This document shows positions 1 to 51,319 of a stretch of 51,319 nucleotides of DNA, piece by piece. The position numbers and the translations under genes are program-made. Source of the DNA: a virus. The stretch spans positions 1 to 51,319 of IMG/VR virus record IMGVR_UViG_3300042914_002164. One strand, given 5' to 3'. Positions within the stretch are counted from its first letter, which is position 1, and every line of letters starts with the position of its first letter. Below the pieces are notes generated by a model. That model was not told where the DNA came from, made no database searches, and worked only from the letters and a program-made list of their open reading frames with translations.

Positions 1-7
1 TTGGCGC

Positions 8-28
8 GGTTGTGTGTCAACCACAACC
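8..28 (+). promoter_or_regulatory. Leader hairpin upstream of first gene
   Basis: GGTTGTG (8-14) pairs with CACAACC (22-28). The same left arm can pair instead with an earlier CAACC (18-22), so two exclusive hairpins are possible just before the ribosome binding site GAGGAG (34-39) of the first gene. No T-run follows, so this is not an obvious terminator. A role in translation control is inference only. Confidence 0.25.
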
Positions 29-45
29 CTGAAGAGGAGAAACTT

Positions 46-603
46 ATGGAGTTGTTCGAAGACATGTTCGACGAGAGCGTCGCTCTCAAGGACGTGCAGA
101 CCGACACGGCCAAGTCACTAAGCCAGCTGGTTCGAAAGCTGCGTCGTCTTGACGCAGAGATCGAAGAGGCCGAGGCGCATGTGAAGTCGCTCAACACCGA
201 GCGTCACAAGCTGTCGGTTGAGACCATCCCGGCCCTGATGGACGAGATGGGCCTGGAGCGCGTCGACGTTGACGGCGTGACGGTGCAGCGCAAGCTGATC
301 GTTCATGCGTCGATTCCCGTCGAGCGCAAGGAAGAAGCCTTCGACTGGCTGCGAAGCAACGGGCTGGATGACATCATCAAGAATGACGTCGTCTTGACCT
401 TTGGCAAGGGCGAGGACAACGTCGCTGGTGACGTCGTCGGTATGCTCGAGGCCAAGGGGTTCCACCCCTCGACCAAGACCCACATCCATTCCTCGACACT
501 GCGGGCATTCGTCAAGGAGCGCGTTGTGTCGGGCAAGCCCATCGACCTCGACATGTTCGGGGCGTTCGTTGCCAACGCAGCTGAGATCCGGAGGAAGGCA
601 TGA
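46..603 (+). CDS. Conserved phage protein with N-terminal coiled coil
   Basis: This 185-residue protein opens the replication operon. The frame is open from base 1, but GAGGAG at 34-39 lies 6 nt before the ATG at 46, which fixes the start. Residues of about 20-60 (RKLRRLDAEIEEAEAHVKSL) form a charged coiled coil. The rest is a mixed alpha/beta domain with motifs typical of a family common in phage replication regions (IPALMDEMG, AFDWLRSNG, DDIIKNDVV, TLRAFVKERV). I recognise the family pattern but know no function for it. Its place immediately before the candidate ssDNA-binding protein and primase suggests a replication or recombination role. Confidence 0.8.
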   Translation: MELFEDMFDESVALKDVQTDTAKSLSQLVRKLRRLDAEIEEAEAHVKSLNTERHKLSVETIPALMDEMGLERVDVDGVTVQRKLIVHASIPVERKEEAFDWLRSNGLDDIIKNDVVLTFGKGEDNVAGDVVGMLEAKGFHPSTKTHIHSSTLRAFVKERVVSGKPIDLDMFGAFVANAAEIRRKA

Positions 604-923
604 ATAGAGTAGCGGAAGCATTTTCTACGGCGATCTTCATGCGCCGTAACGCCAACGAAACGACGATTGATAGTCGCGCGGCCTTTGACGAGGTTTTCAG
701 TGATCTTTCGGCTGATGAACGCACATCGATTTGGTCGTCTGCATCGTCGGTTCTTCCGTATGACGGCGTTCATGCGGAAGATGCAACATGCACCTGCGGT
801 GGCCGCGGAAAGGGAAAACCTCTTCTGTACGAGGTGAACGCCAAACAGGCGCTGTTTGAGGCCATGGAACGAGACGGGGAGAAAGAACCCCGTGATGCTC
901 AGACTGAGGAGGATAGCAAGTGA
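600..923 (+). CDS. Small hypothetical protein
   Basis: This 107-residue protein starts at an ATG overlapping the previous stop (ATGA), with GGAGG at 590-594. It has a CTCGG motif near the middle and a very acidic C-terminus (EKEPRDAQTEEDSK). Only two cysteines are present, so a full zinc finger is unlikely. Both gene ends overlap neighbours by 4 nt, which argues for translational coupling in the replication operon. Function unknown. Confidence 0.7.
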   Translation: MNRVAEAFSTAIFMRRNANETTIDSRAAFDEVFSDLSADERTSIWSSASSVLPYDGVHAEDATCTCGGRGKGKPLLYEVNAKQALFEAMERDGEKEPRDAQTEEDSK

Positions 924-1714
924 GCACTGCAGTAGCCAAGAAAGAGAACACCGAGGTTTCGACCGAGGTGCTGGACGACATCTATCTCCTCGCAGGGGAC
1001 GGTGCCGCGTTTGACAGCTCCGAAATGCAGATCCCGTTCGTGCGGGTGCTGCAGGCGCTGTCGCCGCAACTCAACAAGAAGAAGTCTGAGTACATCGAGG
1101 GCGCTTCGCAGGGCGATCTGTTCAACACGGTGACGGGTCAGCACTGGTCTGGCGAGGACGGCATCGTCGTGGTGCCCTGCTACCAGACAACCAAGTACCT
1201 GATGTTCACGCCGCGCGAGCAGGGCGGTGGGTTCAAGGGTGAGATCTCTCCGACGGATCCGATGCTCCAGCGGACGAACCGTGTCGGGTCGAAGGAGATC
1301 CTGCCGACCGGCGATGAACTGGTGAAGTCTGACCAGCATTTCTGCCTGATCGTTGATCCTGACGGCGGCTTCCAACCTGCGGTTGTGGACATGAAGTCCA
1401 CGCAACTGAAGATCTCGCGTCGCTGGAAGACGCAGATCGCACTGCAGCGGATCAAGAACCCGAAGAACGGGCAGATGGTCACGCCTGCGGTCTACGCGAC
1501 CATGTGGAAACTGACCACGACCGAGGAGTCCAATGACCAAGGTTCGTGGAACAACTACGCAGTAGAGAAGGTCGGTCTGGTCAACGACCGTTCGCTGCTG
1601 CTTGAGGCGAAGGCGTTTCGCGAGTCCGTGATGGCTGGCGATGTGAAGGCTGCTCCGGAGGAGTCCATCGGTGGTGGGGCTCATGCGGAAGACCGGGGAG
1701 ACATCCCGTTTTGA
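920..1714 (+). CDS. Candidate phage ssDNA-binding protein (DIPF tip)
   Basis: This 264-residue protein starts at GTG, with GAGGAGG at 906-912 seven nt upstream. The core (IPFVRVLQALSPQLNKKK, EGASQGDLFNTVTGQHW, GIVVVPC) belongs to a phage family usually annotated as unknown. The C-terminus is a disordered acidic tail ending EDRGDIPF, almost the DDDIPF tip with which bacterial SSB recruits its partners. The tip, its length and its position before primase, helicase and polymerase all support an SSB-like role. The fold itself was not tested here. RecT-type annealing proteins are an alternative, but I see no annealase signature. Confidence 0.7.
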   Translation: MSTAVAKKENTEVSTEVLDDIYLLAGDGAAFDSSEMQIPFVRVLQALSPQLNKKKSEYIEGASQGDLFNTVTGQHWSGEDGIVVVPCYQTTKYLMFTPREQGGGFKGEISPTDPMLQRTNRVGSKEILPTGDELVKSDQHFCLIVDPDGGFQPAVVDMKSTQLKISRRWKTQIALQRIKNPKNGQMVTPAVYATMWKLTTTEESNDQGSWNNYAVEKVGLVNDRSLLLEAKAFRESVMAGDVKAAPEESIGGGAHAEDRGDIPF

Positions 1715-1768
1715 GCAGCATGGCGCGGGGTGCAGTAACCCCGCGCCTTCTTCACTTTGGAGCCAAGC

Positions 1769-3301
1769 ATGTCCGATGCGAAGAGGATGTTGGCCGCGTT
1801 CGAGGGATCGAGCGACGGCCACGGGAAAACAATCGTCGGCCGCGTCACGCGCAGCGGCAAGACCGAGGCACAAAGCCGCGTGGTCCGAGAACCGCTGACC
1901 GAGGAGTTGGTTCAGTCGCACCTTGACGGAAAGGCGGGCATTGGCTCGATTCCGATCAACCGGGAGAACAAGTGCAAGTTTGGCGCGCTGGACATCGACA
2001 GCTACGATCTGGACTTGGCCGGGTTGGCCAAGCAGGTTGCCGCGCTGAAGCTGCCGCTATTCGTGTGTCGCTCGAAGTCTGGTGGAGGGCACCTGTTCCT
2101 GTTCTTGAAGGACTGGGAGCCTGCTGGTCTGATCCGAGAGTACCTTGCCGAGATGTCCGTGGTCTTGGGCTACTCGGGCTGCGAGATCTTTCCGAAGCAG
2201 GACAAGATCCTGTCCGAGCGCGGCGATGTCGGAAACTTCATCAACATGCCGTACTTCAACGCCGAGATGACGACCCGGTATTGCCTCGACCACAACGGCG
2301 AGGCGATGACGCTGGAACAATTTCTATCGGCAGTGGAGAGGGGCAAGACGAGCGCGCATGAGTTGAACGCTCTCAACTTCGCGGGTGAGCGCAAGTTCTT
2401 CACGGACGGCCCGTACTGCCTCGAGGTGATCGCAAGCAAAGGTCCGATAACCGAGAACCGCAACACGACGCTCTTCAACATTGGCCGGTACTGCCAGAAG
2501 AAGTGGCGTGACGACTGGAAGCGCCACATGGAGGAATACAACCGGATGTTGTGTTCGCCTCCGTTGGACGCCAGTGAGGTTGTAGACCTCCAGACGTCCC
2601 TGTCGAAGAAGGACTACGGGTTTCAGTGCAACCAGTGCCCATTGAAAGACCACTGCGACAAGAACATCTGCCGCACTCGGCCGTTTGGGGTTGGCGGAGA
2701 GGTGGAGGACGCAGCCCATCTTGGTGGTCTGACAATCCTTCTGTCTGAGCCTCGGCTCTACTTCATGGATGTGGACGGGAACCGCGTTCAGTTATCGACG
2801 GAGCAACTGCAGAACCCGTCGCTGTGGCAGCGGGCGTGCATGGAGCAGATGCAGCGGATGCCGCCAACACCGAAGCCCTCGCAATGGCAGCGACTGGTCA
2901 ACGAGTTGATGAAGAACTCCACGCAACTTGAGGTAGCCGAGGAGCTGACGATCAGCGGCCAGTTCAAGGAGCACCTGAAGGACTACTGCACGAGCCGCAT
3001 ACGAGCCATGGTCCCGGAAGAGTTGGACATGGGCAAGCCTTACACGGACAACGGCGTGACCAAGTTCACGATGGCTGGCCTTGGTCAGTTCCTCAAGAAC
3101 AAGGGCTTCACGCACTACACGCGGGCCCAGATCCAAGAGCAGATCAAGAGGATCAACGGCAGCGATCACTGCTCTGGCCACCAGAGTGTGAAGAAGGAGA
3201 ACGGCAAGTTCACCACGATCAGGGTGTGGTGGGTGCCTGCCTTTGACGAAAGCGAAATCGAATTACCGAGGATGGAGGTATCGAACGATGTGCCCTTCTA
3301 G
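1769..3301 (+). CDS. Archaeo-eukaryotic-type (AEP) DNA primase with Cys cluster
   Basis: This 510-residue protein probably makes primers for the phage polymerase. The ATG at 1769 is preferred over an upstream TTG at 1757 because GGAG (1759-1762) sits 6 nt before it. AEP motifs are visible: I, ALDIDSYD (metal-binding Asp75 and Asp77); II, RSKSGGGHLFLF (residues 101-112); III, GNFINMPYF (155-163). A four-cysteine cluster follows (Cys287, 290, 296, 301), suited to zinc or Fe-S as in primase large-subunit or PriCT-like regions. No helicase motifs occur, so unwinding probably falls to the SF1 helicase two genes downstream. The last residues, SNDVPF, mimic an SSB tip. It resembles the primase domain of TOTE-type elements. 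Confidence 0.8.
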   Translation: MSDAKRMLAAFEGSSDGHGKTIVGRVTRSGKTEAQSRVVREPLTEELVQSHLDGKAGIGSIPINRENKCKFGALDIDSYDLDLAGLAKQVAALKLPLFVCRSKSGGGHLFLFLKDWEPAGLIREYLAEMSVVLGYSGCEIFPKQDKILSERGDVGNFINMPYFNAEMTTRYCLDHNGEAMTLEQFLSAVERGKTSAHELNALNFAGERKFFTDGPYCLEVIASKGPITENRNTTLFNIGRYCQKKWRDDWKRHMEEYNRMLCSPPLDASEVVDLQTSLSKKDYGFQCNQCPLKDHCDKNICRTRPFGVGGEVEDAAHLGGLTILLSEPRLYFMDVDGNRVQLSTEQLQNPSLWQRACMEQMQRMPPTPKPSQWQRLVNELMKNSTQLEVAEELTISGQFKEHLKDYCTSRIRAMVPEELDMGKPYTDNGVTKFTMAGLGQFLKNKGFTHYTRAQIQEQIKRINGSDHCSGHQSVKKENGKFTTIRVWWVPAFDESEIELPRMEVSNDVPF

Positions 3302-3503
3302 GCCGAAACTGCTGAAGATCGCCGAGGTCTGCGAGTGGGTCTGTGTCTCCAAGTCCACAATCTACAAGTGGGTGCAGGAGGGCAGTTTCCCCAAGCCGCT
3401 GATCCTTGGCGGGGACGAGTCGAAGACCAGCGCCAGCCGCTGGCTCGAGGACGAGGTTGAGAACTGGCTGCGAAACCGCCCGCGGGGACGACCAGATGTC
3501 TAA
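3288..3503 (+). CDS. AlpA/excisionase-like HTH DNA-binding protein
   Basis: This 71-residue protein has the winged-HTH pattern of AlpA/MerR-type small regulators: an IAEVCEWVCVSKSTIYKWVQ helix-turn-helix, then FPKPLIL and a terminal WLEDEVENWL helix. The start at 3288 follows GGAGG (3274-3278) and overlaps the primase end by 14 nt; its own end overlaps the helicase by 8 nt. The family includes excisionases, but no integrase is in the window. It may instead act as a transcription regulator or an origin-binding adaptor for its replication neighbours. Confidence 0.8.
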   Translation: MCPSRPKLLKIAEVCEWVCVSKSTIYKWVQEGSFPKPLILGGDESKTSASRWLEDEVENWLRNRPRGRPDV

Positions 3504-5022
3504 GCGTCTGACGATCTTTGGTCCGCCAGGGTGCGGCAAGACGCACCGCATGATCGCGGAGATGGAGCGCGCGTTGGCGGAAGGCGTGCGGCCATGGGAG
3601 ATCTGCTTCGTGTCGTTCACTCGCAAGGGCGTATACGAGGCGCTCGAGCGAGCTTGCGCGAAGTTCGGTTTGCTGCCGAAGGACTTCCCCTACGTCAAGA
3701 CCATGCACGCATTGGCGTTCCATGCGCTTGGCATGCGGCGTACCGACATGATGTCTGCTGCGGACTATGCCATTGTCGGCAACAAGCTGGGCGTCGCTCT
3801 CAACGGCATGGAGGCTATCTCTCCAGACGAGGGTGTGTTGCTCCCGTCCGTGGGCGGCAACGGCATCTACTACCTGCGGATCATCGACAAGGCTCGGTAC
3901 CGGACTGTGTCCTTGGAGAGCGAGTACAACCGCGAGAGGAACTACAGCCTGAGTTTCCCGAAGCTGCGCCAGATCGAGCAATCGCTCAAGATCTACAAGT
4001 CCACGTTTGGCAAGATGGACTTCGTTGACCTGATTGACCTCTATCCGCGCAACGTGGACATTCCGAACTTCAAGCTGTTCATCGTTGACGAGGCGCAGGA
4101 CCTGACACCGCTGCAGTGGGAAATGGCCGAAGCCATCGCGGACAGATCAGAACGGGTGATCTACGCTGGCGATGACGATCAGGCGATCCACGCGTGGACG
4201 GGGGTCGAGGTCCAACGGTTCATGTACGCATCCAGCACGTTTGAGGTCCTGTCGCAGTCGTACCGAGTTCCGAGGGCCGTGTACGAAGTCGCGAACAGGA
4301 TCGTCAACCGGATCCGGAGCCGTGTGCCGAAGGAGTACTACCCTACGGACGAGGAGGGGTCCTACACGCATCACATGACCATCGACACGATCCCGTTTGA
4401 ACGCGGATCTTGGACGGTGATGGCCCGGACGAACAGCGCGTTGACGATGTTCCGGGACTGGTTTGAGTCTTCGGGATACCTCTACAGCGTCAAGGGGAAC
4501 CAGTCTCTGCGTGTCAAGTTGGCCGAGGCGATCAAGTCTTGGCGTACCCTTCAGGAAAACGGATCGCTCGACGTTTCGTCCATCAAGAATCTGTATGAGA
4601 ACCTGCCAAAGCAGGGGCCTGCTGCGGCGCTGCGCCGGGGGTCTGGTGTGCTTCTGGATGCGGCTGACCCAATGGGTCAGTACACCTACGATGATCTGGC
4701 GCGCGAGTACGGTCTCTTGGCTCCCAAGCACCAAGATGCGCTGTCCGTGATCAAGATGACGGACGACGAGCGTCTTTACATCGCTGCTCTGGAGCGTCGT
4801 GGGGAGAACATCTTTGCCGAGCCGCGCATCAAACTATCGACGATGCACTCGATGAAAGGGGGTGAAGACGACAACTGCGTCGTGTATCTTGGAACCACGC
4901 AGGCATGCGCCAACAGCCCCGATCAGGATGACGAACACCGCGTCTTCTATGTTGGCGTGACGCGTACCCGCAAAAACCTCCACATCTTGGACACAGACCG
5001 CAAGTATAGGTACGACATATGA
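3496..5022 (+). CDS. Superfamily 1 (UvrD/Rep-like) DNA helicase
   Basis: This 508-residue ATP-dependent helicase carries the full SF1A motif series: Walker A GPPGCGKT (9-16), Ia VSFTRKG, II VDEAQD (Asp198-Glu199), III YAGDDDQAIHAWTG (about 223-236), IV LSQSYRVP, V LSTMHSMKGGEDD and VI FYVGVTRTRKN. It is shorter than UvrD (about 720 residues), with reduced 1B/2B insertions, as in many phage helicases. It probably acts as the replicative or recombination helicase next to primase and polymerase. The ATG at 3496 is chosen because the open frame upstream lies inside the HTH gene and looks like a shadow. The end overlaps the next gene by ATGA. Confidence 0.93.
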   Translation: MSKRLTIFGPPGCGKTHRMIAEMERALAEGVRPWEICFVSFTRKGVYEALERACAKFGLLPKDFPYVKTMHALAFHALGMRRTDMMSAADYAIVGNKLGVALNGMEAISPDEGVLLPSVGGNGIYYLRIIDKARYRTVSLESEYNRERNYSLSFPKLRQIEQSLKIYKSTFGKMDFVDLIDLYPRNVDIPNFKLFIVDEAQDLTPLQWEMAEAIADRSERVIYAGDDDQAIHAWTGVEVQRFMYASSTFEVLSQSYRVPRAVYEVANRIVNRIRSRVPKEYYPTDEEGSYTHHMTIDTIPFERGSWTVMARTNSALTMFRDWFESSGYLYSVKGNQSLRVKLAEAIKSWRTLQENGSLDVSSIKNLYENLPKQGPAAALRRGSGVLLDAADPMGQYTYDDLAREYGLLAPKHQDALSVIKMTDDERLYIAALERRGENIFAEPRIKLSTMHSMKGGEDDNCVVYLGTTQACANSPDQDDEHRVFYVGVTRTRKNLHILDTDRKYRYDI

Positions 5023-5288
5023 AACGGGCAGAAATTCTCGACACCGCGAAGCAGTACGTCACAAAGGACCGAGCTGCCGATCATGGCAACATGGAAGACA
5101 ACTTCCGCACCATTGCCGAGTACTGGACCATCTACCTTGGCATTGAGGTACACCCCGCTGATGTTGCCGTGATGATGACGCTGCTCAAGGTTGCGCGCAT
5201 CAGCAGCAACCCCAAGCATGTAGACAACTGGGTGGACGGCTGTGGCTATTTGGCCTGCGGAGGGGAGATCATGGATGCGGCAACCTGA
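5019..5288 (+). CDS. DUF6378-type (MazG-like) phage protein
   Basis: This 89-residue protein has the pattern AEILDTAKQYVTKDRAADHG, MEDNFRTIAEYWTIYLG, DVAVMMTLLKVAR. It matches a small helical phage family I remember as DUF6378, related in appearance to MazG-type nucleotide pyrophosphohydrolases (family number from memory). The conserved acidic and His residues could bind metal, so a nucleotide-pool role beside the polymerase is plausible but unproven. It starts at an ATGA overlap with the helicase and overlaps the polymerase start by 14 nt. Confidence 0.75.
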   Translation: MKRAEILDTAKQYVTKDRAADHGNMEDNFRTIAEYWTIYLGIEVHPADVAVMMTLLKVARISSNPKHVDNWVDGCGYLACGGEIMDAAT

Positions 5289-7146
5289 TCTCTTCGAGGA
5301 CGTCGAGGTCGACTGGTTCATGCCGTCCGAGTACCCGGATCTGACCGGGTACAAGCAGATCGCCGTGGACCTTGAGACCTACGACCCGAACCTGACCACT
5401 CTTGGTCCTGGGTGGGCGCGCAACGACGGCTACATTGTCGGGGTGGCTGTAGCCGCAGGCGACTACTACGGCTACTTCCCCATGCGCCACCAGAATGGCC
5501 ACAACCTCGACCCCAAGATGACCATGCGGTGGCTGCAGAAGCAGATGGCCACGCCGCACATCGACAAGATCATGCACAACGCCACCTACGACGCCGGGTG
5601 GCTGCGAGCTGAGGGGGTCAACATCGAGGGCCGGATCATCGACACGATGATCACAGGCGCCATCGTCGACGAGAACCGCTGGTCCTACAGCCTCAACAAC
5701 CTCGGCAAGGACTACGTCGACATGCGCAAGGACGAGAGGCTCCTGCGCGCTGCGGCGAAGGAGTGGGGGTTCGATCCCAAGAGCGAGATGTGGCGCCTGC
5801 CGCCAAAGTACGTCGGCGGCTACGCAGAGCAGGATGCCGTCCTGACGCTGAAACTATGGGAGCGCCTGCGCATCGAACTCGATCAGCAGGACCTCTGGAA
5901 CATCTGGAACCTCGAGACCAGCCTCATCCCGCTCATGGTTGAGATGCGGGCGCGCGGTGTCCGTGTCGATCTGGACGGGGCAGAGCGGGCGCAGGCGGCG
6001 TTGCGTCAAAGGACCAAGTACCTACGTGAGATGATAAAGGACAAGAGCGGCGTGGACATCGATCCTTGGGCCAGCGCCTCTGTGGCCAAGATGTTCGATG
6101 CCCTCAACCTCGAGTATCCCAAGACCGACAAGGGCGCTCCGTCTTTCACGAAGCAGTATCTGAACGCGCACCCGCACCCGCTGTGCCGCGCGTTGGTGAA
6201 GTTGCGGGAGTTCGACAAGGCGGACGGGACCTTCATCGAGACGATCATGCGCCACGAGCATAAGGGACGCATCCACACCGAGTTCCACCAGCTGCGCAGC
6301 GACGACGGTGGCACGGTGACTGGTCGGTTCTCGTCCTCATCGCCAAACCTCCAGCAGATCCCGGCCCGTGACCCGGAGATCAAGGCCCTGATCCGAGGGC
6401 TGTTCCTCCCGGAAGAAGGATGCCGGTGGGGGTCTTACGACTACTCGTCCCAAGAACCTCGGCTCTTGGTCCATTGGGCTGCGAGCCTGCCTGATGGGAT
6501 GAAGCACTCGATGGTGGATGACATCGTCAGGCGCTATCATACCGAAGATGTCGATCTTCACCAAATGGTGGCCGATCTGGCAGGCATCAGCCGCAAGCAG
6601 GCCAAGGTTGTGAACCTCGGCATCATGTACGGCATGGGCAAGGCAAAACTGGCCAACCAACTGGGCATTTCGACGGAGGAGGCGGAGACGCTCCTTGCCA
6701 CGCACCACGAGCGCGTCCCCTTCGTGAAGGGCCTGGCCGAGGTGGCGTCACAGCAGGCCGAGAAGTACGGGTCGATTCGCACGCTTCTCGGCCGCAAATG
6801 CCGGTTCCACCTGTGGGAGCCGAAGTTCGGTTACAACAAGCCGCTGCCTCTGGAGGAAGCCCGCAAGGAGTATGGTTTGGCGCTACGTCGGGCGTTCACC
6901 TACAAGGCGCTCAACAAGCTGATCCAAGGTTCAGCGGCCGACCAGAACAAGCAGGCTATGGCAGATTGTCACAGGGAGGGCCTAGTTCCGATGCTCACGG
7001 TCCACGATGAGCTTTGTTTTTCAGTGGAAAGTGGCGTGCAGTCGGAACGGATCACGGACATCATGGAGAATGGACTTGGGCACGTCCTCAAGGTACCATC
7101 CAAGGTAGACGTGGCACTTACGAGCAACTGGGGAGAAGTCGATTGA
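5275..7146 (+). CDS. polA: Family A DNA polymerase with 3'-5' exonuclease
   Basis: This 623-residue replicative polymerase begins at the ATG at 5275 after GGAGGGGAG (5259-5267). The N-terminal DnaQ-like proofreading domain has Exo I AVDLETYDP (Asp32, Glu34), Exo II HNATYDAGWL (Asp106) and Exo III YAEQD (Tyr183, Asp187), all intact. The polymerase domain has motif A YDYSSQEPR (Asp388), the O-helix RKQAKVVNLGIMYG (Arg440, Lys444, Tyr452) and motif C VHDE (577-579). There is no 5' nuclease domain, as expected for phage enzymes. The residue equivalent to E. coli Phe762 is Leu448, a variant noted in uncultured aquatic phages. Confidence 0.96.
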   Translation: MRQPDLFEDVEVDWFMPSEYPDLTGYKQIAVDLETYDPNLTTLGPGWARNDGYIVGVAVAAGDYYGYFPMRHQNGHNLDPKMTMRWLQKQMATPHIDKIMHNATYDAGWLRAEGVNIEGRIIDTMITGAIVDENRWSYSLNNLGKDYVDMRKDERLLRAAAKEWGFDPKSEMWRLPPKYVGGYAEQDAVLTLKLWERLRIELDQQDLWNIWNLETSLIPLMVEMRARGVRVDLDGAERAQAALRQRTKYLREMIKDKSGVDIDPWASASVAKMFDALNLEYPKTDKGAPSFTKQYLNAHPHPLCRALVKLREFDKADGTFIETIMRHEHKGRIHTEFHQLRSDDGGTVTGRFSSSSPNLQQIPARDPEIKALIRGLFLPEEGCRWGSYDYSSQEPRLLVHWAASLPDGMKHSMVDDIVRRYHTEDVDLHQMVADLAGISRKQAKVVNLGIMYGMGKAKLANQLGISTEEAETLLATHHERVPFVKGLAEVASQQAEKYGSIRTLLGRKCRFHLWEPKFGYNKPLPLEEARKEYGLALRRAFTYKALNKLIQGSAADQNKQAMADCHREGLVPMLTVHDELCFSVESGVQSERITDIMENGLGHVLKVPSKVDVALTSNWGEVD

Positions 7147-7361
7147 AGCAGGAGTTCAAATCGCTGGGGATCAAGGACATGCACCCCATGCAGATCGAGG
7201 CCCTCATCAACTTCATCGGCCTTGCGCTGGACATGGCGTCCCAGTTTGAAGGCGACGAGGCCCTTGAACTGGTCGAGGAAGAGGCAGACAACCTCATCCG
7301 CCTGCTTGGCGGCAACGGCGTCAAGGTTCAACTCAAGGTGGAACTCGATCAGGGAGACTGA
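7143..7361 (+). CDS. Small acidic hypothetical protein, last of replication operon
   Basis: This 72-residue protein starts at a TTG that overlaps the polymerase stop, with GGGGAG (7130-7135) 7 nt upstream. It is rich in Glu and Leu (FEGDEALELVEEEADNLIRL), probably helical. Function unknown. Its 3' end overlaps the end of the convergent 1021-residue virion gene by 13 nt, so rightward and leftward transcription meet here. An ATG start at about 7179 is a less likely alternative. Confidence 0.6.
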   Translation: MKQEFKSLGIKDMHPMQIEALINFIGLALDMASQFEGDEALELVEEEADNLIRLLGGNGVKVQLKVELDQGD

Positions 7362-10300
7362 CGCGCTTGAATAGCCGCGTTTTTCGCCGCATCAATCGGG
7401 TTGCTCCCAAGAAGTTCCGCAGGCCGCGCGCGTGGGGCCGTCGCCCCCGCACCCGCCCCACCACTGAAGACCGGACGTAGCCGAGGCGGCGGCGTGAACT
7501 GGAACGTCGGAGCCGCCGTGGGCATCTGCACTTGAGGCAGGCCTTGCGTAGTGACTTGCTGCTGCATGCGTTCGACACGCTGGCTTGCAGCCTGCTGCCC
7601 CTGAGACACGCCTTGCGCTGAGACCTGCCCAGTGATCTCCCAAGCCATCTCAAGCGCCCGTCCAACCTGATCGTAGTCTACACCGGCCCCAGGGCGTACT
7701 CCTGTCGGCCGTGTAATCAGGTTCAGGAACGCTTTTGTGCGCAGCAACTTGGACATGGCCTGAAGGCCAACAATGCTCACAAGGGTTTCAAGCGGTTTGA
7801 GGACGAAGGAGAGCGCCCCTAGCGACTGAACAGCCTGCGCTGCGGACAGGCCACCCAAGCCTGTTATCGGTTCGTTTGACGCAATACGCGAGAAACGAGC
7901 AAGTGCGTACAGACCGTCAACCACGTCTGCTCCGAGGAGTTCGTTTAGAGTTGCTCGTCCGTATCCGTTGAGCGCCGTTTCAATGGCCTTGGCGTTCTTC
8001 CCAGACAGAACGGCAGTGACGAAATCGTCCCCTCCATCCGCGGCTTTTGCTAGGATGTCTCGAACTGCAAGATCGCGGACAAGTTCCATCGTGGGAGACT
8101 GGTCCCCTAGAACATCCTTCGCCGCCTTGACCGCGCTCACGTTGTTCGGCTTCAGCACCGCGTTCAGGACACGGTTTGCATCACCGTCAGCCGCAGACTG
8201 CTCCAGAACCCGCATCAGGTTGATGCCTTTCAGGTCCTTCACTTGCCTTGTCAGCGAGTTGATGGCCGAGATCTGGTCTGTAATGGGCATACCCGCCAGA
8301 CGAACCAGATCCCTTTCGTCTATGTTTCGGCCAAGAGTGGCCATGTCCTTGAGCGCACTCTGCACCTCTGTAAACTGCTTCCCGAAGAGCGTCCTGGCGG
8401 TGCTTCCCAAGGCATTGATCTTCTCTGAGACCTTCTCCGCAGATATCCGTCCAAGGACATCCGTGTTCTCAGTGAACATCCGATTGAGGTACATGCCCGC
8501 GATCTGACGACGAACAGCCTCGCGCGTTTCAACGCCTTGCCCACGAGCCTGTGCGATCCGCTGCCCGAAGCGCAGTTTGTCGTTGTAGAGCTCGGTGTAG
8601 TACCCCTTCAGCGGATCGTTATCCGGAAGGGATGCCACAACGTCGCGAAGAGATTGTGTTGTGCCATTTGGCTGCGGAATCTGTGCGTCGGGCACTACAT
8701 CAAGCAGTGAGGCAGGAGGTTCAAGGGCCGCGCGCCCAGACGGTACAACCGAGTTCAGGAACCGGCGTATGCCTTCTCCGTTGTTCGGGACCAGAAGACC
8801 GAAGTTCGGGTTGACGATGTCTTCCGGGTTGAAGTTCGTGTTCTCGCGGAACTTGCGGAACAGGTTCTCCGACTGGACCTGCTTGAACCGATCTATGCCG
8901 CTCGTGTAGAACCTCTGCGCCTTGCGAAGAAGATCAAACCCTTCACGCATCTGCGCAAACTCGGCCTTGGACATAAAACGGCCATCCGCCCCACGAATGG
9001 GACCTTTGGTGTTTACCACACCCGCAGCCATTGCTTCGGTCTGTCGGAAGGCCTCTTGAAGCGAGTTGTTCATCCGAGTCAGCATTGCCTTGTCTACTGC
9101 TCCGACAAGGCTTGGATCGAATGATGCTTGGTTCAGCATCGTCCGTAGACTGTTGGCCGTATAGACGTCAACAATCTCAGGCATCTCGGTGACGAAGCGG
9201 CCAAACTTGGTGCTTTCGAGACCCATGGCCGGGTTGTCGCGGATAATGCCCTCAAGAGCCTTCTTGACGGGCTGCACATTGACGATTGGCTGTCTTCCAA
9301 GTTTCTGGTTCGCCATGCCGTAGATGGCATCGACATCCTCATCAAACGCACGTTTCGCGATGTCGAGTGTTTCGGCAATGGGCCTAGCCCCCCTTGGATC
9401 CGGCGCTCCAAAGAGGTTTTTTAGTTTGTTGACTTCGACATCGACGACGTTGCGGAGGTTGTCCTCCGCCGTCTTCAGCAAACCTTCTGGGGTTCCGTAG
9501 ATCCGTTCGATGTCCTTGTTGATGATTCCGCGCAGAGAAGCGTAATCAAACTCCCCTGTAATGCCACGCTCTTGCTGGGTCTTCTGGATCTGTTGAAGCA
9601 CCGCATCCGCATTCTGTTGAGCCGCAGCCTTGTTCGGGAAAACGCCCTCGTAGAATGCTTGCAGACGCCCAAGAATAGGCGAGGTGTTGGCCGCACGGAC
9701 CGTGGGCCGAGCACCTTCTGCCAGTGCGGCACGGATCTCAAGTCGAGCCGCATTTGCGGCGTCCCCTCCGGGGCCTTTGATGAGACGCGCAAGGCCCGCA
9801 GAAAGGAGCCGTCCACCACCCTCTCCAAGACCTGCGGCCACAGCCTCTAGAGCCGCCTGCCGTCCCACCGTAGCAATGGGCTCCGCTTGTACGCCACTGG
9901 CGTACTCAAAGCCCTCATCCATCAAGTAACCGATAGCGCCACCTGCTCCAGCAACCGCCATCGCCGGAAGAATGCCGACACCTGTTGCCGCCAAACTCGC
10001 CGCGATACTGCCGGTCAGGGGTCCAGCCGACGCGGAGAAGAACTCCGTGATGTCTTGCTTGGTGAAGGCCTTTTCGTCCTCAATCGCACGAAGACCTGTT
10101 CCTTCCAGCCCATACTGGCGCTTCAGGTTTGCCGGTATCGCGTCCAAGTTGAGTGCATAGCCGCCCTGCGGGTCTGCCACATACATGTCCGGAGTGAAGC
10201 CCATCTGACCAAGGCGCAGACGGTACTCTTCGTCGTTGTCTGCCTTGGCCAGGTAGTTACGAATCCCGTAGTCCTTCACCCCGCTGCGGTCGATTTCCGC

Positions 10301-10414
10301 AGGGGCCGCAAAGTTCTTGCGGTAGTAATTCGCAGCAATGCGCTTGGCCTGCTCTGGGTCCGTCACCGATGGCATCGAGAGGACCTGACCATTCGGGAGC
10401 GTTACGTCGACCAT
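7349..10414 (-). CDS. Large probable internal virion (ejection) protein
   Basis: This 1021-residue protein is the last gene of the late block. It starts PNGQVLSMPSVTDPEQAKRI. A Gly/Ala-rich hydrophobic stretch lies at about residues 136-170 (SIAASLAATGVGILPAMAVA), long helical regions follow, and the C-terminus is Gln/Ala/Pro-rich. I recognise no enzymatic domain. Its size, helix-rich composition, membrane-active-looking segment and place after the tail hub match internal virion or DNA-ejection proteins of podoviruses. That role is inferred from context only. The start lies 2 nt after the previous stop. Confidence 0.7.
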   Translation of the reverse strand: MVDVTLPNGQVLSMPSVTDPEQAKRIAANYYRKNFAAPAEIDRSGVKDYGIRNYLAKADNDEEYRLRLGQMGFTPDMYVADPQGGYALNLDAIPANLKRQYGLEGTGLRAIEDEKAFTKQDITEFFSASAGPLTGSIAASLAATGVGILPAMAVAGAGGAIGYLMDEGFEYASGVQAEPIATVGRQAALEAVAAGLGEGGGRLLSAGLARLIKGPGGDAANAARLEIRAALAEGARPTVRAANTSPILGRLQAFYEGVFPNKAAAQQNADAVLQQIQKTQQERGITGEFDYASLRGIINKDIERIYGTPEGLLKTAEDNLRNVVDVEVNKLKNLFGAPDPRGARPIAETLDIAKRAFDEDVDAIYGMANQKLGRQPIVNVQPVKKALEGIIRDNPAMGLESTKFGRFVTEMPEIVDVYTANSLRTMLNQASFDPSLVGAVDKAMLTRMNNSLQEAFRQTEAMAAGVVNTKGPIRGADGRFMSKAEFAQMREGFDLLRKAQRFYTSGIDRFKQVQSENLFRKFRENTNFNPEDIVNPNFGLLVPNNGEGIRRFLNSVVPSGRAALEPPASLLDVVPDAQIPQPNGTTQSLRDVVASLPDNDPLKGYYTELYNDKLRFGQRIAQARGQGVETREAVRRQIAGMYLNRMFTENTDVLGRISAEKVSEKINALGSTARTLFGKQFTEVQSALKDMATLGRNIDERDLVRLAGMPITDQISAINSLTRQVKDLKGINLMRVLEQSAADGDANRVLNAVLKPNNVSAVKAAKDVLGDQSPTMELVRDLAVRDILAKAADGGDDFVTAVLSGKNAKAIETALNGYGRATLNELLGADVVDGLYALARFSRIASNEPITGLGGLSAAQAVQSLGALSFVLKPLETLVSIVGLQAMSKLLRTKAFLNLITRPTGVRPGAGVDYDQVGRALEMAWEITGQVSAQGVSQGQQAASQRVERMQQQVTTQGLPQVQMPTAAPTFQFTPPPRLRPVFSGGAGAGATAPRARPAELLGSNPIDAAKNAAIQARQSP
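7362..7384 (+). terminator. Possible rightward intrinsic terminator
   Basis: The sequence just after the last + gene can form a short stem (CGCG near 7362 with CGCG near 7376) followed by a run of five T at 7380-7384. The stem is only about 5 bp with a long loop, so it is weak. Its position at the convergent gene junction is where a terminator for the replication operon is expected. It lies inside the coding end of the opposing gene. Confidence 0.3.
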
Positions 10415-10415
10415 A

Positions 10416-11879
10416 TCAGCCCCCGTATATCTTGAGGTCTTCTTCCGTCAGAACGATGGCAGGCGAAGCGGCAGGAGCGGCAGGAGCGGCAGGAACGGCA
10501 GGAGTTGCCGCGGGTGCTTCAGGACGTTCGATTCGTAGACCCGGTATCCGAGCCGCCAGTGTCGTGAACTCAGACTCGACCTCTTGCCGATTGCGTTGGA
10601 GGATGCCCTGAACCTCGCGGATTGCCTCCCGCAGTTCCGCTTCGCTCCTGAATGCACCGGCCGTGAGGCCTGTGATGTTGAGACCAAGGCCGTCCTTGTC
10701 GTCCGTAACAACGCCAAGCAGTTCGGCGACGCGACGACGGTCGCCGTCCGAAATCGTACGGCCGCTTTCGCCGAGAAGCATGGGCGCGAGTTGTGCCGCA
10801 AGGGTGCGCTGGATGACGTCAAATCGTTGAGCCCCGCTGACCTGCAGGTTTTCCTTGTCGATGCCGATTGCCGATGCAATCGGGTCAGGAATCGCCGACG
10901 CCGCACGAGACAAGAAGCGGCTCGCAGATCCTTCAAATCCGGCGATGTCGTCGGTCTCAAGAAGACTTTCCGCCTCTGCGCTCAGGCCAAGCAGGCGGTC
11001 ACTTTCGTCCATGGCGTTGTTGTACAGCGTGACGATGCGGTCCTGATCCCCAGCGATGATTGGAGTTGCCCCACCAAGAGATCCTTGCAGCGTCGGAATG
11101 TACTGAGGAACCTTGCCGAAGAACTTCGTATCAAGGTCCTTGACGCTGTCGCTGTAAAGTGCGGACATCATGTCCACGCCCGGAACCGCAGCTGCCGCCT
11201 CTCGCGCCAAAGCTTGCTCACGCTGCAGCGTCAGGCCACCGATGACGGCCTTCGAAATCCGCTCCGCAAGACTGCCTGGCCCTCCAATAGCGCCGCCAAG
11301 AGCTGCGCCCATGATGGCCTTGTTGAGCTCATCAACCGTTGCGCCCTCAGGTGCCGGTTCCCCTGCAACGTATTCGTAGGTTTCCTTCAAACCCTCTTCC
11401 GTGTTCGGAGCACCAACAGCACTGGTAATCGCGCCTTGCAGATCCTCTGGCGTGGATTCCGGATCTCGCGCCGTGCTGATGACGTTGCCGAACCGCTGCT
11501 GCGCCTCCGGATTGTCTCCAATGGCTGCTTGGATCTCTTCAATGCCGCGATTCTGGGCCGTGGGCCGAGGAGCGACAGGCATTTGCGTGATGTCGACGGC
11601 ACCGACATCAAAGCCCTCTGCGCCCATCAGACCGCCTGTTGTCTCAGGAACGCGCTGCCCACGCGGCATCATCGCCTGCGCGGCGCCCATCGCCATCATC
11701 TGCAGCGGGTTAGACATGATGCCAGGAACAAGTCCACCGTCCTGAAACCGCCTCGGCATCGCTGCCTGCATCAACTCAGGGGACGACGCCAGAATACCGC
11801 TTGGACCACGGACCTCGGTCCCCTGACGCAGTTTTGCTCCGCGGCGGAACAGGGCTCTGTTGTAGACTTCATCTCTCAT
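10416..11879 (-). CDS. Probable internal virion protein
   Basis: This 487-residue protein has no domain I recognise. It carries an N-terminal basic region with FQDGGLVPG (about 46-54), Met/Ala-rich stretches, a hydrophobic Gly/Ala segment (IMGAALGGAIGGPGSL) and a C-terminal Ala-Pro tract. The Ala-Pro tract is encoded by a short DNA repeat (GGAGCGGCAGGAGCGGCAGG around 10475). The TGATG overlap at 11879 couples it to the upstream gene. By composition and neighbours it is probably another internal virion or ejection protein. Confidence 0.65.
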   Translation of the reverse strand: MRDEVYNRALFRRGAKLRQGTEVRGPSGILASSPELMQAAMPRRFQDGGLVPGIMSNPLQMMAMGAAQAMMPRGQRVPETTGGLMGAEGFDVGAVDITQMPVAPRPTAQNRGIEEIQAAIGDNPEAQQRFGNVISTARDPESTPEDLQGAITSAVGAPNTEEGLKETYEYVAGEPAPEGATVDELNKAIMGAALGGAIGGPGSLAERISKAVIGGLTLQREQALAREAAAAVPGVDMMSALYSDSVKDLDTKFFGKVPQYIPTLQGSLGGATPIIAGDQDRIVTLYNNAMDESDRLLGLSAEAESLLETDDIAGFEGSASRFLSRAASAIPDPIASAIGIDKENLQVSGAQRFDVIQRTLAAQLAPMLLGESGRTISDGDRRRVAELLGVVTDDKDGLGLNITGLTAGAFRSEAELREAIREVQGILQRNRQEVESEFTTLAARIPGLRIERPEAPAATPAVPAAPAAPAASPAIVLTEEDLKIYGG

Positions 11880-13006
11880 CAGCGCGCACCGCTTGGATTG
11901 AGAAGACCGCCGAGAATGCCGCCTGCAGAGCCGCCTGGCATCGAACTGAGCGCCTGCGCGGTGCCAAAGATTGACGCAACAGGGTTCGGACGAGGAACGC
12001 TTGTTGCAGCAATGGTGGAGGACGTTGACGGAACCCCGCGCAGGATGTCCGACATGTACGAGAACCGCTGGAAGGGCTCGTACGCCTGCTCGATTGCCGC
12101 AGCACGCTGCACGTCATATTCCGACTGACGCTGCGCCTGCTCAAGACCGCCGATGTTGAAGAGCGCGTTGACGTCACGCTGCGCTGCCGCCTGCGCCGCC
12201 TCGCCCAGTGCGGCTTGCTGCACGCCAAGTTGGCCGATGCCCTGACCGAGTTGGCCAAAGATCTGCGCCGCTGTCTGGCCGCGCTGCATTTGATTCTCGA
12301 ACGCGCCTTGGGCCTGCTGCTGCGCACCCGTGAACGCTGCCGAACGGAGTTGCGCCCCCGTCTGCGCCATCTGCTGCGCCGCGTTGCGAGCCAGTTCCTG
12401 CTCCGCCACAGCCTGCCGCGAACCACCAAAGGCACCAGCCTGAACAGCACTCGCACCAATGCGACCGCGCTCGATGTCCGCTTGACGCTGAATATCTGCT
12501 TCGGTCGTCCGGATGACGTCCTCTACGAACGGGTCGTAGTATGCGCGATAGGACCGAGGATCGTAGGCCCCGGTCGTCGCAGCCAGACCCGTGCGGCCTT
12601 CGCCAAAGGCACCAAGTCCCCCGCCAAGGCTTTCCTGTGCCGCTTGGAACATCGGCTCATAGAGGCCGATGCCACCTTCCGTCATCATGCGGATGGCCTG
12701 CTCCTGCGCAGGCGTGAACGTGATGATGTCGGGCCGCGGAACTCCGCCGACGACTTCCTGAATGGGCTTGCCGAACTGGTCAACCATCGGCTGTCCAGTG
12801 CGAGGATCCGTCTTGTAGATCGGGTTTCCCTGCGCATCGAACTGCGGAACGCCCATCAGCGGGCTTACCGCCGCAATTCCGCTAACTCTCCCGGTCGTCG
12901 GATCCGTCTGATAGATGTTTGCAAGCAGGTCCTTGAGGAACCGCTCCTGATACTCGGGAAGCAGCGTCTGTTGCTGCTGCAGGATCGTCTGATCGGGTGT
13001 GGCCAT
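11879..13006 (-). CDS. Gln/Ala-rich probable internal virion protein
   Basis: This 375-residue protein opens with MATPDQTILQQQQTLLPEYQ. It has PFVEDVIRTTEADIQRQADI and GAFGGSRQAVAEQELARN motifs, then a long Gln/Ala helix-rich centre (FTGAQQQAQGAFENQMQRGQ, LGQGIGQLGVQQAALGEAAQ). This profile recurs in phage internal or tail-hub accessory proteins of aquatic podoviruses, though no function is established that I know of. It overlaps both neighbours (TAATG upstream, TGATG downstream), which supports coordinated expression. Confidence 0.7.
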   Translation of the reverse strand: MATPDQTILQQQQTLLPEYQERFLKDLLANIYQTDPTTGRVSGIAAVSPLMGVPQFDAQGNPIYKTDPRTGQPMVDQFGKPIQEVVGGVPRPDIITFTPAQEQAIRMMTEGGIGLYEPMFQAAQESLGGGLGAFGEGRTGLAATTGAYDPRSYRAYYDPFVEDVIRTTEADIQRQADIERGRIGASAVQAGAFGGSRQAVAEQELARNAAQQMAQTGAQLRSAAFTGAQQQAQGAFENQMQRGQTAAQIFGQLGQGIGQLGVQQAALGEAAQAAAQRDVNALFNIGGLEQAQRQSEYDVQRAAAIEQAYEPFQRFSYMSDILRGVPSTSSTIAATSVPRPNPVASIFGTAQALSSMPGGSAGGILGGLLNPSGAR

Positions 13007-13743
13007 TACGCCATCCTCTCGTACTGACGCATCAGTTCGTACATCCGAGCCGCACCCTTGTTGCGGTTGCCGCCGCCAGCGCCGCGAACGGCATCCGCCG
13101 TCATCACGAACTCACCGTCCGAGAGCCGCGCTTCTTGGACCGGACCACCGTTTTGATAGATCATCGCGGGAATCGAATCGCTGGTTCCGGTCCCCGGTCC
13201 TTCGATGAAGCCGCCCTGCGCACGCATCTGGACGTTGGGCATGTAGCGGTAGTCCGGAGCAGCAGTGCCCGCATAGTCCGGAAGCCGCTCACCCGTCTCC
13301 ATCTGCCGCTGTTGCAGCGGCGTCATCAGACTGCCCTTCGGCTCGAAAGCCTGCAGCAGCATGGCCATGCCAAGCGGGTTGTTCATGCCTGTCGCACTGA
13401 GCAGGTTGGCGATGCCCTGCTGCGCACCCGCCATCCCCGGACGAACCTGCTGCGCGCCGCCGCCAGCCGCAGGTGCGTTCGCCCCGCCTGTCATCATCGA
13501 CAGCAGGTTGCGGCCAGACGCTTGGTTGTCGCCACCACCCATGGCACTGAGTACGTCCATGGCGAACCCGGTCTTCCCCATCGTACCGCCCGTGAACAGC
13601 GATCCGATGCCCGTGGACAGGGCGTCCCCGAGGTTCTTGATGTCCCCACTGAGCAGGCCACCGGCGATTGAGCCGAGGGCCGCGCCACCCGCACCGCCCG
13701 TCATGAAGCCGATCAGACCGCCGATTGAAGAAGCAAGACTCAT
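13006..13743 (-). CDS. Virion-associated protein with GPGTGTSDSIPA motif
   Basis: This 245-residue protein has a glycine-rich hydrophobic N-terminus (GGLIGFMTGGAGGAALGSIA) that could insert in a membrane. Its C-terminal module GGFIEGPGTGTSDSIPA, then ARLSDGEFVMTADAVRGAGG, is widespread in phage internal and tape-measure-like proteins. The module suggests a shared processing or assembly element, but its function is unknown. It overlaps the next upstream gene by ATGA. Confidence 0.75.
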   Translation of the reverse strand: MSLASSIGGLIGFMTGGAGGAALGSIAGGLLSGDIKNLGDALSTGIGSLFTGGTMGKTGFAMDVLSAMGGGDNQASGRNLLSMMTGGANAPAAGGGAQQVRPGMAGAQQGIANLLSATGMNNPLGMAMLLQAFEPKGSLMTPLQQRQMETGERLPDYAGTAAPDYRYMPNVQMRAQGGFIEGPGTGTSDSIPAMIYQNGGPVQEARLSDGEFVMTADAVRGAGGGNRNKGAARMYELMRQYERMA

Positions 13744-14039
13744 GGTGTGTTCACCGTTACTGAACCAACGCCGCCCGTTGCAGCAACCCCTCGGACATGA
13801 GGCGTATTAGGCAACGTGATCTTAACAAAACCATCCTGCTGAAACAAGGCTCCCGTCTCAAGGCCCACGTCATCCGTCTGCAGGGCCGTGAGCACGATGA
13901 AGGTGTTTCTGCCTTCGCCGGGGTTTTGCTGCTGCGCAAGATATACGGAGAATGCGCGGATGATCTCCGCAAAGTACGCAGGGTTGTACTGCCCGGGAGG
14001 GATTGGGAAGTACGGAAGAGGGACGTTTCTACTGCTCAT
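13740..14039 (-). CDS. Small probable virion protein
   Basis: This 99-residue protein has a Pro/Tyr-rich N-terminus (LPYFPIPPGQYNPAYFAEII) and a beta-rich C-terminus. It sits between the tail hub gene and the GPGTGTSDSIPA protein with ATGA overlaps on both sides, so it is probably part of the tail or internal core. I do not recognise a named family. Confidence 0.65.
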   Translation of the reverse strand: MSSRNVPLPYFPIPPGQYNPAYFAEIIRAFSVYLAQQQNPGEGRNTFIVLTALQTDDVGLETGALFQQDGFVKITLPNTPHVRGVAATGGVGSVTVNTP

Positions 14040-15928
14040 CGACGGCCATCAGGTCTGATGTCATAGCGCGGAGAACCAAGGCGCCAGGTCATCCCGGCCC
14101 CGGTCGACTCAACCTTGAGCGTCATCTGCCTGCCACGCAACCTCAAGAAGAACTGCTCGGTAGACGGAGTGAACGTCGATACCGTAGACGCGGTGGTTCC
14201 GCCCTGCAGGTAGTTGCGCACCGCTGTCGTAAATGTCGCTGTCGGCGACGCTGACGTCGAATTGAGGAACGACAGGTCCGGAAGCAGGCGGCTGATGAAC
14301 ATGAACTGCTGCCCATCACCGATGTCGATGGGGCTTGAGTCGATGTAGGCCGTGATCGCCGAAGCGGGGTTTGTGCTGCCGTCGTCGAAGCCCAGTTCCT
14401 GATAGTAGAGGTAGTGGTCGCTGGATGCCGCAATAGGGTTGTCGAAGATCCCGCGGTCGATCCATGCCGTTCTCGGCATTGTCCCGTAATACCAGACCTT
14501 TTCGCCGTAGTTGAACACCACATAGCGGTCGTTGGTCTGGCTGTTCGCCGACGGATAGAACCACCAGATTTCCGTGTTCGCGGAGTTGAGCGCGCCCGCA
14601 ACCTTCAGCGCCTGATCTTGGTTGAAATCGTCGAAGACGTAATCACGCACCGAACAGGGCAGGTTCTCGACACGGCCGCTGTAGGCGTAGAACTCGTTGT
14701 TGCCCATCCAGAAGACGGCGTCATCAACGGCCACCACCGCATTCGGACTCAGGATTGAGATGTTCTCTGAGATAGACCCAACCCCGAAAGTGAACGGAGG
14801 TCCGAGGTACTGCATCGAGTAGAGCGTCGTGTCCGTGAACACGAGGATCTGCTGGCGCGTCTCAACGGCCCGCACGATCTCGGACCCAGATCCAAGGCGC
14901 AACTCTCCCGCCGTGTTGGTCGCCGTCGCAGCCCAGTCCGTCAGGCTCTCTTGGCTCGAGAACCGAATGGTCAGCGGGTCCTGTGTTCCAGGTGTAGCCT
15001 GTGGGTCACAGCCGAATGCGATGACATGGCGGTCCCTGTCAGAAACGAGGACCTGTTTCGCCACTGTCGGCGTCGCATTTGCCCCAGACAATGTACTCAA
15101 CCCAACTGCGCGCGCACTTAATCCACCTGATGCATCCCAATAGTAGAGCCCCCCATCGCGGACGTTCATCAGAAGATCTTCGCCGAAGTTGTCATGCGAC
15201 CAGAGCCGCAGCTGGTTGGTCACAAGCGATTGGTTCGATGCAGAGCCCCACGCACCTCGGCTCCATGTGCCAACACCCCAGCCCGCCCCAGATACCGCCG
15301 TGTCCAGGCCCACGTTAATCTGGTATGCCCCGATGACCGCTGCCCCACCGTCGCCACTATCCGACGAGTTCGCAACAACCGGCGTCGGGGTGTACTGGCC
15401 GTCAATCGTAATATCAGAAAGCGTGGCCACAGCGCGCGCCGTGATCGTGTAGTTGTCGGCATCGACGATGCTATCGATCTCGTACTCTTGGTTCAGGACC
15501 GCAGCGGTGATGTTGCCGCCAAGACTGACCGCCCCACTAAACGTCACGAAGTCCCCGGCCACCGCACCGTGGTTTGTGTCCGTCACCGTTAGGGTCGAAG
15601 AGCCATCTGTCGCTGCAAAAGTTACGTCGCCAGCCGCTGTGGTTGTACGGATCGGCGTGATGTCGTTATAGCCGCCGCCGCGCTCGATGTAGTACTTGAG
15701 GCTCGTTCCAACGCCGATGTACTGGTCGTTCGACAGCGTCACCCAAGGATGCAGCGCACGGCAGACGCCCAGAAACGACTTTGTCGACTTCCGCTGCCAG
15801 CCGCCGATCTTCTCCGGGAAGCCAAACCGGAAACGGATCTTGTTACCGTCAAACCACCCGCCCTCGTTTGAGTAGCTGGTGATTTCTCGGTTGATACCGG
15901 GCCGGAACTGGAACTTCGCCAAGGGCAT
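14036..15928 (-). CDS. Tail hub / DNA-stabilisation-like structural protein
   Basis: This 630-residue protein starts FQFRPGINREITSYSNEGGW and continues with DGNKIRFRFGFPEKIGGW. That signature is typical of podoviral tail hub proteins like the P22 gp10 packaged-DNA stabilisation family. Repeated beta motifs (GDLLMNVRDGGLYYW-like, RDRHVIAFG, TLYSMQYLG, FWMGNNEFYAYSGRVENLP) suggest a beta-propeller. The ATG at 15928 is chosen over the TTG at 15943 because it lies just after the upstream stop, with GGAG 9 nt before it. It probably forms the short tail below the connectors, though it is separated from them in the map by the fibre and glycan genes. Confidence 0.75.
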   Translation of the reverse strand: MPLAKFQFRPGINREITSYSNEGGWFDGNKIRFRFGFPEKIGGWQRKSTKSFLGVCRALHPWVTLSNDQYIGVGTSLKYYIERGGGYNDITPIRTTTAAGDVTFAATDGSSTLTVTDTNHGAVAGDFVTFSGAVSLGGNITAAVLNQEYEIDSIVDADNYTITARAVATLSDITIDGQYTPTPVVANSSDSGDGGAAVIGAYQINVGLDTAVSGAGWGVGTWSRGAWGSASNQSLVTNQLRLWSHDNFGEDLLMNVRDGGLYYWDASGGLSARAVGLSTLSGANATPTVAKQVLVSDRDRHVIAFGCDPQATPGTQDPLTIRFSSQESLTDWAATATNTAGELRLGSGSEIVRAVETRQQILVFTDTTLYSMQYLGPPFTFGVGSISENISILSPNAVVAVDDAVFWMGNNEFYAYSGRVENLPCSVRDYVFDDFNQDQALKVAGALNSANTEIWWFYPSANSQTNDRYVVFNYGEKVWYYGTMPRTAWIDRGIFDNPIAASSDHYLYYQELGFDDGSTNPASAITAYIDSSPIDIGDGQQFMFISRLLPDLSFLNSTSASPTATFTTAVRNYLQGGTTASTVSTFTPSTEQFFLRLRGRQMTLKVESTGAGMTWRLGSPRYDIRPDGRR

Positions 15929-15932
15929 TCGA

Positions 15933-16679
15933 TCAGGCTCCAAGCGCCGCGTTGGTCTTCGTCATGTCCGCGCAAGTGTACCGCTGGTAGCCCTTGAGGT
16001 CAGGCATCGGTACCTCCACGATCTCGGCGCCCGTTTCTCGGGCCACGGTCCGCGCCACGTCCATGAAGGACGTGGCCGTTCCGGTGCCGAGATTATACAC
16101 GCCGCTGACGTCCAAGTCAAAGAAGCGTCGATGGACGTCGATCACCTTCTCCACGGGCACAAAATCCCGCTTGATGCCCTCGCTGCCTTCGAAGACTTCG
16201 ATGTAGCCCAGCGCCGCAGCCTGTCGCCGAAAGCGCGTGTGCGGAGAGGCTTGGACCTTGTGCTCGTTCGGGCCGTAGACGTTGAAGTAACGGAAGAGTT
16301 GCACCGGCATCGGCCAATCGCGGTCGAGGACGTAAAGTTCCGTGATCCGCTTCGACATGGCGTAATCGTTTGGCGGGAAGACGGCAACGTCTTCGCGGAA
16401 CAGGGGTCCGGAACCGTATACCGCCGCCGTTGATGCAATCTGGATCGGAATCTGGCGATCAGCGCAGTCGTGCAGGAGTTCCTTGGTAAAGTTCACGTTC
16501 CGCTCGGCCAGAATCTTCCAGTCGGTAAACTGGGTGTCGGTGATCGCGCCGAGATGGATGACGCGCGAGATGCCGGTGAGATCGACCTTTCCGTCGCCCC
16601 ATTCGTAACCCCGCGCATCTGGGAACGCGCGCATCATGTTGCTGCCAATGAAGCCACGATGCCCGGTGATGAGGATCAT
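15933..16679 (-). CDS. hldD: ADP-heptose 6-epimerase-like (HldD) NAD-dependent epimerase
   Basis: This 248-residue short-chain dehydrogenase/epimerase has the Rossmann motif GHRGFIGS (6-13), catalytic ASTAAVYGSG (Ser83/Thr84) and Tyr106-x3-Lys110 (YAMSK), then RYFNVYGPNE and GIKRDFVPVEKV. These match HldD, which converts ADP-D-glycero- to ADP-L-glycero-D-manno-heptose for inner-core lipopolysaccharide. It is shorter than E. coli HldD (310 residues) by trimmed loops. The ATG at 16679 overlaps the upstream kinase stop (ATGA); a longer open frame running back through the kinase gene is a shadow. Specificity rests on the neighbouring heptose genes. Confidence 0.88.
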   Translation of the reverse strand: MILITGHRGFIGSNMMRAFPDARGYEWGDGKVDLTGISRVIHLGAITDTQFTDWKILAERNVNFTKELLHDCADRQIPIQIASTAAVYGSGPLFREDVAVFPPNDYAMSKRITELYVLDRDWPMPVQLFRYFNVYGPNEHKVQASPHTRFRRQAAALGYIEVFEGSEGIKRDFVPVEKVIDVHRRFFDLDVSGVYNLGTGTATSFMDVARTVARETGAEIVEVPMPDLKGYQRYTCADMTKTNAALGA

Positions 16680-17413
16680 AGCGTCGGCACCTCGTGCGAC
16701 TTCAGGGCATACGTCCCGATCTTCGTGCAGGTGATCGCGGCGCAGCGGTTGGCGAAGTTCATCGACGTCGGCACATTGCACCCGCTCGTCATGGCAAAGG
16801 CAAATGCCGCGAGGAACGTGTCGCCCGCGCCGCAGACGTCCACTACATCGACAGGGAAACCCGGTGCTACCGTCGTGCTGTTGTGCCGAGCCCCGTCTGC
16901 CCCGAGCGTCACCACGAGGTTTGTGGGCCGTGACAGGAGCGCCGCCTCCTCCGCTGCGTTGATCTTGAACCATGCAGGCCCCAGGCCGCCGAGGTGGCGC
17001 TTCTTCGTGTCGATGTAACAGTGCTTGAAGCGCGACAGTTGGGCGATGTCGTTGTCGGTCAGGAAACCCTTGTTGTAGTCCGAGACGATTACCGCGTCGA
17101 AGTCTTCGGGATTGTAGGTCCTGACATCCTTCCACACCTTGTCTGGCACGTTGTCGTCGTCCACGCGCAGCAGTTGCTGCCCGCTCTTCTCGTCGATGTA
17201 GCGCGTCTTGAACGACACGCCGTTCTTCGGCACCTCGGTTCGTACTTTTACACCGAAAGCTCGGAGGTTGGCGGCGACGTTCAGAGCCATGCCCACGCGG
17301 ATCTCGGTGCCGTGCATCGACAGCAGAGGGGCCGACGCCTCGGGGTTCAGCCGCTTGATGGTGCCGTACTTGTAGACGTCGTGGCACGCATCTCCGATAA
17401 CCAGAAACCTCAT
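16676..17413 (-). CDS. hldA: Heptose-7-phosphate kinase (HldE N-domain type, PfkB family)
   Basis: This 245-residue ribokinase-fold enzyme starts LVIGDACHDVYKYGTIKRLN, close to the first domain of HldE, and continues with NPEASAPLL and MALNVAANLRAFG. The PfkB signature DVCGAGDTF (192-200) carries the catalytic Asp198. It should phosphorylate D-glycero-D-manno-heptose 7-phosphate at C1. The domain is shortened from about 320 residues, and the usual GGAANVA reads GMALNVA. In enterobacteria this domain is fused to the adenylyltransferase. Here the two are separate genes with the cupin gene between them. Confidence 0.88.
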   Translation of the reverse strand: MRFLVIGDACHDVYKYGTIKRLNPEASAPLLSMHGTEIRVGMALNVAANLRAFGVKVRTEVPKNGVSFKTRYIDEKSGQQLLRVDDDNVPDKVWKDVRTYNPEDFDAVIVSDYNKGFLTDNDIAQLSRFKHCYIDTKKRHLGGLGPAWFKINAAEEAALLSRPTNLVVTLGADGARHNSTTVAPGFPVDVVDVCGAGDTFLAAFAFAMTSGCNVPTSMNFANRCAAITCTKIGTYALKSHEVPTL

Positions 17414-17754
17414 TGCCCGTCACCCGGCAACACGCGGTAGTTGTCGTTCGGGTCGTCGTGGGTCGAGACCTCGGACACCGTGCCCTCCTCCAGACAGATC
17501 AACTGGTGCGGCGAGAAGCGCGGGTTGTGCCATATGGCACCCGGCATCAGGCTCATCGTCTGGAGTTTCGCCGTCTTGGTCTCGATCCAGCGCACCTCGA
17601 AGGCGCCCGATCTCACCATCCATGTCTCGGTCTTCTTGGCGTGAAAGTGCATCGAGCACCGGCCGCCCTTCTTAAAGACCAAGTCCTTCCCACAGTACTC
17701 GTCCTCGTCCGACCAGATGAGCTCGTGCCCCCAGCCCTTCTCCACCACACGCAT
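17410..17754 (-). CDS. Single-domain cupin, sugar isomerase-like
   Basis: This 114-residue protein has cupin motif 1 [18 protein letters not shown] (two His and a Glu for metal) and motif 2 around [15 protein letters not shown]. The start [12 protein letters not shown] resembles type II mannose-6-phosphate isomerase-like cupins that travel with heptose and mannose nucleotide-sugar genes in phages and bacteria. The substrate is unknown; an epimerase, isomerase or binding role in the heptose pathway is inference. GGGAG lies 6 nt before the ATG. Its start lies 83 nt inside the upstream adenylyltransferase gene, an unusually long overlap. Confidence 0.82.
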
Positions 17755-18124
17755 TGACTACTCCCGTTGTTGATTTGCCGTCGACATAGGGGAGGATGAC
17801 GACCCGCGCGAGGTCGTGACCCACGACCTCCTGCTCCCTGTAGTCTCCCCCCTTCGTGATGATATCAGGCTTCACGCGCTTGATAAGGGCGTGCGGCGTG
17901 TCTTCGTCGAAAATGTAGACCGCGTCCACGCAGCGCAGGGCGAGCAGCACGCGCTTGCGGTCTTCCTGACAGTTGATCGGGCGGCGGTCGCCCTTCAACC
18001 GGCGCACCGACTCGTCGCTATTCAAGCCAACGACCAGATACTTTCCCAGCGCGCGGGACTGTTCAAGGTACTGGATGTGGCCGACGTGAAGGATGTCGAA
18101 GCAGCCGTTGGTGAAGACTAGCAT
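17672..18124 (-). CDS. hldC: Heptose 1-phosphate adenylyltransferase (HldE C-domain type)
   Basis: This 150-residue nucleotidyltransferase has [17 protein letters not shown] with the catalytic HxGH (13-16), [19 protein letters not shown] and DIITKGGDY, all as in the second domain of HldE/RfaE2. It should transfer AMP from ATP to heptose 1-phosphate. The ATG at 18124 overlaps the methyltransferase stop by 7 nt. After the family's usual end (GKSTTGVV) the frame continues for about 25 residues inside the cupin gene. That tail may be read-through filler, or the sequence may carry a small frame error near the end. Confidence 0.88.
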
Positions 18125-18690
18125 GTGCGCTGTATCGCGACCTGATACCCGGTCGGCGTCTCCAGAACTTTCAGGCGATTCCAGTTGCAGGCGATGAAGG
18201 CGTCCACCGCCTGCTTCGGGCTGTCGTGGATGCTGTCGCCGTAGCGCCAACTGACCGCGTCGTCGAAGAGCATGACACCGTCCTTGTTCAGCAGTTCAAA
18301 ACCAAGCGCCGCGTCGAGCAGCACGTCCTTCGCGAAGTGCGACCCGTCGACGTAGATCAGATCCGCCTTGACTCCTCGCAGGCGCAGGTCGATCAACCCG
18401 TCGAGCGACGTCTTCTCGATCAGCTCCACCTCGGGGAATGCAGCCGCATTGTCGAGGAACTGCCGCTTGGCCTCGTCCAGCACCGGCTGCCGGAGGTTCT
18501 CGGATGCCGTGAACGGGTCGATGACGTAGTAGGAGAACGGCCCGTTCTGACGCAGGAAGCTGGCGAAGTTGAAGGTCGTCTCGCCCTCGAACGCGCCGAT
18601 CTCGACCACCGTCGCCGGGATGCCGATCTCGTTGAGGATGCGGAGGATCGACTGCTTCGTGTGGTCGTGGAAGACGACGCTGAACCTCAT
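18118..18690 (-). CDS. Class I SAM-dependent methyltransferase
   Basis: This 190-residue protein has the SAM-binding glycine motif [14 protein letters not shown] (27-40), an acidic residue in YYVIDPF (Asp58), and [13 protein letters not shown] (Asp115, His118). It ends in [13 protein letters not shown], the pattern of Methyltransf_24-type enzymes found in glycan clusters. It probably methylates a sugar or glycoconjugate made by the neighbouring genes; the acceptor is unknown. Both ends overlap neighbours (ATGA at 18687, 7 nt at 18118). Confidence 0.85.
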
Positions 18691-19388
18691 CTGGCGAGAT
18701 CGTCGTTGCGCTGCGTCGTGCGGCCCTCAAGCGGTCTGCCGAGGATCGTCGTGTCCTTCATGTCTCCCTCCCACCCGTTGTAGGCGTAGATGCCCATCTG
18801 GTGGATCGGGAATACGTCAGCCCGCAGCATGATGTCCAGCGGCGCGCTGATGCCGTACTTGAGCACATGGGCCAGCATGTTCTTCGCGACAGCAGGGTCG
18901 ATGGCGTAGCTGTGAGCGCGGCAGATGAAGTGGTAGTTCGGGCCTTCAGAGGCATGAGGCGGCGTCGGCATGACAGCCCAGCCTTGGTTCACCTGCTCGT
19001 TGCTGCCGAGATAGCAGATCGAGTTGAAGACCGCGTGGTGCTGATATGGTTGAACCATGATCGCGTCATGCTCCAAGACGACCAGCGGCTGATCGTCGAG
19101 CACGCACTTCTGCCACAGGCTGATGTGGCTCAGAGCGCAGGCGACCTCCCCCCGCGTCAGGTAGTGATCCGTCACTTTCACCATCGCAGGCACACCGCCG
19201 TGATGCAGCGGAGGCTTGATCGGGTTCTGGATGCCGTCGTAGGCGTCCCAGTATGACCACTCCATGCCCGCCAGATCGCAGCTATCGGCACACCGCTGCG
19301 CCTTTTCTTCTGACTTGGCGTGGCCCGCTATGCGGATGATGTAGGCTCGGGAGACGGTCTGGTCGTAGCCGTAGTTGAGGGACTGCAA
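18687..19388 (-). CDS. Glycosyltransferase family 25 (LPS-type)
   Basis: This 233-residue protein shows the GT25 pattern: AYIIRI near the start, a conserved LTRGEVACALSHISLW (77-92), then PLVVLEHDA (101-109) with the acidic pair that binds metal and sugar nucleotide. GT25 enzymes add hexoses to lipooligosaccharide core or to protein. The gene starts at TTG, supported by AAAGGA 7 nt upstream and by the absence of a better ATG. It is the first gene of the heptose operon segment after an RCC1 fibre gene, so the fibre or host lipopolysaccharide are both possible acceptors. Confidence 0.85.
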   Translation of the reverse strand: MQSLNYGYDQTVSRAYIIRIAGHAKSEEKAQRCADSCDLAGMEWSYWDAYDGIQNPIKPPLHHGGVPAMVKVTDHYLTRGEVACALSHISLWQKCVLDDQPLVVLEHDAIMVQPYQHHAVFNSICYLGSNEQVNQGWAVMPTPPHASEGPNYHFICRAHSYAIDPAVAKNMLAHVLKYGISAPLDIMLRADVFPIHQMGIYAYNGWEGDMKDTTILGRPLEGRTTQRNDDLAR

Positions 19389-19391
19389 AGG

Positions 19392-20621
19392 TTATCCTTT
19401 GGTGATGGCGAGTGCCGCGTCATTGCCTGCGGAAACTTTGTTCCAGTTGGTGAGAGCGCCAACTTGAACAGGGCTTGACTTGCTGTCGACGGTGCTGTCA
19501 CCAAGTTGTCCAGATGAGTTGATGCCCCAAACATAAAGCTTTCCATCATCTGTGATCGCGGAACCCCAAAAACCGTTTTTGCCCGCCGACACCAGAGACC
19601 AGTTTGTAAGAGCACCAATTTGAACAGGGCTGGAGCGGTAAGTGAGGTTGTTCTGGCCGAGTTGGCCGAACCCATTTCCTCCCCACGACCAAAGGGTACC
19701 GTCTGTCTTTTCTGCAAGGCTGAAGTTACTTCCGAGTGAAACCTGCGCCCAGTCTGTAAGAGCGCCTACTTGAACCGGGCTGGAGCGGGAGATGACGGAG
19801 TTTTGACCAAGTCGGCCAAAAGTCCCAAGGCCCCACGACCAAATAGTTCCGTCTGTTTTTACAGCAGAGGTATGTGCGTTACCAGTTGCCACCTGTGCCC
19901 AGTTTGTAAGAGCGCCGATTTGAATGGGGCTGTTTTTAGCAACTGTTGTGTTGTCCCCAAGCCGCCCGTTTGATCCGCTACCCCAAGCCCAGAGGGTACC
20001 ATCGGTCTTAACAGCTGCTGAAAAAACGTTGCCCGCTGAAGTCTGAGCCCAGTTGGTAAGGGCACCAACCTGCACGGGGCTAGACCTATAGACATTGGCA
20101 CTGTCACCAAGCTCGCCGTTTGATCCGGTACCCCAAGCCCAGAGGGTGCCGTCACTCTTAATGGAGGTGGTATGATTACTGCCAGCTGCCACCTGATACC
20201 AGTTCGTAAGCGCGCCGACTTGGACAGGGCTGGAGCGGTTGATGACACTGTTCTGGCCGAGTTGGCCTTTGGAGTTGGCTCCCCACGTCCAAAGAGTGCC
20301 GTCAGTTTTTATAGAAGTGGAGAAGTTAGAGCCGCCAGAAACCTGCGCCCAGTTAGTCAACGTACCAACTTGGATAGGGCTGGAGCGGTAGATGACGGTG
20401 CCGTCGCCGAGCTGGCCAAAGTTGTTCGCTCCCCAAACATAAAGCGGCCTAGGCAAAAACGGCTGTGGCCAAATCCCAGCTTTCTCCCCAGCCAGAACAT
20501 CCGCCAGCGTCCAGACCCCTGACGCGCTGCCGCCCTCGCCAACAAAATCACCACTGGTCGCAGGGCCAGTGATCGTCGGCGGTGTCTTGCTGATTACGCC
20601 ACCGGGGAAGCGGTCGCCCAT
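19392..20621 (-). CDS. RCC1-repeat seven-bladed propeller protein 1
   Basis: This 409-residue protein has about 70 N-terminal residues (GVISKTPPTITGPATSGDFV), perhaps a virion-attachment segment. Seven RCC1-type units of about 49 residues follow; each has a W-G-x-x-x-x-G-x-L-G turn (GANNFGQLG, GANSKGQLG, GTGSNGELG, GSGSNGRLG, GLGTFGRLG, GGNGFGQLG, GINSSGQLG) and SSPVQVGALTNW. Seven units make one closed beta-propeller. The position among fibre and glycan genes suggests a receptor-binding or surface role. AAGGAG lies 9 nt before the ATG. Confidence 0.85.
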   Translation of the reverse strand: MGDRFPGGVISKTPPTITGPATSGDFVGEGGSASGVWTLADVLAGEKAGIWPQPFLPRPLYVWGANNFGQLGDGTVIYRSSPIQVGTLTNWAQVSGGSNFSTSIKTDGTLWTWGANSKGQLGQNSVINRSSPVQVGALTNWYQVAAGSNHTTSIKSDGTLWAWGTGSNGELGDSANVYRSSPVQVGALTNWAQTSAGNVFSAAVKTDGTLWAWGSGSNGRLGDNTTVAKNSPIQIGALTNWAQVATGNAHTSAVKTDGTIWSWGLGTFGRLGQNSVISRSSPVQVGALTDWAQVSLGSNFSLAEKTDGTLWSWGGNGFGQLGQNNLTYRSSPVQIGALTNWSLVSAGKNGFWGSAITDDGKLYVWGINSSGQLGDSTVDSKSSPVQVGALTNWNKVSAGNDAALAITKG

Positions 20622-20633
20622 CGGAAATACTCC

Positions 20634-21059
20634 TTACAGAGCGTCAACAGCCTCGTGGGTAGTCGCCGCGGCGATCTCGTCCATGCGGGCCTCAAAGACA
20701 ACGCGAGCCGCATCCACGACAGCAGCGTCATACTGCGTCTCGGGATACTGGTCGGTTTCCTTGGCAACCTCTGCATCAACCACGACCTTAAACTCGGCCT
20801 TGGCCTGAGCACGAAGCCCATCCTTGCGCTCGTCAACCTCGATGTCGCGCTTGCCCCAAACGATCTGCGCAGGTTCTACGTCGATGTTGAAGTGGTGCGT
20901 GGTGTAAATCTCGCGGTTCGGGACGATGTCGGGGTGAACCTCGACAGCCTCACGCCAGCCGGGCTCAGACGCCAGCTTGTCAGCCGACGGCTTGTAGTCC
21001 CAAACGTCTTTGACTTGGCCGTTTTTGACGCGAATCCAGTAGCCCGTTTTCGTAGGCAT
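20634..21059 (-). CDS. Small hypothetical protein between fibre genes
   Basis: This 141-residue protein begins TKTGYWIRVKNGQVKDVWDY. It has a beta-rich N-terminal half and a charged helical C-terminal half (AQAKAEFKVVVDAEVAKETD). Its size and place between two fibre-module genes suit a fibre accessory or assembly chaperone, but no family is recognised. AAGGAG lies 8 nt before the ATG. The start lies 80 nt inside the upstream sulfotransferase/glycosyltransferase gene. Confidence 0.65.
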   Translation of the reverse strand: MPTKTGYWIRVKNGQVKDVWDYKPSADKLASEPGWREAVEVHPDIVPNREIYTTHHFNIDVEPAQIVWGKRDIEVDERKDGLRAQAKAEFKVVVDAEVAKETDQYPETQYDAAVVDAARVVFEARMDEIAAATTHEAVDAL

Positions 21060-22800
21060 GGAGCAACTCCTTTTTCAATTCTCCAAAGACCGTCACCCAG
21101 TCCCCGTGTCCAGTTTGACGGAACAGCCGCACGCTGTCGTACCACTCCGTCGTGTTCCCCGGCTTTGCCCAAAGATAATACGGAAGCACGGGCGTGACAA
21201 TCCATGTCGGTATACCCATTGCCGCCGACATGTGGGAAACTGATGTGCAAGACGATACCACAAGATCGCACGAAGCGATAGCCTGCCGGGTGTCTTCCCA
21301 GTGCGCCAAAGGCAGCTCCCTGACCCACGCGGGCCTGTGCTCCGCGCCCTCGTCGCGCTGCAGGCTGACATATTCAACATCCAGCCCCTTGACCGCGTTG
21401 AACAGATACTGCGCCGGGAACAGCCGATGCTGCTGATGCTCAAACTCGGGGTTGCCCTGCCACCGCAGGCCGATCCGAAACTTGTCGCCCTTAGCTACAT
21501 CGGGCTTCGGGATGTAGGCCGACCCGTCAATGTGCTTGTACTGCCAGCCCAGCGGAATGCTGGCCGTCATGCTCGGCACCCAGAAGTCATGCACCACGCC
21601 GAAGGCAGCCTCGTGCTGGATGACCATGTCCACGCCATCAACCTTGCGCATGGTCATCGCCAGCGCGCCGGAGCAGGCCACGATGACCTGATTGCCGCGC
21701 GCCTTCAGCTCGCGGGCATAGCGGACGCCATGTATTTGATCGCCGAGGCCAGCCTCCAAGTTCAACAGGATCGTGCCCGTCGATACCCCATCCCAAAGCG
21801 GCGTCGGCACTTTGGGTGCCTCGTTGCCGAAAACCTTCTCAATCCGGCCCCTGTCCAGCAGCTTCATGCCGTCCAGCAGGTGGCCCTTGCGCATCTCGTA
21901 CCAGCCGCGATTGAAGGCTGCGCGATGGTTCTTCGGCTCCTTGATCGCCAGTTCCTGAGCGATCTCCTCGCCGCGCTTGAAGTCGCCGATGATCCCGGCG
22001 GCCAACTGCATATCAAGCGGGTGGATCATCTCGGTCGTCAGCGGCTTCTCGCGCCAGAAGCAGGGCTGCACGAAGTTCTGGCGCATGTGCTGCAGCACGT
22101 CGGCGGAGTCATCATTGTGACGCTTGGCCAGCTTCGGTGCCACCGTGTGCAGCCCCGGCACCTGCCAGATTTCCTCGTCGCGCTCCTTGGGGGCGTGCTC
22201 GTCAAGGTGGTTGAAGTCGTAGTCGAAGTCGCTGATCTCAAGAAACTCGTGGATGCGGGCCAGCTGCCTCTTGGGGTCGGCGATCAGGTCTTCGTACTCG
22301 ACAAAGAGGAAGCAGGACTGGTCGTACTGAAAGCCCGTGAGAAGCACCTGATAAGACTTCTTGAGGTGGTCGATCAGGTCACTGTTGCGAAGAAAATCCT
22401 CAACGTCATTGGGCTTCGCCACGCGCACGAAGGATGCCGCGCAGTCGTCGATGTTGCGAACGGTGGCGATGATCTTCGGCTTTCGGCCAAGAAGTTCGTG
22501 CAGCACGCGCAGGCTTGAGACTTCGGCCCAGTTCCGCGCCTTGTCGATCACGACAGGCTTTTCCACCTTGGCGTACTTGGCATCCATGATGCCGCGCAAG
22601 ACGGCCTTGATCTGGTCTTCGTCCGGTGCCGCCTGCTCCGCTGAGCTTCCCTGCCACGCCTTGAAGGTGTTGAACATCACCTCGCCCATGCCGCTGGTGG
22701 GGCTGGCGTGAAGGTCGGGATGCTGGTTCAAGAGCGCGGCAAGGACGGTGCTGCCCGAGCGGGGAAGGCCTGCGAGGAAGTGGAAGGTTTTCTGGAGCAT
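20980..22800 (-). CDS. Sulfotransferase / TPR-glycosyltransferase fusion protein
   Basis: This 606-residue protein joins two enzyme types. The N-terminal part (about 1-250) is a PAPS-dependent sulfotransferase: 5'-phosphosulfate loop LPRSGSTVLAALLNQHP (12-28) and 3'-phosphate motif VRNIDDCAASF (114-124). Residues of about 262-335 form a TPR-like helical linker (FKRGEEIAQELAIKEPKNHR). The C-terminal part (about 340-590) matches GT9-fold transferases that follow TPR repeats: LLNLEAGLGDQIHGVRYA, IGLRWQGNPEFEHQQHR, DLVVSSCTSVSHMSAAMG. GT9 includes the heptosyltransferases, which fits the ADP-heptose genes downstream. The start overlaps the RCC1 protein 2 stop (TAATG); the end overlaps the next gene by 80 nt. 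Confidence 0.85.
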   Translation of the reverse strand: MLQKTFHFLAGLPRSGSTVLAALLNQHPDLHASPTSGMGEVMFNTFKAWQGSSAEQAAPDEDQIKAVLRGIMDAKYAKVEKPVVIDKARNWAEVSSLRVLHELLGRKPKIIATVRNIDDCAASFVRVAKPNDVEDFLRNSDLIDHLKKSYQVLLTGFQYDQSCFLFVEYEDLIADPKRQLARIHEFLEISDFDYDFNHLDEHAPKERDEEIWQVPGLHTVAPKLAKRHNDDSADVLQHMRQNFVQPCFWREKPLTTEMIHPLDMQLAAGIIGDFKRGEEIAQELAIKEPKNHRAAFNRGWYEMRKGHLLDGMKLLDRGRIEKVFGNEAPKVPTPLWDGVSTGTILLNLEAGLGDQIHGVRYARELKARGNQVIVACSGALAMTMRKVDGVDMVIQHEAAFGVVHDFWVPSMTASIPLGWQYKHIDGSAYIPKPDVAKGDKFRIGLRWQGNPEFEHQQHRLFPAQYLFNAVKGLDVEYVSLQRDEGAEHRPAWVRELPLAHWEDTRQAIASCDLVVSSCTSVSHMSAAMGIPTWIVTPVLPYYLWAKPGNTTEWYDSVRLFRQTGHGDWVTVFGELKKELLHAYENGLLDSRQKRPSQRRLGLQAVG

Positions 22801-23957
22801 TAGTTGGATGAACCTTGGAAGATGGCAGTTGTAAACCCATTACCGCCAGAAACCTGAGACCAAGCAGTAAGAGCGCCGATCTGAACGGGGCTGGAGCGAA
22901 AAACAACGTTGTTGTCGCCAAGTCCGCCCGCAAAGTTGTTGCCCCACGCCCACAAAGTCCCGTCTGCCTTAATAGCAGAACTTAGGTTATCTCCTGTGCC
23001 CAGCTTTATCGACCAGTTTGTAAGAGCGCCAACCTGAACGGGGCTGGAACGGTCAATAGTATTGCCCTGACCAAGCTGGCCGTTGAAGTTACGACCCCAA
23101 GACCACAAGGTGCCATCCGTCTTTAAGGCGATAACATGACTGGCTCCTGTTGATGGCTTTAGCCAGTTTGTAAGAGCGCCAACCTGAGCAGGGCTGGAGA
23201 GCTCAATGATATTGCCACGACCAAGTTGACCGTTGGAGTTACGACCCCAAGACCACAAGGTGCCATCTGTTTTGACCGCTATGCAGAACGTATCTGAGGC
23301 TGTTGGATGTAAAGATACTTGCGCCCAGTCTGTTAATGCTCCTACTTGAATCGGACTTGATCTGCTTGCGGTGGTACCGTCACCCAAACCTCCATTGGAG
23401 TTTGAGCCCCAAGTCCAAAGAGTGCCATCGGTTTTGATGGAAGCGGAAGAGTATACACTCGCCGAAATCTGTGCCCAGTTGGTAAGAGCGCCGACTTGCA
23501 CTGGGCTGGATTTGTAAATGGTCGTATTGTCGCCTATAGAGCCCCGAGAATTATTCCCCCATGACCAAAGCGTTCCATCAGTTTTAATAGCCAGGCCATG
23601 AACACCACCAGCTTGGATGTCTCCCCAAGTGTTCAATGATCCTATTTGTACTGGGCTAGAGCTGTTTACAGTGGTGCTGTTGCCAAGTTGACCGCTAGAG
23701 TTTAGCCCCCAACCGTAAGCATACCCGTCGTTAGACAAGGCAAGACTAAAATTGCGACCTGCAGAGACCTTAGACCATGTCGTTAAACTTCCGACTTGAA
23801 CTGGGCTGGAACGCCGCTCTACGTCTCCAAAGCCAAGTTGCCCGTTAACATTATACCCCCACGCATACAGCTCGCCCGTCGGCAACCCCGTCCACGTCCC
23901 TGCGGCCACGGCCTGCAGTTGCTCCATCAAGCCCCATTTTGCGGAGAAATTCGGCAT
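22800..23957 (-). CDS. RCC1-repeat seven-bladed propeller protein 2
   Basis: This 385-residue protein is almost wholly RCC1 repeats after a short N-terminus (FSAKWGLMEQLQAVAAG). Seven blade turns are visible (GYNVNGQLG, GLNSSGQLG, GNNSRGSIG, GSNSNGGLG, GRNSNGQLG, GRNFNGQLG, GNNFAGGLG), again one complete propeller. The gene reads more AT-rich than the capsid genes, which may mean recent acquisition. The start follows GGAG and the upstream stop; the end overlaps the sulfotransferase fusion by TAATG, coupling their translation. Probably a surface-exposed fibre or receptor-binding protein. Confidence 0.83.
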   Translation of the reverse strand: MPNFSAKWGLMEQLQAVAAGTWTGLPTGELYAWGYNVNGQLGFGDVERRSSPVQVGSLTTWSKVSAGRNFSLALSNDGYAYGWGLNSSGQLGNSTTVNSSSPVQIGSLNTWGDIQAGGVHGLAIKTDGTLWSWGNNSRGSIGDNTTIYKSSPVQVGALTNWAQISASVYSSASIKTDGTLWTWGSNSNGGLGDGTTASRSSPIQVGALTDWAQVSLHPTASDTFCIAVKTDGTLWSWGRNSNGQLGRGNIIELSSPAQVGALTNWLKPSTGASHVIALKTDGTLWSWGRNFNGQLGQGNTIDRSSPVQVGALTNWSIKLGTGDNLSSAIKADGTLWAWGNNFAGGLGDNNVVFRSSPVQIGALTAWSQVSGGNGFTTAIFQGSSN

Positions 23958-25358
23958 TTAGGTTACTCCGTAGAGGGCGAGGGTGTTGCCATTGCCAGCC
24001 GCCAGCTGCGCCCAGTTTGTCAGCGCACCAATCTGGACAGGGCTGGAACGGTAGATGATGTTGTTTTGGCCGAGTCCGCCGAATTCGTTGTTTCCCCACG
24101 CCCACATAGTTCCGTCTGTTTTAATAGAGGCGGTGTGGGTACGGCCTACCGCAACTTTCGCCCAGTTTGTCAGCGCACCGATTTGAACAGGGCTGGAACG
24201 ATTAATGACCGTGCCGTCACCGAGTTGGCCTTCAACGTTACGACCCCAAGTCCATAACGTGCCGTCTGTTTTGATAGAGGCGATGTGGGCAAGTGCGACA
24301 CCAGCCGACACCTGATACCACGTTGTCAAAGCGCCAACTTGGACAGGGCTGGAACGATTAATGACCGTGCCGTCACCGAGTTGGCCAGAGTTGTTATAAC
24401 CCCAAGCCCAAAGAGTTCCGTCTGTTTTGATGGCGGCAGTGAACCTAACTGCGGCTGAAACCTTCAGCCAATTAGTTAGAGAGCCAACTTGAACGGGACT
24501 AGAACGGCTAACCGTTACTGCAATGTTTTGGCCAAGTTGGCCACGATCGTTGTTTCCCCACGTCCACATAGTGCCGTCTGTTTTAATAGAGGCGGTATGC
24601 CCATTGCCCGCAGAAACCTGATACCACGTTGTCAAAGCGCCAATTTGGACAGGGCTGGAACGATTAATGACCGTGCCGTCTCCTAAACCACCACCACTAC
24701 CGGAACCCCAACTCCATAACGTGCCGTCTGCCTTGACAGAGACGGTGTGCGAGTAACCAGCCGACACCTGATACCACGTTGTCAAAGCGCCAATTTGGAC
24801 AGGGCTGGAACGATTGATACGGTCGTTTTGACCAAGTTGACCATCGCTGTTGTACCCCCACGCCCACATAGTGCCGTCTGTTTTAATAGAGGCAGTCTGT
24901 CCGTTGCCCGCAGAAACCTGAGACCACGTCGTCAGCGCCCCGATCTGAACAGGGCTGGAGCGGTAAACAACAGTACCGTCGCCAATCTTGCCAAAGTTAT
25001 TACGCCCCCACCCCCACAAGCTCGCCCCAGAGAACACCACATTCCCCGTATCAAATTCCGACACGCGACCCGGCCCATAAATGTTGGCCGCCGCAGTGCG
25101 AACTTTGAATGTGCCGCCAACCGTAATCGGAACGCTAATCGGTGAGCCCGACCCAGTCGCGCCGACAGAGGCCCCGGTGCTTTCGTTGATCGCCGTGACC
25201 GTAAAGCCCGTGACCGCGCTTCCGCCGGGGTTGGCGGGCGCAGTGAATGCCACGGAGACGCTGCCGATGCTGGTCTCGACAGACGTGATGGTCGGGGCGT
25301 TGGGGGCCTTCAGAAGGTCAAAGCCGCCGTTGACGTAGCCGCCTTGGGACGTAGCCAT
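23958..25358 (-). CDS. RCC1 propeller protein 3 with N-terminal FnIII-like domain
   Basis: This 466-residue protein starts with an approximately 95-residue fibronectin type III-like domain (APNAPTITSVETSIGSVSVA, FKVRTAAANIYGPG). A seven-unit RCC1 propeller follows (GRNNFGKIG, GYNSDGQLG, GSGSGGGLG, GNNDRGQLG, GYNNSGQLG, GRNVEGQLG, GNNEFGGLG). Blades are also nearly identical at DNA level: GGGCTGGAACGATTAATGAC recurs around 24197, 24347 and 24654, so blade gain or exchange by recombination is easy. FnIII domains in phages sit on virion surfaces. AGGAGG lies about 6 nt before the ATG. Confidence 0.85.
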   Translation of the reverse strand: MATSQGGYVNGGFDLLKAPNAPTITSVETSIGSVSVAFTAPANPGGSAVTGFTVTAINESTGASVGATGSGSPISVPITVGGTFKVRTAAANIYGPGRVSEFDTGNVVFSGASLWGWGRNNFGKIGDGTVVYRSSPVQIGALTTWSQVSAGNGQTASIKTDGTMWAWGYNSDGQLGQNDRINRSSPVQIGALTTWYQVSAGYSHTVSVKADGTLWSWGSGSGGGLGDGTVINRSSPVQIGALTTWYQVSAGNGHTASIKTDGTMWTWGNNDRGQLGQNIAVTVSRSSPVQVGSLTNWLKVSAAVRFTAAIKTDGTLWAWGYNNSGQLGDGTVINRSSPVQVGALTTWYQVSAGVALAHIASIKTDGTLWTWGRNVEGQLGDGTVINRSSPVQIGALTNWAKVAVGRTHTASIKTDGTMWAWGNNEFGGLGQNNIIYRSSPVQIGALTNWAQLAAGNGNTLALYGVT

Positions 25359-25373
25359 ACTAGCCTCCTAACG

Positions 25374-25748
25374 TCACGAAATTTCCTCATAACTAATTAC
25401 GACCTTTAAGTCGCTTGCGGAACCCGCCGTCGCGCCAATCGACTTGTCTTCCTCAAGGTAGATCGAGGTGTTCTTGTCGATGACCACGAGCGACGCATCC
25501 GCAGGCACGCTCACCGTGCTCACGATCTGGGTCGCCGTGCCGCCGATGTTGTCCTCGCTGTAGAGCGAGATCGTGATGTCGGCGGCGTTCGTGCCGTCCA
25601 CGTTCGACACGACCAGCGAGTTGATCTTCAGCACCTTGTTACTCGCCGCCGCGTTCTCGAGAACCAGCGTTGCGTTGGTGGTGGTCAGATCAACAACCGC
25701 CGACTTGCCGAGGATCGAAGTGGCATTGATGATGTTCGGGTTTGCCAC
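25374..25748 (-). CDS. Small beta-rich structural protein
   Basis: This 124-residue protein starts at GTG with AAGGAG 8 nt upstream. Its pattern (LENAAASNKVLKINSLVVSN, DITISLYSEDNIGG, SLVVIDKNTSIYLEEDKSIG) is an Ig-like beta sandwich shared by small virion proteins of aquatic phages. It sits first in the fibre group and probably decorates the tail or fibre base. Exact role unknown. Confidence 0.7.
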   Translation of the reverse strand: MANPNIINATSILGKSAVVDLTTTNATLVLENAAASNKVLKINSLVVSNVDGTNAADITISLYSEDNIGGTATQIVSTVSVPADASLVVIDKNTSIYLEEDKSIGATAGSASDLKVVISYEEIS

Positions 25749-25760
25749 GGTATTTTCTCC

Positions 25761-26579
25761 TTATCCGAAGATCAAAGCCGCAGCGATGGCTTTGCCGAAG
25801 CCGATTCCCGCGCTGCCAAAACTAAGGTTTCCTGCGCCGTCCGTCACGATTGCCTGCCCACTCGTCCCATCCGCCGCAGGCAGCGTCAGCGTGAAACTGG
25901 CAGAGACAGTACCCGGAGCCTGAAGCGCGACGTACTGACCGCCCGTCGTATCCTGAAGGCGGAGGTCGCCGGTTGCCGTGATGTCGACCTGACCCGCCGT
26001 CACAGCCGTGAAGGTCGGGCTGTCACCAGTGCCGAGCCCCAGAGAAGTCCGAGCCGTCGCACCGCTCTCCGCAACCCACGTCGACCCGTCGCCGACGATG
26101 ATGTTGCCGTCCGTCACGGCCAGCGCGCCAATCGCAGTCAGCGTCGCCGTCAGTGGCTGGAAGTTGAAGGTGTTTGTCACGTCAACAACGGCAGCGCCAG
26201 CACCCGCGCCGTCGGCGTAGACAATCGCGCTCTTGCCGTTCGTAACCGTGACGTTGCCGCCAGATCCCTGCGTCAGAACCACACTCTGACCGGAGTTGTT
26301 CTTGACGATGTAGACGTGGTCCGCATCGTTCGGTGAGATCGTCACCGTGTTCGTGCCGCTCGGGCTTCCACCAAACACGAGCACCGCATACTGGCCATCG
26401 GACAGAGCGCCGTCCGTCGTCGTCAGCGTATGCGTCGTACCGGACAGAGTGATCGCGCCGACGCCATTCGTAAGGCGGTCGATGATCTCCAAGTTCGTGT
26501 TGGTCGTGGTTCCCCACGTTCCGGACTGCTCGCCGGTCCCAATCAGTTCTATGCCGGTCTGGGTATATGTACTGGCCAT
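25761..26579 (-). CDS. Probable tail fibre / baseplate-like protein
   Basis: This 272-residue beta-rich protein has the N-terminal signature GTGEQSGTWGTTTNTNLEII, frequent in tail-fibre proteins of marine phages. Repeated short Gly/Thr/Asn segments follow, and the C-terminal half (TLTLPAADGTSGQAIVTDGA) is typical of trimeric fibre shafts. It probably joins the fibre complex with the neighbouring RCC1 and VTG-repeat proteins. AAGGAA precedes the ATG. Confidence 0.72.
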   Translation of the reverse strand: MASTYTQTGIELIGTGEQSGTWGTTTNTNLEIIDRLTNGVGAITLSGTTHTLTTTDGALSDGQYAVLVFGGSPSGTNTVTISPNDADHVYIVKNNSGQSVVLTQGSGGNVTVTNGKSAIVYADGAGAGAAVVDVTNTFNFQPLTATLTAIGALAVTDGNIIVGDGSTWVAESGATARTSLGLGTGDSPTFTAVTAGQVDITATGDLRLQDTTGGQYVALQAPGTVSASFTLTLPAADGTSGQAIVTDGAGNLSFGSAGIGFGKAIAAALIFG

Positions 26580-26588
26580 GCCCGTTCC

Positions 26589-27236
26589 TTACGCCGCGAT
26601 TTCCGTCCAGATTGTACCAGATGCCGGGGTGATTGTAGAGTAGCTTGTTCCGGGTGCCGGGGCGATGGGAGTATAACTCGTTCCGGGCGCTGGAACAATC
26701 CTCCCCCACACCAGAACCTGCCCAACTTGGCCCGTGGCACTGACGCCGGTGACGTTGACCTTGGCCCCCGCCGCAGCCGTTGCCGTACCCACCGCACCTG
26801 TCGCCGCCACCCCTGTGACATTGACGCGCGTAACCGTGCGCGCTGTCGCAGTGCCGACCTCGCCCGTGCCTTCGACGCCGGTCAGGGTGACGCTGGCTTT
26901 GCCCGTGATCGAGACGTCGCCAACCTCTCCAAGAGCCTCGACCCCTGTGACGTTGACCGCGACGCCGCTGCCCTCGTTGACCGTGACGGTGCCAACCGCC
27001 CCTGTTGCCGCCACCCCTGTGACGTTGACCGTGACGTCTTCGACGACAAAGACAGTGCCAACCTCTCCAGTCCCCTCAACGCCCGTGACGTTGACCGAGA
27101 CCCCCGTGCCCTCGTTGACAGTGACAGTGCCAACCTCACCCGTGGCGAAGCCGACCGCAACACTGCCCTCGCCCCACGCTAGTTCACCGAACCCCGCGCG
27201 GCCCCAGCCGGTAAAGGGGACGGTGATGTCTGTCAT
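26589..27236 (-). CDS. VTG-repeat fibre-like protein
   Basis: This 215-residue protein has a short N-terminal WGRAGFGELAWGEG segment. Six to seven copies follow of a unit of about 23 residues with core VNVTGVxxTGxVGTV (for example VNVTGVEGTGEVGTV, VNVTGVAATGAVGTV), and three shorter APGTSY repeats end the protein. The pattern suggests a beta-solenoid or trimeric fibre shaft. Similar repeats occur in cyanophage structural proteins. Function beyond virion structure is unknown. Confidence 0.72.
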   Translation of the reverse strand: MTDITVPFTGWGRAGFGELAWGEGSVAVGFATGEVGTVTVNEGTGVSVNVTGVEGTGEVGTVFVVEDVTVNVTGVAATGAVGTVTVNEGSGVAVNVTGVEALGEVGDVSITGKASVTLTGVEGTGEVGTATARTVTRVNVTGVAATGAVGTATAAAGAKVNVTGVSATGQVGQVLVWGRIVPAPGTSYTPIAPAPGTSYSTITPASGTIWTEIAA

Positions 27237-27239
27237 GGC

Positions 27240-27686
27240 TTAGGCAATCCGAACGATGGCCGTCGAAGCTGCCGCCGCAGGGAACACGATCTCAAAGTCC
27301 CCGGCCGTCGAGGTCTTGGCCCCGCCGAAGTCCAGCACGACCACCGACGGGTTGGTGTAGGTGTGCGTGGGTGTGCTGTTGTAGATCAGCGCACCATAGG
27401 CCGTGATCGTCGCCGACGTGAACGTCAGATCGGCGAAGTCCGTGAACGCCGTCGTGCCGCTCGTCGTAGGATCAACGCGAGTCAGTGTTCCACCACCAGC
27501 CGAATACGAACCAGAGGCGCTGACCTCGTTGGTCGCCGTGTAGGCCGTGGTCGCAGCCGTGAACGACGCGCTGTTGTCGTACAGCGCGAGTTTGAAGGTG
27601 TCTCCGCCGGTAAGGCGGAAGTCGTGCACCGCCTCAAGCAGTTGCTGCTTGAACGACGTACACATGAAGTTGCCGGTGAACGCCAC
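27240..27686 (-). CDS. Phage structural protein
   Basis: This 148-residue protein starts at GTG with AAGGAGG 7-8 nt upstream. The N-terminal FKQQLLEAVHDF and FKLALYDNSASF followed by beta-rich sequence (TFTSATITAYGALIYN, TAGDFEIVFP) is a common virion protein pattern in aquatic phages. It lies between connectors and fibres, so it is probably a tail or fibre-base component. No defined function. Confidence 0.72.
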   Translation of the reverse strand: MAFTGNFMCTSFKQQLLEAVHDFRLTGGDTFKLALYDNSASFTAATTAYTATNEVSASGSYSAGGGTLTRVDPTTSGTTAFTDFADLTFTSATITAYGALIYNSTPTHTYTNPSVVVLDFGGAKTSTAGDFEIVFPAAAASTAIVRIA

Positions 27687-27687
27687 G

Positions 27688-27984
27688 TCAGAGCCTCCTT
27701 ACCAGATCAGCAAGCCCCGGATGGCCCGCGTCATTCAGCGCATTATACACAGTAGTCCGGTCACTGTGAACCGCCTGCTTCAGATACTGCAAAACCACCT
27801 GCTCCACACGGCCCTTGAAGGCGTGCGCCTGCTCGCGGATAGGCTCAGGAGCGGTGTCCGCAACAGACACGATCTTGTCCGCGCACTTTGCCGCCAACTC
27901 CTCGGGCGTGAACCCGCGGTTCGAGGTCGTGTTGACCGTCACGAGTTGCGCATAGCGCGGCAACTCCATCGATGCCCCAAGCAT
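27688..27984 (-). CDS. Small helical phage protein
   Basis: This 98-residue protein has FTPEELAAKCADKIVSVADT, KGRVEQVVLQYLKQAV and SDRTTVYNALNDAGHPGLAD. That is a helical family often seen in phages near the head-tail connectors. Start and stop are coupled to the neighbours (TAATG at 27984). Function unknown; an assembly or packaging accessory role is possible. Confidence 0.7.
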   Translation of the reverse strand: MLGASMELPRYAQLVTVNTTSNRGFTPEELAAKCADKIVSVADTAPEPIREQAHAFKGRVEQVVLQYLKQAVHSDRTTVYNALNDAGHPGLADLVRRL

Positions 27985-28631
27985 TACTGTTTCGCCCTTA
28001 CAACCTTGCCAACTCTGTACTCGTCCGTCGTTTCCTTGGCCTCGCCGAGCATCTTGATACCGACCAGAGACTCTTGGAACCGTTGGTTGTACAGGGCCAT
28101 GACGTCCTGCTCGCCCTTCATGAAGATGTAAGCCTCGACCAGCGCCCCGTAGAGCATGGTCAGTTCGGCATTCTCGCTCAACCAGGTCGTTCCGCTTTCA
28201 GGTCCTGCCGTCAGGCTGGCGGGACGATACAGGTAATGCAACTCCATTACATAGTTCGTCGCTGGTGTCGGCGACAAAATGAAGTTGTCCACATCAAACT
28301 GGGCGTAGTACCGCGGCACACCCGTCGTCGTCGCATCGGGAGTGTACGTCTGCAGGAACGAGACATCCTTGAAGTCGATGAATGTCTTCGAACCAGAGAC
28401 CTCGTAACTCAGCGAGAACGGAGCCAAGAAGTCGTTCGGGCAGGCCAGGTACTTGTTCGATGCGGTAGCATTCGCCGTGACGTTCTTGCGGAACAGGTCA
28501 AGCTGCACGCTCTTCAGTATCCGCTCTTCCGCGATGCGGATGAACAACGGAAGGTTGTTCACGAACGTCGTTTCCGTGTTCTGCGTGTAGTCCTGGATGG
28601 CTTGCTTCAGCTGCGCGTAGGTAAAGCTCAT
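27984..28631 (-). CDS. Head-tail adaptor protein (SU10 adaptor-like)
   Basis: This 215-residue protein matches a podoviral adaptor pattern: FTYAQLKQAIQDYTQNTETT, LPLFIRIAEERILKSVQLDL, LACPNDFLAPFSL, PRYYAQFDVDNFILSPTP and YVMELHYLYRP. It probably sits under the portal as one of the connector rings that close the packaged head. It overlaps the next upstream gene by ATGA. The family assignment is by motif memory, not by search. Confidence 0.8.
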   Translation of the reverse strand: MSFTYAQLKQAIQDYTQNTETTFVNNLPLFIRIAEERILKSVQLDLFRKNVTANATASNKYLACPNDFLAPFSLSYEVSGSKTFIDFKDVSFLQTYTPDATTTGVPRYYAQFDVDNFILSPTPATNYVMELHYLYRPASLTAGPESGTTWLSENAELTMLYGALVEAYIFMKGEQDVMALYNQRFQESLVGIKMLGEAKETTDEYRVGKVVRAKQ

Positions 28632-28954
28632 GTCGTCCTCACCGTAACAAAGCCAACCTGTCCCTGTGCCACCATCCGATTGGGCGGGTTTACGCCGTTG
28701 TCAGGCGGGCCACCAACCGGGTTCCAACTCCATTGGACGTTGCGCTGCTCCACAAGATCCTGCTCAGGTCTCGGGTTCTGCAGGGCCTGTGGGTCAGGAC
28801 CCACTTTCGGAGGAAAGAGTTGCGGATGCTTGGGGTCGAACTCGTCAGGCCCAACCAGCGCCCCAGTCCACTCGCGCTTCATCTCGCGCAAGCGATATCG
28901 GAACCCGGACCTGTCCGATACACCCCACGCCCACTTGCCGCTCGCAAACGCCAT
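28628..28954 (-). CDS. Small structural protein of connector group
   Basis: This 108-residue protein is Trp/Pro-rich (GKWAWGVSDRSGFRYRLREM, PDEFDPKHPQLFPP). It lies between two connector genes, with TGATG and ATGA overlaps on its two sides. Similar small proteins occur at this spot in marine phages. It may be a stopper or decoration component; no function is known. Confidence 0.7.
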   Translation of the reverse strand: MAFASGKWAWGVSDRSGFRYRLREMKREWTGALVGPDEFDPKHPQLFPPKVGPDPQALQNPRPEQDLVEQRNVQWSWNPVGGPPDNGVNPPNRMVAQGQVGFVTVRTT

Positions 28955-29613
28955 CAGATGTACCTGCTGTCCGGTTGCAAGAACAAGGACACCCGATCTC
29001 GGTCCTCGTCCGCCGCACGCATGAACTCTTCCTCATAGACCGCTTTCAGAATCTGCATGCGGTCAGGCGCCCGCTTCATCGCGATGTAGTAGGCTAGGCC
29101 AGCGACCATGCACGGGTAGAAGCGGAACGGCATATCGGTCGTATTGACCATCGTGTCCGCGTCCTGCAACCGACGCACATAGTAGTAGACCAGTTGATCC
29201 GTCGAGTTCTGCGGCGTTTGCCACAGCGTGATGACCGGCTGGATCTGCCTGTTGAAGTAGAACTGGCTCGGCATGCCCTGATCCGTCTTGTTCGGGAAGT
29301 CTAAATACTCCCCGCGACTGATCCGATCCATCTGGTAATCCGTACCATCCCTACGCAGGACCATCTCGAGGATGTCCACGACATCCGCCGCCAGCGTGTA
29401 GGTCGAAACGCCTTGCGTCACCGTCTGAGATGCCTGCGTCACCGTCCACAGGTTCAGGCCGCGATTGGCCCAGTCCGCGAACATCAGGTTCAGAGACCGT
29501 CTTGCCGTGCGCGCGTCGTAGCCGGTACGGACCTCTAGCCCGCACCGCTCATACGCCTCCTCGATGATCTCACCGACATCAAGGTTGAAGTCTCTACTGC
29601 CTGACGTTGTCAT
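28954..29613 (-). CDS. Head-tail connector protein (gp4/tubular A-like)
   Basis: This 219-residue protein has VGEIIEEAYERCGLEVRTGY, ARRSLNLMFADWANRGLNLW and YTLAADVVDILEMVL. This is the pattern of head-tail connector (P22 gp4-like) or tail tubular A proteins in podoviruses. It should form the first ring below the portal. AAGGGG precedes the ATG. It is followed downstream by the second adaptor and preceded by a run of tiny basic proteins. Confidence 0.8.
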   Translation of the reverse strand: MTTSGSRDFNLDVGEIIEEAYERCGLEVRTGYDARTARRSLNLMFADWANRGLNLWTVTQASQTVTQGVSTYTLAADVVDILEMVLRRDGTDYQMDRISRGEYLDFPNKTDQGMPSQFYFNRQIQPVITLWQTPQNSTDQLVYYYVRRLQDADTMVNTTDMPFRFYPCMVAGLAYYIAMKRAPDRMQILKAVYEEEFMRAADEDRDRVSLFLQPDSRYI

Positions 29614-29622
29614 GTCAGCCCC

Positions 29623-29772
29623 TTATCGGACAGGACGCGGACGCTTGGGGTCAACCATGGGCGTCGGACGCGCCACAGGCTTCACAGGCGCCACAGGCAT
29701 CGGTCGTCTGGGGTCTACAATCGGCTTCGGACGACCCATCCCAGACTTGCTGCCATCTCCCATTTTCTTCAT
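29623..29772 (-). CDS. Tiny Pro-rich basic protein (49 residues)
   Basis: This 49-residue frame begins MKKMGDGSKSGMGRPKPIVD and ends VDPKRPRPVR. It contains two copies of a P-x-V-D-P-x-R-P unit. Its ATG overlaps the upstream stop (ATGA at 29769-29772), GAGAGGA lies about 8 nt before it, and it fills the gap to the connector gene exactly. It is basic and probably disordered; function unknown. Confidence 0.6.
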   Translation of the reverse strand: MKKMGDGSKSGMGRPKPIVDPRRPMPVAPVKPVARPTPMVDPKRPRPVR

Positions 29773-30047
29773 TTCGAGGATCCTCTCTTTGCCACCGATA
29801 CCCTGCGTGGCGCCCCCGCAGGTTGACCCAGCGCCGCCTTCTCTCGGATCTTGCTGCGCTTTTCCGAAGACGACATCTCACCAGACGTCTTCGGAGTCTT
29901 CTCGCTGACCCGCTTGCTCGGCCTGCAGTAAGGCACGCCGCGCTTCTCGCCTTCCTGACGCCCGCAAGGTTTGCCCGTGCGGACATCCTTCCAGTCCTCC
30001 TGAAACCATCGCTTCAGCGCAGCGCCCTTTTCGGTCTTCCGCACCAT
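29769..30047 (-). CDS. Small basic phage protein with CGR/PYCRPSKRVS motif
   Basis: This 92-residue protein runs from VRKTEKGAALKRWFQEDWKD through VRTGKPCGR and PYCRPSKRVSEKTPKT to a Lys/Arg/Ser-rich tail. The motif recurs in small basic proteins of phages and large algal viruses. The start at 30047 is preferred over a longer frame from 30113 because it overlaps the stop of the next tiny gene (TGATG). It may bind nucleic acid; function unknown. Confidence 0.65.
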   Translation of the reverse strand: MVRKTEKGAALKRWFQEDWKDVRTGKPCGRQEGEKRGVPYCRPSKRVSEKTPKTSGEMSSSEKRSKIREKAALGQPAGAPRRVSVAKRGSSK

Positions 30048-30196
30048 CACTTTGAACCTTTCTTCTTCGCAGAAGACTTGGTCCCCCAGTTCTTGGCACC
30101 AACCTTGCGGCACTTGGCAATCGCTCCGCTTGCGTAAGCGGAGGGGAAGACCTTGTACCGGGCCTTCACCTTTTGGTAGCAGGCGTCCTTCGGCAT
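30047..30196 (-). CDS. Tiny basic protein (49 residues, DUF5872-like)
   Basis: This 49-residue frame starts MPKDACYQKVKARYKVFPSA and continues YASGAIAKCRKVGAKNWG. That matches a short family found in phages and giant viruses that I remember as DUF5872 (number from memory). TGATG overlaps at both ends place it precisely between neighbours. Two cysteines and many lysines are present. Function unknown. Confidence 0.7.
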   Translation of the reverse strand: MPKDACYQKVKARYKVFPSAYASGAIAKCRKVGAKNWGTKSSAKKKGSK

Positions 30197-30393
30197 CAGG
30201 CCTTCTTACCCATCGCCATCTGCTTGCGCGGGCTGCACATGGACTGATCGACCTTACCGCCCTTGGCGTAGCCCTTGACCATCCCGCCGCCCATCATTTT
30301 CTTCTTGACCATGCCGCCTTTGCGCATGCCCTTCGATCCACAGCCAGCCATAGGAGCCTCCATTACTTGCTTGGCCATACTACCACGGTTCAT
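30196..30393 (-). CDS. Small Lys/Gly/Met-rich protein with GYAKGGKV motif
   Basis: This 65-residue protein has GMRKGGMVKKKMMGGGMV and GYAKGGKV. The start at 30393 overlaps the upstream stop (TGATG); a longer frame from 30552 is probably a shadow. The motif GYAKGGxV recurs in the small protein at 48033. It is strongly basic and probably disordered. Function unknown, perhaps virion-associated like its neighbours. Confidence 0.6.
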   Translation of the reverse strand: MNRGSMAKQVMEAPMAGCGSKGMRKGGMVKKKMMGGGMVKGYAKGGKVDQSMCSPRKQMAMGKKA

Positions 30394-30632
30394 CACTTCC
30401 GCACCACCGTTTCCGAAAAGATCGTGTCCAGCTTCGCCGTCCGTCGGATGTAATCCTCCCAGAGCGGCTTGATCATATCTCGGCTCTCGGTCACATGTAC
30501 CGACATCACCTGAACCTGCGCGTTGAGGTTGTAGAGCGTCAGCGCCGTCCACGCCAACAGACTCACAGATCCTGCGGCCATCAGACCGATGACCGTCTCC
30601 AACATGCCGATGGTGATCTTGCGGCGGTCCAT
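30393..30632 (-). CDS. Small single-span membrane protein
   Basis: This 79-residue protein has one hydrophobic segment, VIGLMAAGSVSLLAWTALTL (about residues 14-33), after a short charged N-terminus. A periplasm- or cytoplasm-facing helical tail follows (VTESRDMIKPLWEDYIRRTA). It sits among tiny basic genes, far from the endolysin cluster. A second holin or antiholin, or a virion membrane protein, are both possible. Confidence 0.65.
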   Translation of the reverse strand: MDRRKITIGMLETVIGLMAAGSVSLLAWTALTLYNLNAQVQVMSVHVTESRDMIKPLWEDYIRRTAKLDTIFSETVVRK

Positions 30633-30633
30633 G

Positions 30634-30879
30634 TCAGCACTTCCACTTCCGCAGTGACTTGTTGATCCGGCTGTCCGGATCGTTCCTAGTCTTCTCGCTC
30701 GTCAGCTTCTTCTTCATCCCCTCCATCCGGGCGCAAAAGCTGCGTTTCCTCGGGCCGCCCTCGGGCTGCGGGCGCTTGAGGTTCATACCTTGGGCCTTGG
30801 CCGAGCGGCGACCCTTTTCGTTCAGGCCGCCCTCAGGATCCTTGCCCTCCTTGCGTTGCCAAGCCGGTGTCTTTGACAT
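30634..30879 (-). CDS. Small basic phage protein (DUF6321-like)
   Basis: This 81-residue protein has TPAWQRKEGKDPEGGLNEKG, RKRSFCARMEGMKKKL, then INKSLRKWKC. The pattern is a family common in aquatic phages that I remember as DUF6321 (number from memory). It is strongly basic, ending in Cys. TGATG couples it to the structural gene upstream. Function unknown. Confidence 0.75.
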   Translation of the reverse strand: MSKTPAWQRKEGKDPEGGLNEKGRRSAKAQGMNLKRPQPEGGPRKRSFCARMEGMKKKLTSEKTRNDPDSRINKSLRKWKC

Positions 30880-31667
30880 CAGAGGGGCCCCCCATTCTTA
30901 ACCAAGACAAGCACAAAGAAGCTGGAAGCTTCGTTGTTGTTTGAGCTGCCCTGCGCAGTGGCCTCAATCGTTGTCTTCTCAGGAATGGCGACAGGATACT
31001 CGAACACATAGTCCGCCACGCCGTTGTTCACGGTAGTGATAGCCGCAGCACGCCGGATGTTGTCGGTTCCGATGGTCAGTAGGCGGCCAACAACCTGCGC
31101 GCTACCCCCGGGTTGTCCCGCAGAAAACAATCCCTGCGACAAATAACCAGTAAACCCGGCAGGGATAGTGTAGCTACCGGTGATACGACGGTTGTAGTCA
31201 AACTTGATCAGGTCATAGACAGTCTCAGGAACGCCCGCAGTAACCAGACCAGCACCGAAGTAAATGTCCCCAGCCGCCGACAAAGTGGAGCCAGCAGTCG
31301 CCACATACGCCTCGTTTATGTGCAAATAGGACTTCGCCGTAAGAACTTCCGTCTGCCCGTTTAGGGTAACGATCTCGGATATCTCACGGTAGTTCGCGTC
31401 CAAACCAGCAACAAAGACCGTTCTTGCGCCAGTCCCTGCCGCAGTGTCGTTCGCGTTAGACGAACTGACCTTTAGTTGCGCAGCGACAGGTATAAGCGGA
31501 AGAATGCCCGTGTATGGCCACACTGTTACCCTAGTCGTGTCAACGTCAGGGTTGTAGCCAAATACAGAAACAGAACGGTGTCCCGGGATCTGGCCCCGGG
31601 ACACCTGCAGTTCAAACGGTTCTACCGTGCCGACCTGCGAAATCGATCTGATATCGTAGACCGACAT
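30879..31667 (-). CDS. Probable head/tail decoration protein
   Basis: This 262-residue beta-rich protein has VGTVEPFELQVSRGQIPGHR, VTVWPYTGILPLIPVAAQ and ITGSYTIPAGFTGYL. The pattern is typical of virion surface or decoration proteins in marine phages. It is one of three consecutive beta-rich genes downstream of the capsid cassette. No enzymatic motif is visible. Role inferred from composition and neighbours. Confidence 0.7.
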   Translation of the reverse strand: MSVYDIRSISQVGTVEPFELQVSRGQIPGHRSVSVFGYNPDVDTTRVTVWPYTGILPLIPVAAQLKVSSSNANDTAAGTGARTVFVAGLDANYREISEIVTLNGQTEVLTAKSYLHINEAYVATAGSTLSAAGDIYFGAGLVTAGVPETVYDLIKFDYNRRITGSYTIPAGFTGYLSQGLFSAGQPGGSAQVVGRLLTIGTDNIRRAAAITTVNNGVADYVFEYPVAIPEKTTIEATAQGSSNNNEASSFFVLVLVKNGGPL

Positions 31668-31675
31668 GGCTCACC

Positions 31676-32302
31676 CTAGTTGTACAGCGCGGTGAAGCTC
31701 GAAAACACCGTCGTGCCCGCCGTGTAGGTGATGTAGGCACCATTCTCGAACATGATCCCCTCGTCAGGGATCACCACATCGCGCGTGCTGTTCGCCGAAG
31801 CAGGAGTCGGGACAGTCAACATTGCCGTCCCAGTCGCCCCGCCATTGCGGAACGGAAGTGTACCTGCGGTCGACGTGTGGATCAGGTACACCCCACGGAC
31901 CCGTGCCCGCCCAGCGTAGACCACGTCCAGCGAGTTGTTCGCCATGCCAACCGTGATCGCGCCCGCCGTGTTGGCGTCCACACTGACCTGCGTCACCGTG
32001 CGGAAGTACTTCGTGCCTGTGACCGTGGTCGTCGCAGGACCCGTGATCGACTCGGTCTGCACGTTCCCGTTGACGTCAGTTCCCGTCACCGTGAACGTCC
32101 GACCACTGTCCGCACCAGCAGACGTGATCGTGATAAGCCGCGCCGCAACAAACGTCGCAACGCCGCCAGAAGCCAGCGCACCGTTGATGGTCAGGTTCTG
32201 CACGCCACCTGCAGCCGGGGTCTGCGACTGGCAGACCCCGTCAGCGTCAGCAGCAGTCGTATCCGCCACGATGTACTTCGCCTTTACGTCAGATCCGGCC
32301 AT
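31676..32302 (-). CDS. Probable virion decoration protein
   Basis: This 208-residue Ser/Thr/Gly-rich beta protein has RLITITSAGADSGRTFTVTG, DVNGNVQTESITG and YFRTVTQVSV. Such patterns are seen in phage capsid-decoration or structural proteins. It is flanked by two others of the same kind. Precise function unknown. Confidence 0.68.
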   Translation of the reverse strand: MAGSDVKAKYIVADTTAADADGVCQSQTPAAGGVQNLTINGALASGGVATFVAARLITITSAGADSGRTFTVTGTDVNGNVQTESITGPATTTVTGTKYFRTVTQVSVDANTAGAITVGMANNSLDVVYAGRARVRGVYLIHTSTAGTLPFRNGGATGTAMLTVPTPASANSTRDVVIPDEGIMFENGAYITYTAGTTVFSSFTALYN

Positions 32303-32314
32303 TTGGCCCTCCTA

Positions 32315-32911
32315 TCAGGCGTAGCCGTAGATCTCGATCAGAAGACGACCCGCAGTGTAGGCAGCGTTCGACGTGCCTTGGCCAACCAGATAGAGGTACT
32401 GGTCCGCCGCGATGTCCGTGCCGAACGCCGTGGTGCCGAGTGACAGCGTTCCCGAGTTGATGATCTGCGTCTCGGTCAGGGTCGAGATCGCCACGTCCTC
32501 AACGCCCGTACCCTCGGTAGCCGAGTAGAGGTCGATGTCCGTGTCGCCGCCCGCAGGGGCCTCGAAGCAGGTCATCTTAACACCGAACACCGTGCCGTTG
32601 TCGGCCGTGGTGATGCGCGCGATGTACGCCACACCCGAGCCGTTCTTGCCGATGATGTCGCCCGCCGTGCCGCCAGACTGGAGGCCGGTCAGATCGATCA
32701 TGATCGAGGTGGTGACGATGCCGTTCTCGGTCTTCACCGAGGTCTCGTACACCGCAGCACTGCCCTCGATCCCCGCGCCGGTAGCGGCGGGATTGGCGAT
32801 GGCCGCGGCGCTCTTGCTGAGAACGGTGACAGTGCCCGTGGTAGCATTCGTGCTAATGGTCTGAAAGCCGTTCTGAGAACGGACGGGACCCGAGAAGGTC
32901 GTATTCGCCAT
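32315..32911 (-). CDS. Probable capsid-associated structural protein
   Basis: This 198-residue protein starts ANTTFSGPVRSQNGFQTI, a signature shared by structural proteins of many marine phages. SIMIDLTGLQSGGTAGDIIG and YLYLVGQGTSNAAYTAGRLL follow. It is the first gene after the homing endonuclease cassette. Its leader carries a hairpin (32937-32955), a candidate -10 (TATGAT, - strand) near 32969-32974, and GGAGA before the ATG. It may be a head decoration or vertex protein. Confidence 0.72.
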   Translation of the reverse strand: MANTTFSGPVRSQNGFQTISTNATTGTVTVLSKSAAAIANPAATGAGIEGSAAVYETSVKTENGIVTTSIMIDLTGLQSGGTAGDIIGKNGSGVAYIARITTADNGTVFGVKMTCFEAPAGGDTDIDLYSATEGTGVEDVAISTLTETQIINSGTLSLGTTAFGTDIAADQYLYLVGQGTSNAAYTAGRLLIEIYGYA

Positions 32912-32936
32912 GGATATCTCCTGTCGTGGCGAGTGT

Positions 32937-32955
32937 CAGCGGCACCATGCCGCTG
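32937..32955 (-). promoter_or_regulatory. Leader hairpin before structural gene
   Basis: CAGCGGCA and TGCCGCTG form a perfect 8-bp stem with a 3-nt loop in the 5' leader of the gene starting at 32911, between the upstream terminator and the ribosome binding site. A candidate -10 TATGAT (32969-32974, - strand) lies just upstream, without a good -35. The hairpin may stabilise the mRNA of this highly expressed gene; that is inference. Confidence 0.4.
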
Positions 32956-32986
32956 TCAGGGATGCCAAATCATACAACGCCGCATT

Positions 32987-33019
32987 GGAAAAAGAAAGGC
33001 CCCCGCTACGCAGGGGCCT
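32987..33019 (-). terminator. Intrinsic terminator after homing endonuclease
   Basis: On the - strand AGGCCCC pairs with GGGGCCT around a 9-nt loop and is followed by TTTCTTTTT, a standard rho-independent terminator. It lies 38 nt after the endonuclease stop and closes that cassette. The structural gene beyond it therefore needs read-through or its own promoter. Confidence 0.8.
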
Positions 33020-33056
33020 AGTTTACCAGACAGGGAGGTAGTGAGGGAAGAGTAGC

Positions 33057-33893
33057 CTAGACGTACTCAAAACGCCACCCCTTATATGGCCCCTTTGTCA
33101 GTGGTTTCCCGCTTCTAACTGACCGCAGTATCGTCGGCAAAAAGATCCCCAACTGTTCCTTGATCGCCGTCGTCCTCGGGTACACTGTGACCTCACCTTC
33201 CGGTGAAATCATCCTGACCGCCTGCCCCATCTTCGACTTCGACTCCTCGCTGTGGCTCCTGCCCGCCCAGTGCTGATTGCCCATCTGAGCCTCAGACAGC
33301 TTTCTCCGGTGCTCCTCAGAACGAACATGGCCCTTCGCGTTCTGGTTCCCCTTCAAGGAGGCAGACATTTTGGCTCTCGTTTCCTCGGATGGGATGAACT
33401 TACCCCCACGGCCCTCGGATAGCGCAGCGTGGACCTTGGCCTTGATCTTCTCTATCGTCTCGGGGCTGTGTTTACGGCCCGTGCGCGGGTCGGAGGTTTT
33501 CCACTGCTCAAGGGTAGCTTCGCGAAGCATTTGCTTTTGATCGTCAGTCAAACGCTTGCCAAAGCTTGGATGTTTTTCTGAAGGAACTCCGCGCCACGGC
33601 GCGCCAGATCTGTACCCGTGATTGTAGCAGTGCTCTTTTCCAACATGCTGCGACAGCCACCGGTCCTCCGCAGCCTGAAGTTCCGTCACGTCCACGACGT
33701 GCTCAATCACTTTAAACTCAAACGACGCTTCTCCATACTTGTTCCACGCCGCTTGAAGATGAGCGCAATGATGAGTGCCTGCTCGCAGTTTAGTGCGATG
33801 TGTTTTCCAGCGAACATACCGCTGAACAGTACTACCAACGTAGAATTTTCCGTTCAGCGTGTTTTTGATCCAGTAGATAACAGGTTCTTTCAT
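33057..33893 (-). CDS. GIY-YIG homing endonuclease with NUMOD3 repeats
   Basis: This 278-residue free-standing homing endonuclease is of the Seg/intron type. The N-terminal catalytic domain reads VIYWIKNTLNGKFYVGST (the GIY-YIG pair as IYW/FYVG), then RYVRWKTHRTKL with the catalytic Arg and the downstream Glu in AAEDRWL. The middle holds NUMOD3-type DNA-binding repeats (HPSFGKRLTDDQKQMLREA, RTGRKHSPETIEKIK, GHVRSEEHRRKLSEAQMG, GRSHSEESKSKMGQA). The C-terminal part looks like a NUMOD1/HTH module (TTAIKEQLGIFLPTILRSV). It has its own promoter and terminator and lies directly after the capsid gene. GGAGG precedes the ATG. Confidence 0.93.
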   Translation of the reverse strand: MKEPVIYWIKNTLNGKFYVGSTVQRYVRWKTHRTKLRAGTHHCAHLQAAWNKYGEASFEFKVIEHVVDVTELQAAEDRWLSQHVGKEHCYNHGYRSGAPWRGVPSEKHPSFGKRLTDDQKQMLREATLEQWKTSDPRTGRKHSPETIEKIKAKVHAALSEGRGGKFIPSEETRAKMSASLKGNQNAKGHVRSEEHRRKLSEAQMGNQHWAGRSHSEESKSKMGQAVRMISPEGEVTVYPRTTAIKEQLGIFLPTILRSVRSGKPLTKGPYKGWRFEYV

Positions 33894-33918
33894 CGATACA
33901 CCTCCAGCTTTCGATACA

Positions 33919-33946
33919 AGTATAGTTCTAAAAAACTAGACGTCAA
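33919..33946 (-). promoter_or_regulatory. Sigma70-like promoter for the homing endonuclease
   Basis: On the - strand TTGACG (33941-33946) and TATACT (33919-33924) are 16 bp apart, close to the bacterial consensus. The box lies just after the capsid-gene terminator and 25 nt before the endonuclease start, so the endonuclease is probably transcribed by the host polymerase independently of the late block. Confidence 0.75.
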
Positions 33947-33979
33947 GACAAAAGAAAACCCCCGCCGAAGCGGGGGTTT
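33947..33979 (-). terminator. Intrinsic terminator after major capsid gene
   Basis: On the - strand AAACCCCCGC and GCGGGGGTTT form a 10-bp stem around a TTCG tetraloop, followed by TTTTCTTTTG. It lies 23 nt after the capsid stop. Termination here would raise capsid transcript over downstream genes and isolates the endonuclease cassette. Confidence 0.88.
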
Positions 33980-34002
33980 ACCGGACCTAAGTCCTTGTTT
34001 TA

Positions 34003-34917
34003 TCAGGCAGCGCCAGAAGTTCCGAACACGCAACGCGGGTCAGAAAATCCGAAGCTGTAGCGTTCACGCGCTTTAAAGCGCATGTTGCCTGTGTCAAAAT
34101 CGGCCTCCATGTTCGTCGAGAGCGGGGTGCGCTCGAAGTGGATGAAGCCGCGGGGAGCATCCGTCTTAATGAAGAACGCGTCCGGATCGGTGAGGAAGTC
34201 GTTGACGACGTACCCTTCCGGGAGCATGCCCATCGAACGGATGGCGTTGATGTCATTGTCGGCGGTCCCAACGCGGAGGTTCGAAACCATCAGACGCTCG
34301 GCAACGAACTGGAGCTGCCGGGGGATGATGAGCTTCATGCCGCGAAGGGCGACCTTGAGACCACGCTCGTCCACGAAACCAGCGATGCTGATGAGCGCGT
34401 CCTCGAGCGAGGTCTCGTTCAGGTCAGCATCAACGGTCGGCTTGTTCGCGAACGAACCGCCGCTGGTCAGCGGGTGATCGGTGGCGCAGAGCGCCTTGCC
34501 GTCGCCACCAGCCGAAGCACCGCCCGTGAAGGCGTTGTTCAGGATGGCAGCAGCTTTCACCTGCTTGGTGTGGGCCATCGAGCGAGCGAGAGCGCGCGTG
34601 TAGCGACTGCCAAGGCGGTCGTACAGGTTGTCCTCAATGGCTTCCTCGGTGATCGAGAAGGCCAGCGCGATGGTCTCGTGGTTGTAACGCGCGGTGTACG
34701 CTTCCTGCGCGTCGTCGTAGTTGATCGCGGAACCTTCCTGCTTCAGGGGTGCGGTACCGAACCCGGCGAGCATAACCTCTTCCTCGAATGCACGATCCGA
34801 GGATTCGGTGGTGTAGATTTCCGCATGCTGGTTCTCGTACCGAGCGTACTCCATGCCGAAGAGGGCATTGAGGCCGGGTTCCAGCTCTTTCGCAAGTTGT
34901 GCGCGAGAGATAGCCAT
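34003..34917 (-). CDS. Major capsid protein (HK97-like fold)
   Basis: This 304-residue protein has an N-arm (SRAQLAKELEPGLNALFGME), YDDAQEAYTARYNHETIALA, FSITEEAIEDNLYDRLGSRY and MKLIIPRQLQFVAERLM, closing with ERYSFGFSDPRCVFG. The pattern fits the Mu gpT-type group of HK97-fold capsid proteins. Context agrees: a decoration-like protein, scaffold and GroES lie upstream and a strong terminator downstream. AAGGAGG is placed ideally before the ATG. No prohead-protease gene or obvious cleavage site is visible. Confidence 0.9.
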   Translation of the reverse strand: MAISRAQLAKELEPGLNALFGMEYARYENQHAEIYTTESSDRAFEEEVMLAGFGTAPLKQEGSAINYDDAQEAYTARYNHETIALAFSITEEAIEDNLYDRLGSRYTRALARSMAHTKQVKAAAILNNAFTGGASAGGDGKALCATDHPLTSGGSFANKPTVDADLNETSLEDALISIAGFVDERGLKVALRGMKLIIPRQLQFVAERLMVSNLRVGTADNDINAIRSMGMLPEGYVVNDFLTDPDAFFIKTDAPRGFIHFERTPLSTNMEADFDTGNMRFKARERYSFGFSDPRCVFGTSGAA

Positions 34918-34929
34918 TGTTCCGCCTCC

Positions 34930-35574
34930 TTAGACGCCAGTCGTCGAAACAGTGCCACCAGCAATCGACCCGTTGGGCGAGTTGTAGTGGTTGTTCAGAC
35001 GAACGATGACGGGGATACCAGCCACGGAGAAGTCCGAGTTCTCGGGATCCTCTTGGATACCCATGATACGGAGGTTCAGCGTGTTGGTGTCGGCAATCGT
35101 CTGCACGTCAAGCGTGGCGGACGAGATGCCAGTGATCGTCGAGCCAGACTGGGCACCGGCGAAGTTCGCGTTGGCGAACACCGCAGCACGCAGTTCGGCT
35201 TCAGTGTCCCACGACGTATTGACGTTCGACGTGGCGATCACAAAGGTCTGGAGCGGGTTGTCGTAGACGAACGCGCGGACCGGATAGAGCGAGTTTGCGC
35301 CCGAGCCAGGCCAGTAGTTCGACCACGTCTTCTTGCCGGTCGTGGACGAGATGTACTCGCAGCCCCAGAACACGCCAAGGATACCAACAGTGCCGCCAGA
35401 AGCCGCGCCCACACGGTCAATGAAACCGGTGGAAAGCGGGATCACAGGAGCGCCCTGATAGATCGCGTTGGTGTTCGTCGAAGCGATGCGGTACTCGGTC
35501 GTCCCCGTGCTGTTCGGCGCCGAGCCGACAACACCCACGGGGCGCAGACCGAAGGCAACATTGACGTTTGCCAT
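34930..35574 (-). CDS. Probable head decoration protein
   Basis: This 214-residue protein has VAFGLRPVGVVGSAPNSTGT, TEYRIASTNTNAIYQGAPVI and VGILGVFWGCEY. The family recurs next to the major capsid gene in many aquatic phages. It is beta-rich and Ser/Thr/Gly-rich. AAGGAG lies 7 nt before the ATG, suggesting high expression. It probably stabilises the capsid; no direct proof. Confidence 0.75.
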   Translation of the reverse strand: MANVNVAFGLRPVGVVGSAPNSTGTTEYRIASTNTNAIYQGAPVIPLSTGFIDRVGAASGGTVGILGVFWGCEYISSTTGKKTWSNYWPGSGANSLYPVRAFVYDNPLQTFVIATSNVNTSWDTEAELRAAVFANANFAGAQSGSTITGISSATLDVQTIADTNTLNLRIMGIQEDPENSDFSVAGIPVIVRLNNHYNSPNGSIAGGTVSTTGV

Positions 35575-35597
35575 GGTACTACTCCTTCAGGTTGACA

Positions 35598-36050
35598 CTA
35601 GGAGGCCCCACGGCCCCCAAACGAAACACGACTTCGCCGACTTTGACTGATCGGCATTGAAGGATGTTGCTCCTTCATCAGGTCCTCATCGACTGCAACC
35701 ATCTGTTCGCGGGCCCGGGTCCCGTAATACGCGGCTCTTTCGTTGGCTGTCTCGATAGGAATACGGCACAGCATCAGACCACCATTTCCGATGATCCCCG
35801 TGTACTTCCCTTCATCGATCACCGGAGCATGAAACTCCGGATACTCGTCAGCCCGAACGGGTTCCCAACCTTCCCGCAGCCTTTGATAGGCGTTGGTCTT
35901 GTCTTCTTCCCCACGGACTGCGACCCGAATCCAGCGATGCACATAGCCCGGAGGGGGCTTCGGGGCATCAAGGCGGCTGGGCGGTGCCCAAGGTTTGCGG
36001 CGCGAAGTAGTTTCGCGAGTTTCGCTTGCGCGAGGCGTTCTGTCGGTCAT
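35598..36050 (-). CDS. Hypothetical protein of capsid operon
   Basis: This 150-residue protein has a basic, disordered N-terminus, then PPPGYVHRWIRVAVRGEEDK, NAYQRLREGWEPVRADEYPE and GIIGNGGLMLCRIPIETANE. Proteins with this HRWIRV...REGWE...GGLML pattern sit between scaffold and capsid genes in other phages. Function is not known to me; an assembly-chaperone or minor capsid role is possible. GAAGGAG precedes the ATG. Confidence 0.7.
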   Translation of the reverse strand: MTDRTPRASETRETTSRRKPWAPPSRLDAPKPPPGYVHRWIRVAVRGEEDKTNAYQRLREGWEPVRADEYPEFHAPVIDEGKYTGIIGNGGLMLCRIPIETANERAAYYGTRAREQMVAVDEDLMKEQHPSMPISQSRRSRVSFGGRGAS

Positions 36051-36055
36051 GTCCC

Positions 36056-36907
36056 TTACTCCTTCACATACTTGGCGTATTCTTCGAGAGGAACGCCAAG
36101 TTTTTTCGCTATCGCGACTTGCGACGGAGTTAGCTTGACCGTCCTGCGCCCCGGCTTTGCCGTACTGCGGGATGCGGAAGCGCCTGCAGAGGCGACCTGA
36201 GGACTTCCACCCGTTTTGGCCGTCTGGAACTTCTGCGGAAACTCGCGCTGAAGTCGACGGTCGAGTTCATTGTAATACTCATCGGTGTTCGGGTCAAACC
36301 CTTCATCTTCGATGAGCTCGTGGTGAATCGCAAACGCCGCTGCGGTCAACAGGCGGTCGTTTCCGAACCACGAGTGCTTCTGTGCCCAACTCCGTGCCTT
36401 GGGGTCAGGCTCAACCTGCGGTGCTGCTTGCGGCGCGACAGGACGCTCTGTCGATGGTGCTTCTTGCACCACCCGCTGACGCTCTGCCTGAGCCTTGGCC
36501 ACAACTAGCCGCTGCTCCTCAACCGCGAGCCGAGACATCTGCTTCTGAATATCGGCCATCGCGTCCGCATCGTTGGCATCCCAAGCGGCCTTGTACTTGC
36601 GCTTGAGAGCCTCCTCTTCAGTCTTGATGCGGTTGCCGTACTCCTGCAGATACCCGGTATCCAACGATTGAACACGGGTCTTCAACTGCTGGTTCTCTTG
36701 GATCAGCTGTTGTGTGAGCCGAACAGCCTCTTCCTTGTCGCGCTGCTCGCGCCGATAACGCTCCGTCAGCTTGTTGATGCGCTCCCGCACACCCTTGCTG
36801 TAGGACTCAAGTTCATCGGACCCCGCAGCCGGTTTCTCGGTTTCCGGCTCAGGAGCAGATCCCGTTTCGAGCTCGGTTTCCTGCTCGATGGTGTTTTCCT
36901 CGGACAT
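36056..36907 (-). CDS. Probable capsid scaffolding protein
   Basis: This 283-residue protein has a very acidic N-terminus (SEENTIEQETELETGSAPEP), then a long heptad coiled coil (KGVRERINKLTERYRREQRD, EEAVRLTQQLIQENQQLKTR) and a basic C-terminus. Acidic-coil-basic is the usual scaffold layout, and the gene lies just upstream of the capsid genes. The ATG at 36907 is preferred to one at 36946 because GAGGAGG lies directly before it. Confidence 0.8.
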   Translation of the reverse strand: MSEENTIEQETELETGSAPEPETEKPAAGSDELESYSKGVRERINKLTERYRREQRDKEEAVRLTQQLIQENQQLKTRVQSLDTGYLQEYGNRIKTEEEALKRKYKAAWDANDADAMADIQKQMSRLAVEEQRLVVAKAQAERQRVVQEAPSTERPVAPQAAPQVEPDPKARSWAQKHSWFGNDRLLTAAAFAIHHELIEDEGFDPNTDEYYNELDRRLQREFPQKFQTAKTGGSPQVASAGASASRSTAKPGRRTVKLTPSQVAIAKKLGVPLEEYAKYVKE

Positions 36908-36917
36908 AGGTCCCTCC

Positions 36918-37391
36918 TCAAACGTGCTTGATGTCGTCGGGCTCAAGCAGCGTTGCGATCACCTCATCATCGTTGATGATGCGAACCTCACCGCCATCAA
37001 TCTTGAACCGCGAACCCGTGTACCGGCCAATGCAAATCCAGTCGCCTTGTCTGCACCAAGGCTCGGCATCAGGGCCGAACTTGTCCGGATCCTTGTACGC
37101 TTCTGGCCCCACGCGCAAAACGTAGGCCACAACCGTGGCGAGAGCTTCGCGCTCAACGACCTGATCGGGAAGAAACAAACCACCTTCGGTTTGTGACCTG
37201 CCCTTGTACGGCATGACCAGAATACGCCAGCCAGTAGGTTGAGGAAGTCTGTCAAGGAGGGCTTTGTCGAGAAGAGACGGGTCCAAGACGCGCTCTTCGG
37301 GCTTAACGTAAGCGGTCTCTACACTCGCCGCTTGACGTTCTTTTTCAACACTTTTGACAACGTGGTCAGGGAGATAAAGCCTCTTCACCAT
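36918..37391 (-). CDS. groES: GroES-like co-chaperonin
   Basis: This 157-residue protein has a Cpn10-type core from about residue 50: GWRILVMPYKGRSQTEGGLF (with the mobile-loop position QTEGGLFLPD), ATVVAYVLRVGPEAYKD, GDWICIGRYTGSRFKIDG and INDDEVIATL. An N-terminal extension of about 50 residues is specific to the phage. It probably partners host GroEL to fold the capsid protein, as T4 gp31 does. It is read together with scaffold and capsid. The start overlaps the small upstream gene by 26 nt. Confidence 0.88.
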   Translation of the reverse strand: MVKRLYLPDHVVKSVEKERQAASVETAYVKPEERVLDPSLLDKALLDRLPQPTGWRILVMPYKGRSQTEGGLFLPDQVVEREALATVVAYVLRVGPEAYKDPDKFGPDAEPWCRQGDWICIGRYTGSRFKIDGGEVRIINDDEVIATLLEPDDIKHV

Positions 37392-37578
37392 CTTGTGTCG
37401 TTCTCTCCAGCAGGGCTCTTAACTCTTCCCTGGCGAAGGAGACGCCCCGAATCTCCCCCACCACGAGTTTATACTGCTCCCAGTTTGACACGGATCCCGT
37501 GACAAGCGTAGTCGCGAGGTCCTCTTCGCGCTCACGGAGAACCTTGTACAGCTTTCTCGACAAGTCCACAACATCCAT
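37366..37578 (-). CDS. Small helical phage protein
   Basis: This 70-residue protein has VDLSRKLYKVLREREEDL, VSNWEQYKLVVGEIRGVSF and AREELRALLERT. Such short helical proteins with a W-x-Q-Y-x3-V-G-E-I-x-G motif are frequent in phage head modules. The ATG at 37578 overlaps the upstream stop (TAATG); the longer frame from 37638 is a shadow. Function unknown. Confidence 0.7.
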   Translation of the reverse strand: MDVVDLSRKLYKVLREREEDLATTLVTGSVSNWEQYKLVVGEIRGVSFAREELRALLERTTQDGEEALSP

Positions 37579-37955
37579 TAGAAGTATTCTCCGTAACTCT
37601 CTTGCAGGTTGGACGTAATCGGCCCACCTTTTACCCACGAGTCACATGTGTTCTTCGACATGCACACGAATTTCCACTTCTGGCAGTACCCCGTGTTGCC
37701 GGATTCGTCGCCAATACACTCCAGCATGTCGTCGCTCTGGTTGTACGCCGCGCAGCTTCCGCACACCTGATCCTGACGGAATGCCGCCCCCGGCTCAGGA
37801 GTCCTGTAGTTGGCATACTCAACCGCTTCTTCACGGTTCTCGTCGTTGACTTCAGGATCCTTGGTGGCAAGGGGGCACATCTCGCCCTCCTCATCCTCCT
37901 CGTACTTGTCGACTTCCATCTCCTCGTCGGGGAGAACCTTGATCTCAATGCGCAT
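37578..37955 (-). CDS. Cys-rich protein, possibly HiPIP-like Fe-S protein
   Basis: This 125-residue protein has a strongly acidic N-terminus followed by FRQDQVCGSCAAY, MLECIGDESG, TGYCQKW and two more cysteines (Cys65, 68, 80, 91, 98, 104). The spacing C-x2-C-x11-C-x10-C with Tyr and Trp around it resembles high-potential iron-sulfur proteins, where CxNC...C...GWC binds a 4Fe-4S cluster. Zinc binding is the main alternative. Related proteins exist in other phages with no known function. AGGAGAGG lies 6 nt before the ATG. Confidence 0.75.
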   Translation of the reverse strand: MRIEIKVLPDEEMEVDKYEEDEEGEMCPLATKDPEVNDENREEAVEYANYRTPEPGAAFRQDQVCGSCAAYNQSDDMLECIGDESGNTGYCQKWKFVCMSKNTCDSWVKGGPITSNLQESYGEYF

Positions 37956-37966
37956 GCCCGCCTCTC

Positions 37967-38521
37967 CTAGAACCCAAGGGAAGATGCGATCTTCCCGATC
38001 ACGGTCTTCTTGCCAACCATCGTCAGCGCCACCTCAAGCGTTTCTTGATTGCGGCGCAGCCAGCCCTTGCCAAACGTGTCAAAGGTCGACAGACCGCGGT
38101 AAAACTTCTCTCTAGCCGCGGCCATCGCTTCGATAATACGCTTGTCGTCCATTTTCTCAACTGCAGCAAGAGTTGCCGCGCCAATACCACCATCTGGTTC
38201 AACTCCAACGATACGTTGCAGGGCTTTTGCCGCACGTCCTGTGCCACTGTTGACGGCCCAATCAAAAACCGCCCAGTCCACACCACTGGGCAGGTCATCG
38301 CCTTTGACCTTGTCCCAGTACAACTTCTTGTACAACGGCGCTACGTCCTTGACAGTCAAGGCCTTCATTGCGTCCTTGCCCGCAGGCTTGCCAATCCACT
38401 CTTCCCAAACCTTGCGCGTGACACCAAGATTGGTCTCTCCGCCAGGATCCCTCGGGTGGTTGACGTAGCCACCTTCGTGCTTGAGGAGCATGGATAGACA
38501 TTCGTCAAAGTTTTCCTTCAC
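37967..38521 (-). CDS. Endolysin, GH108-type lysozyme
   Basis: This 184-residue muramidase has LLKHEGGYVNHPRDPGGETN with the catalytic Glu16 in HEGG, LGVTRKVWEEWIG, VDWAVFDWAVNSGTGRAAKA, and a C-terminal peptidoglycan-binding-like helix pair (GVEPDGGIGAATLAAV). The GH108 plus PG_binding_3 layout is standard for phage endolysins of this size. There is no signal peptide, so export needs a holin, expected among the adjacent membrane proteins. The start is GTG, set by GGAGG 5 nt upstream and a GTGA overlap. Confidence 0.93.
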   Translation of the reverse strand: MKENFDECLSMLLKHEGGYVNHPRDPGGETNLGVTRKVWEEWIGKPAGKDAMKALTVKDVAPLYKKLYWDKVKGDDLPSGVDWAVFDWAVNSGTGRAAKALQRIVGVEPDGGIGAATLAAVEKMDDKRIIEAMAAAREKFYRGLSTFDTFGKGWLRRNQETLEVALTMVGKKTVIGKIASSLGF

Positions 38522-38856
38522 TTACGCCTCCTGAACAGACCAAGAAACCCTCGCATCATCTCTTGCGGCGAGGGCAGTACCCAGCCAACAACCAAAGCAA
38601 CCCATACCCAGATGGGTATATCTTCGACGTTGTTGATCGTAACAGACTCCACCGAAGCGGCCTCTACCTGTTTGCTCTCGGTGATGATGTCCCTTCCCGC
38701 TTCCGTCCTTTGCTGATTGGCGACAACCTGCTGAGTGTTTTCCTTCCCAGCTTGGACATTGGCCGCAACATTCGGACCGCCACCTCCGAGCATGCCAAGA
38801 GGCAGCGCGCCGCAGCCCGCAATCAACAGGAAAAGGACGAGAAGACTACTCCTCAT
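38518..38856 (-). CDS. Candidate unimolecular spanin (lipoprotein with C-terminal TM)
   Basis: This 112-residue protein has a signal peptide ending in a lipobox (LLIAGC, Cys15), a periplasmic linker of about 60 residues (NVQAGKENTQQVVANQQRTE) and a C-terminal membrane span IPIWVWVALVVGWVLPS (80-96) followed by a basic tail. A lipid-anchored N-terminus and inner-membrane C-terminus is the u-spanin layout of phage T1 gp11, which joins outer and inner membranes during lysis. It lies next to the endolysin. The ATG at 38856 overlaps the upstream stop; the longer frame spoils the signal peptide. A tail-type holin is the alternative. Confidence 0.72.
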   Translation of the reverse strand: MRSSLLVLFLLIAGCGALPLGMLGGGGPNVAANVQAGKENTQQVVANQQRTEAGRDIITESKQVEAASVESVTINNVEDIPIWVWVALVVGWVLPSPQEMMRGFLGLFRRRK

Positions 38857-39184
38857 GCCCGTTCTCTCGGGTACGGACATAGGCGCTTGCGCCCATGAAT
38901 GCGGCAACCACCGCTGCTTGCGCCGTGTAAAACATGGTCATCAAACCGTTGACGGCCTCAACACGCTCCGTACTGATGATCGGCAACAGCATCATGACCG
39001 TCAAAACGACCATGGACCCCATGGCAACCCACGCCATGTGTCGCTGTTGGTCCTGCTGCTTGTCCCAGTTGTCAATTCTCAGCAGTTTCTCGTGACGGTT
39101 GATTTCACCGTTCGTGACCGTCCCGTCACCGTCCAGATCGGCCTCGTCAAGCACGCTATTCGGCTCAAGTCGTTTCGGAGTCAT
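38846..39184 (-). CDS. Two-span membrane protein with EF-hand loop, holin candidate
   Basis: This 112-residue protein carries a perfect EF-hand calcium loop DLDGDGTVTNGE (16-27) on its soluble N-terminus. Two membrane segments follow, about 51-72 (MAWVAMGSMVVLTVMMLLPI) and 84-103 (MFYTAQAAVVAAFMGASAYV), then a charged C-tail. The position between other membrane proteins and the endolysin suggests a holin or a holin regulator. The EF-hand implies divalent-ion binding; no test is possible here. The ATG at 39184 overlaps the upstream stop (ATGA) and has GGAGAA 7 nt upstream. Confidence 0.75.
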   Translation of the reverse strand: MTPKRLEPNSVLDEADLDGDGTVTNGEINRHEKLLRIDNWDKQQDQQRHMAWVAMGSMVVLTVMMLLPIISTERVEAVNGLMTMFYTAQAAVVAAFMGASAYVRTRENGHEE

Positions 39185-39648
39185 GAGTTGTTCTCCACAT
39201 AGAGCCACAAGACGACGGTCATGAACGCCGTTACACTCGTAAGCATCAGGAAGATCAGAAGACCGGAGATGATCATCTCCTTCACTTCGTGCTTGTGATG
39301 CTCGTGATCCGCCCGCTGCTTTCGAACCTGCGCCTCAATGCGCAGCAGTTCATCCCAAGCTGACTGCCCCATCGAGTACTGAACGAAAGTTCTCAACTCA
39401 TTCCGCTGCGCTTCCAACTGACGCTTGGCCGCGAAGATCTGGATCGCCTCTGCCTGAACGGAAGACGAAAACGTCTTGTACCAAGGAGGCTCGGCGTTCT
39501 TGCGCTCCAAGAACTCAATATCCGAGATGGCGCCAGCCCATGTGGCCAGCTGCCCTCCCATGTCCTGAAGCTCGCGGCCAAACTCAATGCCCTTCTTCAG
39601 GGCATTATAGGCGGCAGTTGCCGTGGCTATGATCGTTACGGGGTCCAT
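39181..39648 (-). CDS. Membrane-anchored coiled-coil protein of lysis cluster
   Basis: This 155-residue protein has ATAAYNALKKGIEFGRELQD, WYKTFSSSVQAEAIQIFAAK, a long charged helix (QLEAQRNELRTFVQYSMGQS, LLRIEAQVRKQRADHEHHKH) and a C-terminal membrane span (IISGLLIFLMLTSVTAFMTV). The family is widespread in marine phages near lysozyme and portal genes without a known role. Holin, Rz-like or virion membrane protein are possibilities. No clear ribosome binding site precedes the ATG at 39648; a hairpin does. Confidence 0.72.
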   Translation of the reverse strand: MDPVTIIATATAAYNALKKGIEFGRELQDMGGQLATWAGAISDIEFLERKNAEPPWYKTFSSSVQAEAIQIFAAKRQLEAQRNELRTFVQYSMGQSAWDELLRIEAQVRKQRADHEHHKHEVKEMIISGLLIFLMLTSVTAFMTVVLWLYVENNS

Positions 39649-39651
39649 AGC

Positions 39652-39669
39652 CGCATCTTAGCATAGATG
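39652..39669 (-). promoter_or_regulatory. Hairpin just upstream of start codon
   Basis: GCATCT and AGATGC form a 6-bp stem with a 6-nt loop three bases before the ATG at 39648, where the ribosome binding site should be. It has no T-run. It could hold down translation of the membrane protein; this is speculative. Confidence 0.3.
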
Positions 39670-39674
39670 CAGCG

Positions 39675-39878
39675 TCAGAACACTCCATCAAACCGCTGCG
39701 GACGCGCAATGCGGCTAAACGATGTAACCATACCACCCTGCGCCTTCTTCTGCGGGCGAGACTTGCCAGCCTTCGATAGCGCAATGGCAATCGCCTGCTT
39801 CTGAGGCTTGCCACGCTCCATCTCGGTGCGGATGTTCTCCGAGATGACCTTCTGAGACTTACCGGCTTTGAGGGGCAT
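39675..39878 (-). CDS. Small basic phage protein (DUF6496-like)
   Basis: This 67-residue protein has [20 protein letters not shown] and [18 protein letters not shown]. The signature belongs to a small family common in phages that I remember as DUF6496 (number from memory). The C-terminus has [11 protein letters not shown], related to the GG-h-V motif in other small proteins here. It overlaps the portal end by 20 nt. Function unknown. Confidence 0.75.
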
Positions 39879-42353
39879 TTCTGGGCCTCATCATCATGTT
39901 TTGCCGCTGCACCGATATCCGCTCCCGGTTCACGGCATTCCGGTCGTCGGCAATCTGTTCCTGGCTGTTGATACGAGCTGCATCCGTAGCCGCCTGCTGC
40001 TGCAGTTTCGCAGCATCAAGCATCAGTTTCGCCTGACTGTTCTGCATGTCAGACTGGTCTTTCTGCTGCTTCAGGGCCAGTTCCTGCATGCGGATCTGAA
40101 CAAGCGGGTCGGACATCGGATCTTGGCCCTGCCCAACGAGCCCCTCGATCACCGTAGCCATCAGATCGACTTCACGCTGCGCAACCAACTTCTCGACCTC
40201 TTCCGGGCGCTGCAGTTGCTGCTGGACCTGCATCACACGCATCTGAGCCTCGCGAGGATCCACAGTCCCCGCCTGAGCCATCTGGATCGCCTGCTGCATG
40301 AGGCCTTGGATCTCCTCGATGACCATGCGACGGGCTTTCTGTGACACATGCTCCATGAGATGCGCGTACAAGACGCCCATGACAGCCGGTGACGTCATCA
40401 CCAGCGGCACCTTCATGAACATCTGGTGTATCACGATGTGAGCGTCGTGGTCCTGATCCGGGAATGTCTGCAGCAGTTCGCCCATCAGGGCCCGTGCGTT
40501 TTCCACAGCAGGGTCAAGCGGCTGCGGTTGCGGCGGCGGAGGCAGCAACTCGTCGATGTTCTGGACCTCAAGAGCCTGATACATGCGGCGATATGCCGCA
40601 TATAGGTTGTGCATCTGCGGATTCGACTGCGCCAGTTGCAGTTGCGTCTGAGCCAGAGTGACCCGCTGGGCCATCGAGAAGATGTTCGGGTCGCTGACAG
40701 GAACGACGTCAATCCTGTCATCAAAATCCGTTGCCTTCACTGCTCTAGCAGCACCAGACACGTCGTAAGGATACTCTGGAGGCAGATTCTCAGCAAAAAT
40801 CCGCGCCAGAATGCGGAACTCGGTCTTCTGGGCGTAGTGCAGCCGCTTGTGGATCGCGGACATGACCTTCATGCCGCGCTCAAGCAGCGCAACCGTGGTT
40901 CCGACCGGCATCTCTTGGTTGATGTTGCTTGTCTGCTCGTCCGCAAGCGACACAAACCGGCGACCACCCTCGACCAGCGCCCCAAGCAGCTGGGCAAGCG
41001 TCGGAGACGGCTCCTTGTACGGCAACGGCATCAGGGAGTTGCGAAGGTCGCCGCCTGGAGCGTCAATGTCGCGCCATTCCCCAGGCTGTAGCGGCTTGTC
41101 GTTGTCGCGAAGACGCAGACCCTTTGCCTTGAAGCCCGCCGGAAGGTTGGCCAGCGTTCCCGCGTCAATCAACTGGCGCAGAATGCTCGTGGCAGCACGG
41201 CCAAGCCCGCCGATCATGTGGATCAGGCCAAAGCCATAGAACCCAAGACCCGGCAGGAACTTGAAATGCACGAAGTACTGCTTCTTCCGTGCCAGATCCT
41301 TGCCTTCAGCGAAGTTCCGACGAATCGACAGGATCTGCCCTGACCCCTGATCAAGGGTCACGATGTACGGCAGTTGAATCCCAGTCGGCTCGCCGTCCGG
41401 ACCTTTGTCCTCGAACCCCTCAAGGTCGAGGTCGACGTGCATTTCCAGCAGCGTGTAGGTGTCATCGACAAACGTCTTCGTCGTGCCTTGGATCTCGTCG
41501 ACCTTCTGACGAACCTCGTCGACTTCAAGGTCCTGACGGATCAGTTCGACGTCGCGATACATGCCTGCGACCTGCATTTTGCGGATCGCGTTGTAGTCCA
41601 TGCGCAGCACATGCGTCGCACGCGGCGTCGTCTGCAGATGCGTTGCCGTGTACGGGACCACGAGATCCTGCGCAGGGACGAACATCGACACCGCCTGCTG
41701 CCGAGCCGTGTCGTAGTAGACCTTCTTGAAGGTCGAACCGGACAGCGGCAGATAGAACAGCAGCTGGTCCATGTCCGGATCGTAGTCCTCCATGACCTCC
41801 GTGATCTGGTAGTTCATGAAGTCCTTGACGCGCGTAGCCTGCTCCTCACGCTGCGCGTCTGCCACACCAAGAACCCGCGTCTTTACAGGGCCACCGGCAG
41901 GCAGCAGTTCCTTGTACGCCTGAGCCTGAAACTGAACGACGCTCTCGGCAATCAGCGGATGCGTGACGCCAGACGCCTTCTGAAACGGCTCTGTCCGCTC
42001 CTCGTATTTGATGCCCAGCTGGTCGAGACCCTTGGTGTAGGACTCTTCCCACTCCTGCCGAGACTGCAGGTCATCGTCAAAGGCCGCGCGCAGTTGCGTC
42101 GAAAGTTCCGACAGGTACCCATCGTCCAGGTACTCTGCAAGGTTGGCGTCATGCTCGATCAGCGCCTCTCCAAGTTGCTGATCCATGCCAGACTCAGCCA
42201 GAGCCTGAATGATCGCACTGCCGTCCGCGCCCTGAAAGATCTCAGCGCCCCCAGCAAAGTCCTCAGGCTGCGGAAGATCAACCATCTCGCCCTGAGGCGC
42301 AGGCATCATGCCTTGATCGACCAGAGAACCCATCGAACGCGGAGGGATCGCCA

Positions 42354-42354
<1 letters not shown>
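39859..42354 (-). CDS. Portal protein (podovirus type)
   Basis: This 831-residue protein has the portal core: [91 protein letters not shown] Gln-rich C-terminal helix bundle ([36 protein letters not shown]) resembles the long barrel of P22-like portals. Twelve copies should form the packaging and ejection vertex. It follows terminase with a TGATG overlap. Length is normal for large podoviral portals. Confidence 0.92.
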
Positions 42355-46582
<4,228 letters not shown>

Positions 46583-46607
46583 CTATACTACACCAAGAGC
46601 GCCACGA

Positions 46608-47252
46608 CTAGCGACGAGGCATCGGTATCGGAATGCCCGCCGCCTGCATCCGCTCCGCCGCCGTCAACACAGGCCGCGCAGACGGTATCGGAATGCCCTG
46701 ACCCTTCGGTTCACGGACCACGGGCCTCGGAGGCGGAACCATGAGCCCGCCAATCCCACCCTCCGCAACCGCCTGCCGTATCGCCTCGTTCCTCTGACTC
46801 GCCAGCGGCATCGGAACCGAGGTCCGAGTTCCAAGGTTCGCGGGCCGAGGCGGCGGAGCCTCCACCTCCAGAATGCTCTTCACATACTGCAGCGTCTCGT
46901 CAATCTGCGGAACCCCGCCCGCCCTCTCAACCGTCCCAGGACCCGCATTGTACGCCGCCAACGCCAGACGATAGTCGCCGTCAAACTTGTCCAGCATCGC
47001 CTTCAAGTACTCAGCCCCAAACCGCAGGCTCTCAACAGGATCATACCGATCCTCAAGCGGCTTGACCCCGTACCCAGGATCCCGCGCCGTCTCCGACATC
47101 ACCTGCGCCAAACCCGTCGCACCAGACCGCTCGTTCCGCGCACGAGGGTTGAACCCACTCTCCTGCTGAATCATCCGACGGAAAATGTACGGATCAACAC
47201 CGTACCGCTCCGCCATCCGATCCGCCAAGGAGTAGAGGTCACGATCTTTCAT
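46608..47252 (-). CDS. Lytic transglycosylase (SLT domain)
   Basis: This 214-residue protein has the SLT fold in residues of about 5-130: FRRMIQQESGFNPRARNERS with the catalytic Glu, GATGLAQVM and LALAAYNAGPGTVERAGG. A Pro/Arg-rich tail (PPPRPANLGTRTSVPMPL) follows. It cleaves peptidoglycan and has no signal peptide, so it is probably carried in the virion to open the cell wall during DNA entry rather than for lysis. It is separate from the internal virion proteins, unlike T7 gp16. The previous gene ends 1 nt before the ATG. Confidence 0.9.
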   Translation of the reverse strand: MKDRDLYSLADRMAERYGVDPYIFRRMIQQESGFNPRARNERSGATGLAQVMSETARDPGYGVKPLEDRYDPVESLRFGAEYLKAMLDKFDGDYRLALAAYNAGPGTVERAGGVPQIDETLQYVKSILEVEAPPPRPANLGTRTSVPMPLASQRNEAIRQAVAEGGIGGLMVPPPRPVVREPKGQGIPIPSARPVLTAAERMQAAGIPIPMPRR

Positions 47253-47253
47253 C

Positions 47254-48033
47254 TCAGCCCCCGAATAATGAACCTATGCCACGCATCACACGATCCATGA
47301 ACCCAGGTTCTTGAAACTCGGCCCTCGGAGGCTCCCCACGCTGCCGCAAAACCCCCTGCGCAGCCTCCATCACACCACTCTGGACAGGGTAATACGACCG
47401 AGCCAACCGCCCAACACCATCACTCGTCCAGTCTCTAAACTCCTCGATCCTCCGCGGCGAGGCCTCGTCCAGCGTATCCGCCATCGTCGGAAACCGCTCA
47501 CTGTCCGGAATCCGCGCAGAAGGATCGTCAAAGTACTCGACAACCTGCTCCTCGTTCATCCGGCTCCGCTCAACGCCAGAGCCGTAACTGCGAAGAGACT
47601 CCAAGACCCACGGCTCAAACAGGTCCTCAAACAACTTCGGGTTGTCCAAGAACTCTTTGTGCAACTTCTGCACACCACGGTGACGGTACTCATGCGCCAT
47701 CACGTCAGGCGAGGACAGAAAATCAGGCGACACATAAACCGTGTCCGGGCGCATGTCCGGATCCTGATCGCCAAAATAGAAAAACGCCGTGTCCGTCCGA
47801 TCCCTCGGGCCGTAAACCCGGAACGCCTCAGGATCATACCCCATCCGGCCCAGCGGATCTCGGCTCAACACAGGGTCAAGGAACAACCGGAAGTCCACGT
47901 CCCCCAATTGCTCAGACGCCGTCCTGCCCGAACGATCCGACCATCCCTGCGCCAACCGCCCATGCGCAGTACGCGCACGCTCCGCCGCCGGTACCGGCCT
48001 CGGCGGCGGTACAGGGATTGGCTGTCTCGCCAT
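47254..48033 (-). CDS. Predicted zinc metallopeptidase-like protein (HEYRH)
   Basis: This 259-residue protein has a Pro-rich N-terminus (PIPVPPPRPVPAAERARTAH). Its central motif PDVMAHEYRHRGVQKLHKEF carries HExxH, the zinc-binding signature of zincins, and an acidic stretch follows (MNEEQVVEYFDD) that could give the third ligand. No signal peptide is visible. Its Pro-rich start is like the tail of the neighbouring transglycosylase. Roles in virion entry or protein processing are possible; the motif is short and could be chance. TGATG overlaps the upstream stop. Confidence 0.65.
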   Translation of the reverse strand: MARQPIPVPPPRPVPAAERARTAHGRLAQGWSDRSGRTASEQLGDVDFRLFLDPVLSRDPLGRMGYDPEAFRVYGPRDRTDTAFFYFGDQDPDMRPDTVYVSPDFLSSPDVMAHEYRHRGVQKLHKEFLDNPKLFEDLFEPWVLESLRSYGSGVERSRMNEEQVVEYFDDPSARIPDSERFPTMADTLDEASPRRIEEFRDWTSDGVGRLARSYYPVQSGVMEAAQGVLRQRGEPPRAEFQEPGFMDRVMRGIGSLFGG

Positions 48034-48236
48034 CAGAACGTGCCCCGGAAGCCCTTGCCCGTAAGCTGCTGCTTGCCTCCCGTCGGCATCCCAACACCCT
48101 TCGTGCCAGGATAATCCAGCATCGCTACCTTGGCGTCATAGTCCACCATGCCGCCCTTGGCATAGCCGTTGTCGTCGTCCTCACGCTCCATCTCGCGACG
48201 ACGCATGCGCTTCTGCTTCATCATCATCCCAGGCAT
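48033..48236 (-). CDS. Small Met/Arg-rich protein with GYAKGGMV motif
   Basis: This 67-residue protein has a Met/Lys/Arg-rich N-terminus, REMEREDDDNGYAKGGMVDY and a Gly/Lys tail. AGGAGG lies only 2 nt before the ATG at 48239 and 5 nt before the next ATG at 48236, so the second is preferred. GYAKGGxV also occurs in the small protein at 30196. Function unknown. Confidence 0.6.
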   Translation of the reverse strand: MPGMMMKQKRMRRREMEREDDDNGYAKGGMVDYDAKVAMLDYPGTKGVGMPTGGKQQLTGKGFRGTF

Positions 48237-48251
48237 CATACCCTCCTAGGG

Positions 48252-48268
48252 CCAAGGTCCACGGTCCT
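48252..48268. repeat. Intergenic repeat copy A (inverted relative to copy B)
   Basis: CCAAGGTCCACGGTCCT is the reverse complement, with one mismatch, of 48790-48806. The two copies flank the PD-(D/E)XK-like gene as inverted repeats. The core GGTCCACGGTCCTCG (48256-48270) also appears at 51095-51109 with one change. Confidence 0.7.
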
Positions 48269-48281
48269 CGATACTATACCC

Positions 48282-48647
48282 TCAATAGAAGAACCTCGCA
48301 ATCGACTCCCGCATCCCACCATCCGTAAACAACGAAGCACGAATGTTCTTCCTCCGACCTATCGCACCGTCAAACAACATCAACCCAATATCCAACGCAA
48401 CCAACCCATAAACGTCCGGACGCAACGCACCACCACGATCATAAAACTCATACCTCGGAGCATGATGCTCAGGATCCACACGCGCACGACTCGCCGTCTT
48501 TACCTGTACACTCACTAACCTCCCACTCACCGTCCGACACCACAAATCATGACCACTCAAATCCACACGAACAACACGAACACCGCAAGCCTCCAAAGCC
48601 TGCGCCACAAAGTACTCCCCAGCACGGGCCACACTCTCATTGTCCAT
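48282..48647 (-). CDS. Putative PD-(D/E)XK nuclease-like protein
   Basis: This 121-residue protein has ARAGEYFVAQALEACGVRVV, then VDLSGHDLWC (Asp as metal ligand) and RLVSVQVKTASR (QVK as the E/Q-x-K motif). This resembles small PD-(D/E)XK nucleases such as Holliday junction resolvase-like and group I intron proteins. Codon use is T/G-rich and unlike the neighbours. An ATG at 48647 is chosen; a frame from 48716 adds a hydrophobic leader that probably comes from the T-rich promoter region. No good ribosome binding site is seen. It is flanked by inverted 17-bp repeats. Confidence 0.65.
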   Translation of the reverse strand: MDNESVARAGEYFVAQALEACGVRVVRVDLSGHDLWCRTVSGRLVSVQVKTASRARVDPEHHAPRYEFYDRGGALRPDVYGLVALDIGLMLFDGAIGRRKNIRASLFTDGGMRESIARFFY

Positions 48648-48789
48648 AACCAAACCCAATACCACAATAAACATCACAAAAACAACACAGGCCCGTAGCG
48701 CGGGGAGGCGCACCACGGGCCCGGAGTCAACATAGACTCTACACCAACGTCAGGGGGAGCAAACGCGGTGGTGAAGGGGAGAATAACAT

Positions 48790-48806
48790 AGGACCGTGGA
48801 TCTTGG
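48790..48806. repeat. Intergenic repeat copy B
   Basis: AGGACCGTGGATCTTGG matches the reverse complement of copy A at 16 of 17 positions. It lies upstream of the late block, next to a candidate -10 element, so it may be an operator. Confidence 0.7.
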
Positions 48807-48900
48807 AACTTGGATGTTGTTGGTTGTTCAAAGTCCACAAGTCCAATGAAATTAGGCCCGATATTTTTTGCGCTTCAATGTTCATCCGTCACAATCCTAC

Positions 48901-48926
48901 AAAAAGGCCCCCCGAAAAGGGGGGCC
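48901..48926 (-). terminator. Strong intrinsic terminator for leftward accessory genes
   Basis: On the - strand GGCCCCCC and GGGGGGCC form an 8-bp stem around a small TTTTC loop, followed by five T. It stops leftward transcripts from the two small genes at 49018-49596 before the late block, which makes the late block a separate unit. Confidence 0.88.
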
Positions 48927-48975
48927 CCGGCCCCCGGCCCCCGTCTCTTGTGCCGACCGACCGTCGGCCCAGTAA

Positions 48976-48996
48976 CCCCAGCCCGACGGGCTGGGG
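48976..48996 (-). terminator. GC-rich hairpin after small gene
   Basis: CCCCAGCCC and GGGCTGGGG form a perfect 9-bp stem with a 3-nt loop, 22 nt after the stop of the gene ending at 49018 (- strand). No T-run follows, but a T-run terminator lies 50 nt further on. It may stabilise the mRNA 3' end. Confidence 0.5.
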
Positions 48997-49017
48997 CTGG
49001 GCGCGAGGCGCGATGTG

Positions 49018-49320
49018 CTACATGATCCACGCGAAGGTGCGAACGGTCGTGACTCGCTTGTGCGCGTCGAAGGCCTCGCGACCGTGAAGGGCGACATACT
49101 CGGCCTTGTTCGGGGGCGTCTCGCGCTGGGTGAGCGAGTAGGTTGCGACGCCCTCGGCGACAGCGTCGGCTTTGGCCTTGTCGAGCGCGTCGGTCGCGTG
49201 CTTGACGAGGCGTTGCAGCGCGTCAATCTCGGCGCGAAGAACGGTCGCGAGGTTCGCGTTATCGTGCATCGCGTCGACAGTCTCGGCGGCGATATAAGCT
49301 CGTATCACGGGTGCAAGCAT
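49018..49320 (-). CDS. Small helical hypothetical protein
   Basis: This 100-residue protein is mostly helical: ETVDAMHDNANLATVLRAEI, LQRLVKHATDALDKAKADAV, then YSLTQRETPPNKAEYVALHG. GAGGAA precedes the ATG. It is the second gene of a short leftward unit and is followed by hairpins. No family recognised. As an accessory gene next to a regulated promoter it could act early against the host. Confidence 0.65.
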   Translation of the reverse strand: MLAPVIRAYIAAETVDAMHDNANLATVLRAEIDALQRLVKHATDALDKAKADAVAEGVATYSLTQRETPPNKAEYVALHGREAFDAHKRVTTVRTFAWIM

Positions 49321-49342
49321 TGTCTGGGTTCCTCTGGGTGGA

Positions 49343-49364
49343 GCCCCCGCCTTGCGACGGGGGC
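49343..49364 (-). terminator. GC-rich hairpin between accessory genes
   Basis: On the - strand GCCCCCG and CGGGGGC form a 7-bp stem around the loop TCGCAAGG, just after the stop of the gene ending at 49372. The same loop with a different stem occurs at 50109-50128 after another small gene. No T-run is present. Confidence 0.5.
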
Positions 49365-49371
49365 GGTTGCG

Positions 49372-49596
49372 TTACTTGTCGCGATTGAGCTCATAGGTGA
49401 AAGCGCTATGGGCGCGTTCCATCGCCTCTTTGCGGATGGCGCCGAGGCGCTCAGCAAGCGTGCTCGCGGCATACTTGCGTTCGAAGCACTCGGCATTCTT
49501 TGCAAGCTCGGCGAATGCCTTAAGATCGGCAAGATCCTGCAGTGTGACAGCAACCACCACCGGCATATGTTCCTCGCTCGCGTAACGGATTTCCAT
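49372..49596 (-). CDS. Small hypothetical protein under mirrored promoter
   Basis: This 74-residue helical protein has MPVVVAVTLQDLADLKAFAE and LAERLGAIRKEAMERAHSAF. Its leader TATAGGAGAACAGAACA is identical to that of the divergent gene at 49788 and contains AGGAG. Function unknown; a small regulatory or host-directed protein is likely from its place under an operator-controlled promoter. Confidence 0.68.
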   Translation of the reverse strand: MEIRYASEEHMPVVVAVTLQDLADLKAFAELAKNAECFERKYAASTLAERLGAIRKEAMERAHSAFTYELNRDK

Positions 49597-49787
49597 TGTT
49601 CTGTTCTCCTATAAGGGCGCCGCGCCAATCGCGACCGCCTGCATCCTTCCTAAAGGAAGGCCTCGGGGGTGTCAACAACAAAGTCACAAGCGGCTTGCAT
49701 TTTTCTTGTTGACTCTGGGCGCGGCCTTCCGGTAGGAAGGGGGCAGGCGGTAGCATGGTGCGAGCGCCACTATAGGAGAACAGAACA
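49597..49787. promoter_or_regulatory. Mirror-image divergent promoter pair with operators
   Basis: Two inverted copies of a roughly 80-bp unit face outwards. Each has TTGTTGAC (left 49671-49678 on the - strand, right 49706-49713), a palindrome CCTTCCnnnnGGAAGG (49645-49660 and 49725-49740), GCAGGCGGT and an identical 17-nt leader TATAGGAGAACAGAACA up to the ATG. With TTGAC as -35, TAGGAA at 17-18 bp falls inside the palindrome, so a bound repressor would block initiation both ways. The regulator is not identified. Confidence 0.75.
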
Positions 49788-50096
49788 ATGCCGAATCCGT
49801 TCGGAAAATCCCGCCCCGTCGACAAACCCCATGCGATCTATCGCGCAGGCGACATGGTGTGGCACGTCCTGAAAACCTATCAAATGCCGGAGCGCGAGCG
49901 CGAGAACCGGTTCGCAAGGTGGTTCGTTGCCGCGAAGAGCCCCATGACGTGGGGCGCGTTCGAAATGGGCGATACATACGCGCGCGAGGTGACCGGATAC
50001 GGTCGCCTTGTCGCGGCCGATGCGGCATGGCGCGAGGCCTATGGGCGCAGCGACATCCCGTCGGTCGCCGACTACCTCGCGACGCGCGAGGCCTGA
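49788..50096 (+). CDS. Small hypothetical protein, divergent accessory gene
   Basis: This 102-residue protein has YRAGDMVWHVLKTYQMPERE, RENRFARWFVAAKSPMTWGA and MGDTYAREVTGYGRLVAADA. It is rich in Arg, Trp and Tyr, with no known family. The start is set by AGGAG in the leader shared with the gene at 49372. A hairpin follows the stop. Co-regulation with its leftward partner is strongly suggested by the mirrored promoters. Confidence 0.7.
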   Translation: MPNPFGKSRPVDKPHAIYRAGDMVWHVLKTYQMPERERENRFARWFVAAKSPMTWGAFEMGDTYAREVTGYGRLVAADAAWREAYGRSDIPSVADYLATREA

Positions 50097-50108
50097 CGCG
50101 CCGGTGCG

Positions 50109-50128
50109 CGGCCCTCGCAAGGGGGCCG
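50109..50128 (+). terminator. GC-rich hairpin after accessory gene
   Basis: CGGCCC and GGGCCG form a 6-bp stem around the loop TCGCAAGG, 13 nt after the stop at 50096. The loop equals that of the hairpin at 49343-49364 although the stems differ. No T-run follows. The 100 bp beyond hold degenerate CCAGGACC and CCCCGAC repeats and no gene. Confidence 0.5.
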
Positions 50129-50249
50129 TCATCCCGCGTGCCAGAGACCAGGACCGCGACGCCTGGCGCCCAGGCCCCAGGACCGCCCAGCCCAGCACCT
50201 TGAACCTAGACCGGCCGGGCCCCGACCCCGACCCCGACAAACAATCCAC

Positions 50250-50279
50250 TTGTGCCCGACTTGTGGACTATGCTATCAT
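50250..50279 (+). promoter_or_regulatory. Sigma70-like promoter with extended -10
   Basis: TTGTGC (50250-50255) and TATCAT (50274-50279) are 18 bp apart, with TGC directly before the -10, an extended -10 element. It lies 43 nt before the ATG at 50323, so the following gene is probably read early by host RNA polymerase. Confidence 0.65.
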
Positions 50280-50322
50280 GCAAGCGGGCAATCCTGCCCG
50301 ATCCATTAGACGAGGATAGACC

Positions 50323-51018
50323 ATGCGAGGCATCATCTATCAGGGCCCGAGCCTATACGACGGCGCGCCGATTGTCGTGATCGCGACCTATTCTGACCGC
50401 AACACAAAGACGGGCGCCGTTGTGCAGACATACATCCTGCGCGCCGACATGAACCCGCTTGAAGCCAGCAAAACCGGCGACGATGTATCAATCTGCGGCA
50501 CCTGCCCGCATCGCGGCACACCGACGTCGGACCCCGCGCGAAAGCAGGCGAAGGGTCGGACCTGCTATGTCAACCTCGGGCAGGGCGTGCTTATAACGTG
50601 GCGGTCCTATCAGCGGGGCGTTTATCCCGACGCGCAATCGCCAGAGGCACGGCGCGCAATCGGACGCGGCAATGTCGTTCGCATTGGCACCTATGGCGAC
50701 CCTGCGGCCGTGCCCGCGCATGTTTGGGAAGAGCTTCTAGCAGAAGCGGCCGCGCATACGGCGTACACTCACGCGTCGGGCTGGCGCCCCGATCTCGCGA
50801 TGCAATCGGCCGATACTCTCGAGCAAGCGCAAGCGCACTGGCAAGCCGGACGCCGCACATTCCGCGTGCTCGTCGACCTTGGCGACATCGACCCGTCGCG
50901 CGAGGTCCTATGTCCGGCCAGCAAAGAGGCCGGCCGCCGCACAACATGCGCCGCGTGCAAGCTCTGCGCGGGAACCGCGACCCGCTCGCCAAAATCCGTC
51001 GCAATCGTCATGCACTAG
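50323..51018 (+). CDS. Conserved Cys-rich phage protein (DUF7227-like)
   Basis: This 231-residue protein begins with YDGAPIVVIATYSDRNTKTG and YILRADMNPLEASKTGDD. The conserved block SICGTCPHRG then RTCYVNLGQG, WRSYQRGVYP follows, and the C-terminus has VLCPASKEAGRRTTCAACKLC. The cysteines (C-x2-C-P-H, a single C, then a C-terminal cluster C-x2-C-x2-C) suggest zinc or Fe-S binding. The family is widespread in phages and plasmid-like elements and I remember it as DUF7227 (number from memory). Function unknown; a role near a replication origin is possible because iterated repeats lie on both sides. Confidence 0.8.
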   Translation: MRGIIYQGPSLYDGAPIVVIATYSDRNTKTGAVVQTYILRADMNPLEASKTGDDVSICGTCPHRGTPTSDPARKQAKGRTCYVNLGQGVLITWRSYQRGVYPDAQSPEARRAIGRGNVVRIGTYGDPAAVPAHVWEELLAEAAAHTAYTHASGWRPDLAMQSADTLEQAQAHWQAGRRTFRVLVDLGDIDPSREVLCPASKEAGRRTTCAACKLCAGTATRSPKSVAIVMH

Positions 51019-51025
51019 CGCGACA

Positions 51026-51048
51026 GGGGCGCCCGATCAGGGCGCCCC
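51026..51048 (+). terminator. Strong GC hairpin after Cys-rich gene
   Basis: GGGGCGCCC and GGGCGCCCC form a perfect 9-bp stem around GATCA, 8 nt after the stop. No T-run follows. It is the fourth such hairpin behind an accessory gene and may be a transcript 3' end. Confidence 0.55.
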
Positions 51049-51094
51049 ACCGCCCGCGACCGGCGCGCCCAAGTCGTTCGCAACCTCGGGCCCC

Positions 51095-51250
51095 GGTCCA
51101 CGATCCTCGGTCCGAGGATCTCGGTCCCGACCCGACCCCGACCCGACAGCACCGACCCGACCGGCGTAGTGCCCGACAACCTCGGTCCTGAGCCTGTCCC
51201 ACGCAGCCCGACAGTTCCCGACTACCGCCAAGGCCCGACAGCCAAGGCCC
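51095..51250. repeat. Iterated CCCGAC and GGTCC repeats with 19-bp palindrome
   Basis: This gene-free end region has about ten copies of CCCGAC between 51124 and 51250, several CTCGGTCC copies, and the perfect palindrome GATCCTCGGTCCGAGGATC (51102-51120). GGTCCACGATCCTCG (51095-51109) is a third copy of the repeat at 48256. CCCGAC also recurs at 50219-50260, on the other side of the Cys-rich gene. Clustered short repeats with a palindrome suit a replication origin or operator array; this is inference. The last 40 bases turn AT-rich (GGGGTATAAATGAATGTTAT). Confidence 0.6.
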
Positions 51251-51319
51251 GACTGCGCCAACTCAAGCGCCAAGGACCCGGGGTATAAATGAATGTTATT
51301 GGTACGGGGGTCTTTTACC

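Follow-up and report, generated by a model that had tools for sequence, protein, structure and literature searches.

Within the window, by which we mean the whole 51,319-nucleotide stretch of viral DNA analysed here, a single gene joins a PAPS-type sulfotransferase to a GT-B glycosyltransferase, and a widespread group of aquatic phages carries the same fusion, in which known enzyme families are arranged in a new way. At a probability of roughly one half, we consider its product to be a bifunctional enzyme that acts in the cytoplasm as part of a virion-glycoprotein cassette and would build a sulfated glycan on an RCC1 propeller protein. The features of the fusion and its neighbourhood are collected in Table 1.

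The fusion frame, on the minus strand, runs for 606 codons from an ATG start, with no internal stops. The preliminary description, made from the sequence alone, had proposed a single chain with a PAPS-type sulfotransferase at its beginning and a glycosyltransferase at its end, and this is borne out by Pfam for the N-terminal half and by fold matches for both halves. The motifs it had quoted, LPRSGST, VRNIDDCAASF and GLGDQIHGVRYA, are found at residues 12-18, 114-124 and 351-362, respectively. Residues 8-190 match Pfam Sulfotransfer_3 (PF13469) at 1.7e-19 (71.4 bits against a cut-off of 27) and, also above cut-off, Sulfotransfer_1 at 6e-15, and the unannotated family phrog_27463 covers residues 3-253 (1.4e-51). 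The same PF13469/phrog_27463 domain family is represented by sulfotransferases of the phages S-SKS1, S-SCSM1 and S-SRM01; these are annotated as such and are single-domain proteins of about 260-280 aa, whereas the window protein is fused.

The AlphaFold2 model of the fusion, built from 39 sequences, has a mean pLDDT of 86.9 and a pTM of 0.72. Its best PDB matches by Foldseek are the human tyrosylprotein sulfotransferases (TPST) 3ap3/3ap1 (E about 1e-9), and other sulfotransferases, including 3-OST and NDST, are also matched. TPST1 and TPST2 are the closest solved relatives in both sequence and fold, and their P-loop, R/S motif and DK lysine align with the fusion. The identity, however, is about 23%, no acidic tyrosine substrate was seen, and in the alignment to TPST the catalytic glutamate (GEET motif) has no evident equivalent in the sulfotransferase half; SPTSG of the fusion aligns with the GEET region, and T35/S36 are invariant. 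Among 39 diverse copies of the fusion, RSGST (R14-T18) is retained in all, and the proline of PRSGST and K87 in 38 each. A hydropathy scan revealed no membrane segment in the protein, which fits a cytoplasmic step at the time of assembly and would equally fit work on the lipopolysaccharide core.

By Foldseek, the C-terminal half matches SPINDLY (SPY, 8dti; 5e-6) and WaaC (2h1h; 1.1e-4, TM-score 0.54 by target), and the viral structure models that match the fusion are annotated as sulfotransferase, TPR protein, GT family 9 and Aah/TibC. No match to this half was obtained with the Pfam and NCBIfam glycosyltransferase models (Pfam GT9 and GT41 included), nor by searching its profile against PDB sequences. 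Relatives retrieved by tblastn occur in the phages BUCT-ZZ01 (37.5%), AG-345-E08 and S-SRM01 ("tetratricopeptide repeat protein"), and also among plasmid-borne bacterial proteins of the "tetratricopeptide repeat-containing glycosyltransferase family". The earlier assignment of this half to the TPR-linked, GT9-like kind holds as regards the GT-B fold and the TPR/GT9-type phage relatives, but the TPR was not detected by Pfam; the corresponding part of the fusion model is a short helical stretch (residues about 261-321). WaaC of GT9 and the TPR-linked GT9/GT41-like enzymes share with it the GT-B fold and motifs of the GD..(L/I)H and S-T..H types, and differ in that the C-terminal half matches neither Pfam GT9 nor GT41 and has a sulfotransferase fused on. 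D354 is invariant in the 39 copies and H357 is retained in 37; by analogy to D110 of TibC (PMC4358343), and also to WaaC, D354 may serve as the catalytic base. A model of this half alone, predicted without an alignment, reached a pLDDT of 41 and was left out of the fold evidence.

The bacterial autotransporter heptosyltransferases (BAHT) TibC and Aah would be alike in their mode of working, as a GT-B enzyme near ADP-heptose genes together with a repetitive surface protein (PMC4358343), and membership of the C-terminal half in this family was considered because ADP-heptose genes and repeats lie nearby. It was rejected, since the four-cysteine iron finger of the family (PMC4358343) is lacking (there are only three cysteines, C376, C511 and C518, none within CxxC), as are its beta-barrel N-domain and any family match.

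Table 1. Features of the fusion gene, its motifs and neighbouring genes in the window (aa, amino acids)
Feature	Position	Strand	Basis
HldD-like nucleotide-sugar epimerase	15933..16676	-	TIGR02197 2e-50 (below cut-off); Pfam Epimerase 5.9e-20
HldE-type heptose kinase-like PfkB protein	16676..17413	-	TIGR02198 9.5e-34 (below cut-off); Pfam PfkB 2.3e-16
Small cupin, possibly sugar isomerase/epimerase	17410..17754	-	Weak sub-cut-off Pfam cupin; phrog_7851 1.6e-35
HldE-type heptose-1-phosphate adenylyltransferase-like protein	17672..18121	-	TIGR02199 1.1e-51, 174.5 bits (below cut-off of 181.5)
Class I methyltransferase (Methyltransf_24)	18118..18690	-	Pfam 2.3e-17
GT25-like glycosyltransferase	18687..19388	-	Pfam 3e-14; kept downstream in many relatives
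Third RCC1 propeller protein, 409 aa	19392..20621	-	Pfam RCC1 8.6e-74; phrog_4219 8.5e-45
Conserved partner, 141 aa, 80-base overlap with fusion 3' end	20634..21059	-	GGAG before ATG
Sulfotransferase-glycosyltransferase fusion, 606 aa	20980..22800	-	Open frame, homologues, AlphaFold2 model
GT-B domain with short helical (TPR-like) lead-in, residues 262-580	21061..22017	-	Fold, stand-alone homologues
SCTSVSH, putative donor-side motif (T519, S520, H523)	21232..21252	-	SCTS and H523 invariant in 39/39
GLGDQIH, candidate catalytic-base motif (D354)	21730..21750	-	Conservation
Sulfotransferase domain, residues 3-253	22042..22794	-	Pfam, phrog_27463, TPST2 fold match (E 1e-9)
R115...S123, expected 3'-phosphate-binding motif	22432..22458	-	R115 and S123 invariant in 39/39
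PRSGST, expected 5'-phosphosulfate-binding loop, residues 13-18	22747..22764	-	Conservation
RCC1 propeller protein, 385 aa, 1-base overlap with fusion start	22800..23957	-	Pfam RCC1 3.6e-72
Second RCC1 propeller protein, 466 aa	23958..25358	-	RCC1-type repeats, 7 SSP motifs; homologous region in relatives

The two domains occur together in 90 viral ORFs, every one of them in the order sulfotransferase-glycosyltransferase, and full-length copies (72 such ORFs were taken from the viral-contig scans), which come from independent metagenomes, show 41-99% identity. A sequencing or assembly fusion of separate genes is ruled out by these 90 ORFs and by the range of identity among the full-length copies. 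Pairwise dN/dS between the window fusion and six relatives is 0.03-0.26 in both halves, a seventh comparison being saturated, and both halves are under purifying selection. The preliminary description had named the lack of a PAPS pocket, the lack of a GT-B fold or an origin from separate genes as grounds for abandoning it; as far as sequence and fold prediction can tell, it withstands all three. One copy (L022:6438-8186) has a sulfotransferase half with K87E, R89I and a deletion of about 20 residues, which, from these changes, is possibly dead. It appears to be a recombinant, with a glycosyltransferase half near-identical to that of other phages and a diverged sulfotransferase half.

The TAATG coupling of the fusion to the RCC1 ORF upstream, also part of the preliminary description, is present in the window as a 1-base overlap at the junction AACTAATGCTC. 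The association extends to the relatives: in the 83 fused loci whose upstream sequence extends for 1.5 kb or more, an RCC1 gene lies directly upstream in 70, and directly upstream or no more than 1.5 kb downstream in 79. By comparison, of 60 loci without either fusion domain, selected solely because they have an APS-kinase-like gene, 3 have RCC1 (nominal Fisher p 4e-31, for loci that are related and a comparison set that is not a random background). These linkage counts cover related sequences, and the contigs are fragments, so that absences carry little weight.

RCC1 proteins, annotated phrog_4219, were found by mass spectrometry in the virion of E. coli phage W70 (PMC11370258), and one RCC1 protein was found by the same means in that of GAP32 (PMC5259590). 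The RCC1 proteins of the window also match phrog_4219, and by analogy with W70 and GAP32 the RCC1 protein of the window is probably a virion or fibre component. Its repeats display recurrent (Y)(R/K)SSPVQ loops. The fusion is located among late structural genes: upstream of it lie those for terminase, portal and head protein, and downstream one for a virion structural protein. The 141-aa partner is kept after the fusion in most relatives; it yielded no family match in profile searches, and that it acts as a fibre chaperone is a guess.

Four consecutive ORFs of the window (15933-18121, minus strand) resemble the final steps of ADP-heptose synthesis. Neither GmhA nor GmhB was found in the window, nor was an APS kinase, so the host must contribute to the supply of donors. 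ADP-heptose is the likely product of the Hld-like genes, with the early steps supplied by the host. Among the relatives, an APS-kinase-like gene (PF01583 above cut-off) is present in 24 of 49 fusion contigs, on the same strand and 0-4.2 kb downstream of the fusion where the distance was measured; in L033, L034 and L097 it directly overlaps the fusion end. The best PDB match of its profile is the APS kinase 2yvu (1.9e-9), and the six members scanned score only 21-36 bits with the NCBIfam equivalog model TIGR00455, far below its cut-off of 138.7. When the linkage was examined from the kinase side, 18 of 80 APS-kinase-like loci showed a sulfotransferase domain of the fusion's family within about 8 kb, including about ten in which a stand-alone sulfotransferase gene ends at the kinase start. 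Neither fusion domain occurs in 60 of the 80, so the kinase has other contexts too. The APS-kinase-like part has hundreds of relatives in viral contigs, and in several loci (L034:3047-3799, L017:11969-12793 and others) it is fused to a small NMN-adenylyltransferase-like domain.

A heptose adenylyltransferase homologue was identified in 16 of 33 fusion contigs (three of the 16 with weaker matches only), and two contigs (L060 and L064) combine the APS-kinase-like gene with the heptose set. About half of the fusion contigs are without heptose genes, and UDP-galactopyranose mutase is present in L025 and L063; the sugar donor may therefore differ, and the sugar added probably varies among the fusion phages.

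The two enzymes are also encountered apart and in other combinations. In the cultured cyanophage S-SRM01 they are separate genes, each immediately after an RCC1 gene (long tail fibre distal subunit, RCC1, hypothetical, RCC1, TPR-GT and, further along, RCC1, sulfotransferase). Its gp334-gp345 thus provide the same components as the window beside a long tail fibre, but its glycosyltransferase is only a remote relative. The order in BUCT-ZZ01 is tail fibre, hypothetical, RCC1 and a glycosyltransferase with a C-terminal methyltransferase-like domain (L187:6063-7778); the same combination is found in L025:3492-5228, right after an RCC1 gene, and Pfam support for the methyltransferase-like domain of both is weak. 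A stand-alone glycosyltransferase of 321 aa is present in L035-L037, directly after RCC1 in L035. Together with the altered sulfotransferase half of L022, this suggests that sulfation is dispensable in some phages.

The reverse order, glycosyltransferase-sulfotransferase, was observed in L193:5944-7899 and L195:4255-6222, which are CPR MAG contigs and may be viral or cellular. On a Patescibacteria MAG contig, likewise viral or cellular, one chain of about 1340 aa (L191:1673-5692) directly follows an RCC1 ORF and is composed of sulfotransferase, GT-B, methyltransferase and GT41 (OGT-type) domains; GT41 was absent from the 22 viral contig records examined. In quick trees with long branches, the glycosyltransferase-sulfotransferase pair forms a separate clade and nearly all copies of the opposite order cluster together, which is consistent with at least two events in which the domains were joined.

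In the proposed mechanism, the C-terminal GT-B domain would transfer a sugar from a nucleotide donor, in the window phage probably an ADP-heptose-like sugar; genes for its last steps appear to lie about 3 to 5 kb downstream. Sulfate would be moved from PAPS by the N-terminal domain, most likely onto the sugar so added. The most likely acceptor would be the neighbouring RCC1 propeller protein, modified during particle assembly, and the phage may benefit through adsorption or shielding. From the RCC1 proteins of the W70 and GAP32 virions and the shared phrog_4219, we infer that an RCC1 protein of the virion receives a sulfated sugar from the fusion; we likewise infer both activities, the identity of the sugar, the RCC1 protein as acceptor and the benefit. 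Of the interpretation offered in the preliminary description, the fusion itself, the two predicted folds and the coupling to RCC1 stand and are conserved well beyond this contig. That description had not mentioned the nearby genes of ADP-heptose type, the link to APS kinase in relatives, the separate genes of the cultured S-SRM01 or the other fusions of the glycosyltransferase domain. Its sulfated glycan on a fibre is the favoured reading, in view of the RCC1 adjacency, the late structural location, the donor genes of the relatives and virion mass spectrometry in other phages. More tentatively, and at somewhat less than even odds, many aquatic phages may use a dedicated cassette (RCC1, fusion and donor enzymes) to turn a fibre or decoration protein of their own virions into a sulfated glycoprotein.

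The main rival, to which we give a modest probability, is that the fusion and the neighbouring GT25 and heptose genes serve to remodel the lipopolysaccharide or capsule of the host late in infection, perhaps to keep progeny from adsorbing again. The GT25 and Hld-type genes are indeed of the LPS-core type, and WaaC is among the fold neighbours of the C-terminal half; against this, RCC1 adjoins the fusion in 79 of 83 loci, and the cassette is located among late structural genes and, in S-SRM01 and BUCT-ZZ01, after tail-fibre genes. The L191 chain, with its additional GT41 domain, also speaks against this rival, GT41 being a family known for protein O-glycosylation. It is rather improbable that sulfate and sugar are placed on different sites of one protein without a sulfated sugar being formed, as would be the case if, in the RCC1 repeats, tyrosine were sulfated and Ser/Thr carried the sugar. 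Protein-tyrosine sulfotransferases are the nearest solved relatives of the N-terminal half, and the (Y)(R/K)SSPVQ loops recur in the RCC1 repeats; however, the acidic-flanked tyrosine targeted by TPST is not evident in these repeats, the similarity to TPST is remote, and the fold is shared by carbohydrate sulfotransferases (3-OST and NDST are also matched).

We regard as still less probable that one half is vestigial or non-catalytic, e.g., a sulfotransferase serving only for binding. The altered L022 copy and the lack of this half in L035-L037 would agree with such a loss, yet the PAPS motifs are near-invariant, dN/dS is low in both halves and sulfate-activation-like genes are linked to the fusion. 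Hypermodification of phage DNA, with sugar and sulfate put on modified bases, seems very improbable. Base-modification systems with phage glycosyltransferases and sulfotransferases have been reported as predictions, and Iyer et al. 2013 (as cited in PMC10829341) proposed, on computational grounds, that sugar and sulfate are put on modified bases in some phages. The window, however, has no match to PF13640, the one 2OG-oxygenase family searched, and the cassette is found next to RCC1 genes, within the structural region and away from the replication genes.

What sulfotransferases do in phages has been called unclear (PMC10580990); they are usually classed among the auxiliary metabolic genes of the sulfur cycle (PMC13079714), and other literature assigns them to sulfur metabolism or to nucleotide/protein modification. 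The company of the sulfotransferase here (RCC1 proteins of the virion type, a glycosyltransferase and genes for donor synthesis) instead speaks for a role in modifying the phage's own particle. The remark of the preliminary description that no phage enzyme with this pair is known to be described agrees with our survey of the open-licence literature, in which we found no account of the fusion and no description of its RCC1 linkage. If the favoured reading of a sulfated glycan on the virion is true, these phages would encode a protein sulfo-glycosylation system, in which fusions arose more than once and some variants methylate instead. Such a cassette would also help to explain the presence of heptose, APS-kinase-like and galactofuranose genes in aquatic phages, as well as what RCC1 proteins may be doing in virions.

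Elsewhere in the window, a homing-endonuclease-like ORF (33057-33893, minus strand; phrog_314) adjoins the major-head-protein gene.
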